NCBI RefSeq assembly: GCF_030268685.1
Contig: NZ_BSRQ01000007.1
Span: 124,001-188,000 of the forward strand
Source of the DNA: Microtetraspora sp. NBRC 13810
Lineage (GTDB): Bacteria > Actinomycetota > Actinomycetes > Streptosporangiales > Streptosporangiaceae
Reading direction: 5' to 3'
DNA: 64,000 nucleotides
Each line of letters starts with the position of its first letter. The first letter of the stretch is position 1. The notes below the pieces were generated by a model. The model was not told the origin of the DNA and searched no databases. It saw nothing but the letters and a program-made list of their open reading frames with translations. Position numbers and translations under genes: made by a program. This document shows positions 1 through 64,000 of the stretch, in pieces.

Positions 1-102
1 CTCCGGGAGATCGTCAGGACGCATCCCACGGTGACGCTGCTCCACGCCGCCCGGACCCCGGAGGTCAACCACGCCGTCGTGCTGGCCCGTCTCCTGAGCT
101 AG
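1..102 (+). CDS. C-terminal end of an unidentified protein (partial)
   Basis: The window opens inside a plus-strand reading frame whose last 33 codons end at a TAG (100-102). The visible peptide finishes with VVLARLLS. It is too short to assign to a family. Codon use, with G or C in most third positions, fits a real high-GC gene. It converges on the DUF427 gene, and the two stop codons lie only about 30 bases apart, separated by a 25-bp tandem duplication. Confidence 0.6.
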   Translation, partial: LREIVRTHPTVTLLHAARTPEVNHAVVLARLLS

Positions 103-144
103 CGGATCAGGAGAACAGCTGAGCTAGCGGATCAGGAGAACAGC
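95..144. repeat. 25-bp perfect tandem duplication across two stop codons
   Basis: Positions 95-119 and 120-144 are identical. Copy 1 contains the TAG of the plus-strand gene (100-102), and copy 2 contains the stop of the minus-strand DUF427 gene (132-134). Because copy 1 also holds the same TCA triplet (107-109), the duplication could have left the DUF427 stop unchanged while adding spacer. Confidence 0.9.
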
Positions 145-863
145 GACTTCGGCCGCTCCTGGAGGACCTCGTCCACGTAGACGTCGACCTTCTCGTTGTA
201 GAAGGAGATCAGGCCGGCGACCTTGCGGCTCTCGTCCAGCGGCGTCGGGTAGGACCAGGCGAGATCGGCCTGCCCGTTGACGCTCCAGTACTCCGCCGTG
301 CCCTTGTACGGGCAGTGCGTCACGGTGCCGGTGTGCTCCAGGAGGTCGAGGCGGACGTCGGTCTTCGGCAGGTAATAGCGCGTGGGCAGGCCGGTCTCGA
401 AGAGGATGCGGGCGCCGCGGGAGTCGGCCACCGTCACCCCGCCGACCTCCACCCGGATCCGCCGGGAGCTCGCGAGGATGTCCACCCGGGTGTAGGGGTC
501 GCGGGCGTGCACGAAGACCTCTTCGTCCTCCTCGAACCACGCCTCCAGCGCGTCCCAGGTGAAGCGGACCCTGCCGCGCAGCTCCTCGATCGGGGAGTCG
601 GGGTAGACCAGGGCGGCGTCCTGCCGGTCGCCCAGCGCGTACACCTGGCCGTCGCCCCGGCTGGGCGAGTGCTCGATCTCGCCGGTGGGCTTCAGCAGCC
701 CCGGCTCGACGTCTTCCAGCGGGAAGTAGTACGTGGGGTAGTAGGGCTTCTCCCACACCAGCAGGGCCCGGGTTGTGTCGGCGACCGGACGCCCGCCGAA
801 GTAGGCGCGAACTCTCTTGGCCGTGGGCTCAAGCCGCACCCGGCCGCGTTTTGTCGGCTCCAT
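132..863 (-). CDS. DUF427 family protein with two tandem DUF427 domains
   Basis: This 243-residue protein is made of two copies of the same roughly 100-residue domain, at about residues 11-115 and 135-230. Each copy has the family pattern of a short strand before a YYFP or YYLP motif, then a HSPSRG- or HCPYKG-like loop, then a final YP segment; the second copy carries the more typical HCPYKG and YWSV motifs. DUF427 proteins are small beta-rich cytoplasmic proteins of unknown function, and two-domain versions are common in actinobacteria. The ATG at 863 has no strong upstream start in frame. The gene is divergent from the NhaA-thioredoxin gene, with about 150 bases between them for both promoters. 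The family call is firm; no activity can be given. Confidence 0.85.
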   Translation of the reverse strand: MEPTKRGRVRLEPTAKRVRAYFGGRPVADTTRALLVWEKPYYPTYYFPLEDVEPGLLKPTGEIEHSPSRGDGQVYALGDRQDAALVYPDSPIEELRGRVRFTWDALEAWFEEDEEVFVHARDPYTRVDILASSRRIRVEVGGVTVADSRGARILFETGLPTRYYLPKTDVRLDLLEHTGTVTHCPYKGTAEYWSVNGQADLAWSYPTPLDESRKVAGLISFYNEKVDVYVDEVLQERPKSLFS

Positions 864-1010
864 GGGCTGTGCAACCCCGCGCCCACCCCCCTTGTTCCCC
901 TATATCTGGGCAAAGGTCACCCACCCCAGGTAACGGACATAACATCCGAAACCCGTCGCAATCTGCCATAACCTGGGACCTGCGCCGACCGACCGGGGGG
1001 AATCGTTGTC

Positions 1011-2813
1011 ATGCGCGCGTTCTTCAGGACGGAGGTGGGCGGCACCAGCGTGCTGCTCGCCGCCACCATGCTCGGCCTGCTGTGGGCCAACTCGCCGTGG
1101 GCCGGCACCTACGAGACCTTCTGGCACACCGCCCTGGGCATCTCCTTCGGCGGCGAGTCCTTCACCCTCGACCTGCGGCACTGGGTGAACGACGGCCTGA
1201 TGACGGTGTTCTTCTTCGTCATCGGCCTGGAGTTCTCCCGCGAGGTGACCGTCGGCCGGCTCCGCGACCGGCGGCTGATCGCCGTGCCCGCGGTCGCCGC
1301 GTTCGGCGGCATGCTGGTACCCGCCGGGATCTACCTGGCGCTCAACGCGGGCGGCCCGGGCGCGGGCGGCTGGGGCGTGCCGATCGCCACCGACACCGCC
1401 TTCGTGCTCGGCGTGCTCGCCGTCGTCGGCGCGCGCTGCCCCGAGCCGCTGCGCGCCTTCCTGCTCACGCTGGCGATCGTCGACGACGTGCTGGCCATCC
1501 TGGTCATCGCGATCTTCTACACCGACGCCCTGTCCGTGACCGCGCTGCTGTGGGCGCTCGTCCTCCTGGCGTCGATCCTCACCCTGCGCCGGCTGCGCTT
1601 CTGGCGCCCGCCCGCCTACGTCGCGCTCGGCTTCGCGCTGTGGGTGGCGACGCTGAAGAGCGGCGTGCATCCCACGCTGGTGGGCATCGCGCTCGGCGCG
1701 CTGGTGCTGGTCTACGCGCCGCAGGAGCACAAGGTCATGCTCGCCGGCGAAGCCGTACAGGAGTTCGCCAGCGCCCCGGACGCCCGGCTGGCCGTCCAGG
1801 CGGCCCGGACCGTACGGCGGGCGGTGTCGGTCAACGAGCGCCTCCAGCTCCTGCTGCACCCGTGGAGCAGCTACGTCATCGTGCCGATCTTCGCGCTCGC
1901 CAACGCCGGGGTGCGGCTGGACGCCGAGGCCCTGCGGCACGCCGCCGCCTCCCCCGTCACCTGGGGGATCGCGCTCGGCCTCGTGCTGGGCAAGCTCGCC
2001 GGCATCACCCTCGGCACCTGGCTCCCGCTACGGCTCGACTGGGGCGTCCTGCCCGGCAACCTGGTCTGGGGGCAGTTGCTCGGCGGCGCGGCGGTCTCCG
2101 GGATCGGGTTCACGGTCGCGCTGTTCATCGTGGACCTCGCCTTCGCCGATCCGGTCGTCCGCGGCGACGCCAAGATCGGGATCATCGCCGGGTCGCTGGT
2201 CGCCGCGCTGCTGGGCTGGCTGATCTTCCGGCTGGCCTGGGACCAGGGAGGCGTCTGCGCGCCGCCGGAGGCCGGACCGGAGGAGGATCTGCCCGAGACG
2301 CTCGCCGTGCCGGTGCACGAGGGGGACCACGTCCGGGGTCCCGCGGACGCGGCGGTGACGCTGGTGGAGTACGGCGACTTCGAGTGCCCCTACTGCGGGC
2401 GGCTGCACCGCGTCCTGGAACGGCTCCGCGAACGGCACCCCGGCCTGCGGGTCGTGTTCCGGCACCTCCCCATGCGCGAACTGCACCCGCACGCCGCGGC
2501 AGCCGCCCTGGTCGCGGAGGACGCCGCCGACCACGGCAGGTTCTGGGAGATGCATGACACGCTCTTCGCCCACCAGCGCCACCTGACCGACCTGGAACTC
2601 GCGGAATACGCCCACGGGCTGGGCTTCGAGCCCTGGCAGCGGATCAGGGAACACCAGGACCGCATCGCCGCCGACCAGGACTCCGCCCGCCGCAGCGGCG
2701 CCCGCGGCACCCCGACGATCTTCCTCAACGGCACGAGGTACCACGGCCGCCACGACCTGGAGTCCCTCTCCCGGGCGATCGCCGCCCTGTCAGCCGGACA
2801 CCGGACGCCGTGA
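1011..2813 (+). CDS. nhaA: NhaA-type Na+/H+ antiporter fused to a DsbA-like thioredoxin domain
   Basis: This 600-residue protein is a two-part fusion. Residues 1 to about 405 are a complete NhaA sodium/proton antiporter with the usual multiple membrane segments. The antiporter signature is present: Asp128 in PIATDTA, and the paired Asp158-Asp159 in LAIVDDVLA, which match the sodium-binding aspartates of E. coli NhaA. After an acidic, proline-containing linker, residues about 425-595 form a thioredoxin_4/DsbA-like domain with a CPYC active site (Cys459, Cys462) and the cis-proline loop GTPTIF. The ATG at 1011 follows a G-rich ribosome site. E. coli NhaA is about 390 residues, so the extra 200 are the redox domain. 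The gene overlaps the convergent GNAT gene by 24 bases. Such fusions are known in actinobacteria; how the redox domain serves transport is not known. Confidence 0.93.
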   Translation: MRAFFRTEVGGTSVLLAATMLGLLWANSPWAGTYETFWHTALGISFGGESFTLDLRHWVNDGLMTVFFFVIGLEFSREVTVGRLRDRRLIAVPAVAAFGGMLVPAGIYLALNAGGPGAGGWGVPIATDTAFVLGVLAVVGARCPEPLRAFLLTLAIVDDVLAILVIAIFYTDALSVTALLWALVLLASILTLRRLRFWRPPAYVALGFALWVATLKSGVHPTLVGIALGALVLVYAPQEHKVMLAGEAVQEFASAPDARLAVQAARTVRRAVSVNERLQLLLHPWSSYVIVPIFALANAGVRLDAEALRHAAASPVTWGIALGLVLGKLAGITLGTWLPLRLDWGVLPGNLVWGQLLGGAAVSGIGFTVALFIVDLAFADPVVRGDAKIGIIAGSLVAALLGWLIFRLAWDQGGVCAPPEAGPEEDLPETLAVPVHEGDHVRGPADAAVTLVEYGDFECPYCGRLHRVLERLRERHPGLRVVFRHLPMRELHPHAAAAALVAEDAADHGRFWEMHDTLFAHQRHLTDLELAEYAHGLGFEPWQRIREHQDRIAADQDSARRSGARGTPTIFLNGTRYHGRHDLESLSRAIAALSAGHRTP

Positions 2814-3362
2814 CCCGGACGCCGTGACCGGCGCCGAGGTCGTGCGCGGATACGGCCGCGGTCGTCGCACCATGTGGACGTCGATCGGGTCCTGGGCCTC
2901 CACGGTGAACCCGTGGCGCTCGTACAGCCGCCGGGCGGCGCTGCCCTGCAGGACGATCAGGCGGACGAGCACGCCGTCGGCGTCGATCCGTTCCAGCAGT
3001 ACCCGCAGGACGGCCGATCCGAGCCCCCTGCCCTGCAGGCCAGGAACGAGATAGAAGTGCTCCAGCCAGCGTCCGTCCTCGGTCGGGCGCACGGTGACGG
3101 AGCCCGCGAAGGCGCCGCCGGCCACGATGACCAACGTGTGCAGCGCGGAGAAGGAGTCCCGCAGCCGCTGGCGGACCCGATGCTCGTCGAACCGTCCCAG
3201 CCGTTCCAGGTCCGGCCGCATCACCGTCGCCCGCAGCTCGGCGATCGCCTCGACGTCGGCCGGCTCCGCGGCGCGCAGCGCCCATTCCACGGGACGGCCC
3301 GGCTCGTTCCCCGGCGCCGCCTGGCGCGGCCGTGTCCCGTCTGCCCCTGCACTCGTCTCCAT
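2790..3362 (-). CDS. GNAT family N-acetyltransferase
   Basis: This 190-residue protein has a GNAT acyltransferase fold. The acetyl-CoA-binding motif is seen as LVPGLQGRGLGSAVL (the Q/R-x-x-G-x-G/A pattern), followed by a helix and the late ARRLYERHGF segment that normally closes the domain. The substrate cannot be read from sequence. A loosely conserved 25-residue extension precedes the domain, so the true start could be inside it. The last 24 bases overlap the 3' end of nhaA on the other strand. Confidence 0.85.
   Translation of the reverse strand: METSAGADGTRPRQAAPGNEPGRPVEWALRAAEPADVEAIAELRATVMRPDLERLGRFDEHRVRQRLRDSFSALHTLVIVAGGAFAGSVTVRPTEDGRWLEHFYLVPGLQGRGLGSAVLRVLLERIDADGVLVRLIVLQGSAARRLYERHGFTVEAQDPIDVHMVRRPRPYPRTTSAPVTASGSRRPVSG
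2801..2828. repeat. 14-bp perfect tandem duplication at the nhaA stop codon
   Basis: Positions 2801-2814 and 2815-2828 are identical (CCGGACGCCGTGAC). Copy 1 contains the TGA stop of the NhaA fusion (2811-2813). The repeat also lies inside the 3' coding end of the convergent GNAT gene, where it adds a repeated tail. Confidence 0.9.
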
Positions 3363-3465
3363 GGCCGGATTATCCTAATAGCCCGCTTCGACCACATGAG
3401 TCACCGGCCGGGCGTGCCACAGCCCCCCCTGACTCACCGCCGCCGCGTTCGCCGGATCGGTCGGG

Positions 3466-3843
3466 TCAATGCCAGCGGGTGAAGCGCAGGAAACGGGCGA
3501 TGTCGGGCAGGCGCCTGCCGTCCGCGCGGTCGGGCCGGATGGTGAAGGCGCGGGCCAGCTTGGTGATTTCCAGGACGCGCCGCAGGACACCGTGCACATG
3601 GGTGAGCTCCATGGTGCCGTCGGCGCGGACGACCTTCTGCTGAGCCTTGACGAGGGTGTCCAGCCCGTGGGAGTCGCAGAACGTCAGTCCCCCGGCGTCC
3701 ACCACCAGACGCCGGCGACCGCTCGCCAGCACCTCGTCGACCGCCGACAGCAGGGAGGAGGTCGATGTCATGTCCAGCTCACCGTTCAGGGCCAGGACGC
3801 TGTAATCGTCATGGTGGGTCGTGCGCACGGACAGAGTGGTCAT
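3466..3843 (-). CDS. STAS-domain anti-sigma factor antagonist (SpoIIAA/RsbV-like)
   Basis: This 125-residue single STAS domain belongs to the anti-anti-sigma family, which in its unphosphorylated form releases a sigma factor by binding a serine kinase. The loop that carries the phosphorylated serine is seen as TFCDSHGLD, with Ser58 directly after Asp57, exactly as in B. subtilis SpoIIAA; the usual second Ser or Thr is His59 here. A short basic tail follows the domain. No kinase or sigma gene sits next to it, so its partners are elsewhere. It starts 10 bases after the EamA gene on the same strand, so the two may be co-transcribed. The PP2C phosphatase at 15.7 kb is of the kind that acts on such antagonists, but the link is inference. 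Confidence 0.88.
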   Translation of the reverse strand: MTTLSVRTTHHDDYSVLALNGELDMTSTSSLLSAVDEVLASGRRRLVVDAGGLTFCDSHGLDTLVKAQQKVVRADGTMELTHVHGVLRRVLEITKLARAFTIRPDRADGRRLPDIARFLRFTRWH

Positions 3844-3853
3844 GGGATACCGG

Positions 3854-4819
3854 CTATGCAGGAGTGTCGGCTCTTTCCCTCACCCTACGCCGCCGTCCGG
3901 GCCGCGTCCGGGCACCCCGTCGGCGCCGCGCCCCAGAGCCGTGCAGGCCGATGACGATTCCCGCGACGACCAGCGCCGCGCCCGCCAGGTCCGGGCCGGA
4001 CGGCGTGCCGACGCCCAGCACCACGCCGGTCGTGATCGCGCCCACCGGGATCAGCCCGGCGAACAGCCCGGCCACGTCCGCGCCGAGCCTGGGCAGCGCG
4101 CTGTACCACAGGAAGAACGCGATCGTGGTGACCACCACCGACAGGTATCCCAGTCCCAGGGCCTCGGGAAGCGTCGGCGCCCGGAGCATGCCCGTGCCCT
4201 CGGCGAACCCGCCGATCACCAGCAGCAGCGGCACGGCCAGCGCGGTCGTGTAGGCCGACACCCGGACCGCGCCCAGTCTGGGCAGCAGCGGGACGGCCAG
4301 CAGCGAGAAGGACATCTCGCAGGCCAGCGCGCCCAGCGACCACAGCAGCGCGGGCAGGTCGCCGCTGCCCAGGCCGGTCGCGACCGCGGCGCCGGCGGCC
4401 ACCACCGCCGCGCCCGCGACGACGCGCGGCGCGGGCCGGCGCCCGCCCAGCAGCGCCAGAGCCAGCGGCACCGTGGCGAGCACCGTGCCGACCAGCGCCG
4501 GCCCCGCGTGCCGGGTCGCCTCGATCACGCACACGTTGAACAGCACCAGCCCGGTCAGCGAGAGCGCGGTCAGCAGCAGCGTCTCGCGCCGGGTGGGCCG
4601 CACGAACGGCAGGCGCAGCAGCCGCGCGGCGGCCAGCAGCAACGCGGCGGCCACGGCGTAGCGGACCGCCTGGCCGCCGTAGATCGGGTAGTCGGCGATC
4701 AGTCCTGACACGGCGGCCAGGGTGCCCACCAGGAACATCGCCCCGGCGGCCCGCGCCACCGCGTCATCCCGGACCGGGCCGGCGGCGGAGGCGTCCGGCG
4801 TGGGAGTTCGTCCTGTCAC
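3854..4819 (-). CDS. EamA (DMT superfamily) transporter
   Basis: This 321-residue integral membrane protein has about ten hydrophobic segments in two halves, as in the EamA/RhaT drug-metabolite transporter family. Typical pieces are LTGLVLFNVCVIEATRH in the first half and FFLWYSALPRLGA and FAGLIPVGA in the second. EamA proteins export amino acids or other metabolites; the substrate is unknown. The open frame runs far upstream, but homology begins at the GTG at 4819; an ATG at 4738 is the next choice. The gene is divergent from the XdhC-like gene, and a 10-bp inverted repeat lies in the gap. Confidence 0.85.
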   Translation of the reverse strand: MTGRTPTPDASAAGPVRDDAVARAAGAMFLVGTLAAVSGLIADYPIYGGQAVRYAVAAALLLAAARLLRLPFVRPTRRETLLLTALSLTGLVLFNVCVIEATRHAGPALVGTVLATVPLALALLGGRRPAPRVVAGAAVVAAGAAVATGLGSGDLPALLWSLGALACEMSFSLLAVPLLPRLGAVRVSAYTTALAVPLLLVIGGFAEGTGMLRAPTLPEALGLGYLSVVVTTIAFFLWYSALPRLGADVAGLFAGLIPVGAITTGVVLGVGTPSGPDLAGAALVVAGIVIGLHGSGARRRRGARTRPGRRRRVRERADTPA

Positions 4820-4837
4820 ACCGGTGAATCTAGGAAC

Positions 4838-4889
4838 CGATTGGTCCGGCGTCCAAGGCCATTCGGCCGGGGAGATTGTGGACCAATCG
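4838..4889. promoter_or_regulatory. 10-bp inverted repeat upstream of the EamA gene
   Basis: CGATTGGTCC at 4838-4847 is the exact reverse complement of GGACCAATCG at 4880-4889, with 32 bases between. It sits in the divergent gap between the EamA and XdhC-like genes. The two arms could be paired operator half-sites for a regulator encoded elsewhere. The function is inferred from position and symmetry only. Confidence 0.5.
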
Positions 4890-4930
4890 CTGTAGCCTTT
4901 ACAAAGTAGATCGGGATACCGTGTCGTAGG

Positions 4931-5446
4931 GTGGGTCTCGTGACCCACGTACACGATCCGGCATGCGAGGTGGCGCTCGGCCACGACGCGGCGGCCGGCA
5001 GCGAGACGCGGACCCTCGTCGCGGTGTTCTCCTCGCCGGTCGCCGAGCTGCTGCTGAGGTTCGGCGCCGAGCTCGGCTACCGCACGCTGCTGCTGGAGCC
5101 GGATCCGGCCCGCGCGCCCGCCGGGGCGCTGGCCGCCGCCGGGCCGGAGCTGGACGGCACGGCCGACGTGGTGGTCACCGACCACCATCGCGCCGAGGTG
5201 GGGCCGATCCTGCGCGACGTCCTCGCCCGGCCGGTCCGCTGGGTGGGCATCATGGGCAGCCCACGGCACGAGGGCCCGCACGTCACGGCGCTCGCCGAGC
5301 TGGGCGTGCCCGCCGGGGAGATCGCCCGGGTGCACCGCCCGATCGGCCTCAACATCGGCTCCCGCACCCCGGCCGAGATCGCCCTGGCCACCCTCGCCGG
5401 TCTCGTCGCCGACCGTAACGGCCGGCCGGGCGGCTTCCACTTCTGA
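4931..5446 (+). CDS. XdhC C-terminal domain protein
   Basis: This protein of about 171 residues matches the Rossmann-like C-terminal domain of the XdhC/CoxF family. The family end signature is clear: HRPIGLNIGSRTPAEIA, followed by an alanine-rich helix. XdhC proteins help insert the sulfurated molybdenum cofactor into xanthine dehydrogenase-type enzymes. The N-terminal XdhC_CoxI domain, which holds the conserved cysteine, is absent, and no molybdenum hydroxylase genes are in the window. The frame opens with GTG at 4931; a second GTG at 4940 is better spaced from an AGGG ribosome site and is equally likely. Confidence 0.8.
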   Translation: MGLVTHVHDPACEVALGHDAAAGSETRTLVAVFSSPVAELLLRFGAELGYRTLLLEPDPARAPAGALAAAGPELDGTADVVVTDHHRAEVGPILRDVLARPVRWVGIMGSPRHEGPHVTALAELGVPAGEIARVHRPIGLNIGSRTPAEIALATLAGLVADRNGRPGGFHF

Positions 5447-5908
5447 TCGGCGGCGGCGACCGTACGCGAGCGTCTCACCACCCGCTGCGGTCGCACACTT
5501 TCCGGCCGCCTCAGAAGTGAAAAGTTCCGCGACTACCCATAAAGGACATCGAACCCACCTACCCCACAACACCCCAGGTCAACACATGTCCTCCTAGCCT
5601 CGTGAACACCCGAGCTCCTCACAGGGCCTCACCTGCCCGAAAGCTGGGGCTGGCAGAGGATCGTTCGGCATGCTTAGATGCCCCTAGCGCCACATGATCG
5701 ACGCTGGAGTTAACGCCGTCGAACGTTCGCGTTAAATCGCTCATCTCGGGCGGGGGGGACATGGATATCGCATCGGCTACGGTGTGTGACCGCGTCCGGC
5801 CCGCCCGCCCCGCCCGTCCGCACGGTCTCCGCGCGGGGGCGCGGGTGAGTGATTCGTCTGACTCAGACCCGGCGGGCCTCCGCCGGCCGGCGCCATGGGG
5901 GAGCGTCC
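5447..5908. other. Gene-free stretch, 462 bases
   Basis: No reading frame here looks coding. The sequence is less GC-rich than its surroundings and contains a nested palindrome at 5710-5735 that may control the LysM gene downstream. Nothing else was recognised. Confidence 0.6.
5710..5735. promoter_or_regulatory. Nested palindrome upstream of the LysM/WXG gene
   Basis: TTAACGC (5710-5716) and GCGTTAA (5729-5735) form an inverted repeat that encloses a second perfect palindrome, GAACGTTC (5721-5728). The site is about 170 bases before the start at 5909. The symmetry suggests a protein-binding site. Confidence 0.45.
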
Positions 5909-7369
5909 GTGGTTGACTCGCTGTCGGATCTCGTCACCACTCTGATCAACGCGATCAAGGCACTCGGCAGCGACCGGGACGAGCGGCAACTGAACAAGAT
6001 GGCCGCGGCGTGCACGAAGCTCGCCGCGGACCTCGGCGCCGTGGGCAAGCAGATCGACCCGGTGATCCTCGCAGGTCATGGCACCTGGACCGGCGCGGCG
6101 GCGACGCGCTACCAGCAGATGGCCACCACCTACTTCAGCCAGTCGGAACGCGCCGACGTGGTCAAGAACCTCGGCCACGTGACCGAGGTCCTCGGCATGG
6201 CCAAGCAGGCGAGCCACGAGACCAAGCGGGCGCTGGTCGAACTGCTCAAGTCCATCGGCGAGGCGATCGCGGCCAGCGCGGTCATCTCGGTGGCCTTCGG
6301 AGCGATGGGCAAGTACGCCGCCTGGGCCGCCCGCGAGCAGATGGCCGCGAAGGCCGGCACCTACGCCGTGTCCATCATGACGCGGCTGGTGTGGAACCTG
6401 CAGAAGCTCGCGAAGCCCATACAGCTGATCGCCAGGTTCCTGGGCAAGGGCAGGACGTCCACGACCCTGGCCTCCCGGCCGGCGCTGGCCCTCAAGCGGA
6501 ACAACCTTCGCGACCTGCTGGTCAACATGGGCAACGGCCGGCTCGTCAAAGGAATGACGCTGGCAGGGTCGGAGGGCATGTCGTTCGGCGCGACGAGCCT
6601 CGCGGCCATGAAGAACTTCTGGAAAGTCTTCGGCATGTCCTACACGGGCAACTACGTGACCACCGGCCTCGGCCGGATGATGAACGGCCAGTCGTTCATC
6701 ACGCCGTTCGGCCTCGGTTACGCCCAGATGAACAAGGCCTCCTGGGTCGCGGGCGCCCTGCCGTTCAGCTCCACGGTCTGGACCGGTCTGGCGGCCAGGC
6801 ACCCCGTGCGGATGAACTTCATGGCCGGTTTCACAGCCGGCTCGATCCCCTCGATCATGAACGACCGACTGGAGGGCAAGCCCTGGAGCGAGGTCGCCCA
6901 GAACTACGCCAAGTTCGGCCTGGTGTCCGGCGTTTTCAATGCCTCCATGGGCGGGTTGTTCGGCAAGGTCGGCATCAGGGACCCCAAGATGGTCATGGGA
7001 CTCGGCTCGTTCTTCGGCCTCATCCCCGGCACCGCGCTGCGCGGTCTCCCCGAGCCGATCGGCACCCCGCTCGCCCCGGTCCCCGAGCCGCTGCGGATCA
7101 ACGAGGATGCCAGAACGCTCCGCAATGCCGGCTCGATCCCCGACGACGCCCTCGCGCCCAAGCGCGCCGAGCCGCCGGCCCAGCCGGCGCCGACCCAGCC
7201 GGCGCCGGTCCAGCGTCGGGCGGGCGAGAACTCGCTGTGGGACATCGCGGAGCAGGTGTACGGCGACGGCACCCGCTGGCGGGACATCTACGAGGCCAAC
7301 CGCCAGCTCATCGGACCGGATCCGACGAAGATCCAGCCCGACATGACCTTCACGATCCCCCGGAAGTAG
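5909..7369 (+). CDS. WXG-like N-terminal domain protein with C-terminal LysM domain
   Basis: This 486-residue protein begins with a helical region of about 100 residues containing a W-x-G turn (Trp60-Thr-Gly62 in HGTWTGAAA), the hallmark of ESX/type VII secretion substrates. A long alanine- and glycine-rich middle (about 100-400) has several amphipathic or membrane-like helices, for example around AASAVISVAFGAMG. A proline-rich linker leads to a LysM peptidoglycan-binding domain in the last 55 residues (GENSLWDIAEQVYGDGTRW to TFTIP). The frame opens earlier, but the GTG at 5909 has a GGGGGAG ribosome site seven bases upstream. It faces the ESX-like and YbaB-like genes. A cell-wall-attached type VII substrate is the likely role; this is inference from domain order. 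Confidence 0.72.
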   Translation: MVDSLSDLVTTLINAIKALGSDRDERQLNKMAAACTKLAADLGAVGKQIDPVILAGHGTWTGAAATRYQQMATTYFSQSERADVVKNLGHVTEVLGMAKQASHETKRALVELLKSIGEAIAASAVISVAFGAMGKYAAWAAREQMAAKAGTYAVSIMTRLVWNLQKLAKPIQLIARFLGKGRTSTTLASRPALALKRNNLRDLLVNMGNGRLVKGMTLAGSEGMSFGATSLAAMKNFWKVFGMSYTGNYVTTGLGRMMNGQSFITPFGLGYAQMNKASWVAGALPFSSTVWTGLAARHPVRMNFMAGFTAGSIPSIMNDRLEGKPWSEVAQNYAKFGLVSGVFNASMGGLFGKVGIRDPKMVMGLGSFFGLIPGTALRGLPEPIGTPLAPVPEPLRINEDARTLRNAGSIPDDALAPKRAEPPAQPAPTQPAPVQRRAGENSLWDIAEQVYGDGTRWRDIYEANRQLIGPDPTKIQPDMTFTIPRK

Positions 7370-7389
7370 ACCACGCGCCCCCGTCACGT

Positions 7390-7427
7390 GACGACCCCGC
7401 GGCCGGAGGTCCGGCCACGGGGTCGTC
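7390..7427. terminator. Bidirectional hairpin between convergent genes
   Basis: Arms of 16 bases (7391-7406 and 7411-7426) pair with a single mismatch around an AGGT loop, and the flanking G/C pair extends the stem. It lies between the stops of the LysM gene and the YbaB-like gene and can serve both. Confidence 0.75.
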
Positions 7428-7437
7428 GTACGCTCTC

Positions 7438-7875
7438 CTACCGTTCGCCCATGTCCCTGAGGATCAGGTCGAGGCGGGCCTCCTGCTCGTCCATGGCGCG
7501 ATTGAAACGGTGGGCGATCTCGCCGAGTTGCTCGACGATCTCCTCGGGCGTGCGCGGCGACTGCCCGGCGGCCTCGCGCATCACCTGCTCGCGCCGCAGC
7601 GCGCTGTCGTCCTGGGCGCGCCGTACGGCCAGCGTGATCTCTTCGCCGAGGTCTCTGCTGCCCAGTTCCATGGCGCCGGGGGCGACCACGACCTCGAGGA
7701 TCCGCCCCTCGGCGTCGCTGCGCGCCCGGATCCTGCCGTTCGCGCTCTCCCCCTCGCCGTTGATCCCCTCGAACTCGCTGCGCATGACCTCCAGGCGGAG
7801 CCGTGCCTGCTCCGCCTGCTCCACGACCCGATCCAGGTCACCCAGCCGGAAGTCACCGGAACCGGCGGCGAACAT
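7438..7875 (-). CDS. YbaB/EbfC-like protein of an ESX-type cassette
   Basis: This 145-residue protein looks like the YbaB/EbfC family. An N-terminal helix (LDRVVEQAEQARLRLEVMR) is followed by a short beta region (GRIRARSDAEGRILEVVV) and a charged C-terminal helix. YbaB proteins bind nucleoid DNA as dimers, and shorter relatives are often found beside WXG100 genes in actinobacteria. The frame extends upstream, but the ATG at 7875 has a GGAGGA ribosome site. It overlaps the ESX-like gene by 23 bases, so the two are translated together. Confidence 0.7.
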   Translation of the reverse strand: MFAAGSGDFRLGDLDRVVEQAEQARLRLEVMRSEFEGINGEGESANGRIRARSDAEGRILEVVVAPGAMELGSRDLGEEITLAVRRAQDDSALRREQVMREAAGQSPRTPEEIVEQLGEIAHRFNRAMDEQEARLDLILRDMGER

Positions 7876-8194
7876 GATTCTCCTCCACCACGGACTCGCC
7901 GGGGTTGTCGGCCGCATCATAGTTGATCTTGCTCTGTCCCAGGGTCAGCCCCGCGTTGGCCACGTTCGTCCGCAGGTTGCTCACCCATGCGCTGGTGGAG
8001 GCGTAGAACTCCTGGTACTGCTTCGCCAGTTCGTCCGACCCCTGCGGCACCAGCCCGAAGCACGACGGCGTGGGCCCGGCGTCCATCATGAACGCCTCCA
8101 GCGGGGCAGCCAGCAGATCGCTCGACTCCGCGGCCGTCTTCGCTCCCACGCTCAACTCGCCAGAGGCATATTCGTAACCGATCTCACCAGCCAC
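7853..8194 (-). CDS. Small ESX/WXG100-like protein
   Basis: This 113-residue protein has the size and helical character of type VII secretion substrates. An AAPLEAF segment is followed by a STSAWVSNLR helix. No clear W-x-G turn is present, so the match is by size and context. The GTG start at 8194 follows a run of G bases at good spacing. Directly downstream and overlapping is the YbaB-like gene, the usual partner in such cassettes. Two cysteines are not expected here; only Cys45 is seen. Confidence 0.55.
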   Translation of the reverse strand: MAGEIGYEYASGELSVGAKTAAESSDLLAAPLEAFMMDAGPTPSCFGLVPQGSDELAKQYQEFYASTSAWVSNLRTNVANAGLTLGQSKINYDAADNPGESVVEENHVRRRFR

Positions 8195-8289
8195 AACAAC
8201 CCCCTTGTTAACACCCGTTTACGCCGATCATACGAAATATTCGCACCTATGTCATCGATGGTCCGCGGGCACAAACCGGGACGATGTTC

Positions 8290-9450
8290 CTATTCGGGGC
8301 GCTCGTGCCTGATGACCTCGACGAGCCTGCGTCTGCGCGGATCGACCAGCAGCCGGACCGAGTCGCCGGTCGTGACCCGCCGGTGGAAGTCCTCCCCCAC
8401 CTGGTAGGACACGGCCGCCTCGACGCCGTCCTCGTCCACCGCGGCGTAGTACTCGGTGACCGTTCTGTGCTCACCCGCGTGCCGGTCGTGCGTCCACAGC
8501 GACACGACCCGCCCGGCCACCTCGGCACGGCGGGGCAGGACGCGGTTGCGGCGCAGGCCGCGCACCGTTTCCGCGGCGCCGAGGAGGCCGGCCAGCAGGA
8601 ACAGCGCCCCGATCACCCTGGCCCCCCAGTGGTCGAGCCACTGGACCCCGGCGCCCACTCCCAGGGCGACGACCGCGCCCAGCCCGGCGGCCCAGGGCGA
8701 GTCGGGCGACGGCGTCCTGTCGACCTCGACCCGGCGCCACCGCCCGTTCCGCGCCGACCACGTCTCCGCCTCACGCGCCCGGCCGAGCTCCGCCGCCGCC
8801 TCCGCCGTGCGCCGGTCCCCCACCGGCTCCACCGCGTCCGACGCGGCGAGGGCGCGCCCGGCCGGGGTGATCCGGTACCGGGGGATCCCCCTGCCGATCC
8901 CCCACGAGGCGGCCAGCAACGCCACGAACCCGCCCACTTCGAAGATCCCCCAGTCCACCAGGCCGAGCGACAGGGACCCGGGCACGAGCAACGTCACGGC
9001 CAGCAGCACGGGCACGGCTCTCGTACGCCATCGCGGCCCGGCGAGGCCGAGTTCCCCGGCGCTTCGCCGGACGAGCCCGGTGAACTCGCGCCGCAGGTCC
9101 GCGGCCCCCGGCACGACCGCCCCGAGCGGCGCGTCACCGGCGCCGGCCATCCTCGCCGCCACCTGGCGCAGCACGTACCGCTCGTGCTCCCACAGGCTCT
9201 CCGCCGGCGGCTCCCCCGGCAGGGCCACCCGGGCCCGGTCCACGTCGAGCCATCCGCGCCCGCCCAGGTCGAGCACGGTCGCGACGTACTGCGCGCGGGC
9301 CGGCCGCCCCCTGACCAGCCCGAGCACCGCCGCGGGCACCGGAACCCCGGACACCCGCACCGGCGGGACCCACCGCCCGCTCACCGCGAACGCCACCCGA
9401 CAGGCGGCGAACCACACGCCCCAGGCTCCTGCCACCCAGACCAGATCCAC
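8290..9450 (-). CDS. Membrane protein resembling DUF2207-type proteins
   Basis: This 386-residue protein alternates soluble and membrane parts. A first hydrophobic segment lies near the N-terminus, a pair near residues 145-190, and another pair near 260-300. The segment after the first helix (YVATVLDLGGRGWLDVD) resembles the winged-helix-like piece seen after the membrane segments of DUF2207 (YciQ-like) proteins. The last 90 residues form a basic, beta-rich domain (VAGRVVSLWTHDRHAGEHRTV). The start is a GTG at 9450. Function is unknown. It is downstream of no clear partner, but shares strand with the ESX-like pair about 95 bases away. Confidence 0.6.
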   Translation of the reverse strand: MDLVWVAGAWGVWFAACRVAFAVSGRWVPPVRVSGVPVPAAVLGLVRGRPARAQYVATVLDLGGRGWLDVDRARVALPGEPPAESLWEHERYVLRQVAARMAGAGDAPLGAVVPGAADLRREFTGLVRRSAGELGLAGPRWRTRAVPVLLAVTLLVPGSLSLGLVDWGIFEVGGFVALLAASWGIGRGIPRYRITPAGRALAASDAVEPVGDRRTAEAAAELGRAREAETWSARNGRWRRVEVDRTPSPDSPWAAGLGAVVALGVGAGVQWLDHWGARVIGALFLLAGLLGAAETVRGLRRNRVLPRRAEVAGRVVSLWTHDRHAGEHRTVTEYYAAVDEDGVEAAVSYQVGEDFHRRVTTGDSVRLLVDPRRRRLVEVIRHERPE

Positions 9451-9548
9451 CCTGTGGTGATAACACGCCCGCCCGGCCCCTGCCCACCCTCACCGCCTCG
9501 GATCCGGCCTTGACTCCGGGTGTTACCGATAGTTGAATGTCTCTAATT

Positions 9549-9568
9549 TAAAGGAAACCTTCCTAATA
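9549..9568. promoter_or_regulatory. Imperfect palindrome upstream of the chitinase gene
   Basis: In the otherwise GC-rich gap, TAAAGGAAACCTTCCTAATA has inverted AGGAA and TTCCT half-sites. It lies in an AT-rich patch 80 bases before the chitinase start. Similar AGGAAA-TTCCT palindromes precede secreted polysaccharide-degrading enzymes of actinomycetes; that parallel is from general knowledge and was not checked. Confidence 0.45.
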
Positions 9569-9648
9569 GATCCTTCGGTCGAGGAGGTGTTCACCCCGTC
9601 CCACCTCGTACGACACGCATCACCCCCTCGCAGAAAGCGACACCCCCC

Positions 9649-11025
9649 ATGAAGCGTGAAGTCTCCCGGCGTTCCCGGCTCTGGACGGCCCTGGGCGCCC
9701 TTGTGATGGCGGTGCCGTTCGCCGTGATGGGCGGCTCCCCCGCCCACGCGGCCACCGGTCAGATCACCGGCTACGGCGGCAAGTGCGTCGACGTCGCCGC
9801 CGCGAACAGCGCCAACGGCACCCAGGTGCAGCTCTACACCTGCAACGGCTCCTCCGCCCAGCAGTGGACGACCGGCGCCGACGGCACCATCCGCGCGCTC
9901 GGCAAGTGCCTCGACGTGGCCGCGGCGAGCAACGCCAACGGCACGAAGGTGCAGATCTACGACTGCAACGGCAGCGCCGCGCAGACCTGGACCGCCGCCC
10001 CCGACGGCACCCTGCGCGCCCTCGGCAAGTGCCTGGACGCCACCGGCCCGAGTTCCGCGGACGGCACCCCGCTCCAGCTGTGGGACTGCTTCGCGGGCGC
10101 CAACCAGCGGTGGACCCTGCCGACCGGCGGAGGCGGCAACCCGCCCGCCCCCGGGAAGATGGCCGGCGCGCCGTACCTCTACATGGGCTGGGGCAGCCCG
10201 CCCAGCGCCACCTCGGTGATGAGCGCCACCGGTGTGCGGTCGTTCACCATGGCGTTCATCCTGTCCGGCGGCGGCTGCACGCCGAGGTGGGACGGCTCCA
10301 GGCCGCTGACCGGCGGCACCGACGCGCAGACGATCTCCGCGATCAAGGCGGCGGGCGGCAGCGTCCAGGTGTCCTTCGGCGGCTGGTCGGGCAACAAGCT
10401 CGGCCCCAACTGCGCCACCCCGGCCGCCTACGCCGCGGCGGTCCAGCAGGTCATCAACGCGGTCGGCCCGGCGGTGGTCGACTTCGACATCGAGAACAGC
10501 GACGAGTTCACCAACTACACGGTCCAGGACCGCATCCTCAACGGTTTGAAGATCGTCAAGCAGAACAACCCCGGCGTCAAGGTGGTCGTCACCTTCGGCA
10601 CCGGGATCAACGGTCCCGACGCCGCGGGCATCCGGCTCATCAACCGGTCGCGTGAACTCGCCGTCCCGATCGACAACTACACGATCATGCCGTTCAACTT
10701 CGGCGGCTCCAACATCTACCAGAACACCGTCAGCGCCGCCGAGGGCCTGAAGAACGCCCTGAAGTCCGCCTTCGGGTGGAACGACGCCACGGCCTACGCC
10801 CATATGGGCATCTCCGGCATGAACGGCCTGTCCGACCAGCGCGAGACGACCACCACCGCGGCCTGGACCCAGATCCGCGACTGGGCCAGGGCCAGGGGCC
10901 TCACCCGCCTCGCCTTCTGGTCCGTCAACCGTGACCGCCCCTGCCCCGGCGGCACCCTCCAGGACACCTGCAGCGGCGTCCCCCAGAACAACTGGGACTT
11001 CACCCGCATCACCGCGGGCTTCTGA
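9649..11025 (+). CDS. Secreted GH18 chitinase with N-terminal ricin-type (CBM13) lectin domain
   Basis: This 458-residue secreted enzyme starts with a signal peptide (basic n-region, hydrophobic core, cleavage after SPAHA at about residue 34). Residues about 37-165 are a beta-trefoil ricin B lectin domain with three repeats that each end in a Q-x-W-type motif (AQQWTT, AQTWTA, NQRWTL) and carry the GKCLDV pattern. A glycine/proline linker follows. From about 172 on lies a GH18 glycosidase domain; the catalytic D-x-D-x-E is Asp278-Phe-Asp280-Ile-Glu282, the last being the acid. It should cleave chitin outside the cell, with the lectin domain holding it to the polymer. A palindrome upstream may control it. 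Confidence 0.92.
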   Translation: MKREVSRRSRLWTALGALVMAVPFAVMGGSPAHAATGQITGYGGKCVDVAAANSANGTQVQLYTCNGSSAQQWTTGADGTIRALGKCLDVAAASNANGTKVQIYDCNGSAAQTWTAAPDGTLRALGKCLDATGPSSADGTPLQLWDCFAGANQRWTLPTGGGGNPPAPGKMAGAPYLYMGWGSPPSATSVMSATGVRSFTMAFILSGGGCTPRWDGSRPLTGGTDAQTISAIKAAGGSVQVSFGGWSGNKLGPNCATPAAYAAAVQQVINAVGPAVVDFDIENSDEFTNYTVQDRILNGLKIVKQNNPGVKVVVTFGTGINGPDAAGIRLINRSRELAVPIDNYTIMPFNFGGSNIYQNTVSAAEGLKNALKSAFGWNDATAYAHMGISGMNGLSDQRETTTTAAWTQIRDWARARGLTRLAFWSVNRDRPCPGGTLQDTCSGVPQNNWDFTRITAGF

Positions 11026-11034
11026 CCGCAAGCG

Positions 11035-11069
11035 GCCTGCCCCGGCGCGGTCTTCCGCGGCCGGGGCAG
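11035..11069. terminator. Strong hairpin after the chitinase gene
   Basis: CCTGCCCCGGC (11035-11045) pairs with GCCGGGGCAGG (11059-11069), and the inner GCGG/CCGC bases extend the stem around a TCTT loop. It is 10 bases past the chitinase stop and 17 before the convergent DUF2786 stop, so it can end both transcripts. Confidence 0.85.
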
Positions 11070-11085
11070 GCAGGTGCGCCGGTGG

Positions 11086-11817
11086 TCAGCGGCCCAGTGG
11101 GCGGTGCGGGCCGGGGCCGAGGCCCGTCCCGCCGAGGTCCGCCCGGCGTCCCGCGGCGGCGCCGTCCTGGTAACCGGTCCCGCTCGACCGTGGCCTGGAC
11201 ATCCGCACCTTGGGGTACTCCCGGCGGAACGCCTCCGTGACCAGTCCCTCCCGGCGCGCCAGGACCAGCTCCGTGCCCCTCTCGCCCGAAGGCGTGACCT
11301 TCGCCTCGGCTTCCGCGTGCCGCTCGGCGGTCTGCACGCGCTCGGCCGCCGCGCTGACGAACCCGAGCAGCCACGACCTGCGCCAGGCGCGAGGGGACGT
11401 CGTTCCAGGTGGCACGACGGCGCGGGCGAGACCGGTGGCCATCTGCAGCAGCAGGGAGGTGTAGAGCAGTTCGGCGCGTTCCAGGTCGGCGGCGAAGCCG
11501 AAGAGATGCACGCCCCGCTCGTTGTTCTTCTTGCCCACGAGGACGCACTTGCAGCGCAGGGCTTCGGCTGTGAGGTAGACGAGCCCGGCCTTCTCGTCCG
11601 CCCACGGGCCCGGGACGTAGACCAGGCGTGTTCCCGGCCCGGCGCCGGGCTGGGCGTCGCCGAGCATGGCCTGTTCGATGCCGTACCTGGCCATGAGCGA
11701 GGTCGCCGCGGCGAGAAAGGTGTCGCGCTCGTGCTCGTTGTCGGTGCCCTCAGCCTTGGCGAGCAGCTTGCGCACCCGGCCGAGGACTCTCCCGCCGTGG
11801 TCGTCCGAGGTGGTCAT
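11086..11817 (-). CDS. DUF2786 family protein
   Basis: This 243-residue protein opens with the DUF2786 signature: RVRKLLAKAEGTDNEHERDTF and then a TSLMARYGIEQAML helix. The middle (residues 60-170) contains a beta region with a CKCVLVGKKNN turn, then helices around SWLLGFVSAAAERV. The last 60 residues are Arg/Gly/Pro-rich and look disordered. DUF2786 proteins occur in phages and in bacterial chromosomes; their role is not known. No operon partner is visible. Confidence 0.8.
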   Translation of the reverse strand: MTTSDDHGGRVLGRVRKLLAKAEGTDNEHERDTFLAAATSLMARYGIEQAMLGDAQPGAGPGTRLVYVPGPWADEKAGLVYLTAEALRCKCVLVGKKNNERGVHLFGFAADLERAELLYTSLLLQMATGLARAVVPPGTTSPRAWRRSWLLGFVSAAAERVQTAERHAEAEAKVTPSGERGTELVLARREGLVTEAFRREYPKVRMSRPRSSGTGYQDGAAAGRRADLGGTGLGPGPHRPLGR

Positions 11818-12408
11818 AGTGCCTCAGAGGATAGAGGCGCCCGGTGCCCGGTGGGCGGAAGCCACCTCCAGGTCCGCGCGGGAGAAGCGCACGGTTCGCC
11901 GCGGAAACGCGATCAGCTCATCCGCACTCAGCCTCTGCCCGGCCAAGCAATTAACGATATTGCCGGGCGATTTCCGCAAATCCAGCGTTACGGCCGAGGA
12001 TTTGATCAATCTTGCAGTTTTCTTCCGCCCTCAGAACAGCCGCTCAGCAGGGACGCGACGCCCCAGGTGGTCACTCATGATCGGCGGTGTCTGCACGCCG
12101 AGGTGCCGCGCGGCCGGTATGCGCTGGGGGGAGCTCTTCGGTCGCGCGGCAGGGTTTCCCTCGCCATCCGCGGGCCTAGTCCGCAGTTGCTTAAATGTAA
12201 CCAGTAACACCTCGGACGACATCGGCGAATATGCCTATCATGCGGATGCATTCGCCTTCGCCCCGCCGTACGGAATGGCGGCGACGAATCCCGCGGGCGA
12301 TGATCGGCATTACCGGCCGTCCGGCGAGGGCGCGAGGACGGCGGGAGGCCGGCCGGAGCGCGGATCGGCGATGAGCACAGAAGAAGCAGGGACGGACAGG
12401 AGGGGGCG
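11818..12408. other. Gene-free stretch of lower GC, 591 bases
   Basis: No frame is convincing. Two short minus-strand frames (61 codons at 11824-12009, 63 codons at 12031-12222) show no family features. Part of the stretch, about 11940-12030 and 12185-12250, is clearly richer in A and T than the neighbours, which suggests promoter sequence or decayed imported DNA. Confidence 0.5.
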
Positions 12409-12906
12409 TTGGGCGAGGTGCTCGCCGTGGACGAGTCGGGCGACGCGCTGGTGGCGTTCCACCCGGTCGCGGAGGAGACGCGGTTCGAGGACGCCCCGCT
12501 GCCGCTCGCGCTGGTGGCGTTGTGGCACGGCGATCGGCTGCTCCTCGTCCTCAACCGCTACCGCGCGTGCTGGGAGCTGCCGGGGGGCATGATCGACCCC
12601 GGTGAGACCCCTCGCCAGGCGGCTGTCCGGGAGCTCCGTGAGGAGACCGGGCACACGGTGGGGCACCTCGCGTTCGCGGGGTACGCGCGGTTCGCGCTGG
12701 GAGCCGAGCGGCGGGCGGAGTACGCGGCCCTCTACACCGCCGAGGCCACGCCGCAGGACGGCTTCACGCCGGACCACGAGATCGGCGCCATCTGCTGGTG
12801 GGACGGCGTGCGACCGCTCGGCGACCGCGTCCAGGTCCTGGACGTCTTCCTGGGCCGGTTGGCCCGAAGGGCAGGGCCGGGCCCCGGGCGGCGACTCGAA
12901 CTGTGA
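12409..12906 (+). CDS. Nudix hydrolase
   Basis: This 165-residue protein contains a complete Nudix box: GGMIDPGETPRQAAVRELRE followed by ETGHT, which fits G-x5-E-x7-R-E-U-x-E-E-x-G-U with all metal-binding glutamates present. Nudix enzymes cleave nucleoside diphosphates linked to another group; the substrate is unknown. A short N-terminal stretch (VLAVDESGDALVAFHP) precedes the domain. The likely start is the TTG at 12409, five bases after AGGAGGGGG; the GTG at 12418 is an alternative. Confidence 0.88.
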   Translation: MGEVLAVDESGDALVAFHPVAEETRFEDAPLPLALVALWHGDRLLLVLNRYRACWELPGGMIDPGETPRQAAVRELREETGHTVGHLAFAGYARFALGAERRAEYAALYTAEATPQDGFTPDHEIGAICWWDGVRPLGDRVQVLDVFLGRLARRAGPGPGRRLEL

Positions 12907-12961
12907 AGTGAGCGGCCCCGGGGCCAAGATGTCGATCACACGATATCGCGAGGAGATCGAC

Positions 12962-13196
12962 ATGCCGGACGTCATCGTGATGGGAGCCGGGTTCACCGGC
13001 CTGACCACGGCCCTGCTGCCGGCCCGGCGAACGGCGACCTGTTGCGCGCCATGGCCGACCTCGGCGGCATGCTGGCCGGCCCCAGGGAGGGCTTCGCCAG
13101 GCCGGGCCTGCCGGAGAGGCTCACCGCGATCAGCGGCGGCCTCCCCCGCTTCCCCGCCCCCGGCCCGGACCGCGCCGGACTCCGGTCGGCGGGTGA
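12962..13196 (+). pseudogene. Remnant of an FAD-dependent oxidoreductase
   Basis: An ATG at 12962, after a good GAGGAG site, starts a textbook FAD-binding Rossmann strand-turn-helix: PDVIVMGAGFTGLTTALL (G-x-G-x-x-G). Only about 20 codons later the frame breaks near 13025. Coding-like sequence continues in another frame (LLRAMADLGGMLAGPREGF and on), similar to a later part of flavin monooxygenases. Such enzymes are usually 350-500 residues, so the body is deleted. The end runs into the convergent acyl-CoA dehydrogenase gene. Exact family is uncertain. Confidence 0.6.
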
Positions 13197-13199
13197 CCG

Positions 13200-14345
13200 T
13201 CACTCCTTGGTGATCGCCCGGCCGATGACGAGCCGCTGGATCTGGTTCGTCCCCTCGACGATCTGCAGCACCTTGGCCTCGCGCATGTACCGCTCGGCCG
13301 GGAAGTCCTCCACGTAGCCGTACCCGCCGAGGACCTGCACGGCGTCGGTGGTGACCTTCATGCACACGTCGGTGGCGAACAGCTTGGCCATCGCCGCCTT
13401 CGTCGCGTACGGCCGGCCGGCGTCGCGCAGCCGGGCGGCCTCCAGGTAGAGGGCCCGCGCGGCGGCGACCTGGGTCGCCATGTCGGCCAGCATGAAGGAC
13501 AGCCCCTGGAAGTCGGCGATCCGGGAACCGAACTGGCGGCGCTCTCTCGCGTACCCGACGGCGGTGTCGAGCGCGGCCTGGGCGACGCCGACCGCGCACG
13601 CGGCGATGCCGAGCCGGCCGCCGTCCAGTGAGGCCATGGCGATGCGGAAGCCCTCCCCCTCGGCGCCGATCAGCGCGTCGTGCGGGAGCCGTACGCCGTC
13701 GAGGCGGACCTGGGCGGTCGGCGAGGAGCGCATGCCCATCTTGCGCTCGGCGGCGCCGAAGGACAGGCCGTCGAGGCCGGCGGGCACGTGCAGGCAGGAG
13801 ATGCCCCGCGGGCCGTCCTCTCCGGTCCTGGCCATCAGGGTGTAGAAGTCGGCCACGCCGCCGTGGGTGATCCACGCCTTCACGCCGTCCACGGCGTAGC
13901 CGTCGCCGTCGCGGACGGCGCGGGTGCGCAGCGCCGCGGCGTCCGAGCCGGACTGCGGCTCCGACAGGCAGTAGGCGCCGAGCAGCTCCCCGCCGAGCAT
14001 CGCCGGCAGCAGCGACTCACGCTGCGCGGCCGTGCCGAACGCGGCGACCGGGAAGCAGGACAGCGTGTGCACCGACAGCCCGAGCCCGACCGCCAGCCAG
14101 CTCGCCGCGAGCTCCTCCACGACGTGCAGGTAGACCTCGTAGAGCTGACCGGCTCCGCCGTGCTCCTCCGGGTAGGGCAGGCCGAGCAGCCCGGCGGCGC
14201 CGAGCGTGCGGAAGACCTCACGCGGGAACTCCCCCGCCGCCTCCTGAGCCGCCGCCCTCGGCGCGACCTCCTTCCCGGCCAGTTCCCTGACGAGGTCCAG
14301 CAGGTCGTGCGCCTCCTGCGTGGGCAGGGCACGCTCAACGGTCAT
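13200..14345 (-). CDS. Acyl-CoA dehydrogenase
   Basis: This 381-residue flavoenzyme is of normal length for the family and oxidises the alpha-beta bond of an acyl-CoA thioester using FAD. The N-terminal helical domain is followed by the FAD/substrate signature AYCLSEPQSGSDA and the middle beta domain (KAWITHGG). The C-terminal helical domain has the GGYGYVEDFPAERYMR motif and the catalytic base Glu364 in QIVEGTNQIQ. The chain-length preference cannot be told. It is downstream of the M24 peptidase gene on the same strand, 79 bases away, with no obvious functional link. Confidence 0.93.
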   Translation of the reverse strand: MTVERALPTQEAHDLLDLVRELAGKEVAPRAAAQEAAGEFPREVFRTLGAAGLLGLPYPEEHGGAGQLYEVYLHVVEELAASWLAVGLGLSVHTLSCFPVAAFGTAAQRESLLPAMLGGELLGAYCLSEPQSGSDAAALRTRAVRDGDGYAVDGVKAWITHGGVADFYTLMARTGEDGPRGISCLHVPAGLDGLSFGAAERKMGMRSSPTAQVRLDGVRLPHDALIGAEGEGFRIAMASLDGGRLGIAACAVGVAQAALDTAVGYARERRQFGSRIADFQGLSFMLADMATQVAAARALYLEAARLRDAGRPYATKAAMAKLFATDVCMKVTTDAVQVLGGYGYVEDFPAERYMREAKVLQIVEGTNQIQRLVIGRAITKE

Positions 14346-14424
14346 CTCCGCACACTCCAGATCGCAGCAGCCTTCACCCGCATTCTTACAGCCCGTGCCG
14401 CGCCCCTGATCGCGAGGTCGGCGG

Positions 14425-15534
14425 TCAGACGACGACGAGCTCGCGGGGCCGGTGGTTGACCCGCTCGCCGCCGGTCTCCGTGCAGATCACGATGTCCTCG
14501 ATGCGCGCGCCGTGCGCGCCCGCGAGGTAGATGCCGGGCTCGACGGAGAAGGCGAAGCCGGGGGCCAGCGGCTCGGCGTTGCCCGCGACGATGTAGGGGT
14601 CCTCGTGCGTCTCCAGGCCGATGCCGTGGCCGGTGCGGTGGAAGAAGCGCTCGCCGTGACCGGCCTCCGCGATCACCTCGCGGGCGGCGGCGTCGATCGA
14701 CTCGCAGGTCGCGCCCGGCCGTACGGCGGCGCACGCGGCCTCCTGGGCCCGCCGGAGCACGTCGTAGTAGGCGGCGAACTCGGCCGGCGGCTCGCCCACG
14801 GAGTAGACGCGGGTGGAGTCGGAACAGTAACCGCTGGGCATGCGGCCGCCGATGTCGACGACGACCGGCTCGCCGGCCTGGATGACACGGTCGGACAGCT
14901 CGTGGTGCGGGCTCGCGCCGTTGGGCCCCGAGCCGACGATGACGAAGTCGACGGTCTCGTGACCGGCCGCGATGATGGCGTCGGCGATGTCCCTGCCCAC
15001 CTCGCGCTCGGTGCGCCCGGCCCGCAGGAACCCGGGGACCTGCGCGTGCACCGCGTCGATCGCCGCGCCGGCCTCGCGCAGCGCCGCCGCCTCGGCGGGA
15101 CTCTTGCGCATGCGCAGGTCACGCAGCACCGACCCGGCGAGCACCTGCTCGGTCCCGGGCAGCGCGTCGCGGAAGCGCAGCGAGGTCATCGCCCACATCC
15201 GGTCGGCCAGGCCCACCTTGGCCACCGGCCCGAGACGCCTGGCCACCTGCGCGTAGGGGTCGTCGGTCTCCTGCCACGGCACGAATTCCACGCCCAGCCG
15301 CGAGGCGGGCGAGTGCTCGGCGGCGGCCAGCTCCAGCCGGGGGACCATGAGGAAGGCGTCGCCCTCGGCGGGCACCACCAGGCAGGTCAGCCGCTCCAGC
15401 ACGTGCGCCTCGTAGCCGGTGACGTAACGCAGGTCGGGCCCTGGGGTGAGGAGCAGGGCGCCGATGCCGGCGCGGGCGGTGGCCTCGCGCACGGCGGCCA
15501 GGCGGGTCACGGGGTACAGGTCGTCAGAACTCAC
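14425..15534 (-). CDS. M24 family Xaa-Pro aminopeptidase-like protein
   Basis: This 369-residue protein has the creatinase-like N-terminal domain (about residues 1-140) and the pita-bread metallopeptidase domain (150-369). All five metal ligands are present: Asp227 (VVVDIGG), Asp239 (SDSTR), His303 (TGHGIG), Glu332 (SVEPGIY) and Glu346 (RIEDIV). His210-His211 add the usual substrate-side histidine. It should remove N-terminal residues before proline or cleave a related dipeptide in the cytoplasm. Start ATG at 15534; divergent from the phosphatase gene. Confidence 0.92.
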   Translation of the reverse strand: MSSDDLYPVTRLAAVREATARAGIGALLLTPGPDLRYVTGYEAHVLERLTCLVVPAEGDAFLMVPRLELAAAEHSPASRLGVEFVPWQETDDPYAQVARRLGPVAKVGLADRMWAMTSLRFRDALPGTEQVLAGSVLRDLRMRKSPAEAAALREAGAAIDAVHAQVPGFLRAGRTEREVGRDIADAIIAAGHETVDFVIVGSGPNGASPHHELSDRVIQAGEPVVVDIGGRMPSGYCSDSTRVYSVGEPPAEFAAYYDVLRRAQEAACAAVRPGATCESIDAAAREVIAEAGHGERFFHRTGHGIGLETHEDPYIVAGNAEPLAPGFAFSVEPGIYLAGAHGARIEDIVICTETGGERVNHRPRELVVV

Positions 15535-15739
15535 CGGACCAATCTACGGCCCCGCCGCCGATCATCGCTCCCCCCGGGCGCGCGACCGCTCCCGTGGCAC
15601 GGCAGGATCTACGACGCGAGCCCGAAAATCCGCGAAAACCTTTCGCAGCCGAGGCGGGGTATCGCTACACTCCGTTCAAAGCTAATCACGTTTTGTTGGG
15701 CAAATACCCCAATCCATCCGATAACCGAGAGCGAGTCCT

Positions 15740-17035
15740 ATGGTCGGCGTCGTGGGAGGCTACCAGCCGTCCCTCCCCCCACTGAACGACCGCACCGCCG
15801 TCCCCCCGCCCCCCATGACCGCGGCGGAGATGGTGCAGCGCCTGACCCAGGGCCCCGACCGGCGACATCCCGCCGGCCGGGCCTCCGAGCTGCTCGCCCA
15901 CGCGCAGCGGCTCGGCAACATGGGCTGGGCGGAGTGGGACCTGCGCACCGGCGACGCCTTCTGGTCCGACCACCTCTACGTCATCTTCGGCCGTTCCCTC
16001 CCCCAGGGCCCGATCCGGCTCACCGACCTGCCGGCCTACGTCGAGCCCGCCGACCTGCCGATCCTGGAGCGGCTGCTGTGGGACGTGCACGAGGGGCGGG
16101 ACCCGGTGCACGCCGAGTTCCGGATCCGGCGCGCCGGGGAGGGCGCCGGAGCGCCGGTGAGCGAGGTCCGGTACCTGCTGGCGGTGCTGGAGCCGGTGCC
16201 GGGCGAGAGCGGGCCCGCCGCCGTGCACGGCCTGATCCAGGACATCACCGACCGGCGCGCGGCCGAGCAGATCGCGTCGGAGTCCCGGCGGCAGCTGCTG
16301 GAGGTGCGCGAGCAGGCCGCGGTGGACCGGCACGTGACGCTCGCCCTGCGCGACGCGATCCTGCCCGCCCCCGGCGCGTCGATCGAGCTGCCGCGCACCC
16401 GGGTCGCCGTGCGTTACGTGCCCGCCGAGAAGGCCGCGAGCCTGGGCGGCGACTGGTACGAGGCGGCGCCGCTGCCCGACGGGCGGGTGCTCCTCGCGAT
16501 CGGCGACGTCGCCGGCCACGGCCTGCCCGCGGTCGCCCAGATGGCCCAGCTCCGGCACGCGCTGCTCGGCCTGTCCATGACCGGCCTGTCCGCCGACCGC
16601 CTGCTCGCCTGGCTCAACGACCTGGCGCGGCACCGCCTCGACGACACCACCGCCACCGCCGTGGTGGGCCACCTCGACCCGGCCACCGGCGAGTTCACCT
16701 GGGCCCAGGCCGGCCACCTGTCGCCGATCCTCATCAGGGACGGGGTCGCCGGGCAGCTGCCCGCTCCCGAGGGCGTGGTGCTCGGCGCCGGTGAGTGGCC
16801 GTACGAGCTGGCCCGGGTCACGCTGCGCGAGGACGACGTGCTGCTGCTGTTCACCGACGGGCTGGTCGAGCGGCGCCGGCGGGACCTCGGCGAGGGGCTG
16901 GCGCTGACCCTGGCGGCCACCGGCGGCCTGCGCGCCGACGACGTCGAGCGCGGCCTCGACCGCCTCCTGGAGTCGGTGGGCGGCCCCAACCCCGAAGACG
17001 ACGCCTGCCTCCTCGCCGTCACCCTGCGCCACTGA
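15740..17035 (+). CDS. PAS-domain PP2C/SpoIIE-type serine phosphatase
   Basis: This 431-residue protein joins a sensor to a phosphatase. Residues about 50-180 form a PAS domain (GWAEWDLRTGDAFWSD at its start, LIQDITDRRAAE at its end). A short helix connects to a PP2C/SpoIIE domain (about 210-430) with its metal-binding aspartates: Asp238 in GGDWYEA, Asp256 in IGDVAGHG, an FTDGLVE motif, and EDDACLL at the end. Such enzymes dephosphorylate STAS antagonists and so switch on sigma factors; the STAS protein at 3.5 kb is a possible but unproven target. Start is ATG at 15740 after a GAGAGCGAG site. Confidence 0.9.
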   Translation: MVGVVGGYQPSLPPLNDRTAVPPPPMTAAEMVQRLTQGPDRRHPAGRASELLAHAQRLGNMGWAEWDLRTGDAFWSDHLYVIFGRSLPQGPIRLTDLPAYVEPADLPILERLLWDVHEGRDPVHAEFRIRRAGEGAGAPVSEVRYLLAVLEPVPGESGPAAVHGLIQDITDRRAAEQIASESRRQLLEVREQAAVDRHVTLALRDAILPAPGASIELPRTRVAVRYVPAEKAASLGGDWYEAAPLPDGRVLLAIGDVAGHGLPAVAQMAQLRHALLGLSMTGLSADRLLAWLNDLARHRLDDTTATAVVGHLDPATGEFTWAQAGHLSPILIRDGVAGQLPAPEGVVLGAGEWPYELARVTLREDDVLLLFTDGLVERRRRDLGEGLALTLAATGGLRADDVERGLDRLLESVGGPNPEDDACLLAVTLRH

Positions 17036-17084
17036 CCCCAGGCCACTGACCCCAGGCCACCGACCCCAGGCCACCGGCCCCGGG
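17029..17084. repeat. 14-bp tandem repeat (four units) over the phosphatase stop codon
   Basis: CCACTGACCCCAGG at 17029-17042 is repeated perfectly at 17043-17056, then with one change at 17057-17070, and with three changes at 17071-17084. The TGA stop of the phosphatase (17033-17035) is in the first unit; the second unit carries an identical TGA. Confidence 0.9.
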
Positions 17085-17131
17085 CTCGGCGGGTGCCGCA
17101 CGGCACCGCGCGGATCTGCGAGGATGGCGGA

Positions 17132-18043
17132 ATGCCAGGGCTGATGCTTCTCGACACCCCTTCGCTCTACTTCCGCGCCTACTACGGCGTGCCTGAGTCG
17201 ATCACGGCGCCCGACGGCATGCCGGTCAACGCCGTCCGCGGCCTGATCGACATGATCGCCACGCTGGTCCGCGCCCACTCCCCCGGCGAGCTCGTCGCCT
17301 GTATGGACGCCGACTGGCGGCCCGCCTTCCGGGTCGCGGCGCTGCCGTCCTACAAGGCGCACCGGGTGGCCACCGGCGACGAGGAGGAGGTGCCCGACAC
17401 CCTCGCGCCGCAGGTGCCGGTCATCGAGCAGGTGCTCGACGCGCTGGGCATCGCCCGGATCGGCGTGCCCGGCTACGAGGCCGACGACGTCATCGGCACC
17501 TGTACGGCACGCGCCGCCGGCAGGGTGGACATCGTCACCGGCGACCGCGACCTCTTCCAGCTCGTCGACGACAGCCGCCCGGTCCGCGTCCTTTACACAG
17601 TAAGGGGGATCCGGAACCTGCAGATCTTCGACGAGGCCGCGATCACCGCGAAGTACGGCATCCCGGGCCGCGCCTACGCCGACTACGCCACGCTGCGCGG
17701 CGACCCGAGCGACGGGCTGCCCGGCGTGGCCGGGATCGGCGACAAGACGGCCGCCGCGCTGGTCACCAGGTTCGGCTCGCTGGAGGCGATCCTCGCCGCG
17801 CTGGCGTCGGGCGACGCCGCGGGGTTCCCGGCGAGCGCCCGCACCAAGCTGTCGGCCGCCCTGGACTACCTGGCGGTCGCGCCCACGGTGGTCCGGGTCG
17901 CCCCCGACGCGCCGGTGCCCGGCATCGACCTCGCCCTGCCCGGCAAGCCGCGCGACCCGGAGGCCCTGGTCGCGCTCGCCGACCGCTACGGCCTGGACGG
18001 CCCGCTCAACCGCCTGCTGGACGTGCTCGCCGCGGGCCGCTGA
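17132..18043 (+). CDS. 5'-3' exonuclease (FEN-like, related to DNA polymerase I N-terminal domain)
   Basis: This 303-residue protein matches stand-alone 5'-3' exonucleases of actinobacteria. It has the N-terminal LMLLDTPSLYFRAYYG metal-binding region, the acidic cluster PGYEADDVIGT and VTGDRDLFQLV, and the helix-hairpin-helix LPGVAGIGDKTAAALV that binds DNA. It probably removes 5' flaps or RNA primers. The ATG at 17132 is used because the Asp-containing core starts right after it and a GAGG site precedes it. In M. tuberculosis a similar gene sits close to helY, as here, so the neighbourhood is conserved. Confidence 0.9.
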   Translation: MPGLMLLDTPSLYFRAYYGVPESITAPDGMPVNAVRGLIDMIATLVRAHSPGELVACMDADWRPAFRVAALPSYKAHRVATGDEEEVPDTLAPQVPVIEQVLDALGIARIGVPGYEADDVIGTCTARAAGRVDIVTGDRDLFQLVDDSRPVRVLYTVRGIRNLQIFDEAAITAKYGIPGRAYADYATLRGDPSDGLPGVAGIGDKTAAALVTRFGSLEAILAALASGDAAGFPASARTKLSAALDYLAVAPTVVRVAPDAPVPGIDLALPGKPRDPEALVALADRYGLDGPLNRLLDVLAAGR

Positions 18044-18053
18044 CCGGCGGCGG

Positions 18054-20786
18054 TCAGGTGACCGAGGTGTAGGCGACGACGCCGCGGCGGATCGCGTCCA
18101 TCGCCTTGGCGGCGTTGCCCTTGACGGGGCTGCCGGGCGGGGCCGCGTCGCCGATCTGGCCGAGCAGGTCGAGCAGCTGCTTGGCCCACCGGACGAAGTC
18201 GCCCGCGGCCAGCTCCGCGCCGTTGACCCCGTCGTTCAGCACCGCGTCCAGGCTGTGGCCCTTGGTCCAGCGGAAGGCCGCCCAGGCGAAGCCGAAGTCG
18301 GGCTCCCGGACGAAGGACAGGCCGTGCTCCTCCTCGACGGCCTCCAGATCACCCCACACCCGCACCATCGCGGTGAGCGTCTGGGCGGCGGCGCCGGCCG
18401 GGATCTTCGGGCGGCGGGCCTCGTCGGCCTGCCGTGACTCGAAGACCAGCGCGGAGACGCAGGCGGCGAGCTCCGCGGGGTCCAGGGCGTCCCACAGCCC
18501 GGCCCGCAGGCATTCGGCGGTGAGCAGGTCGAGCTCGGTGTACAGCTTGGACAGCCGCCTGCCCTGCGCGGTGACGGTCTCCCCGTCGAGATAGCCGAGC
18601 TGGTCGAGCACGCCGCACACCTTGTCGAAGGTGCGGGCGATCACGTGCGAGCGGGAGTCCACCCGGCGGCGCAGGCCCTCGGTCTCGCGCAGCAGCTTGT
18701 AGTAGCGCTCGGCCCACCGGGCGTGGTCCTCGCGCTCGTCGCAGCCGTGGCAGGGGTGCCTGCGCAGCTGCCGTCGCAGCTCGTTGATCTCCTCGTCCTC
18801 CACCGCGTGGTCGCGGACCCGCGGCGGCTTGCCGAGGTCGCGGTCGCCCATCTTGGCGTGCAGCGTGGACACCAGGTTGGCCCGCTCCTTGGGCGAGCGG
18901 GAGTTGAAGTGCTTCGGCAGGCGAAGCCGTTCCACCGGCTCCACCGGCACCGGGAAGTCCGCCGCGGACAGCCGCTTGACCTGCTTGCCGATGGTGAGCA
19001 CCAGCGGCGCGGGCCCGTCGCCGCCCTTGACGTTGAGCCCGGGGTCGAGCACGATCGCGATCCCCGCCCTGCGCCCGCCCGGGATCCGGATCACGTCGCC
19101 CGGCTTGAGCGCCTCCAGAGACCGCAGGGCCTGCGCCCGGCGTGCCGCGCCGCGCTGCCGGGCCAGGTCGGACTCCCGGTCCGACAGCCGCCTGCGCAGG
19201 GCGGCGTACTCGGGGAAGTCGCCCAGGTGGCAGGTCATCGCGTCCTTGTAGCCGTCCAGGGCCTCTTCGGCGCGGCGCACCTGGCGGGCGATGCCGACGA
19301 CCGCCCGGTCGGCCTGGAACTGCGCGAAGGACGCCTCCAGCAGGGTCCTGGCGCGCCCCCTGCCCACCTGCCCGACCAGGTTGACCGCCATGTTGTACGA
19401 CGGCCGGAAGCTGGAGCGCAGCGGGTAGGTGCGGGTGCTGGCCAGCCCGGCCACCGAGGCCGGGTCCATGCCGGGCTGCCAGATGACCACCGCGTGGCCT
19501 TCGACGTCGATGCCGCGCCGCCCGGCCCGGCCGGTGAGCTGGGTGTACTCGCCGGGGGTGAGGTCGGCGTGGGTCTCGCCGTTCCACTTGTCGAGCTTCT
19601 CGATCACCACCGACCTGGCCGGCATGTTGATGCCCAGGGCGAGCGTCTCGGTGGCGAACACCGCCTTGACCAGGCCCTGGGTGAACAGCTCCTCGACGAC
19701 CTCCTTGAAGGTCGGCAGCATGCCCGCGTGGTGGGCGGCCAGGCCGCGCTCCAGGCAGTCGCGCCACTCCAGGTAGCCGAGCACGGCGAGGTCGTCGTCG
19801 GGCAGGTGGGCGGTGCGCTCGTCGACGATCTGGCGGATCTCGTGCCGTTCGCGCTCGGTGGTGAGCCGGATGCCCGCGTACAGGCACTGCATCACGGCGG
19901 CGTCGCAGCCCGCCCGGGAGAAGATGAAGGTGATCGCGGGGAGCAGTCCGGCGGTGTCGAGCCGCTCGATCACGACGGCGCGGTTGGGCGGGCGGAAGCC
20001 GCGCGGGCGGCTGTAACCGCGCCTGCCGCGGGTGGCCGACAGCCGGCCCTCGTCGCGAGCGATGCGCAGCAGGTTGGGGTTGACCCGCGGCCGGTCGCCG
20101 TCGTCGTCGGTGACGAAGAGGTCGTAGAGCCGGTTGCCGACCATCATGTGCTGCCACAGCGGCACCGGCCGGACCTCGTCGACGATGACGGTGGTGTCGC
20201 CGCGGACGTCGCCCAGCCACTCGCCGAACTCCTCGGCGTTGCTGACCGTGGCGGACAGCGCCACGAGCCGCACCGACTCGGGGAGGTGGATGATGACCTC
20301 CTCCCAGACCGCGCCGCGGAACCGGTCGGCGAGGTAGTGCACCTCGTCCATCACCACGAAGCCCAGCCCGGCGAGGGTGCCGGACCCGGCGTACAGCATG
20401 TTGCGCAGCACCTCGGTGGTCATCACCACGATCGGCGCCTCGCCGTTGACGCTGTTGTCGCCGGTGAGCAGGCCGACGTTCTTGGCGCCGTAGCGTTTGA
20501 CCAGGTCGTTGTACTTCTGGTTGGACAACGCCTTGATGGGCGTGGTGTAGAAGCACTTCTGGCCCTGCTCCAGGGCCAGGTGCACGGCGAACTCCCCGAC
20601 CACGGTCTTGCCCGACCCGGTCGGCGCGGCCACCAGCACGCCGTCGCCGGCCTCCAGGGCGCGGCAGGCGTCGATCTGGAACTCGTCGAGGGAGAAGTCG
20701 TAGAGCTCCCGGAACGACCTGATCGCGGGCCCGTCGTCGGTGAGGTTCTGACGGAAGGCCGCATAGCGTTCCGCTGGCGTCGTCAT
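18054..20786 (-). CDS. helY: HelY/Ski2-like DEAD-box RNA helicase
   Basis: This 910-residue superfamily 2 helicase is the size of M. tuberculosis HelY (about 906). Walker A is APTGSGKT (residues 54-61), the DEVH box is at 147-150, and later helicase motifs include LSATVSN, HHAGMLP and QLTGRAGRRGID. The C-terminal half carries the DSHCT region (FNSRSPKERANL to the end), which marks the Ski2/Mtr4 group that unwinds RNA. It is the last gene of a minus-strand run from pafB. The ATG at 20786 fits homology; the frame stays open far upstream because of the frameshift in the kinase gene. Confidence 0.93.
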   Translation of the reverse strand: MTTPAERYAAFRQNLTDDGPAIRSFRELYDFSLDEFQIDACRALEAGDGVLVAAPTGSGKTVVGEFAVHLALEQGQKCFYTTPIKALSNQKYNDLVKRYGAKNVGLLTGDNSVNGEAPIVVMTTEVLRNMLYAGSGTLAGLGFVVMDEVHYLADRFRGAVWEEVIIHLPESVRLVALSATVSNAEEFGEWLGDVRGDTTVIVDEVRPVPLWQHMMVGNRLYDLFVTDDDGDRPRVNPNLLRIARDEGRLSATRGRRGYSRPRGFRPPNRAVVIERLDTAGLLPAITFIFSRAGCDAAVMQCLYAGIRLTTERERHEIRQIVDERTAHLPDDDLAVLGYLEWRDCLERGLAAHHAGMLPTFKEVVEELFTQGLVKAVFATETLALGINMPARSVVIEKLDKWNGETHADLTPGEYTQLTGRAGRRGIDVEGHAVVIWQPGMDPASVAGLASTRTYPLRSSFRPSYNMAVNLVGQVGRGRARTLLEASFAQFQADRAVVGIARQVRRAEEALDGYKDAMTCHLGDFPEYAALRRRLSDRESDLARQRGAARRAQALRSLEALKPGDVIRIPGGRRAGIAIVLDPGLNVKGGDGPAPLVLTIGKQVKRLSAADFPVPVEPVERLRLPKHFNSRSPKERANLVSTLHAKMGDRDLGKPPRVRDHAVEDEEINELRRQLRRHPCHGCDEREDHARWAERYYKLLRETEGLRRRVDSRSHVIARTFDKVCGVLDQLGYLDGETVTAQGRRLSKLYTELDLLTAECLRAGLWDALDPAELAACVSALVFESRQADEARRPKIPAGAAAQTLTAMVRVWGDLEAVEEEHGLSFVREPDFGFAWAAFRWTKGHSLDAVLNDGVNGAELAAGDFVRWAKQLLDLLGQIGDAAPPGSPVKGNAAKAMDAIRRGVVAYTSVT

Positions 20787-20875
20787 GATGTTCAGCCTAC
20801 CGATATCGGGATTCCGGTCTGTCCGCCGTTCGCGTACGAGTTCCCGGGCGGAGTGTATGTTCCCCCGATCGGGGC

Positions 20876-21767
20876 TCAGGGCACCAGCACGCGCAGGGCG
20901 CCCGGCCGTACGGCGCAGCCGAGCGGGAGGGCGGCCATCCGCTCGCCGTCGGCGTAGGCGACCACGCCGGGGGCGGCGATCGTGACAGCCGTGGCGCGGC
21001 GGACGGCGACCGACGGGTGGGTCACGTGCGTGCCCCCGGTAGACGCGCGGGAAGGCGCGCAGGAACGCGCCGGTGGGCATGGCGCCGAGGACCGTGACGT
21101 CCAGCAGGCCGTCGCTCGGGTCGGCGCCGGGGCAGATCCGCATCCCGGCGCCGTAGCTGCCGGTGTTGGCGACGGCGACGAGCGTCGCCTCCCGCTCGAT
21201 CACCTCCCGGCCGCCGGGCGCGTCGAGCGTGATCGTGAAGGGGATCGGCCGGAACGCGCGCAGTTCGCCGGCCACCGCCACCGCGTAGCGGGCCGTGCCG
21301 CGCGGCCAGGTGCGGTTGTTGGCCCGCTCGTTCACCCGGGAGTCGAAGCCGCAGGCGAGCACCCCGGCGAACCACTCCCCTCCGTCGACCTGCCCGGCGT
21401 CGAAGGCGCGGGCCCGGCCCGCCAGCACGATGTCGGCGGCGGCGCGCGGGTCGCCCGCCGGGATGCCGAAGGCGCGGGCGATGTCGTTGCCGGTGCCGCC
21501 CGGGATGAGGCCGAGCGGCACGCCGGTGCCCGCGACGGCCTGCACGGCGAGGTGGACGAGCCCGTCGCCGCCGAAGGCGACCAGGGCGCGCGGCCGATCG
21601 GCCACCGCCTCGCGGGCGCGGGCCAGCGCCTCGGCCGCCGAGCGGGCGGCGAGGACGGCCACCCGCCCGCCGGCCTGTGCCAGCCGGAGCAGGGCGGGGG
21701 CGAGCAGGCGAAGCGAGCGGCCCGAGCGGGCCGCCGGGTTCACGAGTACGGCCAGCTCACCGGGCAC
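20876..21767 (-). pseudogene. Diacylglycerol kinase family lipid kinase, frameshifted
   Basis: The frame from the ATG at 21767 has the kinase signatures VNPAARSGRS, AFGGDGLVHLAVQAV and GLIPGGTGNDIARAFG, followed by the second beta domain. At 21033-21037 (five C on the plus strand) the frame changes. Removing one base restores an ending that reads THVTHPSV, VVAYADGE, then LRVLVP and a stop at 20876. The restored length is 297 residues, normal for the family. As written, the last 55 or so residues are scrambled and the frame runs on into helY. It is either a true pseudogene or a one-base sequencing error. The enzyme phosphorylates diacylglycerol or a similar lipid. It lies between tatC and helY, its usual place. 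Confidence 0.8.
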
Positions 21768-21783
21768 ACCCGGAACCTCCCGC

Positions 21784-22659
21784 CTAACTGCGCGGCGCGT
21801 CGGAATCGGTCGCGCCGAGGTCGAGCGGGGACGCCTCCTCGTCGCTCAGCGAGGAGTAGTCCTCCCCGGCAGGCAGCCGCTTCTCCCGCAGGTACATGAA
21901 CAGCTCGGCCAAGGCGAAGAGGATCACCATCGGGGCGGCCAGCATGACCATGGTGAACGGGTCGGTGCCCGGGGTGGCCACGCCGGCGAAGACGAACATC
22001 ACGAAGATGACCATGCGCCGGTGCTTCTTCACCGTCGCGTGCTTGAGCACGCCGATGACGTTGAGGAAGACCATGAGGAGCGGCAGTTCGAAGGAGATGC
22101 CGAACACCAGCAGCATGATCAGCACGTAGTTCACGAATTCGGTGATCGTGATGATGAGCACCGAGTCGGGCGGGGCGAATCCCAGCAGGATGGTCAGGCC
22201 GGTGTCCATCACGATGTAGGACAGCGCGGCGCCGGCCAGGAACAGCGGGATCGCCAGGGCCAGGAACGTCATGCTGTAGCGCCGCTCGTTCCGGTACAGA
22301 CCGGGGGTGACGAACGACCAGAGCTGGTAGAGCCACACCGGCGACGAGACCACGATGCCGAACAGTGCCGCGATCTTGAGGTTGATCAGGAAAGCGTCGA
22401 AGACGCCCTGCACCGCCAGGGAGCACTGGCCCGGCCGCAGCATGTGATCCTGCGGCAGGCCGCAGTAGGGCCTGGTGATGAAGGTGTAGATCTGATCGAA
22501 GAAGAGGAACCCGATGATCGTGCCCGCGACCAGCGCGAGCAGCGACTTGACCAGGCGGTTGCGCAGCTCACGGAGATGCTCCATGAGCGGCATGCGACCC
22601 TCTGTGTCAGAAGTTGCCGACCCGTCGGCGGCCGACTTGGGCCGTTTGAGCAGCGCCAT
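21784..22659 (-). CDS. tatC: Sec-independent protein translocase subunit TatC
   Basis: This 291-residue six-helix membrane protein recognises twin-arginine signal peptides. The N-terminal region MPLMEHLRELRNRLVKS holds the family's conserved HLRELR motif with its key glutamate, and SFELPLLMVFL and a final AELFMYLREKRLP are also typical. It works with TatA in the inner membrane to export folded proteins, such as the oxidase at 40.6 kb that has a twin-arginine signal. It follows tatA by 45 bases and precedes the lipid kinase by 16. Confidence 0.96.
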   Translation of the reverse strand: MALLKRPKSAADGSATSDTEGRMPLMEHLRELRNRLVKSLLALVAGTIIGFLFFDQIYTFITRPYCGLPQDHMLRPGQCSLAVQGVFDAFLINLKIAALFGIVVSSPVWLYQLWSFVTPGLYRNERRYSMTFLALAIPLFLAGAALSYIVMDTGLTILLGFAPPDSVLIITITEFVNYVLIMLLVFGISFELPLLMVFLNVIGVLKHATVKKHRRMVIFVMFVFAGVATPGTDPFTMVMLAAPMVILFALAELFMYLREKRLPAGEDYSSLSDEEASPLDLGATDSDAPRS

Positions 22660-22704
22660 TCGGTAGTCCTGGTCTCAGCGGGGCGGATGGGGTGGGGGGC
22701 GGGG

Positions 22705-23043
22705 TCAGTTGAGCTTGTCCCGCTGGACGCCCGGCTGCGCCGTGGCCGCCTGAGCGCGCAGGCGGGCGGCCTGCTCCTCGAGCTGCCTGGCCTGCTCCTC
22801 GGCCGTGATCGGCTGGACCGGCGGGATGGCGGCGGGGGCGGCCTGTGCCGCCGGCTGCGGGGTGGCCGCGTACTGCGCAGAGGCGGCGCCGTCGTCGTCC
22901 TCGCGCAGCTTGGCGGTCTCCGACTTGAAGATGCGCATGGAGCGGCCGATCGACCGAGCCGCGTCGGGCAGCTTCTTCGCGCCGAACAAGAGCACCAGGA
23001 TCACCGCGATGATGATCAGCTCCGTGGGTCCCAGGTTAGGCAT
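22705..23043 (-). CDS. tatA: Sec-independent protein translocase subunit TatA
   Basis: This 112-residue protein has the TatA layout: a short N-terminus, one membrane helix (GPTELIIIAVILVLLFGAKK), the amphipathic helix LPDAARSIGRSMRIFKSE, and an acidic then Ala/Pro/Gln-rich tail of 50 residues. TatA forms the channel for folded proteins together with TatC. The ATG at 23043 follows a clear GGAAG site. There is no TatB gene here, as is common in actinobacteria. Confidence 0.95.
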   Translation of the reverse strand: MPNLGPTELIIIAVILVLLFGAKKLPDAARSIGRSMRIFKSETAKLREDDDGAASAQYAATPQPAAQAAPAAIPPVQPITAEEQARQLEEQAARLRAQAATAQPGVQRDKLN

Positions 23044-23109
23044 GACACTTCCTTAAACCGAGCGACGTGCAATCTCTTCGTTCGATCGTACGCTGCCAGG
23101 AGTGCGGTC

Positions 23110-23298
23110 TCACCCCTGACGTCCCACTCTGACCCCGTTCTTTTGTTCGGAATTCTGGTATTCGGCGGCCAGGCGAGCTCTGGTCTTCGCGAGTTCACCG
23201 GCCAGACCTCGCGCGGCCACCAAAACCCTGACCGAAAAGACCGCGATCACGACCAGCCCGGCGGCGGCCAGGGCGACCGCGGCGAGGATCCAGCTCAT
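23110..23298 (-). CDS. Small single-span membrane protein between pafC and tatA
   Basis: This 62-residue protein has one N-terminal membrane helix (WILAAVALAAAGLVVIAVFS) and a charged amphipathic tail (LAGELAKTRARLAAEYQNS). It starts nine bases after pafC, in the same direction, so it is likely co-transcribed. A small membrane protein at this point is common in actinobacterial paf-tat operons, but no role is known. Confidence 0.75.
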   Translation of the reverse strand: MSWILAAVALAAAGLVVIAVFSVRVLVAARGLAGELAKTRARLAAEYQNSEQKNGVRVGRQG

Positions 23299-23307
23299 AT
23301 GTGCACC

Positions 23308-24282
23308 CTAGCCAACATCTGCGCCATTCTCGTAGCGTGCCAGCGCCGCACACGCGCGTTCTTTGACCGCGTCGGCGAGCGAGGCGGGGGCCACGACCCT
23401 GCCGGTGTCGCCCAGCCGCAGCGCCAGCCGTACCAGCCAGCCCTGGTCCCTGGCCCTGAGCGTGACCCGCAGCCGGCCGTCGCCGAGCTCGGTGACCTCT
23501 TCGCACGGGTAGTACTCGGCGACCCAGCGCCCGGCCGGGGTGACCTCCAGCTCCACCAGCTCGTCGGTGGCCGAGGGGCGGAAGACGCCCCGGGCGACGT
23601 CGAGCGGTTCGGCCTCGGCGGGCGGGTCGGCCGCCTCGGGCAGGATCCGCACCTCCAGCATGCGGTCGAGCCGGAAGAGCCGCACCGCGTCGGCGCGGTA
23701 GCACCAGCCCTCCAGGTAGGAGCGGCCGTCGGCGACCACCAGGCGCATCGGGTCGACCTCGCGCGGGGTGACCTCGTCGCGGCCGGGCACGTAATAGCTC
23801 AGCGACAGCCGCCGCCCGGCGCGCAGCCCCTCGTTGACCGCCGCCAGGGCGTCGGGGGCCGCGTCCATCTCCACCGCGACCAGGCTGCTGACCGCCGCCG
23901 CGCCCTCGCCCGCCGCGCGCTCCAGCTTGGCGATCACCCTGGCCAGCGCGTCGTGGTCGCCGACCTCGGCGAACTGCGGGAACTCCAGCAGCATGCGCAG
24001 CGCGACCAGCAGCGCGCTCGCCTCGTCCACGGCCAGCCGCAGCGGCCTGGCGATGGTGTCGGCGTTGTCGATGAGGATCTCGCCGCCGTCCCAGGAGACG
24101 TCGATGAGGTCGCCCGGCGTGTGACCGGGCAGGCCGCACATCCACACGAGTTGCAGGTCGTCGATGAGCTGCTTCTCGGTCAGCCCGAAGACCTTGGCGA
24201 CCTCGGGCACCTGGGCGCCGGGATGGGACATCAGGTAGGGCACCAGCGCCAGCAGCCGCGGCAGCCGATCGGTCGAGCTCAT
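23308..24282 (-). CDS. pafC: PafC, WYL-domain transcriptional regulator
   Basis: This 324-residue protein has a winged-helix N-terminal domain (PRLLALVPYLMSHPG, then EKQLIDDLQLVWMCG) and a WYL domain whose core reads RSYLEGWCYRADAVRLFRLD. A C-terminal WCX domain follows. PafC acts with PafB as a heterodimer; in mycobacteria the pair turns on DNA-damage genes in a RecA-independent way, and the WYL domain senses single-stranded DNA. Its ATG overlaps the pafB stop as ATGA (24279-24282), so the two subunits are made in step. Confidence 0.92.
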   Translation of the reverse strand: MSSTDRLPRLLALVPYLMSHPGAQVPEVAKVFGLTEKQLIDDLQLVWMCGLPGHTPGDLIDVSWDGGEILIDNADTIARPLRLAVDEASALLVALRMLLEFPQFAEVGDHDALARVIAKLERAAGEGAAAVSSLVAVEMDAAPDALAAVNEGLRAGRRLSLSYYVPGRDEVTPREVDPMRLVVADGRSYLEGWCYRADAVRLFRLDRMLEVRILPEAADPPAEAEPLDVARGVFRPSATDELVELEVTPAGRWVAEYYPCEEVTELGDGRLRVTLRARDQGWLVRLALRLGDTGRVVAPASLADAVKERACAALARYENGADVG

Positions 24283-25235
24283 GCCAGCGCTCCCTTGAGG
24301 CGGCGGATCACGGCGTCACGGGCGTCCGGCGGCCCGCTCACCTCGACGTCGTCGCCGAGGCTGGCGATCCAGCCGGCCAGCCGCTCGGGATCGCTGAAGG
24401 AGACGTCCACCTCGTCCCACCCGTCTGCTCCCCCGCCGGGCCGTACGGCCTGGGCGAGCTGGCGCAGCCCCTGGCAGGTGCCCGGCCGCACCCTCAGCAG
24501 CGCCACCCGCTCGGGCAACGCGAGGTCGTCCCGCCAGCCCACCATCTCGCGCAGGTCGATCCCGGGCGGGACCTTGACCTCGCCGGGGCGGCCGATCGGC
24601 GTCACCGGCCCGGTGATCCTGCTCAGCCGGAACACCCGGTGCTCGCCGCGCCCGCGGTCGTGCCCCACCACATACCACCGGCCGCGCCGGCTGACCACGC
24701 CCCACGGCTCGAGGGTGCGGGTCGCGGCGGTGCCGCTGCCGGCCGTGCGGTAGTCGAAGCGGACCGCGCGGCGGTCGCGCACCGCCTCCCACAGCGCGGG
24801 GAAGGCCGGGTCGCGGGTGTCGACCCGCAGCTCCAGCGAGCCGACCGCGCTCTCGTCGGTCTCCACGCCGCCGGCGCGCAGCTTGAGCAGCGCGCCGCCG
24901 GCGGCCTCGGCCAGGCTGGCCCGCTGCCACACCTGGGCGGCGAGACCGAGCACGGCCGCCTCGTCGGGCTCCAGCGTGATCTCGGGCAGCTCGTAGGCCT
25001 GGCGGACGATCCGGTAGCCGGGATCCTCCTCCCAGGGGTCCTTGTGGACCTCGATGGGGATGCCGATCTCGCGCAGCTCGTTCTTGTCGCGCTCGAACAT
25101 GCGCTGGAAGGCCTCGTCGCCCTCCCGGTCGTAGCCGGGCACCGCGTGACGGATCTGCTCGGCCGACAGCGGCCGCCGCGTGGCCAGCAGGCAGATGACG
25201 AGATTGAGCAGCCGCTCGGTCTTGCGCCGTGACAT
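24279..25235 (-). CDS. pafB: PafB, WYL-domain transcriptional regulator
   Basis: This 318-residue partner of PafC has the N-terminal winged helix (RKTERLLNLVICLLATRRPL, then FQRMFERDKNELREIGIPIE), the WYL domain (GRWYVVGHDRGRGEHRVFRLSR follows the W-Y pattern) and the WCX tail. The frame opens upstream, but the ATG at 25235 has a GGGAGGGAGG site directly before it. It is the first gene of the pafB-pafC-tat-helY run and is divergent from the DUF3866 gene. In M. tuberculosis pafA lies immediately upstream; here it is at 62.3 kb. Confidence 0.93.
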   Translation of the reverse strand: MSRRKTERLLNLVICLLATRRPLSAEQIRHAVPGYDREGDEAFQRMFERDKNELREIGIPIEVHKDPWEEDPGYRIVRQAYELPEITLEPDEAAVLGLAAQVWQRASLAEAAGGALLKLRAGGVETDESAVGSLELRVDTRDPAFPALWEAVRDRRAVRFDYRTAGSGTAATRTLEPWGVVSRRGRWYVVGHDRGRGEHRVFRLSRITGPVTPIGRPGEVKVPPGIDLREMVGWRDDLALPERVALLRVRPGTCQGLRQLAQAVRPGGGADGWDEVDVSFSDPERLAGWIASLGDDVEVSGPPDARDAVIRRLKGALA

Positions 25236-25368
25236 CGGGCCTCCCTCCCCTGTGACCGTACCGCTCCCCGAAGGCATCAGTGTGCCGCATCCGCGGCCTG
25301 TTGATCGGCGGAACGCCTTCCCCGGTGAACCGCCCCGGGGAAGGGTTCGCGTCCATTAGCCTTCCGGC

Positions 25369-26454
25369 GTGATCAGATGGCGTAAGGGCGAGGTGGAGCG
25401 GGTCCGGCGCGCGTGGGCCGGCGCGGTCGAGCTGGAGGCCCGGCTGGAGGACGGATCGCAGGTGCGGGCGCTGGCCTATCCGGAGCTGGTGGGCAGTCCC
25501 GAGCCCGGTGACGCCGTGCTGCTCAACACGACCGCGCTGGCGATGGGGCTGGGCACCGGCGGCTACGCGATGGTGGTCGCGGTGCCGGACCGGCTGCCCG
25601 CCGACCCGCAGGGCCCCGGCCATCTGGTCAAGGCGCGCTACACGCCGTTGCAGGCGACCGTGCAGGGCGCCGACGAGCAGGACTCGCCGCACCACGAGCT
25701 GCTGCGCGAGGCCGACTCGGTGGACGGCATGCCGGTCGTGGTGGCCGACCTGCACTCGGCGCTGCCGGCCGTGCTGTGCGGCCTGTTCGAGGAGTACGGC
25801 TCGCGCCCGCCGGACGCGCCGCGGGTGGCCTACGTGATGCTGGACGGCGGGGCGCTGCCCGCCTGGTTCTCCATGTCCGCCGCCCGGCTGCGGGAGATCG
25901 GCTGGCTGTGCGGGACGGTGACGGCCGGGCAGGCGTTCGGCGGGGACGTGGAGACCGTGACGACGCACACCGCGCTGCTCGCCGCCCGGCACGTGCTCGG
26001 AGCGGATGTCGCGGTCGTCGCGCAGGGCCCGGGCAACCTGGGCACCGGCACCCGGTGGGGGTTCTCCGGGGTGTCGGCGGGCGAGGCGGTGAACGCGGCG
26101 GCGGTGCTGGGCGGCCGTCCGGTGGCGGCGCTGCGGGTCAGCGAGGGCGACAGGCGCGCGCGGCACATCGGGGTCTCCCACCACTCGCTGACCGCCTACG
26201 GCCGGGTGGCGCTCGCCCGTGCCCGGGTGGCGGTCCCCGAGCTTCCGGGCGAGTTCGGGGAGCGGGTGGCCGCCCAGGCGCGCGAGCTCGGTGACCGGCA
26301 CGACCTGGTCGGCGTGCCGGTCACCGGTCTGCGAGAGGCGCTGGAGGCGTCGCCGGTGCGGCTGTCCACGATGGGCCGGCCGCTCGAGGACGACCTCGCC
26401 TACTTCCTCGCCTCCGCCGCGGCGGGCAGGCTGGCCGCCTCGCTGCTGTCGTAG
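25369..26454 (+). CDS. DUF3866 family protein
   Basis: This 361-residue protein matches the DUF3866 family throughout: an N-terminal beta domain (LRKGEV-like start, ELEARLEDGSQVRALAYPELVG), GHLVKARYTPLQ, the glycine-rich VAYVMLDGGALP, then VVAQGPGNLGTGTRWGFSGV, and a SHHSLTAYGRV motif. The function is unknown. It is typically found next to pafB/pafC in actinobacteria and so marks the conserved side of this junction. The start is GTG at 25369; it overlaps the convergent DUF3291 gene by 55 bases. Confidence 0.85.
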   Translation: MIRWRKGEVERVRRAWAGAVELEARLEDGSQVRALAYPELVGSPEPGDAVLLNTTALAMGLGTGGYAMVVAVPDRLPADPQGPGHLVKARYTPLQATVQGADEQDSPHHELLREADSVDGMPVVVADLHSALPAVLCGLFEEYGSRPPDAPRVAYVMLDGGALPAWFSMSAARLREIGWLCGTVTAGQAFGGDVETVTTHTALLAARHVLGADVAVVAQGPGNLGTGTRWGFSGVSAGEAVNAAAVLGGRPVAALRVSEGDRRARHIGVSHHSLTAYGRVALARARVAVPELPGEFGERVAAQARELGDRHDLVGVPVTGLREALEASPVRLSTMGRPLEDDLAYFLASAAAGRLAASLLS

Positions 26455-26876
26455 AAGTCACGGAACGTGAAGGCCGCCGGGCCGGGCCCGGAGGCCTTCA
26501 GCCGTTCCAGCCGCTCCATGCCCTCGGCCAGCGTCGGCGTGCTCCCCTCCGGAATCCACCACAGCACCGTGTACGGCTCCGCGATCCGGTGGAACCACTC
26601 CTTGCGCCGTTGCAGCACGGGCAGGTGCGGGCTGCGGTAGACGAAGTTCCACAACGTGTCGCGGTCTTCCCACACCGACATGTTGATCAGCAGGTGGTCG
26701 CCGAACTCGTGGGCCGTGACGGCGTCGGGCTCGGGGCCGCCCTTCATCCGCCAGACGAATCCCGGCGCGACGTCGGCGATGGCGTTGATCGGTTCGAGCA
26801 GGTCGATGAAGTCCTTCAGCTGCTCAGACTCCGTGGGGGCGCGCAGGTGGGCGATGTTGAGCTGGGCTAGGTGCAT
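26400..26876 (-). CDS. DUF3291 family protein
   Basis: This 158-residue protein is a single DUF3291 domain. The family features are LAQLNIAHLRAP at the start, INAIADVAPGFVWR, the LLINMSVWEDRDTLWNFVYR strand-helix, and WFHRI followed by VLWWIPEG. Members look like ferredoxin-fold monooxygenase relatives but have no known reaction. The 3' end lies over the end of the DUF3866 gene, which is unusual for a conserved neighbour and fits later arrival of this gene. Confidence 0.85.
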   Translation of the reverse strand: MHLAQLNIAHLRAPTESEQLKDFIDLLEPINAIADVAPGFVWRMKGGPEPDAVTAHEFGDHLLINMSVWEDRDTLWNFVYRSPHLPVLQRRKEWFHRIAEPYTVLWWIPEGSTPTLAEGMERLERLKASGPGPAAFTFRDFYDSSEAASLPAAAEARK

Positions 26877-27308
26877 GCGGATCAGCAGACCACGCCGCCC
26901 TCTTCTATGTCAACATCTATTGTTTTTAGAGGCGTGTCCGCCGGGGCGGTGTGACGTTGTCCACACGCGGAGTGCGTTGCGGGCGGAACGGGCGCGGGCA
27001 TGGTGACCTGCGATGGAGGGGCCGTTCAGACGGCCGGGCCGGCTTCCCGCCGGGCCCGTGGGGTGCGCCGGAGTCCGGGCGCGCCGGCTCCACGAGATCG
27101 CCGGACGTGGACCAGTCCGGCCTTGACCGGCGGCGCGTGACCGAGGGCGCGCGCCCGCACGTTTCCCGCTTCACCGCGGATGGAGATCCGACGATGAGAA
27201 CAGACATCCGTTCCACGCCGAACGTCCGCCGGCTCGCCGGCCGGGCGGCTCCCCGAGGATCACGCCGGCCGGGCGACCGCCGCACCGGCCACTGACGGGC
27301 CGACCGCG
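26877..27308. other. Gene-free stretch, 432 bases
   Basis: An AT-rich patch (26900-26935) precedes the DUF3291 gene and may hold its promoter. The rest is GC-rich with no frame that looks like a protein. It may include the decayed first half of the MFS gene that follows, but no piece of it is recognisable. Confidence 0.5.
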
Positions 27309-27998
27309 ATGCTGGCCCTCGTCGTACGGGCCGCGTCACGTGCCCGCCGCGCGGCACCCGCCCGTACACCCGTCCTTGCGCGGGGGCGGGGCGCGCCGCG
27401 GCCGGGGCGGGGGCCGTGGCGGCATCCGGGGGCCTGGCTGGTCGCCTGTTACCTGGGGTTGCAGTCGCTGAGCTACTACTCCGCCATCACCTGGCTGCCC
27501 ACCGTCCTGACCGACTCGGGCATGCGGGAGGACGCGGCCGGCTGGATGCTGTCCTTCTTCGAACTGCTGGGGATCGCCGGGTCGTTGCTCGTCACGGTAC
27601 TGGCGGAGCGGGGGGTGCCCCTGGGCGCGCTGGCGGCGGCGGGCGCGGTCCTGTCGGCGCTCGGTTTCGCGGGCCTGCTCACCGTCCCGGCCGCGGAGCC
27701 CTACCCGTGGATGGCGCTGCTCGGGGTCGGGCAGGGCGCGGCGATCAGCCTGGCCACGATCTTCGTCGTGCTGCACTCCGCCGGTGCCGGGCACGCGGGC
27801 CGGCTGTCCGGCATGGCGCACTGCGCCGGCTACACCCTCGCCGCGACCGGCCCGCTCGCGTTCGGCGCCGTCCACCAGGTGACCGGCGGGTGGGCCGTGC
27901 CGCTGCTCCTCATGGCGGCCCTGGCGCTCCCGCAGGCCGCCGTCGGGGCCGGCGCCGCCGGGAGACGCCACAGGGAAGCCGTCACTGAAGATCCATGA
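27309..27998 (+). pseudogene. C-terminal half of a CynX/NimT-type MFS transporter
   Basis: The 229-codon frame encodes about six membrane segments that match the second half of the CynX/NimT group of major facilitator proteins, for example AWLVACYLGLQSLSYYSAI and WLPTVLTDSG at its start. MFS proteins of this group have 12 segments and about 400 residues, so the N-terminal half is missing. The first 35 codons are Arg/Pro-rich and look like the central cytoplasmic loop. No upstream fragment of the first half is found. It is probably non-functional. Confidence 0.65.
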
Positions 27999-28200
27999 TC
28001 ATGAGGACGACGAGCCCGACGAGGTGGAGCAACACGACGAACCCGATGAGGAAGACGAAGACGAACTTCGCGGGGCCGTGCTCGAAGTGCTTCCCCTCGT
28101 CCAGCGGCGGCAGTTTCGCCTGTCGTTCGGCGATCCGCTCCTCCAGGGTCTTTCTCTTCCGGCGGGGCATGACGGTCTCCGGCATCGTCTGATCACCCAT
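27982..28200 (-). CDS. Small basic membrane protein
   Basis: This 72-residue protein has a basic, helical N-terminal half (RRKRKTLEERIAERQAKLPP) and one C-terminal membrane helix (KFVFVFLIGFVVLLHLVGLV). Length and layout suggest a small anchored protein; no family was recognised. It is divergent from the MarR gene and shares the operator region, so it may be controlled by that regulator. It overlaps the truncated MFS gene by 17 bases. Confidence 0.55.
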   Translation of the reverse strand: MGDQTMPETVMPRRKRKTLEERIAERQAKLPPLDEGKHFEHGPAKFVFVFLIGFVVLLHLVGLVVLMIMDLQ

Positions 28201-28246
28201 CTTCTCGCCCCGCGTCGCGGGGGCCCGGGACGCGTGTCCGTCAAAC

Positions 28247-28275
28247 GATTAGTACACTAATCATTAGTACACTAC
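28247..28275. promoter_or_regulatory. Palindromic operator in front of the MarR/OhrR gene
   Basis: GATTAGTACACTAATC (28247-28262) has perfect GATTAGT and ACTAATC arms around a central AC. A second, partial copy (ATTAGTACACTAC) starts at 28263, so the site is a palindrome plus a direct repeat. It lies in an AT-rich patch 40 bases before the MarR start and between two divergent genes, the usual place for an autoregulatory MarR operator. Confidence 0.75.
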
Positions 28276-28313
28276 TTGTTATAGCATGAGTCCCGCCGTT
28301 ACGGAGGTGTCCC

Positions 28314-28793
28314 GTGAGTGACCTTGACGACATCGGCGACCCGCTCGCCCTGGAGAGCCAGGTGTGCTTCGCCCTGGCGGTCGCCTCCCGCAGCGTGATC
28401 GCGCTCTACCGGCCGCTGCTGGAGCCGATGGGGCTCACCCATCCTCAGTACCTGGTGATGCTCGCGCTGTGGCAGCGCGCCCCGTTGTCGGTCAAGGAGC
28501 TCGGCAGGCTGCTCCAGCTCGAACCCGCCACGCTGTCCCCCCTCCTCAAGCGCCTCGAAGCCGGCGGATACGTGCATCGTCCGCGTGCCGACCAGGACGC
28601 CCGCTCCCTCGCCGTCACCCTGACCCCGGCCGGGCGGGCGCTGCGCGGCCAGGCCGAGAAGATCCCGGCGGCGATCGTCGGGCGGCTGGGGATGGAGCTG
28701 TCCGAGCTGCGGCACGTCCACGAGGTGCTCACCCGGATGATCGCCCACGCCAACGACGCCCACCGGACCCTCCGGGACCGGGCGGCCCTGTAG
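28314..28793 (+). CDS. MarR family regulator of the OhrR type
   Basis: This 159-residue protein is a MarR winged-helix dimer. The N-terminal segment VCFALAVASRSV places Cys18 where OhrR proteins carry their peroxide-reactive cysteine. The DNA-binding wing is seen in LLQLEPATLSPLLKRLEAGG and the DARSLAVTLT hairpin. OhrR proteins repress a hydroperoxide-reducing enzyme until the cysteine is oxidised. Here no ohr gene is next to it; only the small membrane protein shares the operator. The GTG at 28314 follows GGAGG. Confidence 0.85.
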   Translation: MSDLDDIGDPLALESQVCFALAVASRSVIALYRPLLEPMGLTHPQYLVMLALWQRAPLSVKELGRLLQLEPATLSPLLKRLEAGGYVHRPRADQDARSLAVTLTPAGRALRGQAEKIPAAIVGRLGMELSELRHVHEVLTRMIAHANDAHRTLRDRAAL

Positions 28794-28892
28794 GGCGTCC
28801 TCAACGCACAACGGGATCCCTGCCGCTCCGCGCGCGGAAGGTCCGCCTCCGAGGCGGGCGGCGGACCGGCTGCCGTCCGCCGGGAGCGCCGG

Positions 28893-30419
28893 TCAGGTCT
28901 CCCCGCGCGGCGCGCCGCGGAGCGCGATCGCCGACAGCGCCGCCGTCACCGCGAGGACCGCCGCGGCGATGCCCATGACCACGGTGAACCCCTCGTCGAA
29001 GGCGGTCCTCGCGGCCCGGAGCAGGGCGGCGGCGGTCGTCTGGTCCAGCCGGGCCGCGACCGCGGTGGCCGCGCCGAGCGACTCGCGCGCGACGACGCCC
29101 TCGTCCGGACGGAGCCCCGGTACGGCGGGCAGCGCGGTCCGGTAGGCGGCGGCGAGGACGGTGCCGAGGACGGCGACGCCCAGCCCGGCGCCCAGCTCGA
29201 ACGACGTCTCCTGGATCGCCGCGGCCTCCCCGGCCCGTTCCGGCCGTGCCGCCGCCATGATGATGTCCGCGCCGAGGGTCATCACCACCCCGGCTCCCGC
29301 GCCCGCCGAGATCAGCACCGCGATCGGCGCGCCCGTGCCCCACAGGGCCGCCGCGGCGAGCGCGGCGGCGAAGACGGCCAGCGACGCGCTCACCGCCGTC
29401 CGGTGCCCGGCCCGGCGGGCCAGCCAGGGCGCCGCCGCCGCCCCGGCCGCGTTGGCCGCGGCGAGCGGCGCGAGCACCAGCCCGGCCTCCACCGGCGAGT
29501 ACCCGGCGACCAGCTGGAACCGCTGGGTGAGGAAGAACAGCAGCGCCGTGTAGCAGCCGAAGCAGCACAGCACGGCGACGGCGGCGGCGCGGAAGCGGCG
29601 GTCGGCGAACAGCGACAGGTCGAGCAGCGGGTGGGCGGCCCGCCGCTGCCGGACGACGAACACCGCCAGCAGAACGACCGCCGCCGCGCCCAGGGCGGCC
29701 GGCACGGCGACCCCCTCGCCGCCCAGGCCCTTCAGCGCGTAGACGCCCAGCGCCAGACCGGCCGCGGACAGGATCGCGCCCTGCGCGTCCCACCGGCGCG
29801 GCGCCGGGTCCCTGGACTCGGGGATCAGCCGCCGGCCCGCCACCAGGACGACCGCCACCACCGGCACGTTGACCAGGAAGACCGCGCCCCACCACCATCG
29901 CTCCACCAGGAGGCCGCCGACGAGCGGGCCGATCGTGGCGCCGGCGCTGTGGGCCGCCGTCCACAGCCCGATGGCGACCGCGCGTTCGCGGGCGTCGGGG
30001 AACACCGACCTGATGACCGCCACGGTGGACGCCATGATCATCGCCGCGCCCACGCCGAGCAGCATCCGGGCGCCGATGAGCTGCGCCGCCGTACCGGAGA
30101 ACGCGGCGGCGGCCGAGGCGGCCCCGAACACGGCGAAGCCCGCCGACAGCGTACGCCTGCGTCCCAGGCGGTCCCCCAGCGTGCCGAAGGTGACCAGCAA
30201 CGTCGCCACGGTCAGCGAGTAGACGTCCACGATCCACAGCAGCCCGGCGGCGTCCGGCAGCAGGTCCTGGCTGATGGCGGGCACGGCCACGTGCAGCACG
30301 GTCAGGTCCACGCCGACCATCAGCAGGCTCGTGCACAGCACGGCCAGTACCGCCCACCTGCGCGGATGCCCGGCCGGGCGGGCGGCGGCGCGGGCGCCCG
30401 CCGTGTCGTCGAGAGTCAT
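28893..30419 (-). CDS. DHA2 family (14-segment) drug efflux MFS transporter
   Basis: This 508-residue protein has 14 membrane segments, as in the EmrB/QacA drug-proton antiporters. Typical motifs are the first-loop GDRLGRRR (motif A), the VDLTVLHVAVPAIS start of segment 1, and GPLVGGLLVERWWWGAVFLVNVP. It should pump toxic compounds out with protons. The ATG at 30419 is preferred to the upstream in-frame start, as the family begins near it. The HxlR regulator gene is divergent, 89 bases away, and probably controls it. Confidence 0.92.
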   Translation of the reverse strand: MTLDDTAGARAAARPAGHPRRWAVLAVLCTSLLMVGVDLTVLHVAVPAISQDLLPDAAGLLWIVDVYSLTVATLLVTFGTLGDRLGRRRTLSAGFAVFGAASAAAAFSGTAAQLIGARMLLGVGAAMIMASTVAVIRSVFPDARERAVAIGLWTAAHSAGATIGPLVGGLLVERWWWGAVFLVNVPVVAVVLVAGRRLIPESRDPAPRRWDAQGAILSAAGLALGVYALKGLGGEGVAVPAALGAAAVVLLAVFVVRQRRAAHPLLDLSLFADRRFRAAAVAVLCCFGCYTALLFFLTQRFQLVAGYSPVEAGLVLAPLAAANAAGAAAAPWLARRAGHRTAVSASLAVFAAALAAAALWGTGAPIAVLISAGAGAGVVMTLGADIIMAAARPERAGEAAAIQETSFELGAGLGVAVLGTVLAAAYRTALPAVPGLRPDEGVVARESLGAATAVAARLDQTTAAALLRAARTAFDEGFTVVMGIAAAVLAVTAALSAIALRGAPRGET

Positions 30420-30508
30420 GCCGCCAGCCTCGTGACACAGGGGCTGAGGCGGCAAGTACGGTTATTCCTGTGCCATAGTGCCGTTTCGTATACCCATGGA
30501 GGTCAGAG

Positions 30509-30904
30509 ATGCGTGGGGACCTCGACGAGATGCCGGACCACTGCATGGTCGAGGTGGCCATGGAGGTGCTCGGCGGGCGGTGGAAGCTGGCGATCCTGCG
30601 CAAGCTCCTGGACCGGACGCACCGCTTCGGCGAGCTGATGCGCGCGATGCACGGCGTCACCCAGCGGATGCTGACCCGGCAGCTCCGCGAGCTGGAGGCC
30701 GACGGGCTGGTCGTGCGGACGGTCTACCGCGAGGTGCCGCCCAAGGTCGAGTACTCGCTGACCGAGGCGGGGCGAAGCCTGGAGAAGATCGTCCTGCTGC
30801 TCGACGACTGGGGCCGCTGGTACCTCGGCGCCCGCCCGCCCGCCGGCGAGCGGCGGCCCGGCCTCCCGCCGCCCGCGGGCGAGGGAGGCCGGGAGACCCA
30901 TTAG
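30509..30904 (+). CDS. HxlR family transcriptional regulator
   Basis: This 131-residue winged-helix protein matches the HxlR family: CMVEVAMEVLGGRWKLAILR at the start, RFGELMRAMHGVTQRMLTRQ for the recognition helix, and a wing that reads PPKVEYSLTEAGRSL. The cysteine at position 12 is the family's conserved one. The ATG at 30509 has a GGAGGT site. It is divergent from the efflux pump and is its likely repressor. Its stop overlaps the convergent SGNH-fold gene by four bases. Confidence 0.9.
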   Translation: MRGDLDEMPDHCMVEVAMEVLGGRWKLAILRKLLDRTHRFGELMRAMHGVTQRMLTRQLRELEADGLVVRTVYREVPPKVEYSLTEAGRSLEKIVLLLDDWGRWYLGARPPAGERRPGLPPPAGEGGRETH

Positions 30905-32706
30905 TAGAAGTGTTCGAAGTCGCGGTGCGGCGGGCAGGGTTCGCCACGGCCGTCACAGGGGGCGGTGCCGCCACCGCCCTCGCCGGGAAGCGGGATCCAG
31001 ATGTCGATGACGTTGTCGATCCCGCCGCCCGAGGGACTGCCGCTGGGTTCGACGCCCGAGGGGGGCGGTTCGAGCACGTCGCCGGCCGGCGGCGGGTCCT
31101 GCGGCTCGGGGTAGACGGGGATCGGGGTGTAGTCGTAGCAGCTTCCGGGGAGCTGGGTGTAGCGGTAGGCGTTCAGGTCGCCGCCCCACTCGACGAGCCA
31201 GCAGCCGCCGGAGCCGTCGGGCATCCGCCTGGCCGACCGGCCGCAGCAGGACAGCGGGTCGTGCCTGCCGGGAGTGCTGGCGTCGCCGAGACCGGAGCTG
31301 ATCGGGTCGCTGCTGCCCGTCGGGGAGTTGGCCGCGATCCACACGCCGAACCACAGGTCCCAGATCGCGCTGCCGGGTGAGGGGTAGTAGCCGTCGGGCA
31401 CGGGCGTCCCCGCGCTGCCCGGCTCCGCGGAGACGCAGTGCCGGGACTGCCGGGCGCTCAGGCAGAACCGCGCCATGTTCGGCAGGACGCCGTCCTGGAG
31501 CTCCCGCTCGGTGGGCACGGCCTGTCCGGGCTGCGCCCTGGTGATCACCTGGCTGAGCTGCGGCGCCTTCGCCCACAGGCCCGGGCAGCGCGCCTGGAGC
31601 CAGCGCGCCAGCGACTGGCCGATGGCCAGGTGCCCCGCCCTGTTGGGCATGAAGCTCTCCTGGAAGGCGTGCACGTTGTTCCCCGCGCGCAGCTCGGCGG
31701 CGTTCAGGGTCCAGGCGTGGAAGTACGGCGCGGCCGTACCGACCTCGTGACCCGCCACGGCGGGGGCCGGGTCGAAGACCTCCACGGCGGGCTTGGCCGG
31801 GTCGGCGGCGTTGAAGGCGGTCACGGCGGTCCGCAGCCGGGCGTTCAGTGCGGAGACGTAGCCGTGCAGGGCGTCCAGCGTCTGGGCGCCCATGAACGTC
31901 AGCCACGGGTTGCCGGTCGCCTTCACCGGGGACGGGTAGAGGTTCAGCACGATCAAGGCGTTGGGCGCGGCCCTGCGGGCGGCCGTGAGCGCCGCGGTGA
32001 CCTGCGTCTGGACCTCGGCCAGGTTGTTCTGCTCGCGGGTCAGCACGGCTTGGAAGTTGCGGAGCTGGTCGTTCCGCCAGCCCGGGGCGGGCAGGACGCC
32101 GCGCAGCAGCGCCGCGGTGGCCCTGCTGATGTAGGTGCCGAGGGCGTTCTGCAGGACGTCGGTGTAGTGTGCGTCGCCGGCGCCGAAGCCGAGGAGCACC
32201 ACGTTGGACTCGGGCCGGATGATGTTGCCCTGCGGGATGTTGCGGCCGGTGCCGGCGTCGACGTCGACCTGGTCGATCATCATGTGCTTGCCCTGGGCCC
32301 CGGAGGAGGCGGCGAGGGCGAGCCGGTCGATGTCGATCGAGGTCCGGATCGAGCCCTCGCTCAGTGCGACGGGCAGGGTGGTCCGGTTGCTCGCGGACAG
32401 GTAGGCGAAGGCCAGCGCGCCCGGGGCGTACGGGGACTGGTGGCGCCAGAAGGTGGAGTGGCCGTTGCCGGGCGTGTAGCCGCCGGCGCCCTCGCCGGAG
32501 CTGAAGCCGTCACCGGCCACGGACACCACCCGGGGGACCGAGGCCGGCACGGGGGTCGCCGCCGCGCCCCCGCACCCGGGCACGTTCGGCCCCGCCGAAG
32601 CCGCCGTGCCCCCTCCCACCAGCATCCCGGCCGCCATGACCGCGACCAGCGCGGCCCTCGCGCAGCGAACCCGCCAGGGCGGGCGTAAAGCATGAGCATG
32701 TCTCAT
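30901..32706 (-). CDS. Secreted SGNH-fold protein with substituted catalytic residues
   Basis: This 601-residue exported protein has a signal peptide (residues 1-38, ending in AASA). Residues about 58-375 follow the layout of actinomycete SGNH/GDSL hydrolases, but the key residues differ. The GDS of block I reads GDG (65-67, in AGDGFSSGEGAGGY), so the Ser nucleophile is Gly67. The Gly-Gly-Asn-Asp of block III reads GAGD (175-178), so Asn is Gly177. The final His of DSFHPN is Met353 (ESFMPN). Gly and other scaffold residues remain. The last 200 residues are Cys-, Pro- and Gly-rich and have no clear family. It is probably a binding protein or an enzyme with a different mechanism. The ATG at 32706 is chosen because the signal peptide starts there. 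Confidence 0.78.
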   Translation of the reverse strand: MRHAHALRPPWRVRCARAALVAVMAAGMLVGGGTAASAGPNVPGCGGAAATPVPASVPRVVSVAGDGFSSGEGAGGYTPGNGHSTFWRHQSPYAPGALAFAYLSASNRTTLPVALSEGSIRTSIDIDRLALAASSGAQGKHMMIDQVDVDAGTGRNIPQGNIIRPESNVVLLGFGAGDAHYTDVLQNALGTYISRATAALLRGVLPAPGWRNDQLRNFQAVLTREQNNLAEVQTQVTAALTAARRAAPNALIVLNLYPSPVKATGNPWLTFMGAQTLDALHGYVSALNARLRTAVTAFNAADPAKPAVEVFDPAPAVAGHEVGTAAPYFHAWTLNAAELRAGNNVHAFQESFMPNRAGHLAIGQSLARWLQARCPGLWAKAPQLSQVITRAQPGQAVPTERELQDGVLPNMARFCLSARQSRHCVSAEPGSAGTPVPDGYYPSPGSAIWDLWFGVWIAANSPTGSSDPISSGLGDASTPGRHDPLSCCGRSARRMPDGSGGCWLVEWGGDLNAYRYTQLPGSCYDYTPIPVYPEPQDPPPAGDVLEPPPSGVEPSGSPSGGGIDNVIDIWIPLPGEGGGGTAPCDGRGEPCPPHRDFEHFY

Positions 32707-33131
32707 GTTGCCAGTGAACAGCGGGCGTTGCGCGCTAGCATCCGGTGAATCACGTACCAGACGGGTCCTCGGACGGCCACGAAGACGTGGACGCCGACGG
32801 CCTTCGCGCCGGACCGGAGAAGCACGCCGACAGCGGCGGCGGAAGGCTTGCCGTGGCCGCGCTCGCCGCGCAGACGCCCGTGACGCACCGCGCTGCCACG
32901 AAAGGCCGTGGGAGCGCGGCATACCTTCGTCGCCAGGCCCGCGTGTCGCGTTCGTCGTGAAAAGCCCGACGGGCGCGACGAGAGGACGAACGGAAAGGCC
33001 GGCCCGCGACCGGCAGCGGCCGCCCTTCGCCGGGTCCGACGAGGGTTTCCGTGAAAACAGTGGAACCGGGTGGTGCGCCGCGGCCAAGTACCGGGTGAAA
33101 GCAACGACTACGCGGAGAGGACCACACACCC
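32707..33131. other. Gene-free stretch, 425 bases
   Basis: No frame is convincing; the best plus-strand frame (71 codons, 32745-32960) has no recognisable features. The end of the stretch should hold the sigma factor promoter. A GGAACC at 33062-33067 resembles the -35 of ECF-type promoters, which would fit self-activation, but the matching -10 is not clear. Confidence 0.45.
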
Positions 33132-33734
33132 GTGGTAAGTGCTCACGCACAACCCGACGGCCCGTCCGTCCCGGACGCCGCGCTCATCCGGGAGTCGCTG
33201 GTGGAGCCGGAGCTCTTCGCGACGCTGTTCGACCGGCACGCCGACGAGATCTTCCGCTACGCCGCCAGACGGCTCGGCCACGAGGAGGCCGAGGACGTGA
33301 CCGCGGAGGTGTTCCTCGCCGCCTTCCGCGTCCGGGCGCGTTATGACCCGGCCCAGCCGGACGCCCGGCCCTGGTTGTACGGCGTGGCGACCAGAGTGAT
33401 CTCCCAGCATCGGCGGTCGGAGCGAAGACGGACCAAAGCCCTCGCCCGCCTCGCGCCCGACCCGCCCGGCTCGTTCGACGAACGCAGCGTGAACCGCGTC
33501 ACCGCCGGGCAACTCCAGCCACGGCTGGCCCAGATGCTGGCCCGCCTCAGCGCGGCCGAACGTGACCTGCTGTTACTCGTCGCCTGGGCCGACCTGAGCT
33601 ACGAAGAGGCGGCCGTGGCGCTGGGCGTCCCCGTCGGCACCGTCCGGTCCCGGCTGCACCGCACCCGCGCCAAGCTCCGCCGCGCGCTCGGCGGGAAAGA
33701 CCCCCTGATCCTGGAGCACGCACATGAACGATGA
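33132..33734 (+). CDS. ECF-type RNA polymerase sigma factor
   Basis: This 200-residue sigma-70 family protein has region 2 (ELFATLFDRHADEIFRYAAR, then EEAEDVTAEVFLAAF) and region 4 (LSAAERDLLLLVAWADLSY and GVPVGTVRSRLHRTRAKLRR), and lacks regions 1 and 3, as ECF factors do. It would redirect RNA polymerase to a small gene set in response to a signal. The GTG at 33132 is the likely start. Its end overlaps the next gene by 11 bases, so the pair is translated together and that gene probably modulates it. Confidence 0.92.
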   Translation: MVSAHAQPDGPSVPDAALIRESLVEPELFATLFDRHADEIFRYAARRLGHEEAEDVTAEVFLAAFRVRARYDPAQPDARPWLYGVATRVISQHRRSERRRTKALARLAPDPPGSFDERSVNRVTAGQLQPRLAQMLARLSAAERDLLLLVAWADLSYEEAAVALGVPVGTVRSRLHRTRAKLRRALGGKDPLILEHAHER

Positions 33735-34809
33735 GTTCGACACCTTCGCCCGCCTCCGCCCGGCCGCTCCGCCGTACCCGCCGCGGGCGCGGGCGGAGGC
33801 GCGGCGGCGGCTGCTCGACGCGGCACGGAGGGATTCCGGCGGTCGCCGGCCCGCCTGGCTCGCCCGGTTCCGGCCGGTGACGCCCCGGGGCGCCTGGCAG
33901 GCGGCGGGCGCCTTCGCGCTGACGGCGGCCATGGTCGGAGGGGTCACCGTCGCACTGTCCGGCGGGACCGGCGAGGTACGGGGACCGGCGGTGAGCCGGG
34001 CCGTGGCGAGCGATCCGCCTCCCGCCCCGGAGACCTTCCCCGGCGAGCCGAATCCGCAGCCCGGGAAGTTCATCCGCATCGACTCCGAGATGATGTTCAC
34101 GTCGGAGGGCGATGGAGGCAAATGGCTCTACCGCAGCAAGCGGGCGTTCTACCGCGCGGTGGACGGCCGGAGCGATGGCCTGTTGTGGTCCGAGAGCCTG
34201 GCGCCGAAGGCGTTCCCCGGCCTGCCGCTGCCGGAGCAGGCGAAACGAACGCCATCCGGCGGGGGCTGGAACGAGGTCGACGGTCTCTGCCCCGGCCGGC
34301 CCCAGGACAACCGCAGGGACTACGTCCACCTGGCCGGCCTGCCCGCCGACGAGCAGGCGATGCTGAACCTCCTCTACCGGCACGTCGATCGCGAGTTCGC
34401 CGACCGCGAGGCGTTCCACACGGCGACCGACATGCTCAGGGAGACCTACATGCCCCGGGCACAGCGCCAGGCGCTCCTGAAGGCGATCGCCATGATCCCG
34501 GGAGTCGAGCCGGCCCAGGACGTCGCGGACTCCGCAGGGCGCAAGGGGGCCGCCCTGGGAATGACGCAGGACGGCGTACTGACGCAGTTGATCTACGATC
34601 CGCTGACGTCCATGTTCCTGGGGGAACGCGGCACGATCGTGGACGAGAAGACCGGTGGCGGCCCGGTCGGCGGCGTGGTCGCGCTGACCGCGCAGACCTC
34701 GGTGACCGTGGTCGACAAACTGCCCGAGGCGCCGGACGCGGCGAAGGACAGCACCTGCGAGATGGCCGCGGAGAACTCGGCACCGGGTGAGGCCACACCC
34801 GCCCGGTGA
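33724..34809 (+). CDS. CU044_5270 family membrane protein paired with the sigma factor
   Basis: This 361-residue protein has a short cytoplasmic N-terminus (about 55 residues with FARLRPAAPPYPPRARAEARR), one membrane helix (AAGAFALTAAMVGGVTVAL) and a long outer domain. The outer domain includes AMIPGVEPAQDVADSAGRKG and LIYDPLTSMFLGERGTIV, which mark the CU044_5270 family. Members are regularly found directly after an ECF sigma gene, as here with an 11-base overlap. An anti-sigma or signal-receiving role is inferred from that pairing; no zinc-binding anti-sigma motif is present. Confidence 0.85.
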   Translation: MNDEFDTFARLRPAAPPYPPRARAEARRRLLDAARRDSGGRRPAWLARFRPVTPRGAWQAAGAFALTAAMVGGVTVALSGGTGEVRGPAVSRAVASDPPPAPETFPGEPNPQPGKFIRIDSEMMFTSEGDGGKWLYRSKRAFYRAVDGRSDGLLWSESLAPKAFPGLPLPEQAKRTPSGGGWNEVDGLCPGRPQDNRRDYVHLAGLPADEQAMLNLLYRHVDREFADREAFHTATDMLRETYMPRAQRQALLKAIAMIPGVEPAQDVADSAGRKGAALGMTQDGVLTQLIYDPLTSMFLGERGTIVDEKTGGGPVGGVVALTAQTSVTVVDKLPEAPDAAKDSTCEMAAENSAPGEATPAR

Positions 34810-34974
34810 CGGGCGCGGCAGGACAGCGGAGCTGCCGTCGCGGCTGTGACGGGCGAAGGCCACCAGGGCCGCGAGAACCTCGCAGAGGGTGGCCGTGCGC
34901 CTCCTGAGCGCGCAAGAGGCGCCCGCTCAGGCCCGGGGATCTGTTTGCCGGATCTTCGCCAAGGCGTTGAGGGC

Positions 34975-35007
34975 GGGTCGCCCGGGGTGTGATTCCCCAG
35001 GCGACCC
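34975..35007. terminator. Hairpin between sigma operon and GNAT gene
   Basis: GGGTCGCCCGGGG (34975-34987) pairs with CCCCAGGCGACCC (34995-35007), with a single C-A mismatch and a seven-base loop. It lies between the convergent CU044_5270 and GNAT genes. Confidence 0.8.
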
Positions 35008-35078
35008 GGCCTGAATGGGCGTCTCCGAGCGCAGTAACCCGATCTTGAGAGTGAGGCGCGCTCCCGCTTGATTACCGG

Positions 35079-35561
35079 TCAGGCGGTGGTGAAGGAGATC
35101 CACACGTCCGGGGGAACGTCTTCGGGCTCCTCCGTCCACGCGTCACCGGCGATCTCGGTGGCGACGCGCCGCCAGAACGCGACGGCCGCCGTGTTCGAAT
35201 CCTGGAAGGCGATCTTCCAGGGGCCAGGGTGCCGGGAGATCACCTCCCGCACGACCTCCATCCCGATCCCGGACCGGCGCGCGCCGCGCACCACGAAGAA
35301 GCTGTTCAGCACGCGCGCCGGGCCGGACAGTCCGCGCACGAACGAGAAACCGACCGGCCGGTCCCCGCTGGTGAACAGGTAGGCCGCCCAGTCGCCGTCC
35401 TCGAACACCGGGCGTAGCCGATCGCGGTGATAGGTGGCGTCCGGGCCGGGCAGTCCGCCCTGGAACTCGGCCATGTCGTGGCGGAACATGAGCCAGAGCC
35501 GTTCGATGGTGGGACGGTCCGCGGCGCTCACGGGCCGCACGGTTGCTTGAAAAGTGTCCAT
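35079..35561 (-). CDS. GNAT family N-acetyltransferase
   Basis: This 160-residue protein fits the GNAT fold. The motif VRGARRSGIGMEVVREV is the acetyl-CoA loop (R-x-S-G-I-G), and FQDSNTAAVAFWRRVA is the closing segment. The substrate is unknown. The open frame begins earlier, but the family's VRPVSAADRPTIERLW start comes right after the ATG at 35561. It has no operon partner. Confidence 0.85.
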   Translation of the reverse strand: MDTFQATVRPVSAADRPTIERLWLMFRHDMAEFQGGLPGPDATYHRDRLRPVFEDGDWAAYLFTSGDRPVGFSFVRGLSGPARVLNSFFVVRGARRSGIGMEVVREVISRHPGPWKIAFQDSNTAAVAFWRRVATEIAGDAWTEEPEDVPPDVWISFTTA

Positions 35562-35608
35562 ACAAGCACGTTCCGGCCGGAAGCAACATCCGGCCGGAAT
35601 GGGTGAAA

Positions 35609-35893
35609 CTAGCACATCCCGATCACCGCGGTATCCTTCTCGGCCGCCAGGCGTTCGCCGTGGGCCGGCAGCTCGCTGATCCGCATCGTCAACTCCCGGA
35701 CGCCGGCCGTTTCCAACGCCGCCCCCAGGCCCCGCTGGACGGCGGCCTTGAGCGTGTCCCGCCCGGCTCGCAGTTCCTTGATCTGCGCCCGGGCCGGCTC
35801 CAAGTCGCACTCGGCCGCACCGACCTCACCCCCGCTCCTCGCCACTCCCCCGCTGCTCGCGCCCCTGCTCACCACCTCTCCGCTGCTCACCAC
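35609..35893 (-). pseudogene. Possible DUF6262-like fragment
   Basis: The 94-codon frame ends in a 60-residue coiled-coil-like piece (QIKELRAGRDTLKAAVQRGL and then ELTMRISELPAHGERLAAE) that resembles the end of DUF6262/TnpC proteins, which accompany site-specific integrases. The first 30 codons are Ser/Gly low-complexity and lie over an alternating CTGCTC-rich tract (35826-35935). No integrase is nearby. If the match holds, this is a scar of a lost mobile element. Confidence 0.35.
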
Positions 35894-36027
35894 TCCCGCG
35901 ATGCTCGCCGCTCGCGCGCTGCTCGCATTCCGCCTGGAGGACTACCTCGAGGTGCTCTTCAAGCGTTACGGCTGACCGGCGTCCGTGGGCCGGGAGCCCG
36001 GCCGGGGATCCGGGTAAGATCACCGCC

Positions 36028-39000
36028 GTGCGGAGTCCACTCATCGGCAGGGACGCGGAGCTCGCCGCACTGGGGTCACTGCTGGCGGATCCCGCGCCGT
36101 CGTTCGTCCTGGTGACCGGCGAGCCCGGGATCGGGAAGACCCGCCTGCTGGCCGCGTTCGCCGCGCTCGCCTCGGGCGCGGGAGTGCCGGCGATGACCGG
36201 GCGGGGACTCCAGTTCCAGGACAGCGTGCCCTTCGGGATGTGGCTGGACGCCGCGACCGGAGGCGAGCAGGACACACGCCTGGCAGAACCCTCGGGCCGG
36301 CTGCTGAGCGTCCTGAGCATCGAACCGGCGGGCGGTCAGATCGCGGACGGCGTGGAGCGGCACCGGCTGCACCGCCAGGTCCGCGCCCTCCTCGCGGACG
36401 CCGCGGAACCCGGTGGCCTGGTGCTGCTGTTCGACGACGTGCACTGGGCGGACGACGCCTCGGTGGAAGTACTCGACTTCCTGGCCAGGCGTCCGTGCAC
36501 GACCCCGGTCGTCGTCGTGCTCGCCTGCCGTACCGGGCGGGTGCCCACGGTCCTGGAGCGGTCGTTCGCCGCCGCGGCGGACCCGCCGCTGCGCATGGCG
36601 CTGGGGCCGCTGGCGGCGGCCGACGTCGACACGTGGCTGTCCGCCGAACCGTCGCGATGGCGCAGGGAGCGCCTACGCCGGGCGAGCGGCGGCAACCCGC
36701 TCTTCCTGGAGATCCTCAGCGACCTCCCGGACACGGTGGCGGCCGAGATCGCCGACGGCCCCGACGGAGACGCACTCGCCACCACCGCACCAAGCCCACC
36801 CACCGCCAGCGAACCGAGTACGCACGCCAACGGCGGGCCGGCCGTACATGCGGACACCGGACCGAATACGCACGTCAACGGCGGATCGGGCATAAACGCG
36901 AACAGCGGACCAAATACACACGCGGACAGCGGGCCGGGCATACACGCCGACAGCGGACCGAGTACGCACGCCGACGGTGGATCGGGCATACACACGGACG
37001 GTGGGCCGGGGGTGCGTGCGGCGCTGGGGCGGCTCATCTTTGCTCAGCTTGGGGAGTTGGACGCCGGGCAGCGGCTGATCGCGCAGGCCGCCGCGGTGGC
37101 CGGGGACGGGCACGACGCCCGGCTGGTCGCCGCGGTGTCCGAGGCCGATGCCGGCATGGTGGAGCGGGCGCTGGACGACCTGGTCGGGCTGGACGTCCTG
37201 CGGCCCGGGGACGGGGGGTTGGCGTTCCGGCATCCGCTGGTCAGGGCCGCCGCCTACCGGCTCGCGGGACCCGCCTGGCGGGCCGGCGCCCACCGGCGCG
37301 CCGCCGCGTACCTGAGGAGCAGGGGCGCCCCGCTCGTCCGGTGCGCCGCGCACATGGAGCACGCCGTCGAGGTGGGCGATCTCGACGGCGCCGAACTGCT
37401 GGCCGCGGCGGGGCACGCCACGCTGGCCACCGCCCCCACGACCGCGGCCCGCTGGCTGCGCGCGGCGCTCGCGGCGCTGCCCGCCCTGCCCGGCCTCGAA
37501 GCGTTCCGGACCGGTCTGAGGCTGGCCCTCGCCAAGGCGCTCGGCGTGTCCGGACGCCTGGCGGAGAGCCGGGAACTGCTGCACGAGATGCTGAGGTCGG
37601 ACGGCCCGCACCGCAGCACGGTGGCGGAACTGCTCGCCACGATGAACCGGTCCCTGGGCCTGCTGGCCGAGGCCAGGGCCGTGATCGTCGCCGAGCTGGC
37701 CGCCGGGCCCGCGTCCCGGGCGGAGCTCCTTCTTGAGCTGGCCGTGACCGACCTGCTGGACGGCCGCTGGCACGAGGGCGAGGGGCACGCCGTCCAGGCT
37801 CTCGCGTCCACCGGCGGGCGGCCCGGGCTCTCCGCGGCGGCGTTCACCCTGCGGGCCGTCAGCAGGATCCACCAGTGCGCGTTCGCGGACGGCGTCCGGC
37901 TCCTCGACCGGGCCGCGCTGCTCACCGACGCGCTGACCGACCGGGAGCTGTGCGAGGATCTCACGCTGATCGCGCCGCTGGCCTGGGCGGAGTTCCTCCT
38001 CGACCGGCATCCGGCCGCGCTGGGCCACCTGGAACGCGGGCTGCGGATCGCCCGGCGGCACGGGCGGCACAACGACGTCCCCCTCATGTACGCGGTGCGG
38101 ACGGCGGTCAACGTGCGCACCGGCAAGGTGGCGGACGCCCTGGCCGACAGCGCGGACGCCGAGGAGATGGCGCGGCACCTGGGCAGCCTGGAGCTCCTCG
38201 CCTTCGTCCGCGCCGTCGGGGCCCGGCCGCTGCTGTGGGCCGCCGGGCCGGACCCGGCGATGCCGTCCGTCGAGGAGGCCCTCGCCGGTGACGGGCTGCG
38301 GTCGGCGTGGTGGCGCATCGTCGTGAACCACGACGTGGCCGAGGTGCTGCTGTCGGTGGACCGCGGGGCCGACTGCCGCGAACTGCTGGCGTCCCGGGTG
38401 CCCGCCGACCCGGCCGGGCTCGGCCCGTACGCCGTGTCCACCTACGCCATGCGCTCGCAGATCGAAGTGTCCCACGGCGACCTGCGAGCCGCGGCGGAGT
38501 GGTACGAACGCGCGGCCGGGTTGGCGGCGCACGCCCCGCCCGCGCAGTACGGCTGCGTCGCGCGCGCCGCGGCGCTCATCGCGCGGGCCGAGGGCGATCA
38601 TCCGGCCGCGGCGCACCGGGCACGGGAGGCGGTCGACGTCTTCCGTACCGTCGGCCTGGCCGTCGGCGAGGGTTTCGCCCGGATGCTGCTGGCCGAGATC
38701 GAGTCCACGCTCGGGGACGCCCGGGGCGCGCGCCGAGAACTGGGCCTGGCCAGGGAGCTGTTCACCGGATGCGGCGCCCCGTGGCTGGCCGGCCTGGTCG
38801 CCCGGGAGCAACGCCGTACCGGAGCCCGCCAAATCCGCCGGCGCCCCGCGGCCGAGCCGCTGTCCGGGCGGGAACGTGAGATCGCCGAACTGGTCGCCCA
38901 GGGCATGACCAACCGCCAGATCGCCGACCGCCTCTACCTGAGCCCGCGCACCGTGGAGACCCACCTGGCCCGCGCCTACCAACGGCTCGGCGTGCACACC

Positions 39001-39042
39001 CGCGCCGCCCTCGCCCGCCTGCTCAGCGAGGGCCCGCGATAA
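36028..39042 (+). CDS. LuxR family (LAL-type) ATP-binding transcriptional regulator
   Basis: This 1004-residue regulator has an N-terminal AAA/NB-ARC-like ATPase with Walker A GEPGIGKT (31-38) and Walker B LVLLFDDVHWADDAS (about 132-144), a long helical TPR-like middle (about 330-930), and a LuxR helix-turn-helix at the end (LSGREREIAELVAQGMTNRQ, then RTVETHLARAYQRLGV). LAL proteins switch on target genes after binding ATP and a small ligand. Residues 266-329 are an unusual insert of eight octapeptides encoded by a 24-bp minisatellite, placed between the ATPase and the helical part. The start is GTG at 36028. Targets are unknown. Confidence 0.9.
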   Translation: MRSPLIGRDAELAALGSLLADPAPSFVLVTGEPGIGKTRLLAAFAALASGAGVPAMTGRGLQFQDSVPFGMWLDAATGGEQDTRLAEPSGRLLSVLSIEPAGGQIADGVERHRLHRQVRALLADAAEPGGLVLLFDDVHWADDASVEVLDFLARRPCTTPVVVVLACRTGRVPTVLERSFAAAADPPLRMALGPLAAADVDTWLSAEPSRWRRERLRRASGGNPLFLEILSDLPDTVAAEIADGPDGDALATTAPSPPTASEPSTHANGGPAVHADTGPNTHVNGGSGINANSGPNTHADSGPGIHADSGPSTHADGGSGIHTDGGPGVRAALGRLIFAQLGELDAGQRLIAQAAAVAGDGHDARLVAAVSEADAGMVERALDDLVGLDVLRPGDGGLAFRHPLVRAAAYRLAGPAWRAGAHRRAAAYLRSRGAPLVRCAAHMEHAVEVGDLDGAELLAAAGHATLATAPTTAARWLRAALAALPALPGLEAFRTGLRLALAKALGVSGRLAESRELLHEMLRSDGPHRSTVAELLATMNRSLGLLAEARAVIVAELAAGPASRAELLLELAVTDLLDGRWHEGEGHAVQALASTGGRPGLSAAAFTLRAVSRIHQCAFADGVRLLDRAALLTDALTDRELCEDLTLIAPLAWAEFLLDRHPAALGHLERGLRIARRHGRHNDVPLMYAVRTAVNVRTGKVADALADSADAEEMARHLGSLELLAFVRAVGARPLLWAAGPDPAMPSVEEALAGDGLRSAWWRIVVNHDVAEVLLSVDRGADCRELLASRVPADPAGLGPYAVSTYAMRSQIEVSHGDLRAAAEWYERAAGLAAHAPPAQYGCVARAAALIARAEGDHPAAAHRAREAVDVFRTVGLAVGEGFARMLLAEIESTLGDARGARRELGLARELFTGCGAPWLAGLVAREQRRTGARQIRRRPAAEPLSGREREIAELVAQGMTNRQIADRLYLSPRTVETHLARAYQRLGVHTRAALARLLSEGPR
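36823..37014 (+). repeat. 24-bp in-frame minisatellite, eight units
   Basis: Eight consecutive 24-bp units encode octapeptides of the form H-A-D-x-G-P-x-x (HADSGPGI, HADSGPST, HADGGSGI and so on). Units ending in NT or ST mostly alternate with units ending in GI, so the longer period is 48 bp. It uses ATA and AAT codons that are rare elsewhere in this genome, and the period keeps the frame whatever the copy number. Confidence 0.92.
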
Positions 39043-39054
39043 CGCCGGACGGCC

Positions 39055-39086
39055 GACGGCCCGGGACCAAGAGGCCCCGGGCCGTC
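39055..39086. terminator. Hairpin after the LuxR gene
   Basis: GACGGCCCGGG (39055-39065) pairs perfectly with CCCGGGCCGTC (39076-39086) around a ten-base loop, 13 bases after the LuxR stop. Confidence 0.82.
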
Positions 39087-39104
39087 GATCCATCCACCCG
39101 CGAG

Positions 39105-39215
39105 ACCGGGAACGCAGCCCCCGGCCCCAGGGTTCACCCACTCGCGGCACCGGGGACGCAGCCCCCGGTGCCACGGTTCACCCACTCGCAGCCCCGGGGA
39201 CGCACAGCCCCCGGC
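39105..39215. repeat. 44-bp imperfect tandem repeat, about 2.4 copies
   Basis: Units starting at 39105 and 39149 are nearly identical, and a partial third starts at 39193. Each contains CGCAGCCCCCGG and GGTTCACCCACTCGC. The stretch from 39043 to 39343 has no gene and is otherwise filled by a terminator hairpin and a second repeat array. Confidence 0.8.
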
Positions 39216-39240
39216 CTACGGCCGATCCGCTCGGACGGCC

Positions 39241-39333
39241 CGGAACGAGGTGTCCCCGGCCGCCGCCGGTCCGGAACGAGGTGTCCCGGGCCGCCGCCGT
39301 CTGGAACGAGGTGTCCGGGGCCGTCGCCGGTCC
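39241..39333. repeat. 30-31 bp tandem repeat, three copies
   Basis: GGAACGAGGTGTCC recurs at 39242, 39273 and 39303, each time followed by a CCGGCCGCCGCC-like tract. The array ends just before the stop of the secreted two-repeat protein. Confidence 0.85.
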
Positions 39334-39343
39334 GGCCGTACGG

Positions 39344-40396
39344 CTAGCGCACGACCCGCACGTGGTCCCGTGCGCTGGTGGAGCCGCGAGTCTCCCCGTC
39401 GCCGGCGAAGACCGCGCGCCACTCGCCGGAGCGCCAGGCGGTGGCCTTGGTGGTGAAGTCACCGTCACGGCCGGTCCACACCGTCTTCACGGACTGCCAG
39501 GACGACGAGCCGTCGGCCTTGAAGAACAGTCGCACCGGGGCGCGGTGCCCGTCCCAGCCGAACCGCTCGGCCGCCTCCAGCGTGCCCTTGAAGAACAGGT
39601 CACGACCGCGCTTCGCCGGCTCCCGCAAGGCGTCGAACTTGACGATCCTGCTCGCCGCCTTCTGCGGCGGGGCGATGACCCTGACGCGCTCGCCGTCGCT
39701 TTCGCTGCCCTTCGCGGCGAAGCCGCCGTCGTACTCGGCCTTCCACCAGCCCGACGACTTCGCCGGCACGGTGGCCCGGAAGCCGCCGAAACCGTCGGTG
39801 CGGTCGGTGGTGACCCGCTCCCAGCGGCGCGAGTCGTCGGCCTTGAACAGAATGTTCACCCTCTGGCCGCGGTGACCCTCCCAGCGCGAGCCGTCCTGGA
39901 TCTGCAGCCGGCCGGCCACCGACAGGTCCGCTCCCTTACGGACCGTCTGCGGCGCCACGCGGAACCCGGCGATCCGGGTGTCGCGCGACTGGACGACCTT
40001 GAACTCGCCGTTCTTCGAGTTCTCGCCGTCCTTGTTGCTCGCGACGGCGAGGAGGGTCCAGGTGCCGGCCGGGCTGCCGGTGTCGAAGCTCTTGCTGCCC
40101 CACCAGGCGGTCCTGCCGCCGCCGAGGCTGCGGGAGTCCAGCTTCACCTGGCTGCCCACCCCGATGCCGGGCGCCCTCACCTGCAGCGTGACGTTCTCCG
40201 CCGAACCGGTGGTGGTGAAACTGAACCTGGCGGTGGCCGGAAACCGGCCCACCACGACGGCGCCCGGACTCACCCGCACGTCGGAGACGGTGGGAGCCGC
40301 CAGGGCCTCCGCCGACGCCGGCACGGCCTGGGCGAACGTCAGAGCGCCCGCCCCGGTCGCCACCGCGATGGCGAGGGCACTGATGCGTCGTACCAC
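39344..40396 (-). CDS. Secreted protein with two related 90-residue repeats
   Basis: This 350-residue protein has a signal peptide (residues 1 to about 29, ending in PASA). After an N-terminal Ig-like region (about 35-135), two homologous beta-rich units follow, at about 140-240 and 250-350. Both carry a W-x-G-H-R or W-D-G-H-R motif, then LFKADD or FFKADG, a W, and a final aromatic-rich strand (SGWWKAEYDG, SGEWRAVFAG). No enzyme motif is seen and no family was recognised. The units look like cell-surface adhesive or binding modules. GTG at 40396 has a GGAAGGAC site upstream. Confidence 0.7.
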   Translation of the reverse strand: MVRRISALAIAVATGAGALTFAQAVPASAEALAAPTVSDVRVSPGAVVVGRFPATARFSFTTTGSAENVTLQVRAPGIGVGSQVKLDSRSLGGGRTAWWGSKSFDTGSPAGTWTLLAVASNKDGENSKNGEFKVVQSRDTRIAGFRVAPQTVRKGADLSVAGRLQIQDGSRWEGHRGQRVNILFKADDSRRWERVTTDRTDGFGGFRATVPAKSSGWWKAEYDGGFAAKGSESDGERVRVIAPPQKAASRIVKFDALREPAKRGRDLFFKGTLEAAERFGWDGHRAPVRLFFKADGSSSWQSVKTVWTGRDGDFTTKATAWRSGEWRAVFAGDGETRGSTSARDHVRVVR

Positions 40397-40559
40397 GATT
40401 GTTCGTCCTTCCCCGTAGACAAGACGCGGCCCCAGATGCACCGCGTCTTCTCATGTAGACGTTTGGCGAGGGCAAAAAGTTGGTAGAAGTGACGAACTGT
40501 CATGAAGATCGGTCAGATAGGACCGTTTCGCAGCATCTGTCGGCCAGTGGAGATGATCG

Positions 40560-42194
40560 TCACGAACCTCCGGCCGGAGGGCGGATCGACAGGGCGTGCC
40601 GGAACACGTTGCGCGGATCCCAGCGGGCCTTCACCCGCTGGAGGCGGGGGTAGTTGTCCGCGTAGTAGATCGTCGACCAGGGCACTCCCGACGTGTTCCA
40701 CGCGGGGTCGGCGTGGTCGATGTCGGGGTAGTTGATGTAGGCGCCGCCGCAGTTGCCGCCGGGGACCGGCACGCCTCCGGTGCCTGCGAAGGTGCGGCTG
40801 TGGAACCCGCGCACCCATTCGAGGTGCGCCGTGCCGTCCTGGGTCTCGTCCCACGTCGCCAGGTGGATGACCTTGAGGATCGACCGGCGCTCGACGGTGG
40901 CGGTGGCGGTGGGGGCGACCGAGTTGACCCGCCCGCCGTAGGACAGCAGCCACAGCATGCCGCCGGCGGCCGCGCCTCCGGCGGTGAGGTGGTCGAAGGC
41001 GATGCCGGCCTGCTCGTCGGTGAAGCGGCTGCGCAGGTAGGCAGACTTGCCCTTGTAACGCCCGGACTCCGCGTCCTCGCCGAGTGACAGGGTGCGCGCC
41101 GCGTAGAACCACGGGTCGCGCTGCAGCGGCGGGACGATCGCCTGCGGGGTGACGCCCTCACCGACCGCGGCGAAGTAGTCGGTCAGGAGTTTCTCGGCGC
41201 CGGGCACGCTCGCGTCGATCTGGGTGGGGAGGATCATCCCGCCGGGATCCGCGCCCTCCTGCCGCCCCGGGATCAGCAGCGAGCCCCACAACGAGGCGTG
41301 CGGGGATCCCGGGCCGCTGTGCCGCTCGTGCCACTCGCCGTGGTTGCGCAGCAGCCTGCCGAAGGACTCTCTGGTCATGCCGTCCCACGACCAGATGGCC
41401 AGGCCGGACAGCACGGTCGCCGGGGGTCTGGGCAGCAGTTTCGCCGGGTCGTCGCCCCTGGCGGCCGGGTCGCGCATCCAGTAGCGGGTCACGACGCCGA
41501 AGTTTCCGCCGCCGCCGCCGGTGTGCGCCCACCACAGATCGTGGTTGGGGTCGGCCGGATCCCTGGTGGCCACCACCGCGCGGGCCCGGCCTGCCCGGTC
41601 GACCACCACGACCTCGACCGCGTGCAGGTAGTCGACCGTCAGGCCGTCACGCCGGGACAGCGGGCCGTACCCTCCACCGGCGATGTGCCCCCCGGCGGCC
41701 ACGCCCCCGCACTGGCCGCCGGGGATGGTGACACCCCACCCGAGATAGAGCTTGCGGTAGGTCTGCATCAAGGTGGCGCCGGCCTCGATGGCGAACGCCC
41801 CGCGCTCCTCGTCGAAGTAGACCTCCGACATCTCACACATGTCGATCACGACCTGCGCGCCGTCTCCGACGAAGTTCTCATAGCAGTGGCCGCCGCTGCG
41901 CACGGTGACGCGGCGGCCGGCGCGGACCGCGTCGCCGACCGCCTTGACGACCTGGTCGGTGGAGCCGACCACGTGGAAGTATTCCGGCTCGGGCCGGAAG
42001 CGCTGGTTGGTCCTGCGGACCACCAGGTCCTCGTAACGCGGGTCGCCCGGGCGCACGACGACCGGTCCTAACGGCGGCGGGCCTTCCGCCTGTGCCGCGG
42101 CCAAGGCGGGGGCCGCCGGGAGGAGACCCGCCGCCACCCCGCCTCCCAGCGCCGCGCTGCCGCCCATGAACCCTCGGCGGGTGACCTCGCTCAT
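40560..42194 (-). CDS. Tat-exported berberine-bridge-like FAD oxidase
   Basis: This 544-residue flavoprotein opens with a twin-arginine signal (TRRGFMGGSAAL, cleavage after about 34 residues), so it leaves the cell already folded through TatA/TatC. The FAD_binding_4 domain has both residues for double covalent attachment of flavin: His103 (RSGGHCYENF) and Cys162 (GGQCGGVAAGGH). The C-terminal BBE motif NYPDID with YYADNYPRLQRVK is also present. Enzymes of this family oxidise sugars, alcohols or alkaloid-type rings with oxygen; the substrate is unknown. It lies downstream of a G-rich tract. Confidence 0.9.
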   Translation of the reverse strand: MSEVTRRGFMGGSAALGGGVAAGLLPAAPALAAAQAEGPPPLGPVVVRPGDPRYEDLVVRRTNQRFRPEPEYFHVVGSTDQVVKAVGDAVRAGRRVTVRSGGHCYENFVGDGAQVVIDMCEMSEVYFDEERGAFAIEAGATLMQTYRKLYLGWGVTIPGGQCGGVAAGGHIAGGGYGPLSRRDGLTVDYLHAVEVVVVDRAGRARAVVATRDPADPNHDLWWAHTGGGGGNFGVVTRYWMRDPAARGDDPAKLLPRPPATVLSGLAIWSWDGMTRESFGRLLRNHGEWHERHSGPGSPHASLWGSLLIPGRQEGADPGGMILPTQIDASVPGAEKLLTDYFAAVGEGVTPQAIVPPLQRDPWFYAARTLSLGEDAESGRYKGKSAYLRSRFTDEQAGIAFDHLTAGGAAAGGMLWLLSYGGRVNSVAPTATATVERRSILKVIHLATWDETQDGTAHLEWVRGFHSRTFAGTGGVPVPGGNCGGAYINYPDIDHADPAWNTSGVPWSTIYYADNYPRLQRVKARWDPRNVFRHALSIRPPAGGS

Positions 42195-42332
42195 GATCGC
42201 AACCCCCAGGTGCGTGTCGGGAAGTTCTGCTCTCCGACGTTAAAAGCCCGCCCGGGGTGACGGAATGCGCCCAAGCGCACAACCGGGGTGGAGGTAGCCC
42301 CACCCCCACGGGGGTCGCAGCCGCACCCGGGC

Positions 42333-42420
42333 TCGGGGGCGGGGTCGCGGCCGGGGGTGGGGTCGCGGTCGCCGTCGCGGTCGGGGGTGGGCGAGGGTGG
42401 TCGGGGGTGGGCGAGGTGGT
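42333..42420 (+). repeat. G-rich repeat tract with four or more G-runs
   Basis: GGGGGTGGG-type runs recur at intervals of 10-30 bases on the plus strand, interspersed with GGTCGCGG. The tract lies between the SDR stop and the oxidase start, upstream of the oxidase. Runs of this spacing can fold into a G-quadruplex; that is inference. Confidence 0.6.
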
Positions 42421-42448
42421 TGCCTACGGCGACGAGGGGTGTCGCGGA

Positions 42449-43108
42449 TCAATCGTGAAACGCGTGCACGGCCTCGGAGATCGGGGTGGCGCCCTCGGTC
42501 AGTTCCAGGGTGAGGTGCCGTACGGCCGGCGTGTCCAGAAGGCCGGTGATGACCGCGGCGACGTCGTCCCGGGTGACCCGGCCGCGAGGCAGCCGTTCCT
42601 CCGAGAGGGTGACCAGGCCGGTGCCCGGGTCGTCGGTCAGGCCGCCGGGGCGCAGGATCAGCCAGTCGAGGGGCCGGGTGCGCAGGTCCTCCTCGGCCCG
42701 GGTCTTGGCGTCGATGTAGGCGGCCCACACGTCGTCCGTCCCCGCTCTGGGCGGCTGCCCGGCGCCCATCGAGGAGATCTGGACGAAACGCGCGACCCCG
42801 GCCCGTTCGGCCGCGTCGGCCAGCAGGACGGAGGCGGCCCGGTCGACGGTGTCCTTGCGCGCCGCGCCGCTGCCCGGCCCCGCCCCCGCGGCGAACACCA
42901 CCGCGTCAGCGCCTTCCACGTGTGCGGCGACCTCCGGCACCGTGGCCTTTTCCAGATCGCACAGCACGGGCCTGCCGCCCGCCGCCACGACATCCGCTTC
43001 GTGGGCCGGGTTGCGGATCAGGCTCGCCACCTCGTCGCCGCGCCCGCCCAGCCGCCGTGCCAGCAGCAGGCCGATCTTCCCGTGCCCGCCCGCGATCACG
43101 ATACGCAT
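42449..43108 (-). CDS. NAD(P)-binding SDR-like protein (NmrA/YwnB type)
   Basis: This 219-residue protein is an atypical short-chain dehydrogenase. It has an N-terminal dinucleotide loop (IVIAGGHGKIGLLLARRL, G-x-x-G-x-x-G), the later strand ARFVQISSMGAG, a Y-x-x-x-K pair in YIDAKTRAEE, and LDWLILRPGGLTDDPG. Members include flavin reductases, NmrA-like sensors and epimerase relatives. The role is open. The ATG at 43108 has an SD-like GGAGG six bases upstream. Confidence 0.85.
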   Translation of the reverse strand: MRIVIAGGHGKIGLLLARRLGGRGDEVASLIRNPAHEADVVAAGGRPVLCDLEKATVPEVAAHVEGADAVVFAAGAGPGSGAARKDTVDRAASVLLADAAERAGVARFVQISSMGAGQPPRAGTDDVWAAYIDAKTRAEEDLRTRPLDWLILRPGGLTDDPGTGLVTLSEERLPRGRVTRDDVAAVITGLLDTPAVRHLTLELTEGATPISEAVHAFHD

Positions 43109-43247
43109 GCCCGCCTCCGATAAAGATCCTGTGAGCAGTCGGCACCATCTCATCAGGTGGCCCGGCGGGCCTGCGGGCACCCCCTGCGGATCCCCCCGGT
43201 CAGCGGCAGTTGACCTCAAGGAAGGTTGAGGTGCCAGGCTGGCCCGC

Positions 43248-43664
43248 ATGAGTATGACGAACGTCGACCAGCGGGTCGATATCCAGGCGATCGAGCAGGT
43301 GGTCGCCGTGGTCGAGCACACCCAGAACAACGAGTTGCCCGACGAGTTCGTCGGCCTGTTCCGGCACGACGCGATCTGGACGACGGGCGGCGGCAGGCGA
43401 CTGATCGGCCGCGACGAGATCTCGGCGTTCACCCACCAGGTGCTCCCCGGCGGGATGCAGGGCCTGACCGCCAGGTACGAGGTGGTGCACGTGCTGTTCA
43501 TCCGGCCCGACGTGGCCGCCGTCAAGGTGCGCCAGCGGTATCTGAAGCCCGACGGCGCGCCGGACCCGGAACTCGGCGAGGGCACCCCGCTGTACGTGAT
43601 GGCCAAGGAGGACGGACGCTGGCTCCTGACCGCCTGCCAGAACACGGCGGTGGTGGACTCCTGA
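43248..43664 (+). CDS. SnoaL/NTF2-like protein (SgcJ/EcaC type)
   Basis: This 138-residue protein is an NTF2-like cone. FVGLFRHDAIWTTGGGRRLIG is typical of the SgcJ/EcaC group, and the last strand reads WLLTACQNTAVVDS. Members are small enzymes or binding proteins in polyketide and other pathways. A 35-bp tandem duplication at the 3' end moved the frame and created the present stop; without it, the second copy would end WLLTACRKRAVVDP. The start is the ATG at 43248, with a second ATG two codons later. Confidence 0.85.
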   Translation: MSMTNVDQRVDIQAIEQVVAVVEHTQNNELPDEFVGLFRHDAIWTTGGGRRLIGRDEISAFTHQVLPGGMQGLTARYEVVHVLFIRPDVAAVKVRQRYLKPDGAPDPELGEGTPLYVMAKEDGRWLLTACQNTAVVDS

Positions 43665-43692
43665 CCGCCTGCCGGAAGAGGGCGGTGGTGGA
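43623..43692. repeat. 35-bp imperfect tandem duplication at a gene end
   Basis: Positions 43623-43657 and 43658-43692 match except for a few bases. Since 35 is not a multiple of three, the second copy is read in another frame and supplies the TGA stop (43662-43664). A partial third unit follows. Confidence 0.9.
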
Positions 43693-43731
43693 CCCGTGAC
43701 CGCCGCGTTCCACGGTGGTCACGGGTCCACC
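43687..43731. terminator. Hairpin after the SnoaL-like gene
   Basis: GTGGACCCGTGACC (43688-43701) is the exact reverse complement of GGTCACGGGTCCAC (43717-43730), and one more flanking pair extends it. It lies 23 bases after the stop. Confidence 0.85.
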
Positions 43732-43989
43732 CAGGGCGCCGGTCACAGGTAAGCGGAGAACTTCCTGACGTCCTCGGCCGCGAAAGCGGTCGGCACGGTG
43801 CCCAGGCGCCGGGGTCGCGGGCCCGTCTCGCAGGAGAGGTTGGCCCGCGACCCCGACGGTGCCGCTGGAACAGCAGAGGCCGACGTCGGTCAGCAGGTCG
43901 CCCCGGCCGACCGGGGGGCCGGTCCGCTCCCTGGACTTCCCCGCGATGCAGGCGAGCGGTGGGACCGCATGAGGTCCCCCGTGCGCGGC
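43732..43989. other. Gene-free stretch with a possible decayed minus-strand end
   Basis: With the repeat and terminator before it, about 325 bases lack a gene. On the minus strand a frame ends at 43746 with TAFAAEDVRKFSAYL before its stop, and has coding-like codon use for 40 codons; another frame upstream reads DLLTDVGLCCSSGTVGVAG. They may be pieces of one broken gene. No family was recognised. Confidence 0.35.
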
Positions 43990-45210
43990 CTATCGGGTGA
44001 AGACGAGGGACGCGTTGTGGCCGCCGAAGCCGAAGGAGTTGGTCATCGCCGCCGTCCACCGGCCCCGGCGCGGGCCTCCGGTGACGACGTCGAGCGGCAC
44101 CGCGGGATCGGGGTCGTCCAGGTTGCGGGTGGCCGGGATCACGCCGTCGCGGAGCGCGAGGATCGTCGCGAACGCGCCCAGGGCGCCCGAGGCTCCGCAC
44201 ATGTGCCCGGTCATCGACTTGACGGCGGTGACGGCGGGATGCGTGCCCAGCGCCTCCGCGATCGACCGGGTCTCGGTCAGGTCGCCGGCCGGGGTGGCGG
44301 TGGCGTGCGCGTTGACGTGGCCGACGTCGAGCGCGTCCACGCCGGCCGAGGCCAGGGCCAGCCGCATCGCGCGGGCCTGCCCGCCGGCGTCGGCGCCGGT
44401 GATGTGGAAGGCGTCGGAGGTGGTGGCGGCGCCGGCCAGTGTGGCATGCGCGCGGGCGCCGCGGGCCGCGGCGAAACCCTCCCGTTCCAGGACCACCAGG
44501 GCGGCTCCCTCGGCGAGGACGAAGCCGTCGCGCCCCGCGTCGAACGGCCGGGAGGCCGCCGGCGGCGCGTCGTTGCGCGTGGACAGCGCCCTGGCCTGGG
44601 CGAACCCGGCCAGGGTGAGCGGGTGGACGCACGCCTCGGCGCCTCCGGCGATCACCACGTCGGCGCGGCCGAGCCGGATGAGGTCCAGCCCCACGGCGAT
44701 CGCCTCGGCGCCGGAGGCGCAGGCGCTCACCGGCGTGTGCGCGCCGCCCCGCGCCCCGAACTCCATGCTGACCACCGCCGCCGCCGCGTTCGGCATCAGC
44801 ATCGGAACCGTGCACGGCGAGACCTTCCGCGCCCCGGACGCCTCCAGGACGTCGTCCTGGGCGAGCGTGGTGAGCACCCCGCCGACCCCGGTGCCGACGA
44901 CCACGGCCAGCCGTCCGGGCTCGACGCCGGGAGCCCCCGCGTCCGCCCACGCCTCCCTGGCGGCGACGAGGGCGGCCTGCTGGGTGCGGTCCAGCCGCCG
45001 GGCCGGCACCCGGCCGAGCACCCCGGCGGGGTCCACCCGCATCCGCCCGGCGATCCGCACGGGCAGGTCCGCGGCCCACTCCTCGTCGAGCACGGTGATC
45101 CCGGACCGCCCCGCCAGCATGCCCGCCCAGGTGTCGGGCACATCGCCGCCGAGCGGCGTGGTGGCCCCGAGCCCGGTGACCGATACGCCCGCCTTCAACG
45201 CGTCTTCCAC
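43990..45210 (-). CDS. Beta-ketoacyl-ACP synthase II
   Basis: This 406-residue condensing enzyme has the complete KAS II triad: Cys164 (SACASGAEA), His302 (NAHATATPAGD) and His336 (MTGHMCGASG), which match FabF Cys163, His303 and His340. FGFGGHN near the end is also typical. It would extend an acyl chain on ACP with malonyl-ACP. No ACP, malonyltransferase or reductase gene is nearby, so it works with the housekeeping set or a pathway elsewhere. The GTG at 45210 gives the family's usual start (VSVTGLG at residue 9); a longer frame opens at 45258. Confidence 0.9.
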   Translation of the reverse strand: MEDALKAGVSVTGLGATTPLGGDVPDTWAGMLAGRSGITVLDEEWAADLPVRIAGRMRVDPAGVLGRVPARRLDRTQQAALVAAREAWADAGAPGVEPGRLAVVVGTGVGGVLTTLAQDDVLEASGARKVSPCTVPMLMPNAAAAVVSMEFGARGGAHTPVSACASGAEAIAVGLDLIRLGRADVVIAGGAEACVHPLTLAGFAQARALSTRNDAPPAASRPFDAGRDGFVLAEGAALVVLEREGFAAARGARAHATLAGAATTSDAFHITGADAGGQARAMRLALASAGVDALDVGHVNAHATATPAGDLTETRSIAEALGTHPAVTAVKSMTGHMCGASGALGAFATILALRDGVIPATRNLDDPDPAVPLDVVTGGPRRGRWTAAMTNSFGFGGHNASLVFTR

Positions 45211-45355
45211 TGATCCCGCCTTCGTCCCCGGCCCCCGGCGGGGGCGCTCGTGGCACAACGCTGCCAGGGCGCACCCCGGCAGACAGTTGGCCTTACCAAC
45301 GAAAAAGCGGCGCGAGTTCTGTCGCGATCAGGAAGAAGTGCCGATCCGCAGAAGC

Positions 45356-45997
45356 TCAGCCGTCTTCGGGTGACGAGGCGACGAAGGCGACGCAGCATCG
45401 GCCGGGCGCGGCGTCGGAGACCGCGGTCACCCCGCGCTCCCCGAGGCCGTCCAGGAGGCCCTGGCACAGGGCGAGGTTCATCGAGCACACCAGGAGCGGG
45501 TGCTCCTCGGAGAGCACGTGGAAGGGGCAGTTGCGCAGCCGGACCCGGTCGCCGTCATGGTAGGGCTCGTAGCCCCGCGCGCGCAGGACGTCCTCCAGGG
45601 GGGCGGGCGGGCGGGCCATCCGGGCGCCGGCCTCGCGGGCCGCCTCCTCCGCCCGCTCCTCGGCGCCGAGCAGGTGGACGACGTCGGCGAGCACCAGGGC
45701 GGGCGTGCGGTAGTCGCGCGGGGGCAGGCTGACCGACCGTTCCGCCGAGGCCCGCCGGTAGACCTTGGCCGGCCGGCCGCTGCCCGGTCCCGAACGCTCG
45801 CCCAGCCGCTTGAACCGGGCGTCCAGCAGCCCGGCCTCGACCAGCTTGTCCAGGTGGAAGGCGGCGAGGGTGCGCTGCACGCCGGCCGCCTCGGCCGCCT
45901 CGTTGCGCCCGACATCCCTGCCCTGGGCGGCCACGAAGTCGTACAGCGCCCGCCGTACGGGGTCCTGAAGTGCCGCGACGGCCTGGAGATCGTCCAC
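45356..45997 (-). CDS. HTH regulator with a C-terminal cysteine cluster
   Basis: This 213-residue protein has an N-terminal winged helix (DPVRRALYDFVAAQG, then AFHLDKLVEAGLLD) like ArsR-type regulators. The C-terminal half carries five cysteines: Cys157 in NCPFHVL, Cys171, Cys178, and the pair Cys201-Cys202. The NCPFH-x-x-x-x-x-HP-x-x-x-C layout recalls SufR-like iron-sulfur regulators. It may sense iron or redox state. It is divergent from an FMN reductase gene, which may be its target. Start ATG at 45997. Confidence 0.75.
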   Translation of the reverse strand: MDDLQAVAALQDPVRRALYDFVAAQGRDVGRNEAAEAAGVQRTLAAFHLDKLVEAGLLDARFKRLGERSGPGSGRPAKVYRRASAERSVSLPPRDYRTPALVLADVVHLLGAEERAEEAAREAGARMARPPAPLEDVLRARGYEPYHDGDRVRLRNCPFHVLSEEHPLLVCSMNLALCQGLLDGLGERGVTAVSDAAPGRCCVAFVASSPEDG

Positions 45998-46235
45998 GTC
46001 CGGAGTCTAAGTCCGCGGGCGGGGAGGCTCCAACGCGGTGCCGCCGGCCACCCCACCGAGGGTCGATTTCTGGGTATATACGCAGATCAGGGGATATTTC
46101 GGTTTCGGGGTGGTCTGGGCGGGCACGGGGGCGCGGGCGGTCGGCGGGGCGCGACCGCGTTCCCAAGGCGGTGACGGGAGAGCCCGAGCCGCCGGCCGCC
46201 CGGCCTTACCGCGTCGTGTCTTTGGGGGTAAACGC

Positions 46236-46934
46236 ATGAGCATCGTGGGAATCGCCGCAAGCTTCCGTACCGGGTCCTACGTCCACCGGCTGGCCCAGGC
46301 GGCCCGCTTCGAGGCGGCGGGCGAGGAGTACACGACCTGGGACGGGCTGGCGGAGGTACCCCCCTACGCCGCAGGGCCGCTGCCGCGGCCCGCCAGGGAA
46401 CTGCTGGGCGCGCTGGCCGGGGCCGACGGCCTGCTGCTCGTCACGCCCGGGCACAGCCTGCTGCCCGCCGAGCTGCGGAACGCGCTGAGCTGGCTGGCCC
46501 GCGAGCCGTTCGCCGAGGTCCTGGAGGGCAGGCCGGTCGCGGTGGTGAGCGCCGCGCCGGAGCCGTGGAACGCCATGTGGGCGCACGCCGAGCTGCGCAC
46601 CCTGCTGGCCGGCTACGGCGGGCAGATGTGCGGCGCCGAGCTGGTGGTGACCGCCGATCCACCCCTGTTCGACGCCACCGGCCGGCTGGCACCGGGCGAG
46701 ACCCGCGACCGTTTCGTCGAGGTGTTCAAGGAACTGCGCGCGGCGGCGCACGCCAGGGTCACCGCCACCCTGCCGGGCATCGCGGTGACGGGCTACCCGG
46801 CGACCGGCGAGCGTCTCGGGCTCAAGACGCTCGCCTCGCCGTTCGCAGCGGAACCGGCCCCGGCGGAACGCGGTGCCGCGCCGGCCGCCGGCCTGTTCAG
46901 CGGCGACGACGGGATGCTGGCCGCGGCGAAGTGA
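46236..46934 (+). CDS. NAD(P)H-dependent FMN reductase family protein
   Basis: This 232-residue protein has the flavodoxin-like fold of NADPH-dependent FMN reductases. The start IVGIAASFRTGSYVHRL binds the flavin phosphate, and VTPGHSLLPAELRNALSWL corresponds to the substrate-loop helix of the family. It reduces FMN, or a quinone, with NAD(P)H. The longer frame upstream is ignored because the ATG at 46236 begins the fold. The cysteine-rich regulator is divergent, 238 bases away. Confidence 0.82.
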   Translation: MSIVGIAASFRTGSYVHRLAQAARFEAAGEEYTTWDGLAEVPPYAAGPLPRPARELLGALAGADGLLLVTPGHSLLPAELRNALSWLAREPFAEVLEGRPVAVVSAAPEPWNAMWAHAELRTLLAGYGGQMCGAELVVTADPPLFDATGRLAPGETRDRFVEVFKELRAAAHARVTATLPGIAVTGYPATGERLGLKTLASPFAAEPAPAERGAAPAAGLFSGDDGMLAAAK

Positions 46935-46937
46935 AGC

Positions 46938-48653
46938 TCACGCGGGGAACGCGTGCGGGTGATGCCTGCGCGCGTACTCCTCGCTGACGTACCCCTCGCG
47001 CAGGTCGGCGCGGACCGCCTCCGGGTCGCGCCCGGCCGGTGGGCCGTATCCGCCGCCCGACCCGGTGCGCAGGTGCACCACGGCGTCCTTGGACAGCGGG
47101 ATCCTGGTCTTCAGCGCGTAGTCGCCGGTGGTGCCGTCGGGATAGTCGACGGTGAGCCGGTTCGGGCGGCCGGGCAGCCCGCCGGACCGGCCCCACGGGG
47201 CCAGCTCGGTCCTGGCCAGGGCCGCGGTGAGGTACTGGTCCTCCAGGCAGCGGAAGGACAGGTCGAGGCCGAGACCGCCGCGGAACCTGCCCGCCCCGCC
47301 CGAGTCCGCGGCCAGCGCCAGGCGTTCGATCCGCCAGGGATTCCTGGCCTCCCACACCTCGGCCGGGGTGAACCGGGTGGCCGACTCGGAGATGTACATC
47401 AGCGCGCTCGCGCCGTCCCCCCGCGGCGAGGCGCCCTGGCCGACCGGATGCGGCGCGCCGTCGGCCCACGGCGCGCCGGACCCCTCCCGGTTCCCCCACC
47501 ACACCAGCGCGTTGATGTCCCCGCCGCTGGCGGCCGGCACACCGGGCACGGCGTCCCCGAGCGCCCTGATGATCAGCTCGATGGCGTGGTCGGCGGGGAT
47601 GCCGTACATGAAGCACGGGGCCGGGCGCACCGGGTGGAACAACGAGCCCTCGCGGGTGACGAGCTCCAGCGCCCGGAAGTGCCCCTCGTTGGGCTGCTCC
47701 CCCGCGCCCGCCAGGAACGCCACCGCCAGCCGGGCCGCGGCGACCGTCGAGGGCAGCGGGCAGTTGATCGGCCCGGGGACCTGGTCGGGGCAGTCGGTGA
47801 GATCCACCTCCACCCGGGACCCTTCGACGCTCACCACGACCCCGAACGGCACCGGCACGCCGCTCACCCCGTCGGAGTCGATCACGCTGGAGGCGGTGTA
47901 GACGCCGTCCGGCAGCGCCGCGAACCAGCTGCGCACCAGCGCCTCGCCGTGGTCGTACATCCGCGCGACGCATCGCCGGAAGACGTCCGCGCCGTGCCGG
48001 GTCACGATGGCCGACAGCGCCTCCGCGCCCGCCCTGGCCCCGGCGACCATGGCGTTGATGTCGCCGATCACCATGTCCGCCATCCGGCTGTTGGCGAGGA
48101 TCATCCGGTAGACGTCGGTGACCAGCCGCCCGGCGTCGTAGAGCTTGACGCCCGGGAAGATCGTGCCCTCCTGGTAGACGTCCAGGGTGTCGGTGCAGTA
48201 GGGATCCTTGCCGCCGATGTCCAGCCAATGGGCCTTGATCGCGGCGTAGGCGACGAGCTCGTCCGCGTGGAAGACGGGCACGACCATGGCGGCGTCCTGC
48301 GGGTGGGAGCCGGTGCCGTACGGGTCGTTGTAGAGGATCACGTCGCCGGGGGCGAGGGCGTCGCGCCCGCCGACGCCCTCCACCGCCTCGCGCACGCAGA
48401 ACCCGAGCGTGCCCATGAACGCGGGCAGCGTCGGCGCCTGGGCCAGCATGCACAGGTCGGCGTCGTAGAAGGCGACCGCGAAGTCCAGCGCCTCGTAGAT
48501 GATCGGCGAGAACGCGGTGCGGATCAGCGAGCGCTTCATGTGGTCGGCGGCGGCGTTGAGCCCCTGCCTGACGATCTCGGTGGTGACCGGGTCGGCTCCC
48601 TCCCCGCGTCCAGGCTGGGGATCGGTGAAGACCGTGCGCACGACGCCCATCAT
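46938..48653 (-). CDS. Hydantoinase B / oxoprolinase beta subunit (HyuB-like)
   Basis: This 571-residue protein matches the HyuB family across its length: DPVTTEIVRQGLNAAADHMK near the start, VILYNDPYGTGSHPQD in the middle, and TGSGGGYGPPAGRD near the end. HyuB is the second subunit of ATP-dependent hydantoinases and 5-oxoprolinases that open cyclic amides. Its ATG overlaps the HyuA stop as ATGA (48650-48653), so the two are made together. It is the last gene of the ten-gene run. The substrate is inferred as a cyclic amide. Confidence 0.93.
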   Translation of the reverse strand: MMGVVRTVFTDPQPGRGEGADPVTTEIVRQGLNAAADHMKRSLIRTAFSPIIYEALDFAVAFYDADLCMLAQAPTLPAFMGTLGFCVREAVEGVGGRDALAPGDVILYNDPYGTGSHPQDAAMVVPVFHADELVAYAAIKAHWLDIGGKDPYCTDTLDVYQEGTIFPGVKLYDAGRLVTDVYRMILANSRMADMVIGDINAMVAGARAGAEALSAIVTRHGADVFRRCVARMYDHGEALVRSWFAALPDGVYTASSVIDSDGVSGVPVPFGVVVSVEGSRVEVDLTDCPDQVPGPINCPLPSTVAAARLAVAFLAGAGEQPNEGHFRALELVTREGSLFHPVRPAPCFMYGIPADHAIELIIRALGDAVPGVPAASGGDINALVWWGNREGSGAPWADGAPHPVGQGASPRGDGASALMYISESATRFTPAEVWEARNPWRIERLALAADSGGAGRFRGGLGLDLSFRCLEDQYLTAALARTELAPWGRSGGLPGRPNRLTVDYPDGTTGDYALKTRIPLSKDAVVHLRTGSGGGYGPPAGRDPEAVRADLREGYVSEEYARRHHPHAFPA

Positions 48654-50647
48654 GACTCCTTCCGGCTGATCAGCAGGCAGCCCCCGGTGGACTCCTCCAC
48701 GGTGAAACCCTCGTCCACGTAGGTGGTCGCGGTCGGTTCCACGATCACCAGCGGGCCCGCGAGGGGCGCCGTCAGCGCCCTGCGCGGCACGGCGGGCGCG
48801 TCGGCGAACGCGCGGCGGCGGAAGGACCACAGCCGGATCCGGCCGGCCTCGCCGTCCGCGCCGGGCGGCGCGGGGACCAGGGTGCCCGCCCCGGTGAGCG
48901 GGACCCTGCTGGTCGCCCGGACGGTCACCACCTCCAGCGGGTCGGCGAGTTCGTGCCCGTAGGAACGGTGGTAGGCGGCGGAGAACCGCTCGCGGACCGC
49001 CGTCGCGTCCTCGCCGGGGTGCACCCGGACGGTCAGCGTGTGTTCCTGGCCGCGGTAGCGCAGGTCCAGGTCGAGCTCCCGTACGGCTCCCGCCGGGTCG
49101 CCGAGCCTGCCGAACAGCTCGTCGGCGACCGTGCCCGCCTCGGCGAGCGCGGCGTCGCCGAGCGGGCGCACCAGGGTCCGGGCCGCGCCGCGCACGATGT
49201 CGGCCTGCATGAGCCCGACCGCGGAGAAGTTGCCCGCGTTGGGCGGCACGACGACGCAGGCCGCGTCGAGTTCGTCGGCGAGCAGGCAGCCGAACAGCGG
49301 CCCGGCGCCGCCGAAGGCGACCACGGCCGCGCCGCGCGGGTCCACGCCGTGCTCGACGGTGACCCCGCGGACGGCCTGCGCCATGTGCGCGGCCGCGATG
49401 CGCAGCACCCCCTCGGCGACCGCGTCCGCGTCCGGCAGGCCGGACGGCGCGGCCAGCGGCGCGAGCGCCGCCCCGGCCAGTTCCGCGGACAGGTCGATGC
49501 CGCCCGAGATGCGGCCGGGGACGATCATGCCGAGGTGCAGGGCGGCGTCGGTGACGGTCGGCTCGGTCCCGCCGCGCCGGTAGGAGGCCGGGCCGGGCAC
49601 CGCGCCGGAGCTGCGCGGCCCGACCCGCAGCAGCCCGCCCGCGTCCACGTAGGCGACGGAGCCGCCGCCCGCGCCGACGGACCGCACGTCCACCCAGGGG
49701 CTCTGCAACGGCAGCCCCTGCACCTCGCCCTGGTAGAGCAGCGGCAGCCGGGCGTCCTGGATGAGCGCGGTGTCGAAGCTGGTGCCGCCGACGTCCGCGG
49801 CGACGGCGAGCGGCAGGCCGAGGACCTCGACCAGCCGGGCGGTGGCGGCGGCGCCGGCGACCGGCCCGGACAGGATCGTCTCGAACGGCCGCGCGGTCGC
49901 CTCCTCCAGCTCCAGCGCGCCGCCCCCGGACCGGGTGACCAGCAGCCGCCCGGCGAAGCCCCGCTCGCGCAGCGCCCGGTCCAGGTTGCCCAGGTAGGGG
50001 CCCATCCGGTGGCGGACGAACGCGTCCACGACCGTGGTGGTGGTCCGCTCGTACTCGCGGTACTCGCCGGACACCTCGTGCGACAGCGACACCTCCCCGG
50101 CGAACCCGGCGGCGCGCAGCAGGTCGCGCACCTCGTTCTCGTGCCCCGGGTTGGCATAGGCGTTGATCAGGACGATGGCCACGGCGTCGACGCCCTCGGC
50201 CGCGAAGACGTCGGCGGCCCGGCGTACGCCGTCCGGGTCCAGCGGGCGGACCACCGTGCCGTCGGCGGCCACCCGTCCGGCGACCTCCAGCCGCAGCCGG
50301 CGCGGCACGAGCGGCGGCGGGGGCGTCCAGAACAGGTCGTAGGGGTCGTCCCGGTCGCCCCGCCTGATCTCCAGCACGTCCCGGAAGCCCTCGGTGGTGA
50401 TCAGGCCGACGGTGGCGCCGCGACGCTCAAGCAGCGCGTTGAGCCCGACGGTGGTGCCGTGCACGAAGTACGCGCAGCGCCGCAGCGTCTCGCGGTCGGC
50501 GACCGCGTCCACCACCGCCAGCACGCCGAGCTCGGGCGCGGCCGGCGTGGTCGGCTGCTTGCCGACCTTGATCTCCCCGGTGACGGAGTCGTGCAGGACG
50601 AGGTCGGTGAAGGTTCCCCCGACGTCCACCCCGATGCGCGTGCTCAT
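48650..50647 (-). CDS. Hydantoinase A / oxoprolinase alpha subunit (long HyuA)
   Basis: This 665-residue protein is a full-length HyuA. It has RIGVDVGGTFTDLVLHD (phosphate-binding loop of the ASKHA fold), VHGTTVGLNALLERRG, AADVGGTSFDTALI and VVAFGGAGPLFG. It uses ATP to activate the ring carbonyl of a cyclic amide; HyuB completes the hydrolysis. The ATG at 50647 is the family start. It follows the PucR gene by 94 bases, a gap long enough for a promoter, and its stop overlaps the HyuB start. Confidence 0.93.
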   Translation of the reverse strand: MSTRIGVDVGGTFTDLVLHDSVTGEIKVGKQPTTPAAPELGVLAVVDAVADRETLRRCAYFVHGTTVGLNALLERRGATVGLITTEGFRDVLEIRRGDRDDPYDLFWTPPPPLVPRRLRLEVAGRVAADGTVVRPLDPDGVRRAADVFAAEGVDAVAIVLINAYANPGHENEVRDLLRAAGFAGEVSLSHEVSGEYREYERTTTTVVDAFVRHRMGPYLGNLDRALRERGFAGRLLVTRSGGGALELEEATARPFETILSGPVAGAAATARLVEVLGLPLAVAADVGGTSFDTALIQDARLPLLYQGEVQGLPLQSPWVDVRSVGAGGGSVAYVDAGGLLRVGPRSSGAVPGPASYRRGGTEPTVTDAALHLGMIVPGRISGGIDLSAELAGAALAPLAAPSGLPDADAVAEGVLRIAAAHMAQAVRGVTVEHGVDPRGAAVVAFGGAGPLFGCLLADELDAACVVVPPNAGNFSAVGLMQADIVRGAARTLVRPLGDAALAEAGTVADELFGRLGDPAGAVRELDLDLRYRGQEHTLTVRVHPGEDATAVRERFSAAYHRSYGHELADPLEVVTVRATSRVPLTGAGTLVPAPPGADGEAGRIRLWSFRRRAFADAPAVPRRALTAPLAGPLVIVEPTATTYVDEGFTVEESTGGCLLISRKES

Positions 50648-50741
50648 TGCCCTCACTTCCTCGGCCGGGCGATACGCCCCGGCGGCTCACGGGTAACGCT
50701 CTGGACGCTACGACCGGCTTCCGGCCTGCGTCGATGTGTCG

Positions 50742-52259
50742 TCACAACGACGGTTCGCCGGTCGTTGTCCTCTCGCCACACTCCTGGCGGCCCGCCTCGG
50801 ACAGCACGTGACAGGCAAGGTGGAGGGCGAAACGGGTCTGCGGGTCGGCCAGGTCGAGGCCGAGCGCCTCGGTGATGCGCCGGACCCGGTGGGCGACCGC
50901 GTTGGGGTGCAGGTTGAGGATCTCCGCCGCCTTCGTCCGCGATCCCCAGGTGTCGAGGTAGGCGCGCAAGGTGGGCAGCGCGGACGGGGCCAGGGCGCCC
51001 AGCCCGTCGAGGGGGGCGAGCATGTCCCTGGCGGTCATCACGGCGCTGTCGCTGGCCGCGAGCTCGGCGAGCACGGCGTGCACGCCGAGCCGGTCGAAGG
51101 GCTCCACCGTCCCGGGACCCGCGCGGACCGCGGCGGCGCGCGCCTGGACGGCGGCGCGGCGCAGCCCCTCCGGCCCGAACTGGCAGGTGCCGAGGCCCGC
51201 CGACGTCCCGGGCGGCAGCAGTTCGGCGACCCGTCCGGGGTCCAGCGGGTCCCGGCCGGGCCGCGCGTCGGTGGTGCGCACCAGCAGCAGCCCCTCCTGC
51301 CACGCCGTCGCCAGCACCGGCCCGCCGAGATCGTCCCGCGCGAGCGCCGCCGCGTACCGCGCCAGCCCCTGCCCGCCCTCTCCCCCGTCCCGCGAGCCGG
51401 GGACCGCGCCGGATACCGCGGCGGGGACCGTGCCGGGGACCGTGCCGGAAACTGTGCCGGAGACCGTGCCGGGGACGCGGAGGAAGACGGTGACGTGCCA
51501 GCCGTCGACGGGGACGCCGGCGAGCCTGGCCCGGCGGGCGGCGGCGAGGAGGTCGGAGGCCGAGGCGCGGAGGAGCTCGCGGACCGCCTGGGAGCGTTCG
51601 GCCTCGGCCGCCCGCGCGGCGGCGCGGACCCGGCCGAGCGTGGTGGCGACCACGCCGGCGACGATGGCGGCGGCCGGGTCGTCGTCCACCCAGCACACGT
51701 AGCCGTCGGCGCGGCCGTCCACCCTGATCACCACCGACGTGGCGGGGGACTCCGCGAGCGCGGCGACGCCGTAGGCGACCCCCACCGCGTCGGAGGCGGC
51801 GCGCAGGATGTCGTCCTCCCCGGCCCCCTCGATCGCGCCGAGCCGCTCGATCGCCTCCCTGGTACGGCGCAGCAGCAGCCCCGGCTCGGAGCGGACCGCC
51901 TCCCGCAGGCCGAACACGGTCTGCGACAGCGTCTGCCCCGAGGCCCCGGCCAGCAGGGCGACCCGGACCTTCCTGGCCAGTGCCACGATCTCCGGCGACG
52001 CGCCCGACGGGCCGGGCAGCACGAGCCCGGCGAGCCGCCTGCGCCCGGCGACGCGCAGCGTCTCGACCACGGCGGGCCCGGATCCGGCCTTGGTGGCGTT
52101 GCGGGACAGCACGGCCACCGAGCCGGGCGGCGCCGACTCCAGCTCCTCCGGTTCGTCGACCAGCAGGACGCCGGTGACCTCGACGGCGTCCCACGGCCCG
52201 CCGACGAGGGTCAGCCGCCGCCCGACCGGCGTGCGCAGCAGGTCACTGACGTAGAGCAC
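50742..52259 (-). CDS. PucR family transcriptional regulator
   Basis: This 505-residue protein starts with an N-terminal sensory region (VLYVSDLLRTPVGRRLTLVG, the PucR N-terminal type), has a middle GGDEF-like part, and ends with the PucR helix-turn-helix (LRAYLDTWGSRTKAAEILNL then HPNAVAHRVRRI). PucR regulators control purine and hydantoin-type catabolism. A 12-bp minisatellite adds a GTVP/GTVS tract near residue 270. The GTG at 52259 has a GAGGAGGT site. It overlaps the DppF end by 17 bases and sits between the uptake genes and HyuA/HyuB, so it is likely the local regulator. Confidence 0.88.
   Translation of the reverse strand: MLYVSDLLRTPVGRRLTLVGGPWDAVEVTGVLLVDEPEELESAPPGSVAVLSRNATKAGSGPAVVETLRVAGRRRLAGLVLPGPSGASPEIVALARKVRVALLAGASGQTLSQTVFGLREAVRSEPGLLLRRTREAIERLGAIEGAGEDDILRAASDAVGVAYGVAALAESPATSVVIRVDGRADGYVCWVDDDPAAAIVAGVVATTLGRVRAAARAAEAERSQAVRELLRASASDLLAAARRARLAGVPVDGWHVTVFLRVPGTVSGTVSGTVPGTVPAAVSGAVPGSRDGGEGGQGLARYAAALARDDLGGPVLATAWQEGLLLVRTTDARPGRDPLDPGRVAELLPPGTSAGLGTCQFGPEGLRRAAVQARAAAVRAGPGTVEPFDRLGVHAVLAELAASDSAVMTARDMLAPLDGLGALAPSALPTLRAYLDTWGSRTKAAEILNLHPNAVAHRVRRITEALGLDLADPQTRFALHLACHVLSEAGRQECGERTTTGEPSL
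50744..50768. promoter_or_regulatory. 8-bp perfect inverted repeat at the PucR end, upstream of HyuA
   Basis: ACAACGAC (50744-50751) and GTCGTTGT (50761-50768) are perfect inverted copies with a nine-base gap. It overlaps the last codons of the PucR gene and lies just upstream of HyuA. It could be an operator for HyuA/HyuB or an RNA hairpin. Confidence 0.45.
51394..51477 (-). repeat. 12-bp in-frame minisatellite in the PucR gene, seven units
   Basis: Units such as GTGCCGGGGACC (plus strand) repeat seven times in a row with small changes. They encode a tetrapeptide tract of the form GTVP, GTVS and similar, so copy-number change keeps the frame. Confidence 0.88.
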
Positions 52260-53208
52260 CGGACAGGACCTCCTCGGCCCGGTGGCAGGCCACTCGTCTG
52301 CCGCCGCCGGCGTCGCGCAGGACGGGCGGCTCGGCGTGGCAGCGGTCCACCGCCAGCGGGCACCGGTGCCGGAAGGGGCAGCCCCGATCCGCGACGGCGG
52401 GCGCGCCGGTCCCGGCGGGACGGGCGGTGACGGCTGCGGGGACGGCTGTGGGGACGCCGATGCGGGGCACGGCGTCGCGCAGGGCGAGGGTGTAGGGGTG
52501 GGCCGGGCGGGTGAGCAGGTCGCGGGTGGCGCCCGTCTCGACGACCCGCCCGGCATAGAGCACGTGGGAGGTACGGCACAGCCGGTCCACCACGGCCAGG
52601 TTGTGCGTGATCAGCAGGTAGCCCAGGCCGTGTTCCTCGCGCAGGCGTTGCAGCAGGTCGAGGATCCTGGCCTGGACGGTGACGTCGAGGGCGCTGGTCG
52701 GCTCGTCCAGCACCAGCACCTCGGGGCGGACCGCGAGGGCGCGGGCGATGACGGCTCGCTGGCGCTGGCCGCCGGACAGCTGGTGCGGCCTGCGCGCGGC
52801 GAGGGCCGGGTCCAGGCCCACGTCGGCGAGCAGTTCGGCGATCCTGGCCTCGCGGGCCGCCCGGTCCATGCGGTGGTGGGCGGTCAGGGCCTCGGCGACG
52901 GAGGCGCCGATCCTCATCCGCGGGTCGAGGGCCTCGCTGCCGTCCTGGAAGACGGGCTGCACGGCGCCGCGGAAGCGGGCCCGCTCGCCCCTGCCCATGG
53001 CGGGCAGTTCGCGCGAGCCGTACACGATCCGGCCGGAGCGGGGTTTGAGCAGGCCGAGCAGGGCGCGGGCGAGGGTGGTCTTGCCGGAGCCGCTCTCGCC
53101 GATCAGCCCGACGCCGCCCTCGTCCACCGACAGGCTCACGCCGTGCACGACGGTGGTGTGGCCGTAGGCGAGGGTCACGTCCTCGGCGCGCAGCGTCGCC
53201 CGGCTCAT
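52243..53208 (-). CDS. Dipeptide-type ABC transporter ATPase (DppF-like)
   Basis: This 321-residue ATPase has Walker A GESGSGKTT, the signature LSGGQRQR, and Walker B VLVLDEPTSALD. The C-terminal oligopeptide/dipeptide domain ends with CPFRHRCPLAVDRC, typical of DppD/OppF proteins. It powers import by the adjoining permeases. Its ATG overlaps the DppD stop as ATGA (53205-53208). It ends inside the PucR start. Confidence 0.92.
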   Translation of the reverse strand: MSRATLRAEDVTLAYGHTTVVHGVSLSVDEGGVGLIGESGSGKTTLARALLGLLKPRSGRIVYGSRELPAMGRGERARFRGAVQPVFQDGSEALDPRMRIGASVAEALTAHHRMDRAAREARIAELLADVGLDPALAARRPHQLSGGQRQRAVIARALAVRPEVLVLDEPTSALDVTVQARILDLLQRLREEHGLGYLLITHNLAVVDRLCRTSHVLYAGRVVETGATRDLLTRPAHPYTLALRDAVPRIGVPTAVPAAVTARPAGTGAPAVADRGCPFRHRCPLAVDRCHAEPPVLRDAGGGRRVACHRAEEVLSGALRQ

Positions 53209-54068
53209 GGGGCACCTCCGGTCCGGGGTGGAGAAGCAGGCGGGGAAGCAGATGGGGAAGCAGGCGGGGAAGCGGGTGGAGAGGCAGGCGGGGAGGCGGG
53301 GTCGTACGGCGGCGGGAGTTCGGGGACGGCGGCGACCAGTTCCCGGGTGTAGGGGTCGGCGGGGGCGGCGAAGATGGCGGCCGCGGGGCCGCTCTCCACC
53401 ACCCTGCCGTCCTTCATGACGATCACCCGGTCGGCGATCGACGACACCAGGGCGAGGTCGTGCGAGACGATCAGCACGGCGAGGCCGCGTTCCTCGCGCA
53501 GCCGGCGCAGTACGGCGACGACCTCGGCCTGCACCGTGACGTCCAGGGCGCTGGTCGGCTCGTCGGCGACGACGACCTCGGCGCCCAGGGCGATGGCGAG
53601 CGCGATGGCGAAACGCTGGGCCTGCCCGCCGGAGACCTGGTGCGGGTAGCGGCGCAGCACGCCCTCGTCGAGCAGCACGGCGGCGACCGCGTCGGCGGCC
53701 CTGGCCTTCGCGGCCGGCCCCTTGACGCCGTGCCGGGCCAGGGCGCGGCGCATCAGCGTGCCGAGGCGCATGGCCGGGTTGAGCGCCGCCTGCGGGCTCT
53801 GCATCACCAGGGCGATGCGGGCGCCGCGAATCGCGCGAAGGCGGCGCGGGCCGGCGGTGAGCACGTCGGTGTCGCACACGGTGACCGCGCCGGAGACCCG
53901 CGCCCCCTCGACCAGGCCGAGCGTGGCGAGCAGCGCCGTCGTCTTGCCCGAGCCGCTCTCCCCCACGATCGCGACGCACTCGCCGGGCCCGAGGTCCAGG
54001 CTGGGCACGCTGGAGATCGTCCGGCCGCCGATGCGGACCTCCAGGTCGCGCACCCTCATCAGCGTCAT
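53205..54068 (-). CDS. Dipeptide-type ABC transporter ATPase (DppD-like)
   Basis: This 287-residue ATPase has Walker A GESGSGKTT, the signature VSGGQAQRF and Walker B VVVADEPTSALD. The usual C-terminal dipeptide-transporter domain is replaced by a low-complexity PPAS tract encoded by a 12-bp minisatellite, so it is shorter than most relatives. It overlaps DppC (ATGA at 54065-54068) and DppF. Confidence 0.9.
   Translation of the reverse strand: MTLMRVRDLEVRIGGRTISSVPSLDLGPGECVAIVGESGSGKTTALLATLGLVEGARVSGAVTVCDTDVLTAGPRRLRAIRGARIALVMQSPQAALNPAMRLGTLMRRALARHGVKGPAAKARAADAVAAVLLDEGVLRRYPHQVSGGQAQRFAIALAIALGAEVVVADEPTSALDVTVQAEVVAVLRRLREERGLAVLIVSHDLALVSSIADRVIVMKDGRVVESGPAAAIFAAPADPYTRELVAAVPELPPPYDPASPPASPPASPPASPSASPPASPPRTGGAP
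53230..53301 (-). repeat. 12-bp in-frame minisatellite in the DppD gene end, six units
   Basis: GGGGAAGCAGGC-like units repeat six times (plus strand) and encode a PPAS/PSAS tail. The unit length keeps the frame. Confidence 0.85.
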
Positions 54069-54933
54069 CGCGCCCTCCTGTGCGGGTCCAGCCCGGCCCG
54101 CAGTCCCTCGCCCAGCACGTTGAACGCGAACGCGGTCACCAGGATCGCCAGTCCCGGAAAGGTGACCACCCACCAGTCGGTGGTGAACAGCGTCTGCCCC
54201 TGTTCCACCATCAGCCCCCACTCCGCGGCCGGTTCCTGGGCGCCGAGTCCCAGATAGGACAGGGCGGAGGCGGTGAGGATGACGCCTCCCGCGTCCAGCG
54301 AGAGCTGCACGAGCACCGGGGTGAGCGAGTTCGGCAGCACGTGCCGGAAGACGATCTTCGGGGCGGGCACGCCCAGGCAGCGGGCGGCGTCAATGAAGCC
54401 GCGCCCGGCGACCGACTGGGCCACCGAGGCGGTGAGCCTGGCGTACCACGGCCACCAGGTGACGGCGATGGCGACGATCACGGTGGTCACGCTGGGCTGG
54501 AGCACGACGGCCAGGGCCAGCGAGAGCAGCAGTGCGGGGAAGGCCAGGAAGACGTCGGTGATCCGCATGATCACGTCCCGCACGACGCCGCCGGCGTACC
54601 CGGCGACGACGCCGAGCGTGACGCCGGCGACGGCGGCCAGGCCGAGCACGGCCACCGCGATGAACAGCGAGGTCCTGGCGCCGAACAGGATGCGGGTGAA
54701 CACGTCGCGGCCGACCTGGTCGGTGCCGAACCAGTGGTCCGCCCCGGGCGGCAGCAGCGCCTCGGCGGGATGGGTGGCCGAGCCGCCGTCGGCGGGGTAC
54801 GGCGCGAGCCACGGCGCCAGCAGCGCGGCCAGCACGATGACGGCCAGGATGACCGCGCCCACGGTCGCCAGCACGTCGGCGCGGGCGAGGTTCCCGACCC
54901 TGCGCAGCGGCGTCCCGCGCAGCTCCACCGTGG

Positions 54934-54937
<4 letters not shown>
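54065..54937 (-). CDS. Dipeptide-type ABC permease (DppC-like)
   Basis: This 290-residue permease has about six membrane segments. The domain motifs are HWFGTDQVGRDVFTRIL at the periplasmic N-terminal loop and FIDAARCLGVPAPKIVFRHV, the EAA-type loop that contacts the ATPases. With DppB it forms the channel. ATGA overlaps on both sides (54934-54937 and 54065-54068). Confidence 0.92.
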
Positions 54938-55950
<1,013 letters not shown>

Positions 55951-55954
55951 CCGG

Positions 55955-57577
55955 TCACGCGCCGGGCGTCAGGTCGTGGACGAACACGACGTTCGGGTAG
56001 GCGGGGTTGTCGGTGTACCCCTGCACTCCCTTGGCGTAGGCGCGCTGGTAGTTCTGGGTGTAGGCGACCGCCACCGCCGCCTGCCTGCCGATGATCTCCG
56101 ACTGGAGGCCGGCGTAGACGCTCTGCGCGGCGGTCCGGTCGGTCGCGGTGAGCTGCGGCAGCTCCTCGATCTTCGAGTCCACGGCGTCGTCCTTCAGGTA
56201 GCTGAGGTTGAAGGACGGCTTGGGCGAGGAGTGGAAGACGTTGACGAACCAGGAGTAGGCGTCGGCGTAGTCCGGGTACCAGTACATGACGAAGATGTCC
56301 TGGCGCTTGGCCGGGTCCTCCGACTTGCCCTGGTCCCACTGGGTGTTCCACTGCAACGGCTTGGCGGTCAGGTTGACGTTGAGCCCCTTGAGCGCCGAGG
56401 TGAGCAGGGTCGCCAGGATCTGCTGGTCGTCGTCGCCCTGGGCGTAGGTCATGGTCAGGTCGAGCGGCTTGCCGCCGGGGCCGTACCCCGCCTGCTTGAG
56501 CAGCTCCGCCGCGCCCGCGAGGTCCTGCTTGGGCGCCTGCCCCTCCACGTGCCCGAGCAGGCCCTCCGGCACCAGGCCGCTGGCCGCCACCCCGGCGCCC
56601 TTGAGCGCGCTGACCAGGCCGTCGTAGTCGATTGCCTTCTGCACCGCCTGGCGCAGCCGGACGTCACGCAGCGGTCCGCTCGCCGTGTTGAACAGCGCCA
56701 GCAGGTTCTGGAACGACGGGGTCTGCGAGGTCTGCATGCCCTGGTCGCGGGCCTGGGCGAACAGCTGCGGGTTGAGCCGTTGCACGAAGGTGACCTCGCC
56801 GCGCTGGAGCAGCTGCCAGGCGGTGGTCAGCTCGGGCGTGACGCGGAAGGCGATGTTCCTGTAGTGCGCGCCGGACCAGCCGCCCCAGTAGCCGTCGAAC
56901 GCCTTGAGCGTCAGCTCGGTCTCCTTGCCCTTCTGCCACGACGCCACCGTGTACGGCCCCGAGCCCGCGTCCTTCCCCTGGCCGAACCAGTCCTTCAGGT
57001 CCCCGGAGCCGGCCGCCCGGGTGTCGTAGACGTAGGCGCCGTAGTCGGAGGAGGCGATCAGGTCGAGCGGCGCGGCGTACTTCAGGTCGAAGGTCAGCGT
57101 GTGCGGGTCGGTCGCCTCGATGGACGCCACCGAGTCCCAGATGTAGGCGGGGCCGCCCGCCTCCTTGATGGTGCGCTCGATCGACTCCTTGGCCGCCTGC
57201 GCGTCCACCGCCCTGCCGGTGTGGAACTTCGCCCCCTCGCGCAGCTTGAAGGTCCAGGTCCTGCCGTCCTTGGAGGAGGTCCACGAGGTGGCGAGGCGCG
57301 GCACCGGCTTCTGGCTCTGCGGGTCGTACTTGGTCAGCGACTCGTAGATGTTCTGCATCGCGGTGATCTCGTTGGAGTACGACGTCGCCGGGTCCCAGTC
57401 GGTCACCACGTCCAGGTTGGGCACGTAGACGAAGGTCGCGTCCGAGCCCGCCGCGGCGGGAGAGGAACCCGCCCCCTCGGCCCCGCCCGCACCCCTGACC
57501 TGACCGCCGCCGCAGGCGGCGGTGAGAGCCACGACGGCCGCGGCTCCGGCGACGAGCAGACGCTTCTGCCAGCCCAT
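55955..57577 (-). CDS. Family 5 solute-binding lipoprotein of an ABC importer
   Basis: This 540-residue lipoprotein has a signal with a lipobox ending in LTAAC (Cys22). The mature part follows family 5 (DppA/OppA) with FKLREGAKFHTGRAVDAQAA and later FQNLLALFNTASGPLRDVR. Such proteins bind peptides, but some carry opines, nickel or other small organic compounds. It captures the substrate outside the membrane for DppB-DppC. The gene is 13 bases from the short HyuA. Confidence 0.9.
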   Translation of the reverse strand: MGWQKRLLVAGAAAVVALTAACGGGQVRGAGGAEGAGSSPAAAGSDATFVYVPNLDVVTDWDPATSYSNEITAMQNIYESLTKYDPQSQKPVPRLATSWTSSKDGRTWTFKLREGAKFHTGRAVDAQAAKESIERTIKEAGGPAYIWDSVASIEATDPHTLTFDLKYAAPLDLIASSDYGAYVYDTRAAGSGDLKDWFGQGKDAGSGPYTVASWQKGKETELTLKAFDGYWGGWSGAHYRNIAFRVTPELTTAWQLLQRGEVTFVQRLNPQLFAQARDQGMQTSQTPSFQNLLALFNTASGPLRDVRLRQAVQKAIDYDGLVSALKGAGVAASGLVPEGLLGHVEGQAPKQDLAGAAELLKQAGYGPGGKPLDLTMTYAQGDDDQQILATLLTSALKGLNVNLTAKPLQWNTQWDQGKSEDPAKRQDIFVMYWYPDYADAYSWFVNVFHSSPKPSFNLSYLKDDAVDSKIEELPQLTATDRTAAQSVYAGLQSEIIGRQAAVAVAYTQNYQRAYAKGVQGYTDNPAYPNVVFVHDLTPGA

Positions 57578-57590
57578 GTGGGGTCCTTTC

Positions 57591-59111
57591 TTACTGCTGC
57601 AGTGGCCCTGCGGCCTTGACGTGCACCCGTACGGCCGGCTCGGGCAGGTAGCTGAGCGGGACCTCGGCGAGCTCGACGATCTCCACCTTGACCGGGTCCG
57701 CTCCGGCGGCGACCGCGCGGGCCGCGGCCTCCTCCTTGGCGCGTTCGATCGCGGCGGACCGGCCGGCGCCCGCCGGGGCGATCGTGTCGAACCGGCCGCT
57801 GGCCAGCGCGATCGCCGCGCCCACCGCGTTGGCCACGTCCGCGTGGCCGGGACGGACGACCTCGCTCGCCCCGGGGACGCGTGCCGGCAGCAGGAAGGCG
57901 CCGCCGCCGACCGCGATCAGCGGCCGGTCGGCCTTTCCCAGCGCCACCCGGTCCACCGCGTCGGACACCATCTCGTCGGCGATCCGCACCGCCCGGGCCA
58001 GCGCCTCGCTCGCGGCGACCGGATGGGTGCCCACCCGGCCGCGGCCGGCGGCGACGGCCGCGTCGGTCATGGTGGGCGTGCGCCCGCCGAAGGCCAGCGC
58101 CTCGGCGGTGATCCGGTAGCCGACCGAGCGCGGTCCCACGCCGTCGCCGACGACGGTGCCGCCGCCCAGCGCGATGGCCAGGATGTCGGGCATCCGGAAG
58201 TTGGTGGTGACCCCGCCGATCTCGACCGCGGCGGCCGACTCCCGGGGGAAGCCGCCGACCAGGACGCCCAGGTCGGTGGAGGTGCCGCCGACGTCGGCCA
58301 CGATCGCGTCGGAGACGCCGGACAGGAAGGCCGCGCCGCGCAGCGAGTTGGCCGGTCCCGACCCGATCGTCAGCACCGGGTAGCGGGCCGCGTAGTCCAC
58401 CGCCATCAGGGTGCCGTCGTTCTGGGCGAAGAACGGCTCCACGTCCAGGCCGCGTTCGGCGAGCACCTGGCGCAGGGCCGCGGTGACGTCGCGGGCGACG
58501 CCGTACAGGGCGGCGTTGAGCACCGTGGCGTTCTCCCGCTCGACCAGGCCCAGGGAGCCGATCTCGTGGCTGAGGGAGACGGTGACCGTGTCGCCGAGCT
58601 CCTCCTTGACGATCTCGGCGACGCGCTTCTCCTGCTCGTCGCCGGCGGGGCTGAAGACGCCGGTGACCGCGACGGCGTCGGCGGGCGTCCCGTGCAGGAA
58701 GCGGCGGATCGCGTCGGTGTCCAGCGGGGCGATGGCCCGGCCGTCGACGAAGTTGCCGCCGCGCACCAGCGCGGTCCCGGCGGCGACGGCGTTCCGCAGG
58801 TCGGCGGGCCAGCCGGTGAGCGGCGGGATGGAGGTGGTGGCGGGGGCGCCGAGCCGGATGGCGGCGACCCGGCCGAGCGCGCGGCGTTCCAGGATCGCGT
58901 TGGTGGCGTGGGTGGTGCCGAGCATGACCCGGCGGACCTCGCCGGCCCGCTCGCCCAGTTCGTCGAGCACGGCGGTCAGCGCCTGCCGCAGCCCTTCGGT
59001 CACATCCGGGCTGGTGGGCCGCTTGGCCCTGGCGACGATCCGGTCGCCGTCGTCGAGGACCACCGCGTCGGTGTTGGTCCCGCCTACGTCGATGCCGATG
59101 CGGCTTGTCAT
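57591..59111 (-). CDS. Short HyuA-type hydantoinase/oxoprolinase subunit
   Basis: This 506-residue protein is a shorter HyuA relative. It has RIGIDVGGTNTDAVVLDDGD, ATNAILERRALGRVAAIRLG, ADVGGTSTDLGVL and a C-terminal AVGGGAFLLPARV. It belongs to a branch that is usually found next to DUF917, as here with an ATGA overlap (59108-59111). It shares the ATP-binding fold with the long HyuA but lacks the last domain, so it may act on another step. The ATG at 59111 is used. Confidence 0.9.
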   Translation of the reverse strand: MTSRIGIDVGGTNTDAVVLDDGDRIVARAKRPTSPDVTEGLRQALTAVLDELGERAGEVRRVMLGTTHATNAILERRALGRVAAIRLGAPATTSIPPLTGWPADLRNAVAAGTALVRGGNFVDGRAIAPLDTDAIRRFLHGTPADAVAVTGVFSPAGDEQEKRVAEIVKEELGDTVTVSLSHEIGSLGLVERENATVLNAALYGVARDVTAALRQVLAERGLDVEPFFAQNDGTLMAVDYAARYPVLTIGSGPANSLRGAAFLSGVSDAIVADVGGTSTDLGVLVGGFPRESAAAVEIGGVTTNFRMPDILAIALGGGTVVGDGVGPRSVGYRITAEALAFGGRTPTMTDAAVAAGRGRVGTHPVAASEALARAVRIADEMVSDAVDRVALGKADRPLIAVGGGAFLLPARVPGASEVVRPGHADVANAVGAAIALASGRFDTIAPAGAGRSAAIERAKEEAAARAVAAGADPVKVEIVELAEVPLSYLPEPAVRVHVKAAGPLQQ

Positions 59112-60181
59112 GAAAGGTCCTCGACGGGGATGTAGTCCAGGTCGTAGCCGAAGGCCCGGGGGCCCGCGGTGGCGAGTCCGGCGGGGGTGCGCCACAGGGG
59201 GTCGCAGGGCCAGGCGAGCACGGTCACCCGCTGGCCGTACCTGAGCCCCTCGGTCTGCACGGCGGTGGCGGCCTGGGTGTCCACCACCGTGATGAGGTCG
59301 GGCACCATGGCCCGCACCAGGCCGTCCTCCAGGGCGACGAGGTTCTCGTTCTGGATCTCCAGGCTCAGGGTGCGGCCCCTGTCCGCGCCCACGCCCTCCA
59401 CGGTGACGGTGCCGCGGACGAAGCCGCCGGTGGTGCGACGGTCCACGTCGGTGATCTTCCCGCCGATCAGCCGGGTCGCCGCCAGCTCGGCAACGAGCGC
59501 GCCGAGCGGGTCGGCGGCGTCCTCGGTGGCCCGGCCGATCGCCATCGCCCTGCTCACCGTGCCCTCGATCACCGCGCCGCGCGCCTGCTCCGCCGTGAGC
59601 ACGTAGTCGGCCATGAGCGCGCTGGACCCGGCGGCGACGCAGACCGCGCGGGCGATCTGCTCGGCCCACAGGCCGTCCACCGGGCGGATGGTGGTGACGT
59701 TGCCCACGACATCGGTCATGATGAGCAGCCCGGCGGGCAGCCCGGCGACGTACATCGAGACCATCTGCACCTCGGGGAAGGCGCGGCCCATGCCGTCGGC
59801 GTCGAGCAGCGGCAGCCCGAGCGAGGCGGCCCAGGTGACCGGGGCCACGCCGTTGCCGCCGCCGATCTCGCTGGACATGATCGCGGTGGGCGGCCTGCCG
59901 AAGATCCGTTCGATCTCCTCCGCGATGCGCCCGGGTTCCTCGGCCGCGTGGATCATCTCGTGGCTGACGGTGGGGGCGCCGATCCCGGACAGCGGTACGA
60001 CCAGGGCGTCCGGTTGCAGATCGGACAACGTGACGAGGGGCACCTCGCCGTGCTCGCCGATCGCCCGCCCCGCGGCCAGCGCCCCGGAGCGCACGTCACC
60101 CCCGCCACCGGTACCGAGCACCGCGCAGCCGCGCGCCAGCGGCGCGATGTCGTCCAAGGTAATGAACCGGCTCGCCTGCAT
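59108..60181 (-). CDS. DUF917 family protein
   Basis: This 357-residue protein is a DUF917 member: LARGCAVLGTGGGGDVR at the start, SEIGGGNGVAPVTWAASLGL, PLLDADGMGRAFPEVQM and LEIQNENLVAL. The family accompanies short HyuA proteins and may be the second subunit of that enzyme, by analogy with HyuB. The ATG at 60181 is the first gene of the ten-gene run; promoter sequence should lie between it and the divergent SnoaL-like gene. Confidence 0.88.
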   Translation of the reverse strand: MQASRFITLDDIAPLARGCAVLGTGGGGDVRSGALAAGRAIGEHGEVPLVTLSDLQPDALVVPLSGIGAPTVSHEMIHAAEEPGRIAEEIERIFGRPPTAIMSSEIGGGNGVAPVTWAASLGLPLLDADGMGRAFPEVQMVSMYVAGLPAGLLIMTDVVGNVTTIRPVDGLWAEQIARAVCVAAGSSALMADYVLTAEQARGAVIEGTVSRAMAIGRATEDAADPLGALVAELAATRLIGGKITDVDRRTTGGFVRGTVTVEGVGADRGRTLSLEIQNENLVALEDGLVRAMVPDLITVVDTQAATAVQTEGLRYGQRVTVLAWPCDPLWRTPAGLATAGPRAFGYDLDYIPVEDLS

Positions 60182-60202
60182 GAACAGAGCATCAACCAAT
60201 CA

Positions 60203-60222
60203 GGACATCAGCCTCAATGTCC
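60203..60222. promoter_or_regulatory. Inverted repeat upstream of the DUF917 operon
   Basis: GGACAT (60203-60208) and ATGTCC (60217-60222) are inverted with an eight-base gap, 22 bases before the first gene of the run. It is placed for a repressor or activator such as the PucR protein. The arms are short. Confidence 0.4.
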
Positions 60223-60335
60223 GCAAAGAACACGACAAACCTCTTCATTGTTACCAGACGACAACCGCGGTCCGCGACACCCGTCCGGCCCGCGTCACCC
60301 TGCCTCCGATCAGCGGATTCGCCCCCAGGAGGCCG

Positions 60336-60415
60336 CTCGCGGCAGTGCTGTCCTCGTGGCAGGTGAGAGCGCGGGCTCGCGGTAGTGCTGTCCTCATGGC
60401 AGGTAGAGAACGCGG
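60336..60415. repeat. 40-bp imperfect tandem duplication before the SnoaL-like gene
   Basis: CTCGCGG, then AGTGCTGTCCTC, TGGCAGGT and an ending GCGG recur at 60336-60375 and 60376-60415 with several changes. It lies in the divergent promoter region. Confidence 0.75.
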
Positions 60416-60464
60416 CGTCCGATTCCTGCCGGAACGGAACACGCGTGCCCGTGATGCTGGAACC

Positions 60465-60965
60465 ATGACCACCACAGCCGCGACGAGCGGGCAGAAGAAC
60501 GAATCACCCTCGGACCGACCGGCACGGGACGACGCCTGGGCGGTGCTGGAGAGGTTCTACGCGGCCGAGGCCGCGTACGTCGCGGCGGGCGGGTTCGGCA
60601 GGGCCGGGTACGACGAGGTCGCCGCCTGCCTGGATCCCGAGGTCGTCCTGTACCAGGCCCCGGGGTTGCCGTTCACCGGATCGGGGACGTGGCGCGGCCA
60701 TGACGGCATGGAGCGGTTCCTGGCCGCGTTCGGCGAGGTGTGGGAGTCGATGGAGTTCCTGGAGCAGGAGCACTGGGGCGACGACGACACCGTCGTGGTG
60801 CGCAACCGGCTGCGGTTCCGGGCCCGTGCCACCGGCCGGGAGGTCGACACGGAGATCGTCCAGGTGATCAGGGTACGGGGCGGGCGGATGCTCGAATGCC
60901 GCCCGTTCTACTGGGATCCGGCTGCCGTCGTCGGCGCGTGCACGCCTCAGCCGGGCGATCGCTGA
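60465..60965 (+). CDS. SnoaL-like (NTF2-fold) protein
   Basis: This 166-residue protein has the NTF2-like fold: VLERFYAAEAAYVAAGG, then CLDPEVVLYQAPGLPF, GHDGMERFLAAFGEVWESME and a final FRARATGREVDTEIVQVIRV strand. Members are isomerases, hydrolases or binding proteins; the reaction is not evident. It is divergent from the DUF917 operon and could act on the same compound. The ATG at 60465 is preferred over earlier in-frame starts because the fold begins soon after it. Confidence 0.82.
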   Translation: MTTTAATSGQKNESPSDRPARDDAWAVLERFYAAEAAYVAAGGFGRAGYDEVAACLDPEVVLYQAPGLPFTGSGTWRGHDGMERFLAAFGEVWESMEFLEQEHWGDDDTVVVRNRLRFRARATGREVDTEIVQVIRVRGGRMLECRPFYWDPAAVVGACTPQPGDR

Positions 60966-61210
60966 TCCAGGACCGGCGGATTCCCGGCCCCCGCAGCGCC
61001 CTTCGCGGCGCGCTCGCGCGGACGGGACGCCCGCCGGTTCGCCGGGGCCGGTGAGGTGGGCGGCCGGGAGCGGCAGGCGGGCCACCGGCGCGTCCACCCG
61101 GTGACCGAGCAGCGCCGCCACCTGAACCTGCCGGTGGAAGGCATCTCCCGCGAAGAGGCGGGCGGCTGTCTCGGCGACGGCTCGAAGCCCTGACAGGTGT
61201 CGCGGGTGAG

Positions 61211-61236
61211 AGCCCGGTCACACCCATGACCGGGCT
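61211..61236 (-). terminator. Hairpin downstream of the FKBP gene
   Basis: AGCCCGGTCA (61211-61220) pairs perfectly with TGACCGGGCT (61227-61236) around a six-base loop, 19 bases after the FKBP stop. Confidence 0.85.
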
Positions 61237-61254
61237 TCGGGCCCTCGCGTCCGG

Positions 61255-62244
61255 TCAGAAGGCGCCGAGGACGTCGACGGCGAAGACGAGGGTGTCGGTG
61301 CCCTTGATCTTGTCGCCCTGGCCGGCCGAGCCGTACCCGAGGTCCGGCGGGATGGTCAGGAGCACCCGGCTGCCGACCGGGATGCCCACCAGGCCCTCGT
61401 CCCAGCCCTTGATGACCTTGCCGGCGCCGATCTGGAAGAGCACCGGCACGCCGCCCCGGCTCCAGCTGCTGTCGAACTCGCTGTCGGTGCCCCAGATCTT
61501 CCCGACATACTGCACCATGATGAACTCGCCGGACTTGACCTCCGGGCCGGTGCCCTTGATCACGGTCTCCGCGACCAGCTTCGTGGAGGCCTTGTCGGAG
61601 GTCTTCGTGGTCAGCTTGGGCGCCTGGCCCTCGCCCGGGTTCTCCAGCTGCACGCCCTTGACGGTGGCGCCGGTGTCCTTCCCGCTGGCGGTCTTGGCCT
61701 GGGTGGCGCCGAGCACGTCCACCACGAAGACCTGGGCGACAGAGGTGTCCGCGCCCTGCTTCTTGGCCTCGTCGAGCTGTTCCTTGGTGTAGTTGTCGGC
61801 GGCGACCACGGCGTAGAACCTGCCGCCCGGCTTGGTGGCGACGAAGCCGTCACGCACCACCTTGGGCAGCTGGTCGGTGAGCGGGACCACCTCGGGCGCG
61901 CCGTTGTCGTAGGTGGAGCCGCCGGTGGCGTTGGTCTTGCCGTCCCAGGTGTAGACCGTCATGTTGGCGACGACGTTGTCGCCCATCTTGACGGCGCCGC
62001 CCTTGCCCTCGTCCAGGACCTTGCTGGTGGAGGTGTTGGCGGGGCGGCCGGCGGTGAACGTCACGGTCGGCTTGGCGCCCGTCTTGCCGGCGACCGTCAG
62101 GCTGCCCGGAGCGCCGTTGGCGGCGGCGGATGCGGATGAGGCCGCAGGAGACGCTGCCGTCCCGCTGCCGTCACCCCCAGAGCTGCCGCACGCGGCGGCG
62201 AACAGCAGTGGCACGGCGGCGAGAACGGCCAGGCGGCGTCGCAT
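61255..62244 (-). CDS. FKBP-type peptidyl-prolyl isomerase lipoprotein
   Basis: This 329-residue lipoprotein has a signal with lipobox FAAAC (Cys19), then an Ala/Ser-rich linker. Two FKBP-like domains follow: a degenerate one at about 65-180 and a canonical one at about 215-329 with EFIMVQYVGKIWGTD, GKVIKGWDEGLVGIPVGSR and PPDLGYGSAGQG. It speeds proline isomerisation in exported proteins at the cell surface. FKBP genes next to pafA are common in actinobacteria. Confidence 0.92.
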   Translation of the reverse strand: MRRRLAVLAAVPLLFAAACGSSGGDGSGTAASPAASSASAAANGAPGSLTVAGKTGAKPTVTFTAGRPANTSTSKVLDEGKGGAVKMGDNVVANMTVYTWDGKTNATGGSTYDNGAPEVVPLTDQLPKVVRDGFVATKPGGRFYAVVAADNYTKEQLDEAKKQGADTSVAQVFVVDVLGATQAKTASGKDTGATVKGVQLENPGEGQAPKLTTKTSDKASTKLVAETVIKGTGPEVKSGEFIMVQYVGKIWGTDSEFDSSWSRGGVPVLFQIGAGKVIKGWDEGLVGIPVGSRVLLTIPPDLGYGSAGQGDKIKGTDTLVFAVDVLGAF

Positions 62245-62341
62245 AGGGAATCCCTCTTACAGGTGTCAGGTCCTGCGAACCCTACCCGACGACGTCATAT
62301 AGACGAGATAAGCGAGGGATGATCTTTGGCAAGGTCGGCAC

Positions 62342-63700
62342 CTACATACCCGCGATCAGTTTGTCCACCCTCTCGTCCACCGCGCGGAACGGGTCCTTGC
62401 ACAGGACGGTCCGCTGCGCCTGGTCGTTGAGCTTGAGGTGCACCCAGTCGACGGTGAAGTCGCGGCGCTTCTCCTGGGCCTTGCGGATGAACTCCCCGCG
62501 CAGCCGCGCCCTGGTCGTCTGCGGCGGCACCGACTTGGCCTCGAAGATCTTCAGGTCGGACGCCACCCGCTCCACCGAGCCCTTGCGCTGGAGCAGGTAG
62601 TAGAGCCCGCGCCGCCGGTGCACGTCGTGGTAGGCGAGGTCGAGCTGGGCCACCCTGGGCGAGGAGAGCGGCAGGTCGTACTTGTGCCGGTAGCGCTCGA
62701 TGAGCTGGTATTTGGTCACCCAGTCGATCTCCCGGGAGACGAGGTCGAGGTCGCCGGTGTCCACGGCGCGCAGTGTGCGCTCCCACAGCTCCAGCACCCT
62801 GTTCGCGATCTCGTCGCCGCCGCGCCGGTCGACGAAGTCCTTGGCCTTGGACAGGTATTCCTGCTGGATCTCCAGCGAGGACGCCTCCCGGCCGTTGGCC
62901 AGCCGGACCCGGCGGCGGCCGGTGATGTCGTGGGAGACCTCGCGGATGGCCCGGATCGGGTTCTCCAGCGACAGGTCGCGCATCACGGTGCCCGCCTCGA
63001 TCATGCGCAGCACCAGGTCGGTGGCGCCGACCTTGAGCAGCATCGTGGTCTCGCTCATGTTGGAGTCGCCGACGATGACGTGCAGCCGGCGGAACCGCTC
63101 GGCGTCGGCGTGCGGCTCGTCGCGGGTGTTGATGATCGGCCTGCTCCGCGTAGTGGCGCTGGAGACGCCCTCCCAGATGTGCTCGGCCCGCTGGGAGACG
63201 CAGTAGACGGCGCCCCTCGGCGTCTGCAGCACCTTGCCGGCACCGCAGATGATCTGCCTGGTCACCAGGAACGGGATCAGCACGTCGGCCAGCCGGCCGA
63301 ACTCCCCGTGCCTGCCCACCAGGTAGTTCTCATGGCATCCGTAGGAGTTGCCCGCGGAGTCGGTGTTGTTCTTGAAGAGGTAGATGTCGCCGGCGATGCC
63401 CTCCTCGCGGAGCCGCTTCTCCGCGTCTACGAGGAGGCCCTCCAGGATTCGCTCGCCCGCCTTGTCGTGGGTGACGAGCTCCACGACGTTGTCACACTCG
63501 GGTGTGGCGTATTCGGGGTGGCTGCCGACGTCGAGGTAGAGTCGTGCGCCGTTGCGCAGGAACACGTTGCTCGACCGGCCCCAGGACACGACCCGCCGGA
63601 ACAGATAGCGTGCCACCTCGTCCGGCGACAGCCGACGCTGCCCCCTGAACGTGCAGGTGACACCGTATTCGTTCTCCAGGCCGAAGATGCGACGATCCAT
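62342..63700 (-). CDS. pafA: Pup-protein ligase PafA
   Basis: This 452-residue enzyme attaches the small protein Pup to lysines of target proteins, which marks them for the proteasome. It is the exact length of M. tuberculosis PafA. The magnesium- and ATP-binding Glu9 (FGLENEYG) and the catalytic Asp57 ([17 protein letters not shown]) are both present, and the C-terminal domain [15 protein letters not shown] is typical. The ATG at 63700 is preferred to the GTG one codon earlier. prcA lies upstream; pafB and pafC, which are normally next to pafA, are at 24-25 kb. Confidence 0.96.
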
Positions 63701-63780
63701 CACCTCACACTATGCCTCTCGCTCGCGCGGTGGGAGAGATCTTGGCCGCCTTTTCGGTCAACGCCGTCCGCGGGCCCGGG

Positions 63781-63819
63781 GTGAACCGGGCGGATCGGAG
63801 GCCGCTCCACCCGGTTCAC
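63781..63819 (-). terminator. Hairpin between prcA and pafA
   Basis: GTGAACCGGG (63781-63790) pairs perfectly with CCCGGTTCAC (63810-63819) with a 19-base loop, just after the prcA stop. It would end the upstream transcript or act as an RNA processing site. Confidence 0.65.
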
Positions 63820-63835
63820 CCGCTTATGGAGCACG

Positions 63836-64000
63836 TCAGTCGCCGGACCCGGTGTCGATGTCGCCGTCCGGGGCCGTCGGCGCGTCGGGACCGGAATTCT
63901 TGGGCTCCTCGGCGGCGGGCGGCTCGGGCTCCGCCGCCTTGGGCGCCGTGTCGCCGAGCAGGCGCTCCAGCCGGGCGCCGGTCAGGCGGAGGAACTTGCG
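63836..64000 (-). CDS. prcA: 3' end of the proteasome alpha subunit gene (partial)
   Basis: The last 54 codons of a minus-strand gene are visible. The end reads RKFLRLTGARLERLLGDTAP and then an acidic, Pro- and Glu-rich tail to GDIDTGSGD. An Arg/Lys-F-x-R-L helix followed by a disordered acidic tail matches the C-terminus of actinobacterial PrcA, and the position upstream of pafA fits. Only this end is in the window, so the call rests on the tail and context. Confidence 0.7.
   Translation of the reverse strand, partial: RKFLRLTGARLERLLGDTAPKAAEPEPPAAEEPKNSGPDAPTAPDGDIDTGSGD

Follow-up and report, generated by a model that had tools for sequence, protein, structure and literature searches.

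An SGNH-fold protein of Microtetraspora without the catalytic Ser, Asn and His, probably a secreted pseudoenzyme

The window, a 64,000-nucleotide stretch of DNA from Microtetraspora sp. NBRC 13810, contains a gene for an SGNH-fold protein in which the catalytic Ser, Asn and His are replaced by Gly, Gly and Met. The reading we favor is that of an SGNH-fold pseudoenzyme, probably secreted, that probably acts as an extracellular binder, a role we infer. All 26 other subfamily members found in 341 genomes of the family keep the three residues, the changes at conserved positions concentrate on and around the catalytic residues, and the gene's branch has on average been under purifying selection.

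Gene, fold and catalytic blocks

The initial annotation had placed the gene at 30901-32706 of the minus strand, and this interval indeed encodes 601 aa from ATG to TAA (Table 1). Its GC3 (0.95, and 0.978 within residues 41-400) falls in the range of four neighboring genes (0.87-0.97), and homologues confirm the frame; the gene is therefore this one rather than the overlapping plus-strand ORF. The product consists of a signal-like N-terminus, an SGNH domain (about residues 57-375) and a Cys-rich tail, and is probably secreted. The 3′ end of the gene overlaps that of a convergent HxlR-family regulator gene (30509-30904, plus strand) by 4 bases (30901-30904). Upstream, divergent genes (33132-34809) code for an ECF sigma factor and for a protein of the CU044_5270 family; 425 bases separate them from the SGNH gene, and a regulatory relation is conceivable. 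The neighboring genes, MFS and HxlR on one side and ECF sigma and CU044_5270 on the other, suggested no functional link, and by eye, from gene starts, no neighborhood shared with L046, L047, L015 or L017 was apparent.

Table 1. Features of the SGNH gene and its product
Feature	Coordinates	Strand	Basis
Whole gene, 601 codons, ATG start, TAA stop	30901..32706	-	GC1/2/3 0.68/0.57/0.95
Signal-peptide-like N-terminus, about residues 1-39, ...LVAVMAAGMLVGGGTAASA	32590..32706	-	by eye from sequence
SGNH-fold domain, residues 57-375	31582..32538	-	VIA-align Z 16.4/16.1/15.7; homology to intact relatives
Block I, residues 65-70 GDGFSS; Gly67 replaces catalytic Ser	32497..32514	-	A2 alignment, codons, SrL mapping
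Block II Gly136 (ASSGA), kept	32299..32301	-	invariant in A2; equals Gly54 of SrL
Block III, residues 175-178 GAGD in place of GGND; Gly177 replaces oxyanion-hole Asn	32173..32184	-	A2, codons, SrL mapping
Residues 312-321 DPAPAVAGHE; 7 residues (GPNGTSV-type in relatives) missing and N314A, beside invariant H320	31744..31773	-	A2
Block V, residues 350-355 ESFMPN; Met353 replaces catalytic His	31642..31659	-	A2, codons, SrL mapping
Cys-rich tail, residues 415-601, 8 Cys	30904..31464	-	tail search and Cys comparison

The SGNH fold claimed in the initial annotation was borne out by structural alignment of a predicted model. The AlphaFold model, built from a four-row alignment and of low confidence (mean pLDDT 38.5, pTM 0.45), aligned by VIA-align with SaPLA1 (4hyq; Z 16.4, 2.9 Å over 217 residues, span 57..371), SrL (5mal_A; Z 16.1, span 58..371) and SsEst (1esc; Z 15.7, span 57..375), and the same three structures ranked first in Foldseek. 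These scores cover the domain and exceed the best Z of 7 to 8 that is typical of models without a clear match. The model of an intact Planotetraspora relative (pLDDT 42.2) also matched SGNH structures, with PlaA and 4hyq first, and blocks I, II, III and V occur in order in the alignment of 23 subfamily members (A2). At its low pLDDT, the predicted model thus assigns the window protein to the SGNH/GDSL fold superfamily.

Sequence models see the protein poorly. Pfam Lipase_GDSL_2 (PF13472) gave 10.7 bits (E 0.76) with a gathering cut-off of 32.9; it matched 15 of the 23 A2 members at E≤0.1 (best 5.2e-5), so that the entire subfamily is poorly seen. As a control, the source genome contains 11 PF13472 matches above the cut-off, none of which is the window gene. 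NCBIfam returned nothing for the window protein. A PDB sequence search with the window protein gave one match (E 0.42), which we took as chance. When the A2 profile was run against PDB chains, designed repeat proteins (‘Cake’) came first, an artefact with single-match i-Evalues of 66-180 in the three shown, and 5mal and 4hyq scored weakly (0.034 and 0.11).

An ordinary relative, L013, bridges the window protein to SrL. It aligns with 5mal at E 9e-21 and with 4hyq at E 2e-26, and its GDS, SGA, GGND and HP fall on Ser10, Gly54, Asn82 and His216 of SrL, counted on the printed 5mal chain. By matching blocks in A2, Gly67, Gly136, Gly177 and Met353 of the window protein occupy these four positions. 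Each of Ser10Ala, Asn82Ala and His216Ala abolished SrL activity on all three pNP esters reported as tested, while Gly54Ala lowered it by about 40% with one of the esters and by about 10% with the other two (PMC10779480). The window protein has thus lost three of the four residues that name the family, and a single one of these losses sufficed in SrL. By analogy with the SrL mutants, we would expect no canonical ester hydrolysis by the window protein.

The block readings GDG (Gly67), GAGD (Gly177) and ESFMPN (Met353) in the initial annotation are exact at the codon level: G65-D66-G67 is GGT GAC GGC, G175-A176-G177-D178 is GGC GCC GGC GAC, and E350 to N355 is GAG AGC TTC ATG CCC AAC. Both A2 and the SrL mapping agree with the three losses. 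The nearest intact relatives, L018 and L019, have AGC, AAC and CAC at the Ser, Asn and His sites, from which the window codons differ by 1, 2 and 3 nucleotides, so a single sequencing error cannot explain the losses. An assembly or sequencing artefact is accordingly very hard to credit, as the three codons are separated by hundreds of bases and the frame is intact in all other respects. Of the residues of an active SGNH hydrolase, the block II Gly is present (Gly136), and Ser, Asn and His are Gly67, Gly177 and Met353. The acid is kept as E350, which stands in place of Asp in all 26 other subfamily members. The catalytic losses come together with G176A, with N314A and with the deletion of 7 residues from the conserved FDPNTAGPNGTSVVAGHE-type loop.

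Relatives, selection and the Cys-rich tail

We took as relatives the 26 subfamily places besides the window found at E<1e-30 in the 341 family genomes, the window's own included. Of these, 22 were read in A2 and four (L025, L019, L048 and L049) individually. Ser, Asn and His are kept in 26/26, including L032, whose block I (GDSYTVGEG) was missed by the first pattern, and in this sample the window protein alone has lost them; the orthologues with the same substitutions that the initial annotation proposed to look for were thus not found among the 341 genomes. The closest relatives are L018 and L019, at 45% identity by BLAST and 49% in the genome search; L018 is 47% identical in A2, and L019 is 52% identical over 309 core columns. 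Both belong to a single genus; 2 of its 4 genomes carry the gene, one copy having an in-frame stop. Along the domain, the other A2 members are 29-47% identical to the window protein.

In the tree, the window protein joins L018 and L019 (98/91), with an unsure order inside the trio (89/77), and has a much longer end branch (1.05) than L018 (0.046) or L019 (0.11); the tree program issued warnings about long branches and about the unusual composition of L013, the outgroup. With the window protein as query, the genome contigs yielded no relative, and with P0002 as query they yielded three loci of Planotetraspora, a member of the Streptosporangiaceae; the L015 protein among the Planotetraspora loci is the same as the L010 protein (G021, same family as the window). 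One record was found in the plasmid collection (Nonomuraea gerenzanensis, 30.1% over 59% of the query). The ‘class’ search matched 2/394 genomes at E≤1e-10, of which one was the source genome itself and the other had been found before, and the ‘order’ search matched 25/345, all already found by the family search. A larger relative, L041 (G234:C1), has an 836-residue open frame, truncated where the locus ends (1,359 aa in the genome), with a weak SGNH-domain match and RESFHPN.

The 22 other A2 rows share 72 invariant columns; the window protein keeps 61 of them and departs at 11: S67G, F131L, L142M, G176A, N177G, N314A, three columns of one deletion, H353M and P379A. The 11 include every one of the three catalytic columns, which has a chance of 0.0028 if 11 changes fell randomly among the 72, and of about 0.001 by hand calculation with the three deletion columns set aside (8 of 69). 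The concentration of changes on the catalytic columns is more than chance. The initial annotation had described three independent changes in an intact scaffold. The changes do lie in three separate codons, yet all are on one branch, in an order that cannot be recovered. The scaffold is otherwise kept, as the 61 columns attest; the AGH after PN that had been counted as part of it (H359) does not belong to the subfamily scaffold, as the other A2 members have A, S, T or D at position 359 and the invariant GH is that of G319-H320-E321. At residue 359 (31630-31632), six residues past Met353, the window protein is the only one of the 23 A2 rows to have His; two ordinary SGNH relatives, L011 and L013, also have His there (HPNxxGH).

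Homology between the window protein and L018 runs nearly end to end and continues on both sides of 15 gaps, which, being seen in the protein alignment, show that the frame was kept and not the length of each DNA event. We fitted a codon model with our own script to 303 codons of six sequences, the catalytic columns kept, with a fixed topology (L018 and L019 as sisters) and shared codon frequencies. dN/dS was estimated at 0.081 for the window branch and at 0.234 for the other branches, the two-ratio model improving on the one-ratio model by 3.7 lnL units, and setting dN/dS to 1 on the window branch was worse by 22.8 lnL units; the ratios are rough, with synonymous sites probably near saturation and a GC3 of 0.95 in the window gene against 0.87-0.88. 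As a branch average, which covers the periods on both sides of the loss, selection is purifying and neutrality is excluded. Tajima relative-rate tests gave about 37 changes private to the window protein against 13 private to L018. The window protein was faster than L018 with 10/10 outgroups (closest 36 vs 19) and faster than L019 (closest 31 vs 20), and L018 and L019 were roughly even.

The tail, which the initial annotation had left unassigned, remains so, with clear recurrence just in the two closest relatives. A search with residues 425-601 in the 341 family genomes gave clear matches only in L018 and L019 (46-48%), besides a broken tail-only remnant in G153 and marginal matches in G055 and G039 (E 2.9e-4 and 9.7e-4). 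After the signal-like segment, the window protein has an even number of Cys (10). Five of these (C45, C374, C487, C488, C584) are common to L018 and L019 and absent from 22 others (L025 included, L048 and L049 left out), and C591 is common to L018, L019 and all 22. C415/C424 are present in all 22 and absent from L018/L019, and C502/C523 are in the window protein only. Gain and loss of Cys in pairs would fit disulfides. In G153, the L019 copy (G153:C53) is full length with an in-frame TAG, and the tail-only remnant (L056:3317-3694, G153:C30) is 82% identical to the L018 tail with a stop inside the match; judging from these frames, the gene seems to be decaying in that genome.

Explanations for the loss

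The features of a pseudogene are not seen: the 601 codons are intact, GC3 is 0.95 and dN/dS of 1 is rejected as a branch average. Those of a pseudoenzyme are: the relatives carry the full catalytic set and are presumably active, the protein's own residues are lost, and selection is present as a branch average. The ancestor would have belonged to an actinobacterial SGNH hydrolase subfamily keeping Ser/Gly/Asn/His. In the lineage of the window protein, the nucleophile (S67G), the oxyanion Asn (N177G) and the base (H353M) would have changed together with the adjoining loop (7-residue deletion), while the remaining fold persisted, as did the Cys-rich tail. The cleft, emptied and less polar with its Gly, Ala, Gly and Met, may then serve together with the tail to bind, outside the cell, an acyl chain, a lipid or an acylated glycan that is left uncut; an acyl chain would go well with the small or hydrophobic active-site replacements. 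Dead enzymes commonly end up as binding proteins. Of the initial interpretation, which offered lipid or glycan binding or a new mechanism, the fold, the losses, the kept scaffold and the purifying selection stand, while binding is a role we infer and the new mechanism found no support.

The accelerated branch also fits relaxed constraint, and the inactive form is known from one genome; together with the broken copy in G153, this makes slow loss possible. The gene may be catalytically dead and on its way out, the enzyme having become dispensable and its active site having drifted first in a still unbroken frame, an account we consider unlikely but serious. It would explain the fast window branch, the patchy spread of the tail-bearing form (3/341 family genomes, the window's included), the in-frame TAG and the tail-only remnant in G153, and surroundings that looked different, by eye, among the window, L046 and L047. 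Yet GC3 is 0.95 and the branch dN/dS is 0.08, an average that may hide a recent loss; 61/72 invariant columns are kept at about half overall core identity, homology to L018 runs on across the 15 gaps of the protein alignment, and a Cys pair has been gained.

An enzyme with a relocated or different mechanism, using for example H320, H359, E350 or Ser69/Ser70 as another catalytic set, is improbable. These residues are present, and H359 is the one His at its position in the 23 A2 rows; however, E350 and H320 are invariant in A2 and hydroxyls at 69/70 occur in nearly all intact relatives, so they do not compensate for the losses. The oxyanion Asn is lost too, and L011 and L013, which have His at the 359 position, keep the catalytic His as well. 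A more far-reaching version of the favored pseudoenzyme reading would have a secreted esterase turned dedicated extracellular binder in a single actinomycete lineage, with nucleophile, oxyanion hole and base removed jointly, the cleft opened by the loop deletion and extra disulfides in a tail particular to the lineage, or else novel catalysis in an SGNH cleft; we hold this only tentatively and think it rather doubtful.

Precedents and meaning

The extracellular Streptomyces enzymes SrL (PDB 5mal) and SaPLA1 (4hyq) share the domain fold (Z 16.1 and 16.4), the block order and the block II Gly with the window protein, which differs in its Gly, Gly and Met for Ser, Asn and His, its longer domain and its extra Cys-rich tail of ~190 residues. 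The SGNH subfamily of its own family (Planotetraspora L015-L017; L010, L018-L040, L048, L049) is homologous along the domain, and L018/L019 share the tail; 26 of these relatives keep Ser, Asn and His, whereas the window protein alone has lost them. Oskar is an intracellular protein. Its C-terminal SGNH domain resembles the window protein in that Ser and His are disrupted, and lipid binding has been proposed for it, but it belongs to an insect protein fused to an OST-HTH domain (PMC2848206). The Arabidopsis GDSL pseudoenzyme At1g54030 has the same Ser to Gly change in block I and is reported to be without lipase activity and retained with a new function; unlike the window protein, it is a plant protein described with one catalytic change (PMC4757993). 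GDSL variants without catalytic residues are described as potential pseudoenzymes (PMC10779480).

In the open-licence PMC papers that we searched, no SGNH pseudoenzyme from a bacterium lacked all three residues, although one may be in print elsewhere. SGNH pseudoenzymes are already known as a kind, and the window protein is a new bacterial member. It escapes the standard family model (10.7 bits vs a cut-off of 32.9). Dead members of lipase/esterase families have been described in plants and insects, and the window protein adds a case that is bacterial and probably secreted. Because relatives at 45-52% identity are intact, it forms a clean pair with them for asking what role the SGNH fold plays once catalysis is removed.
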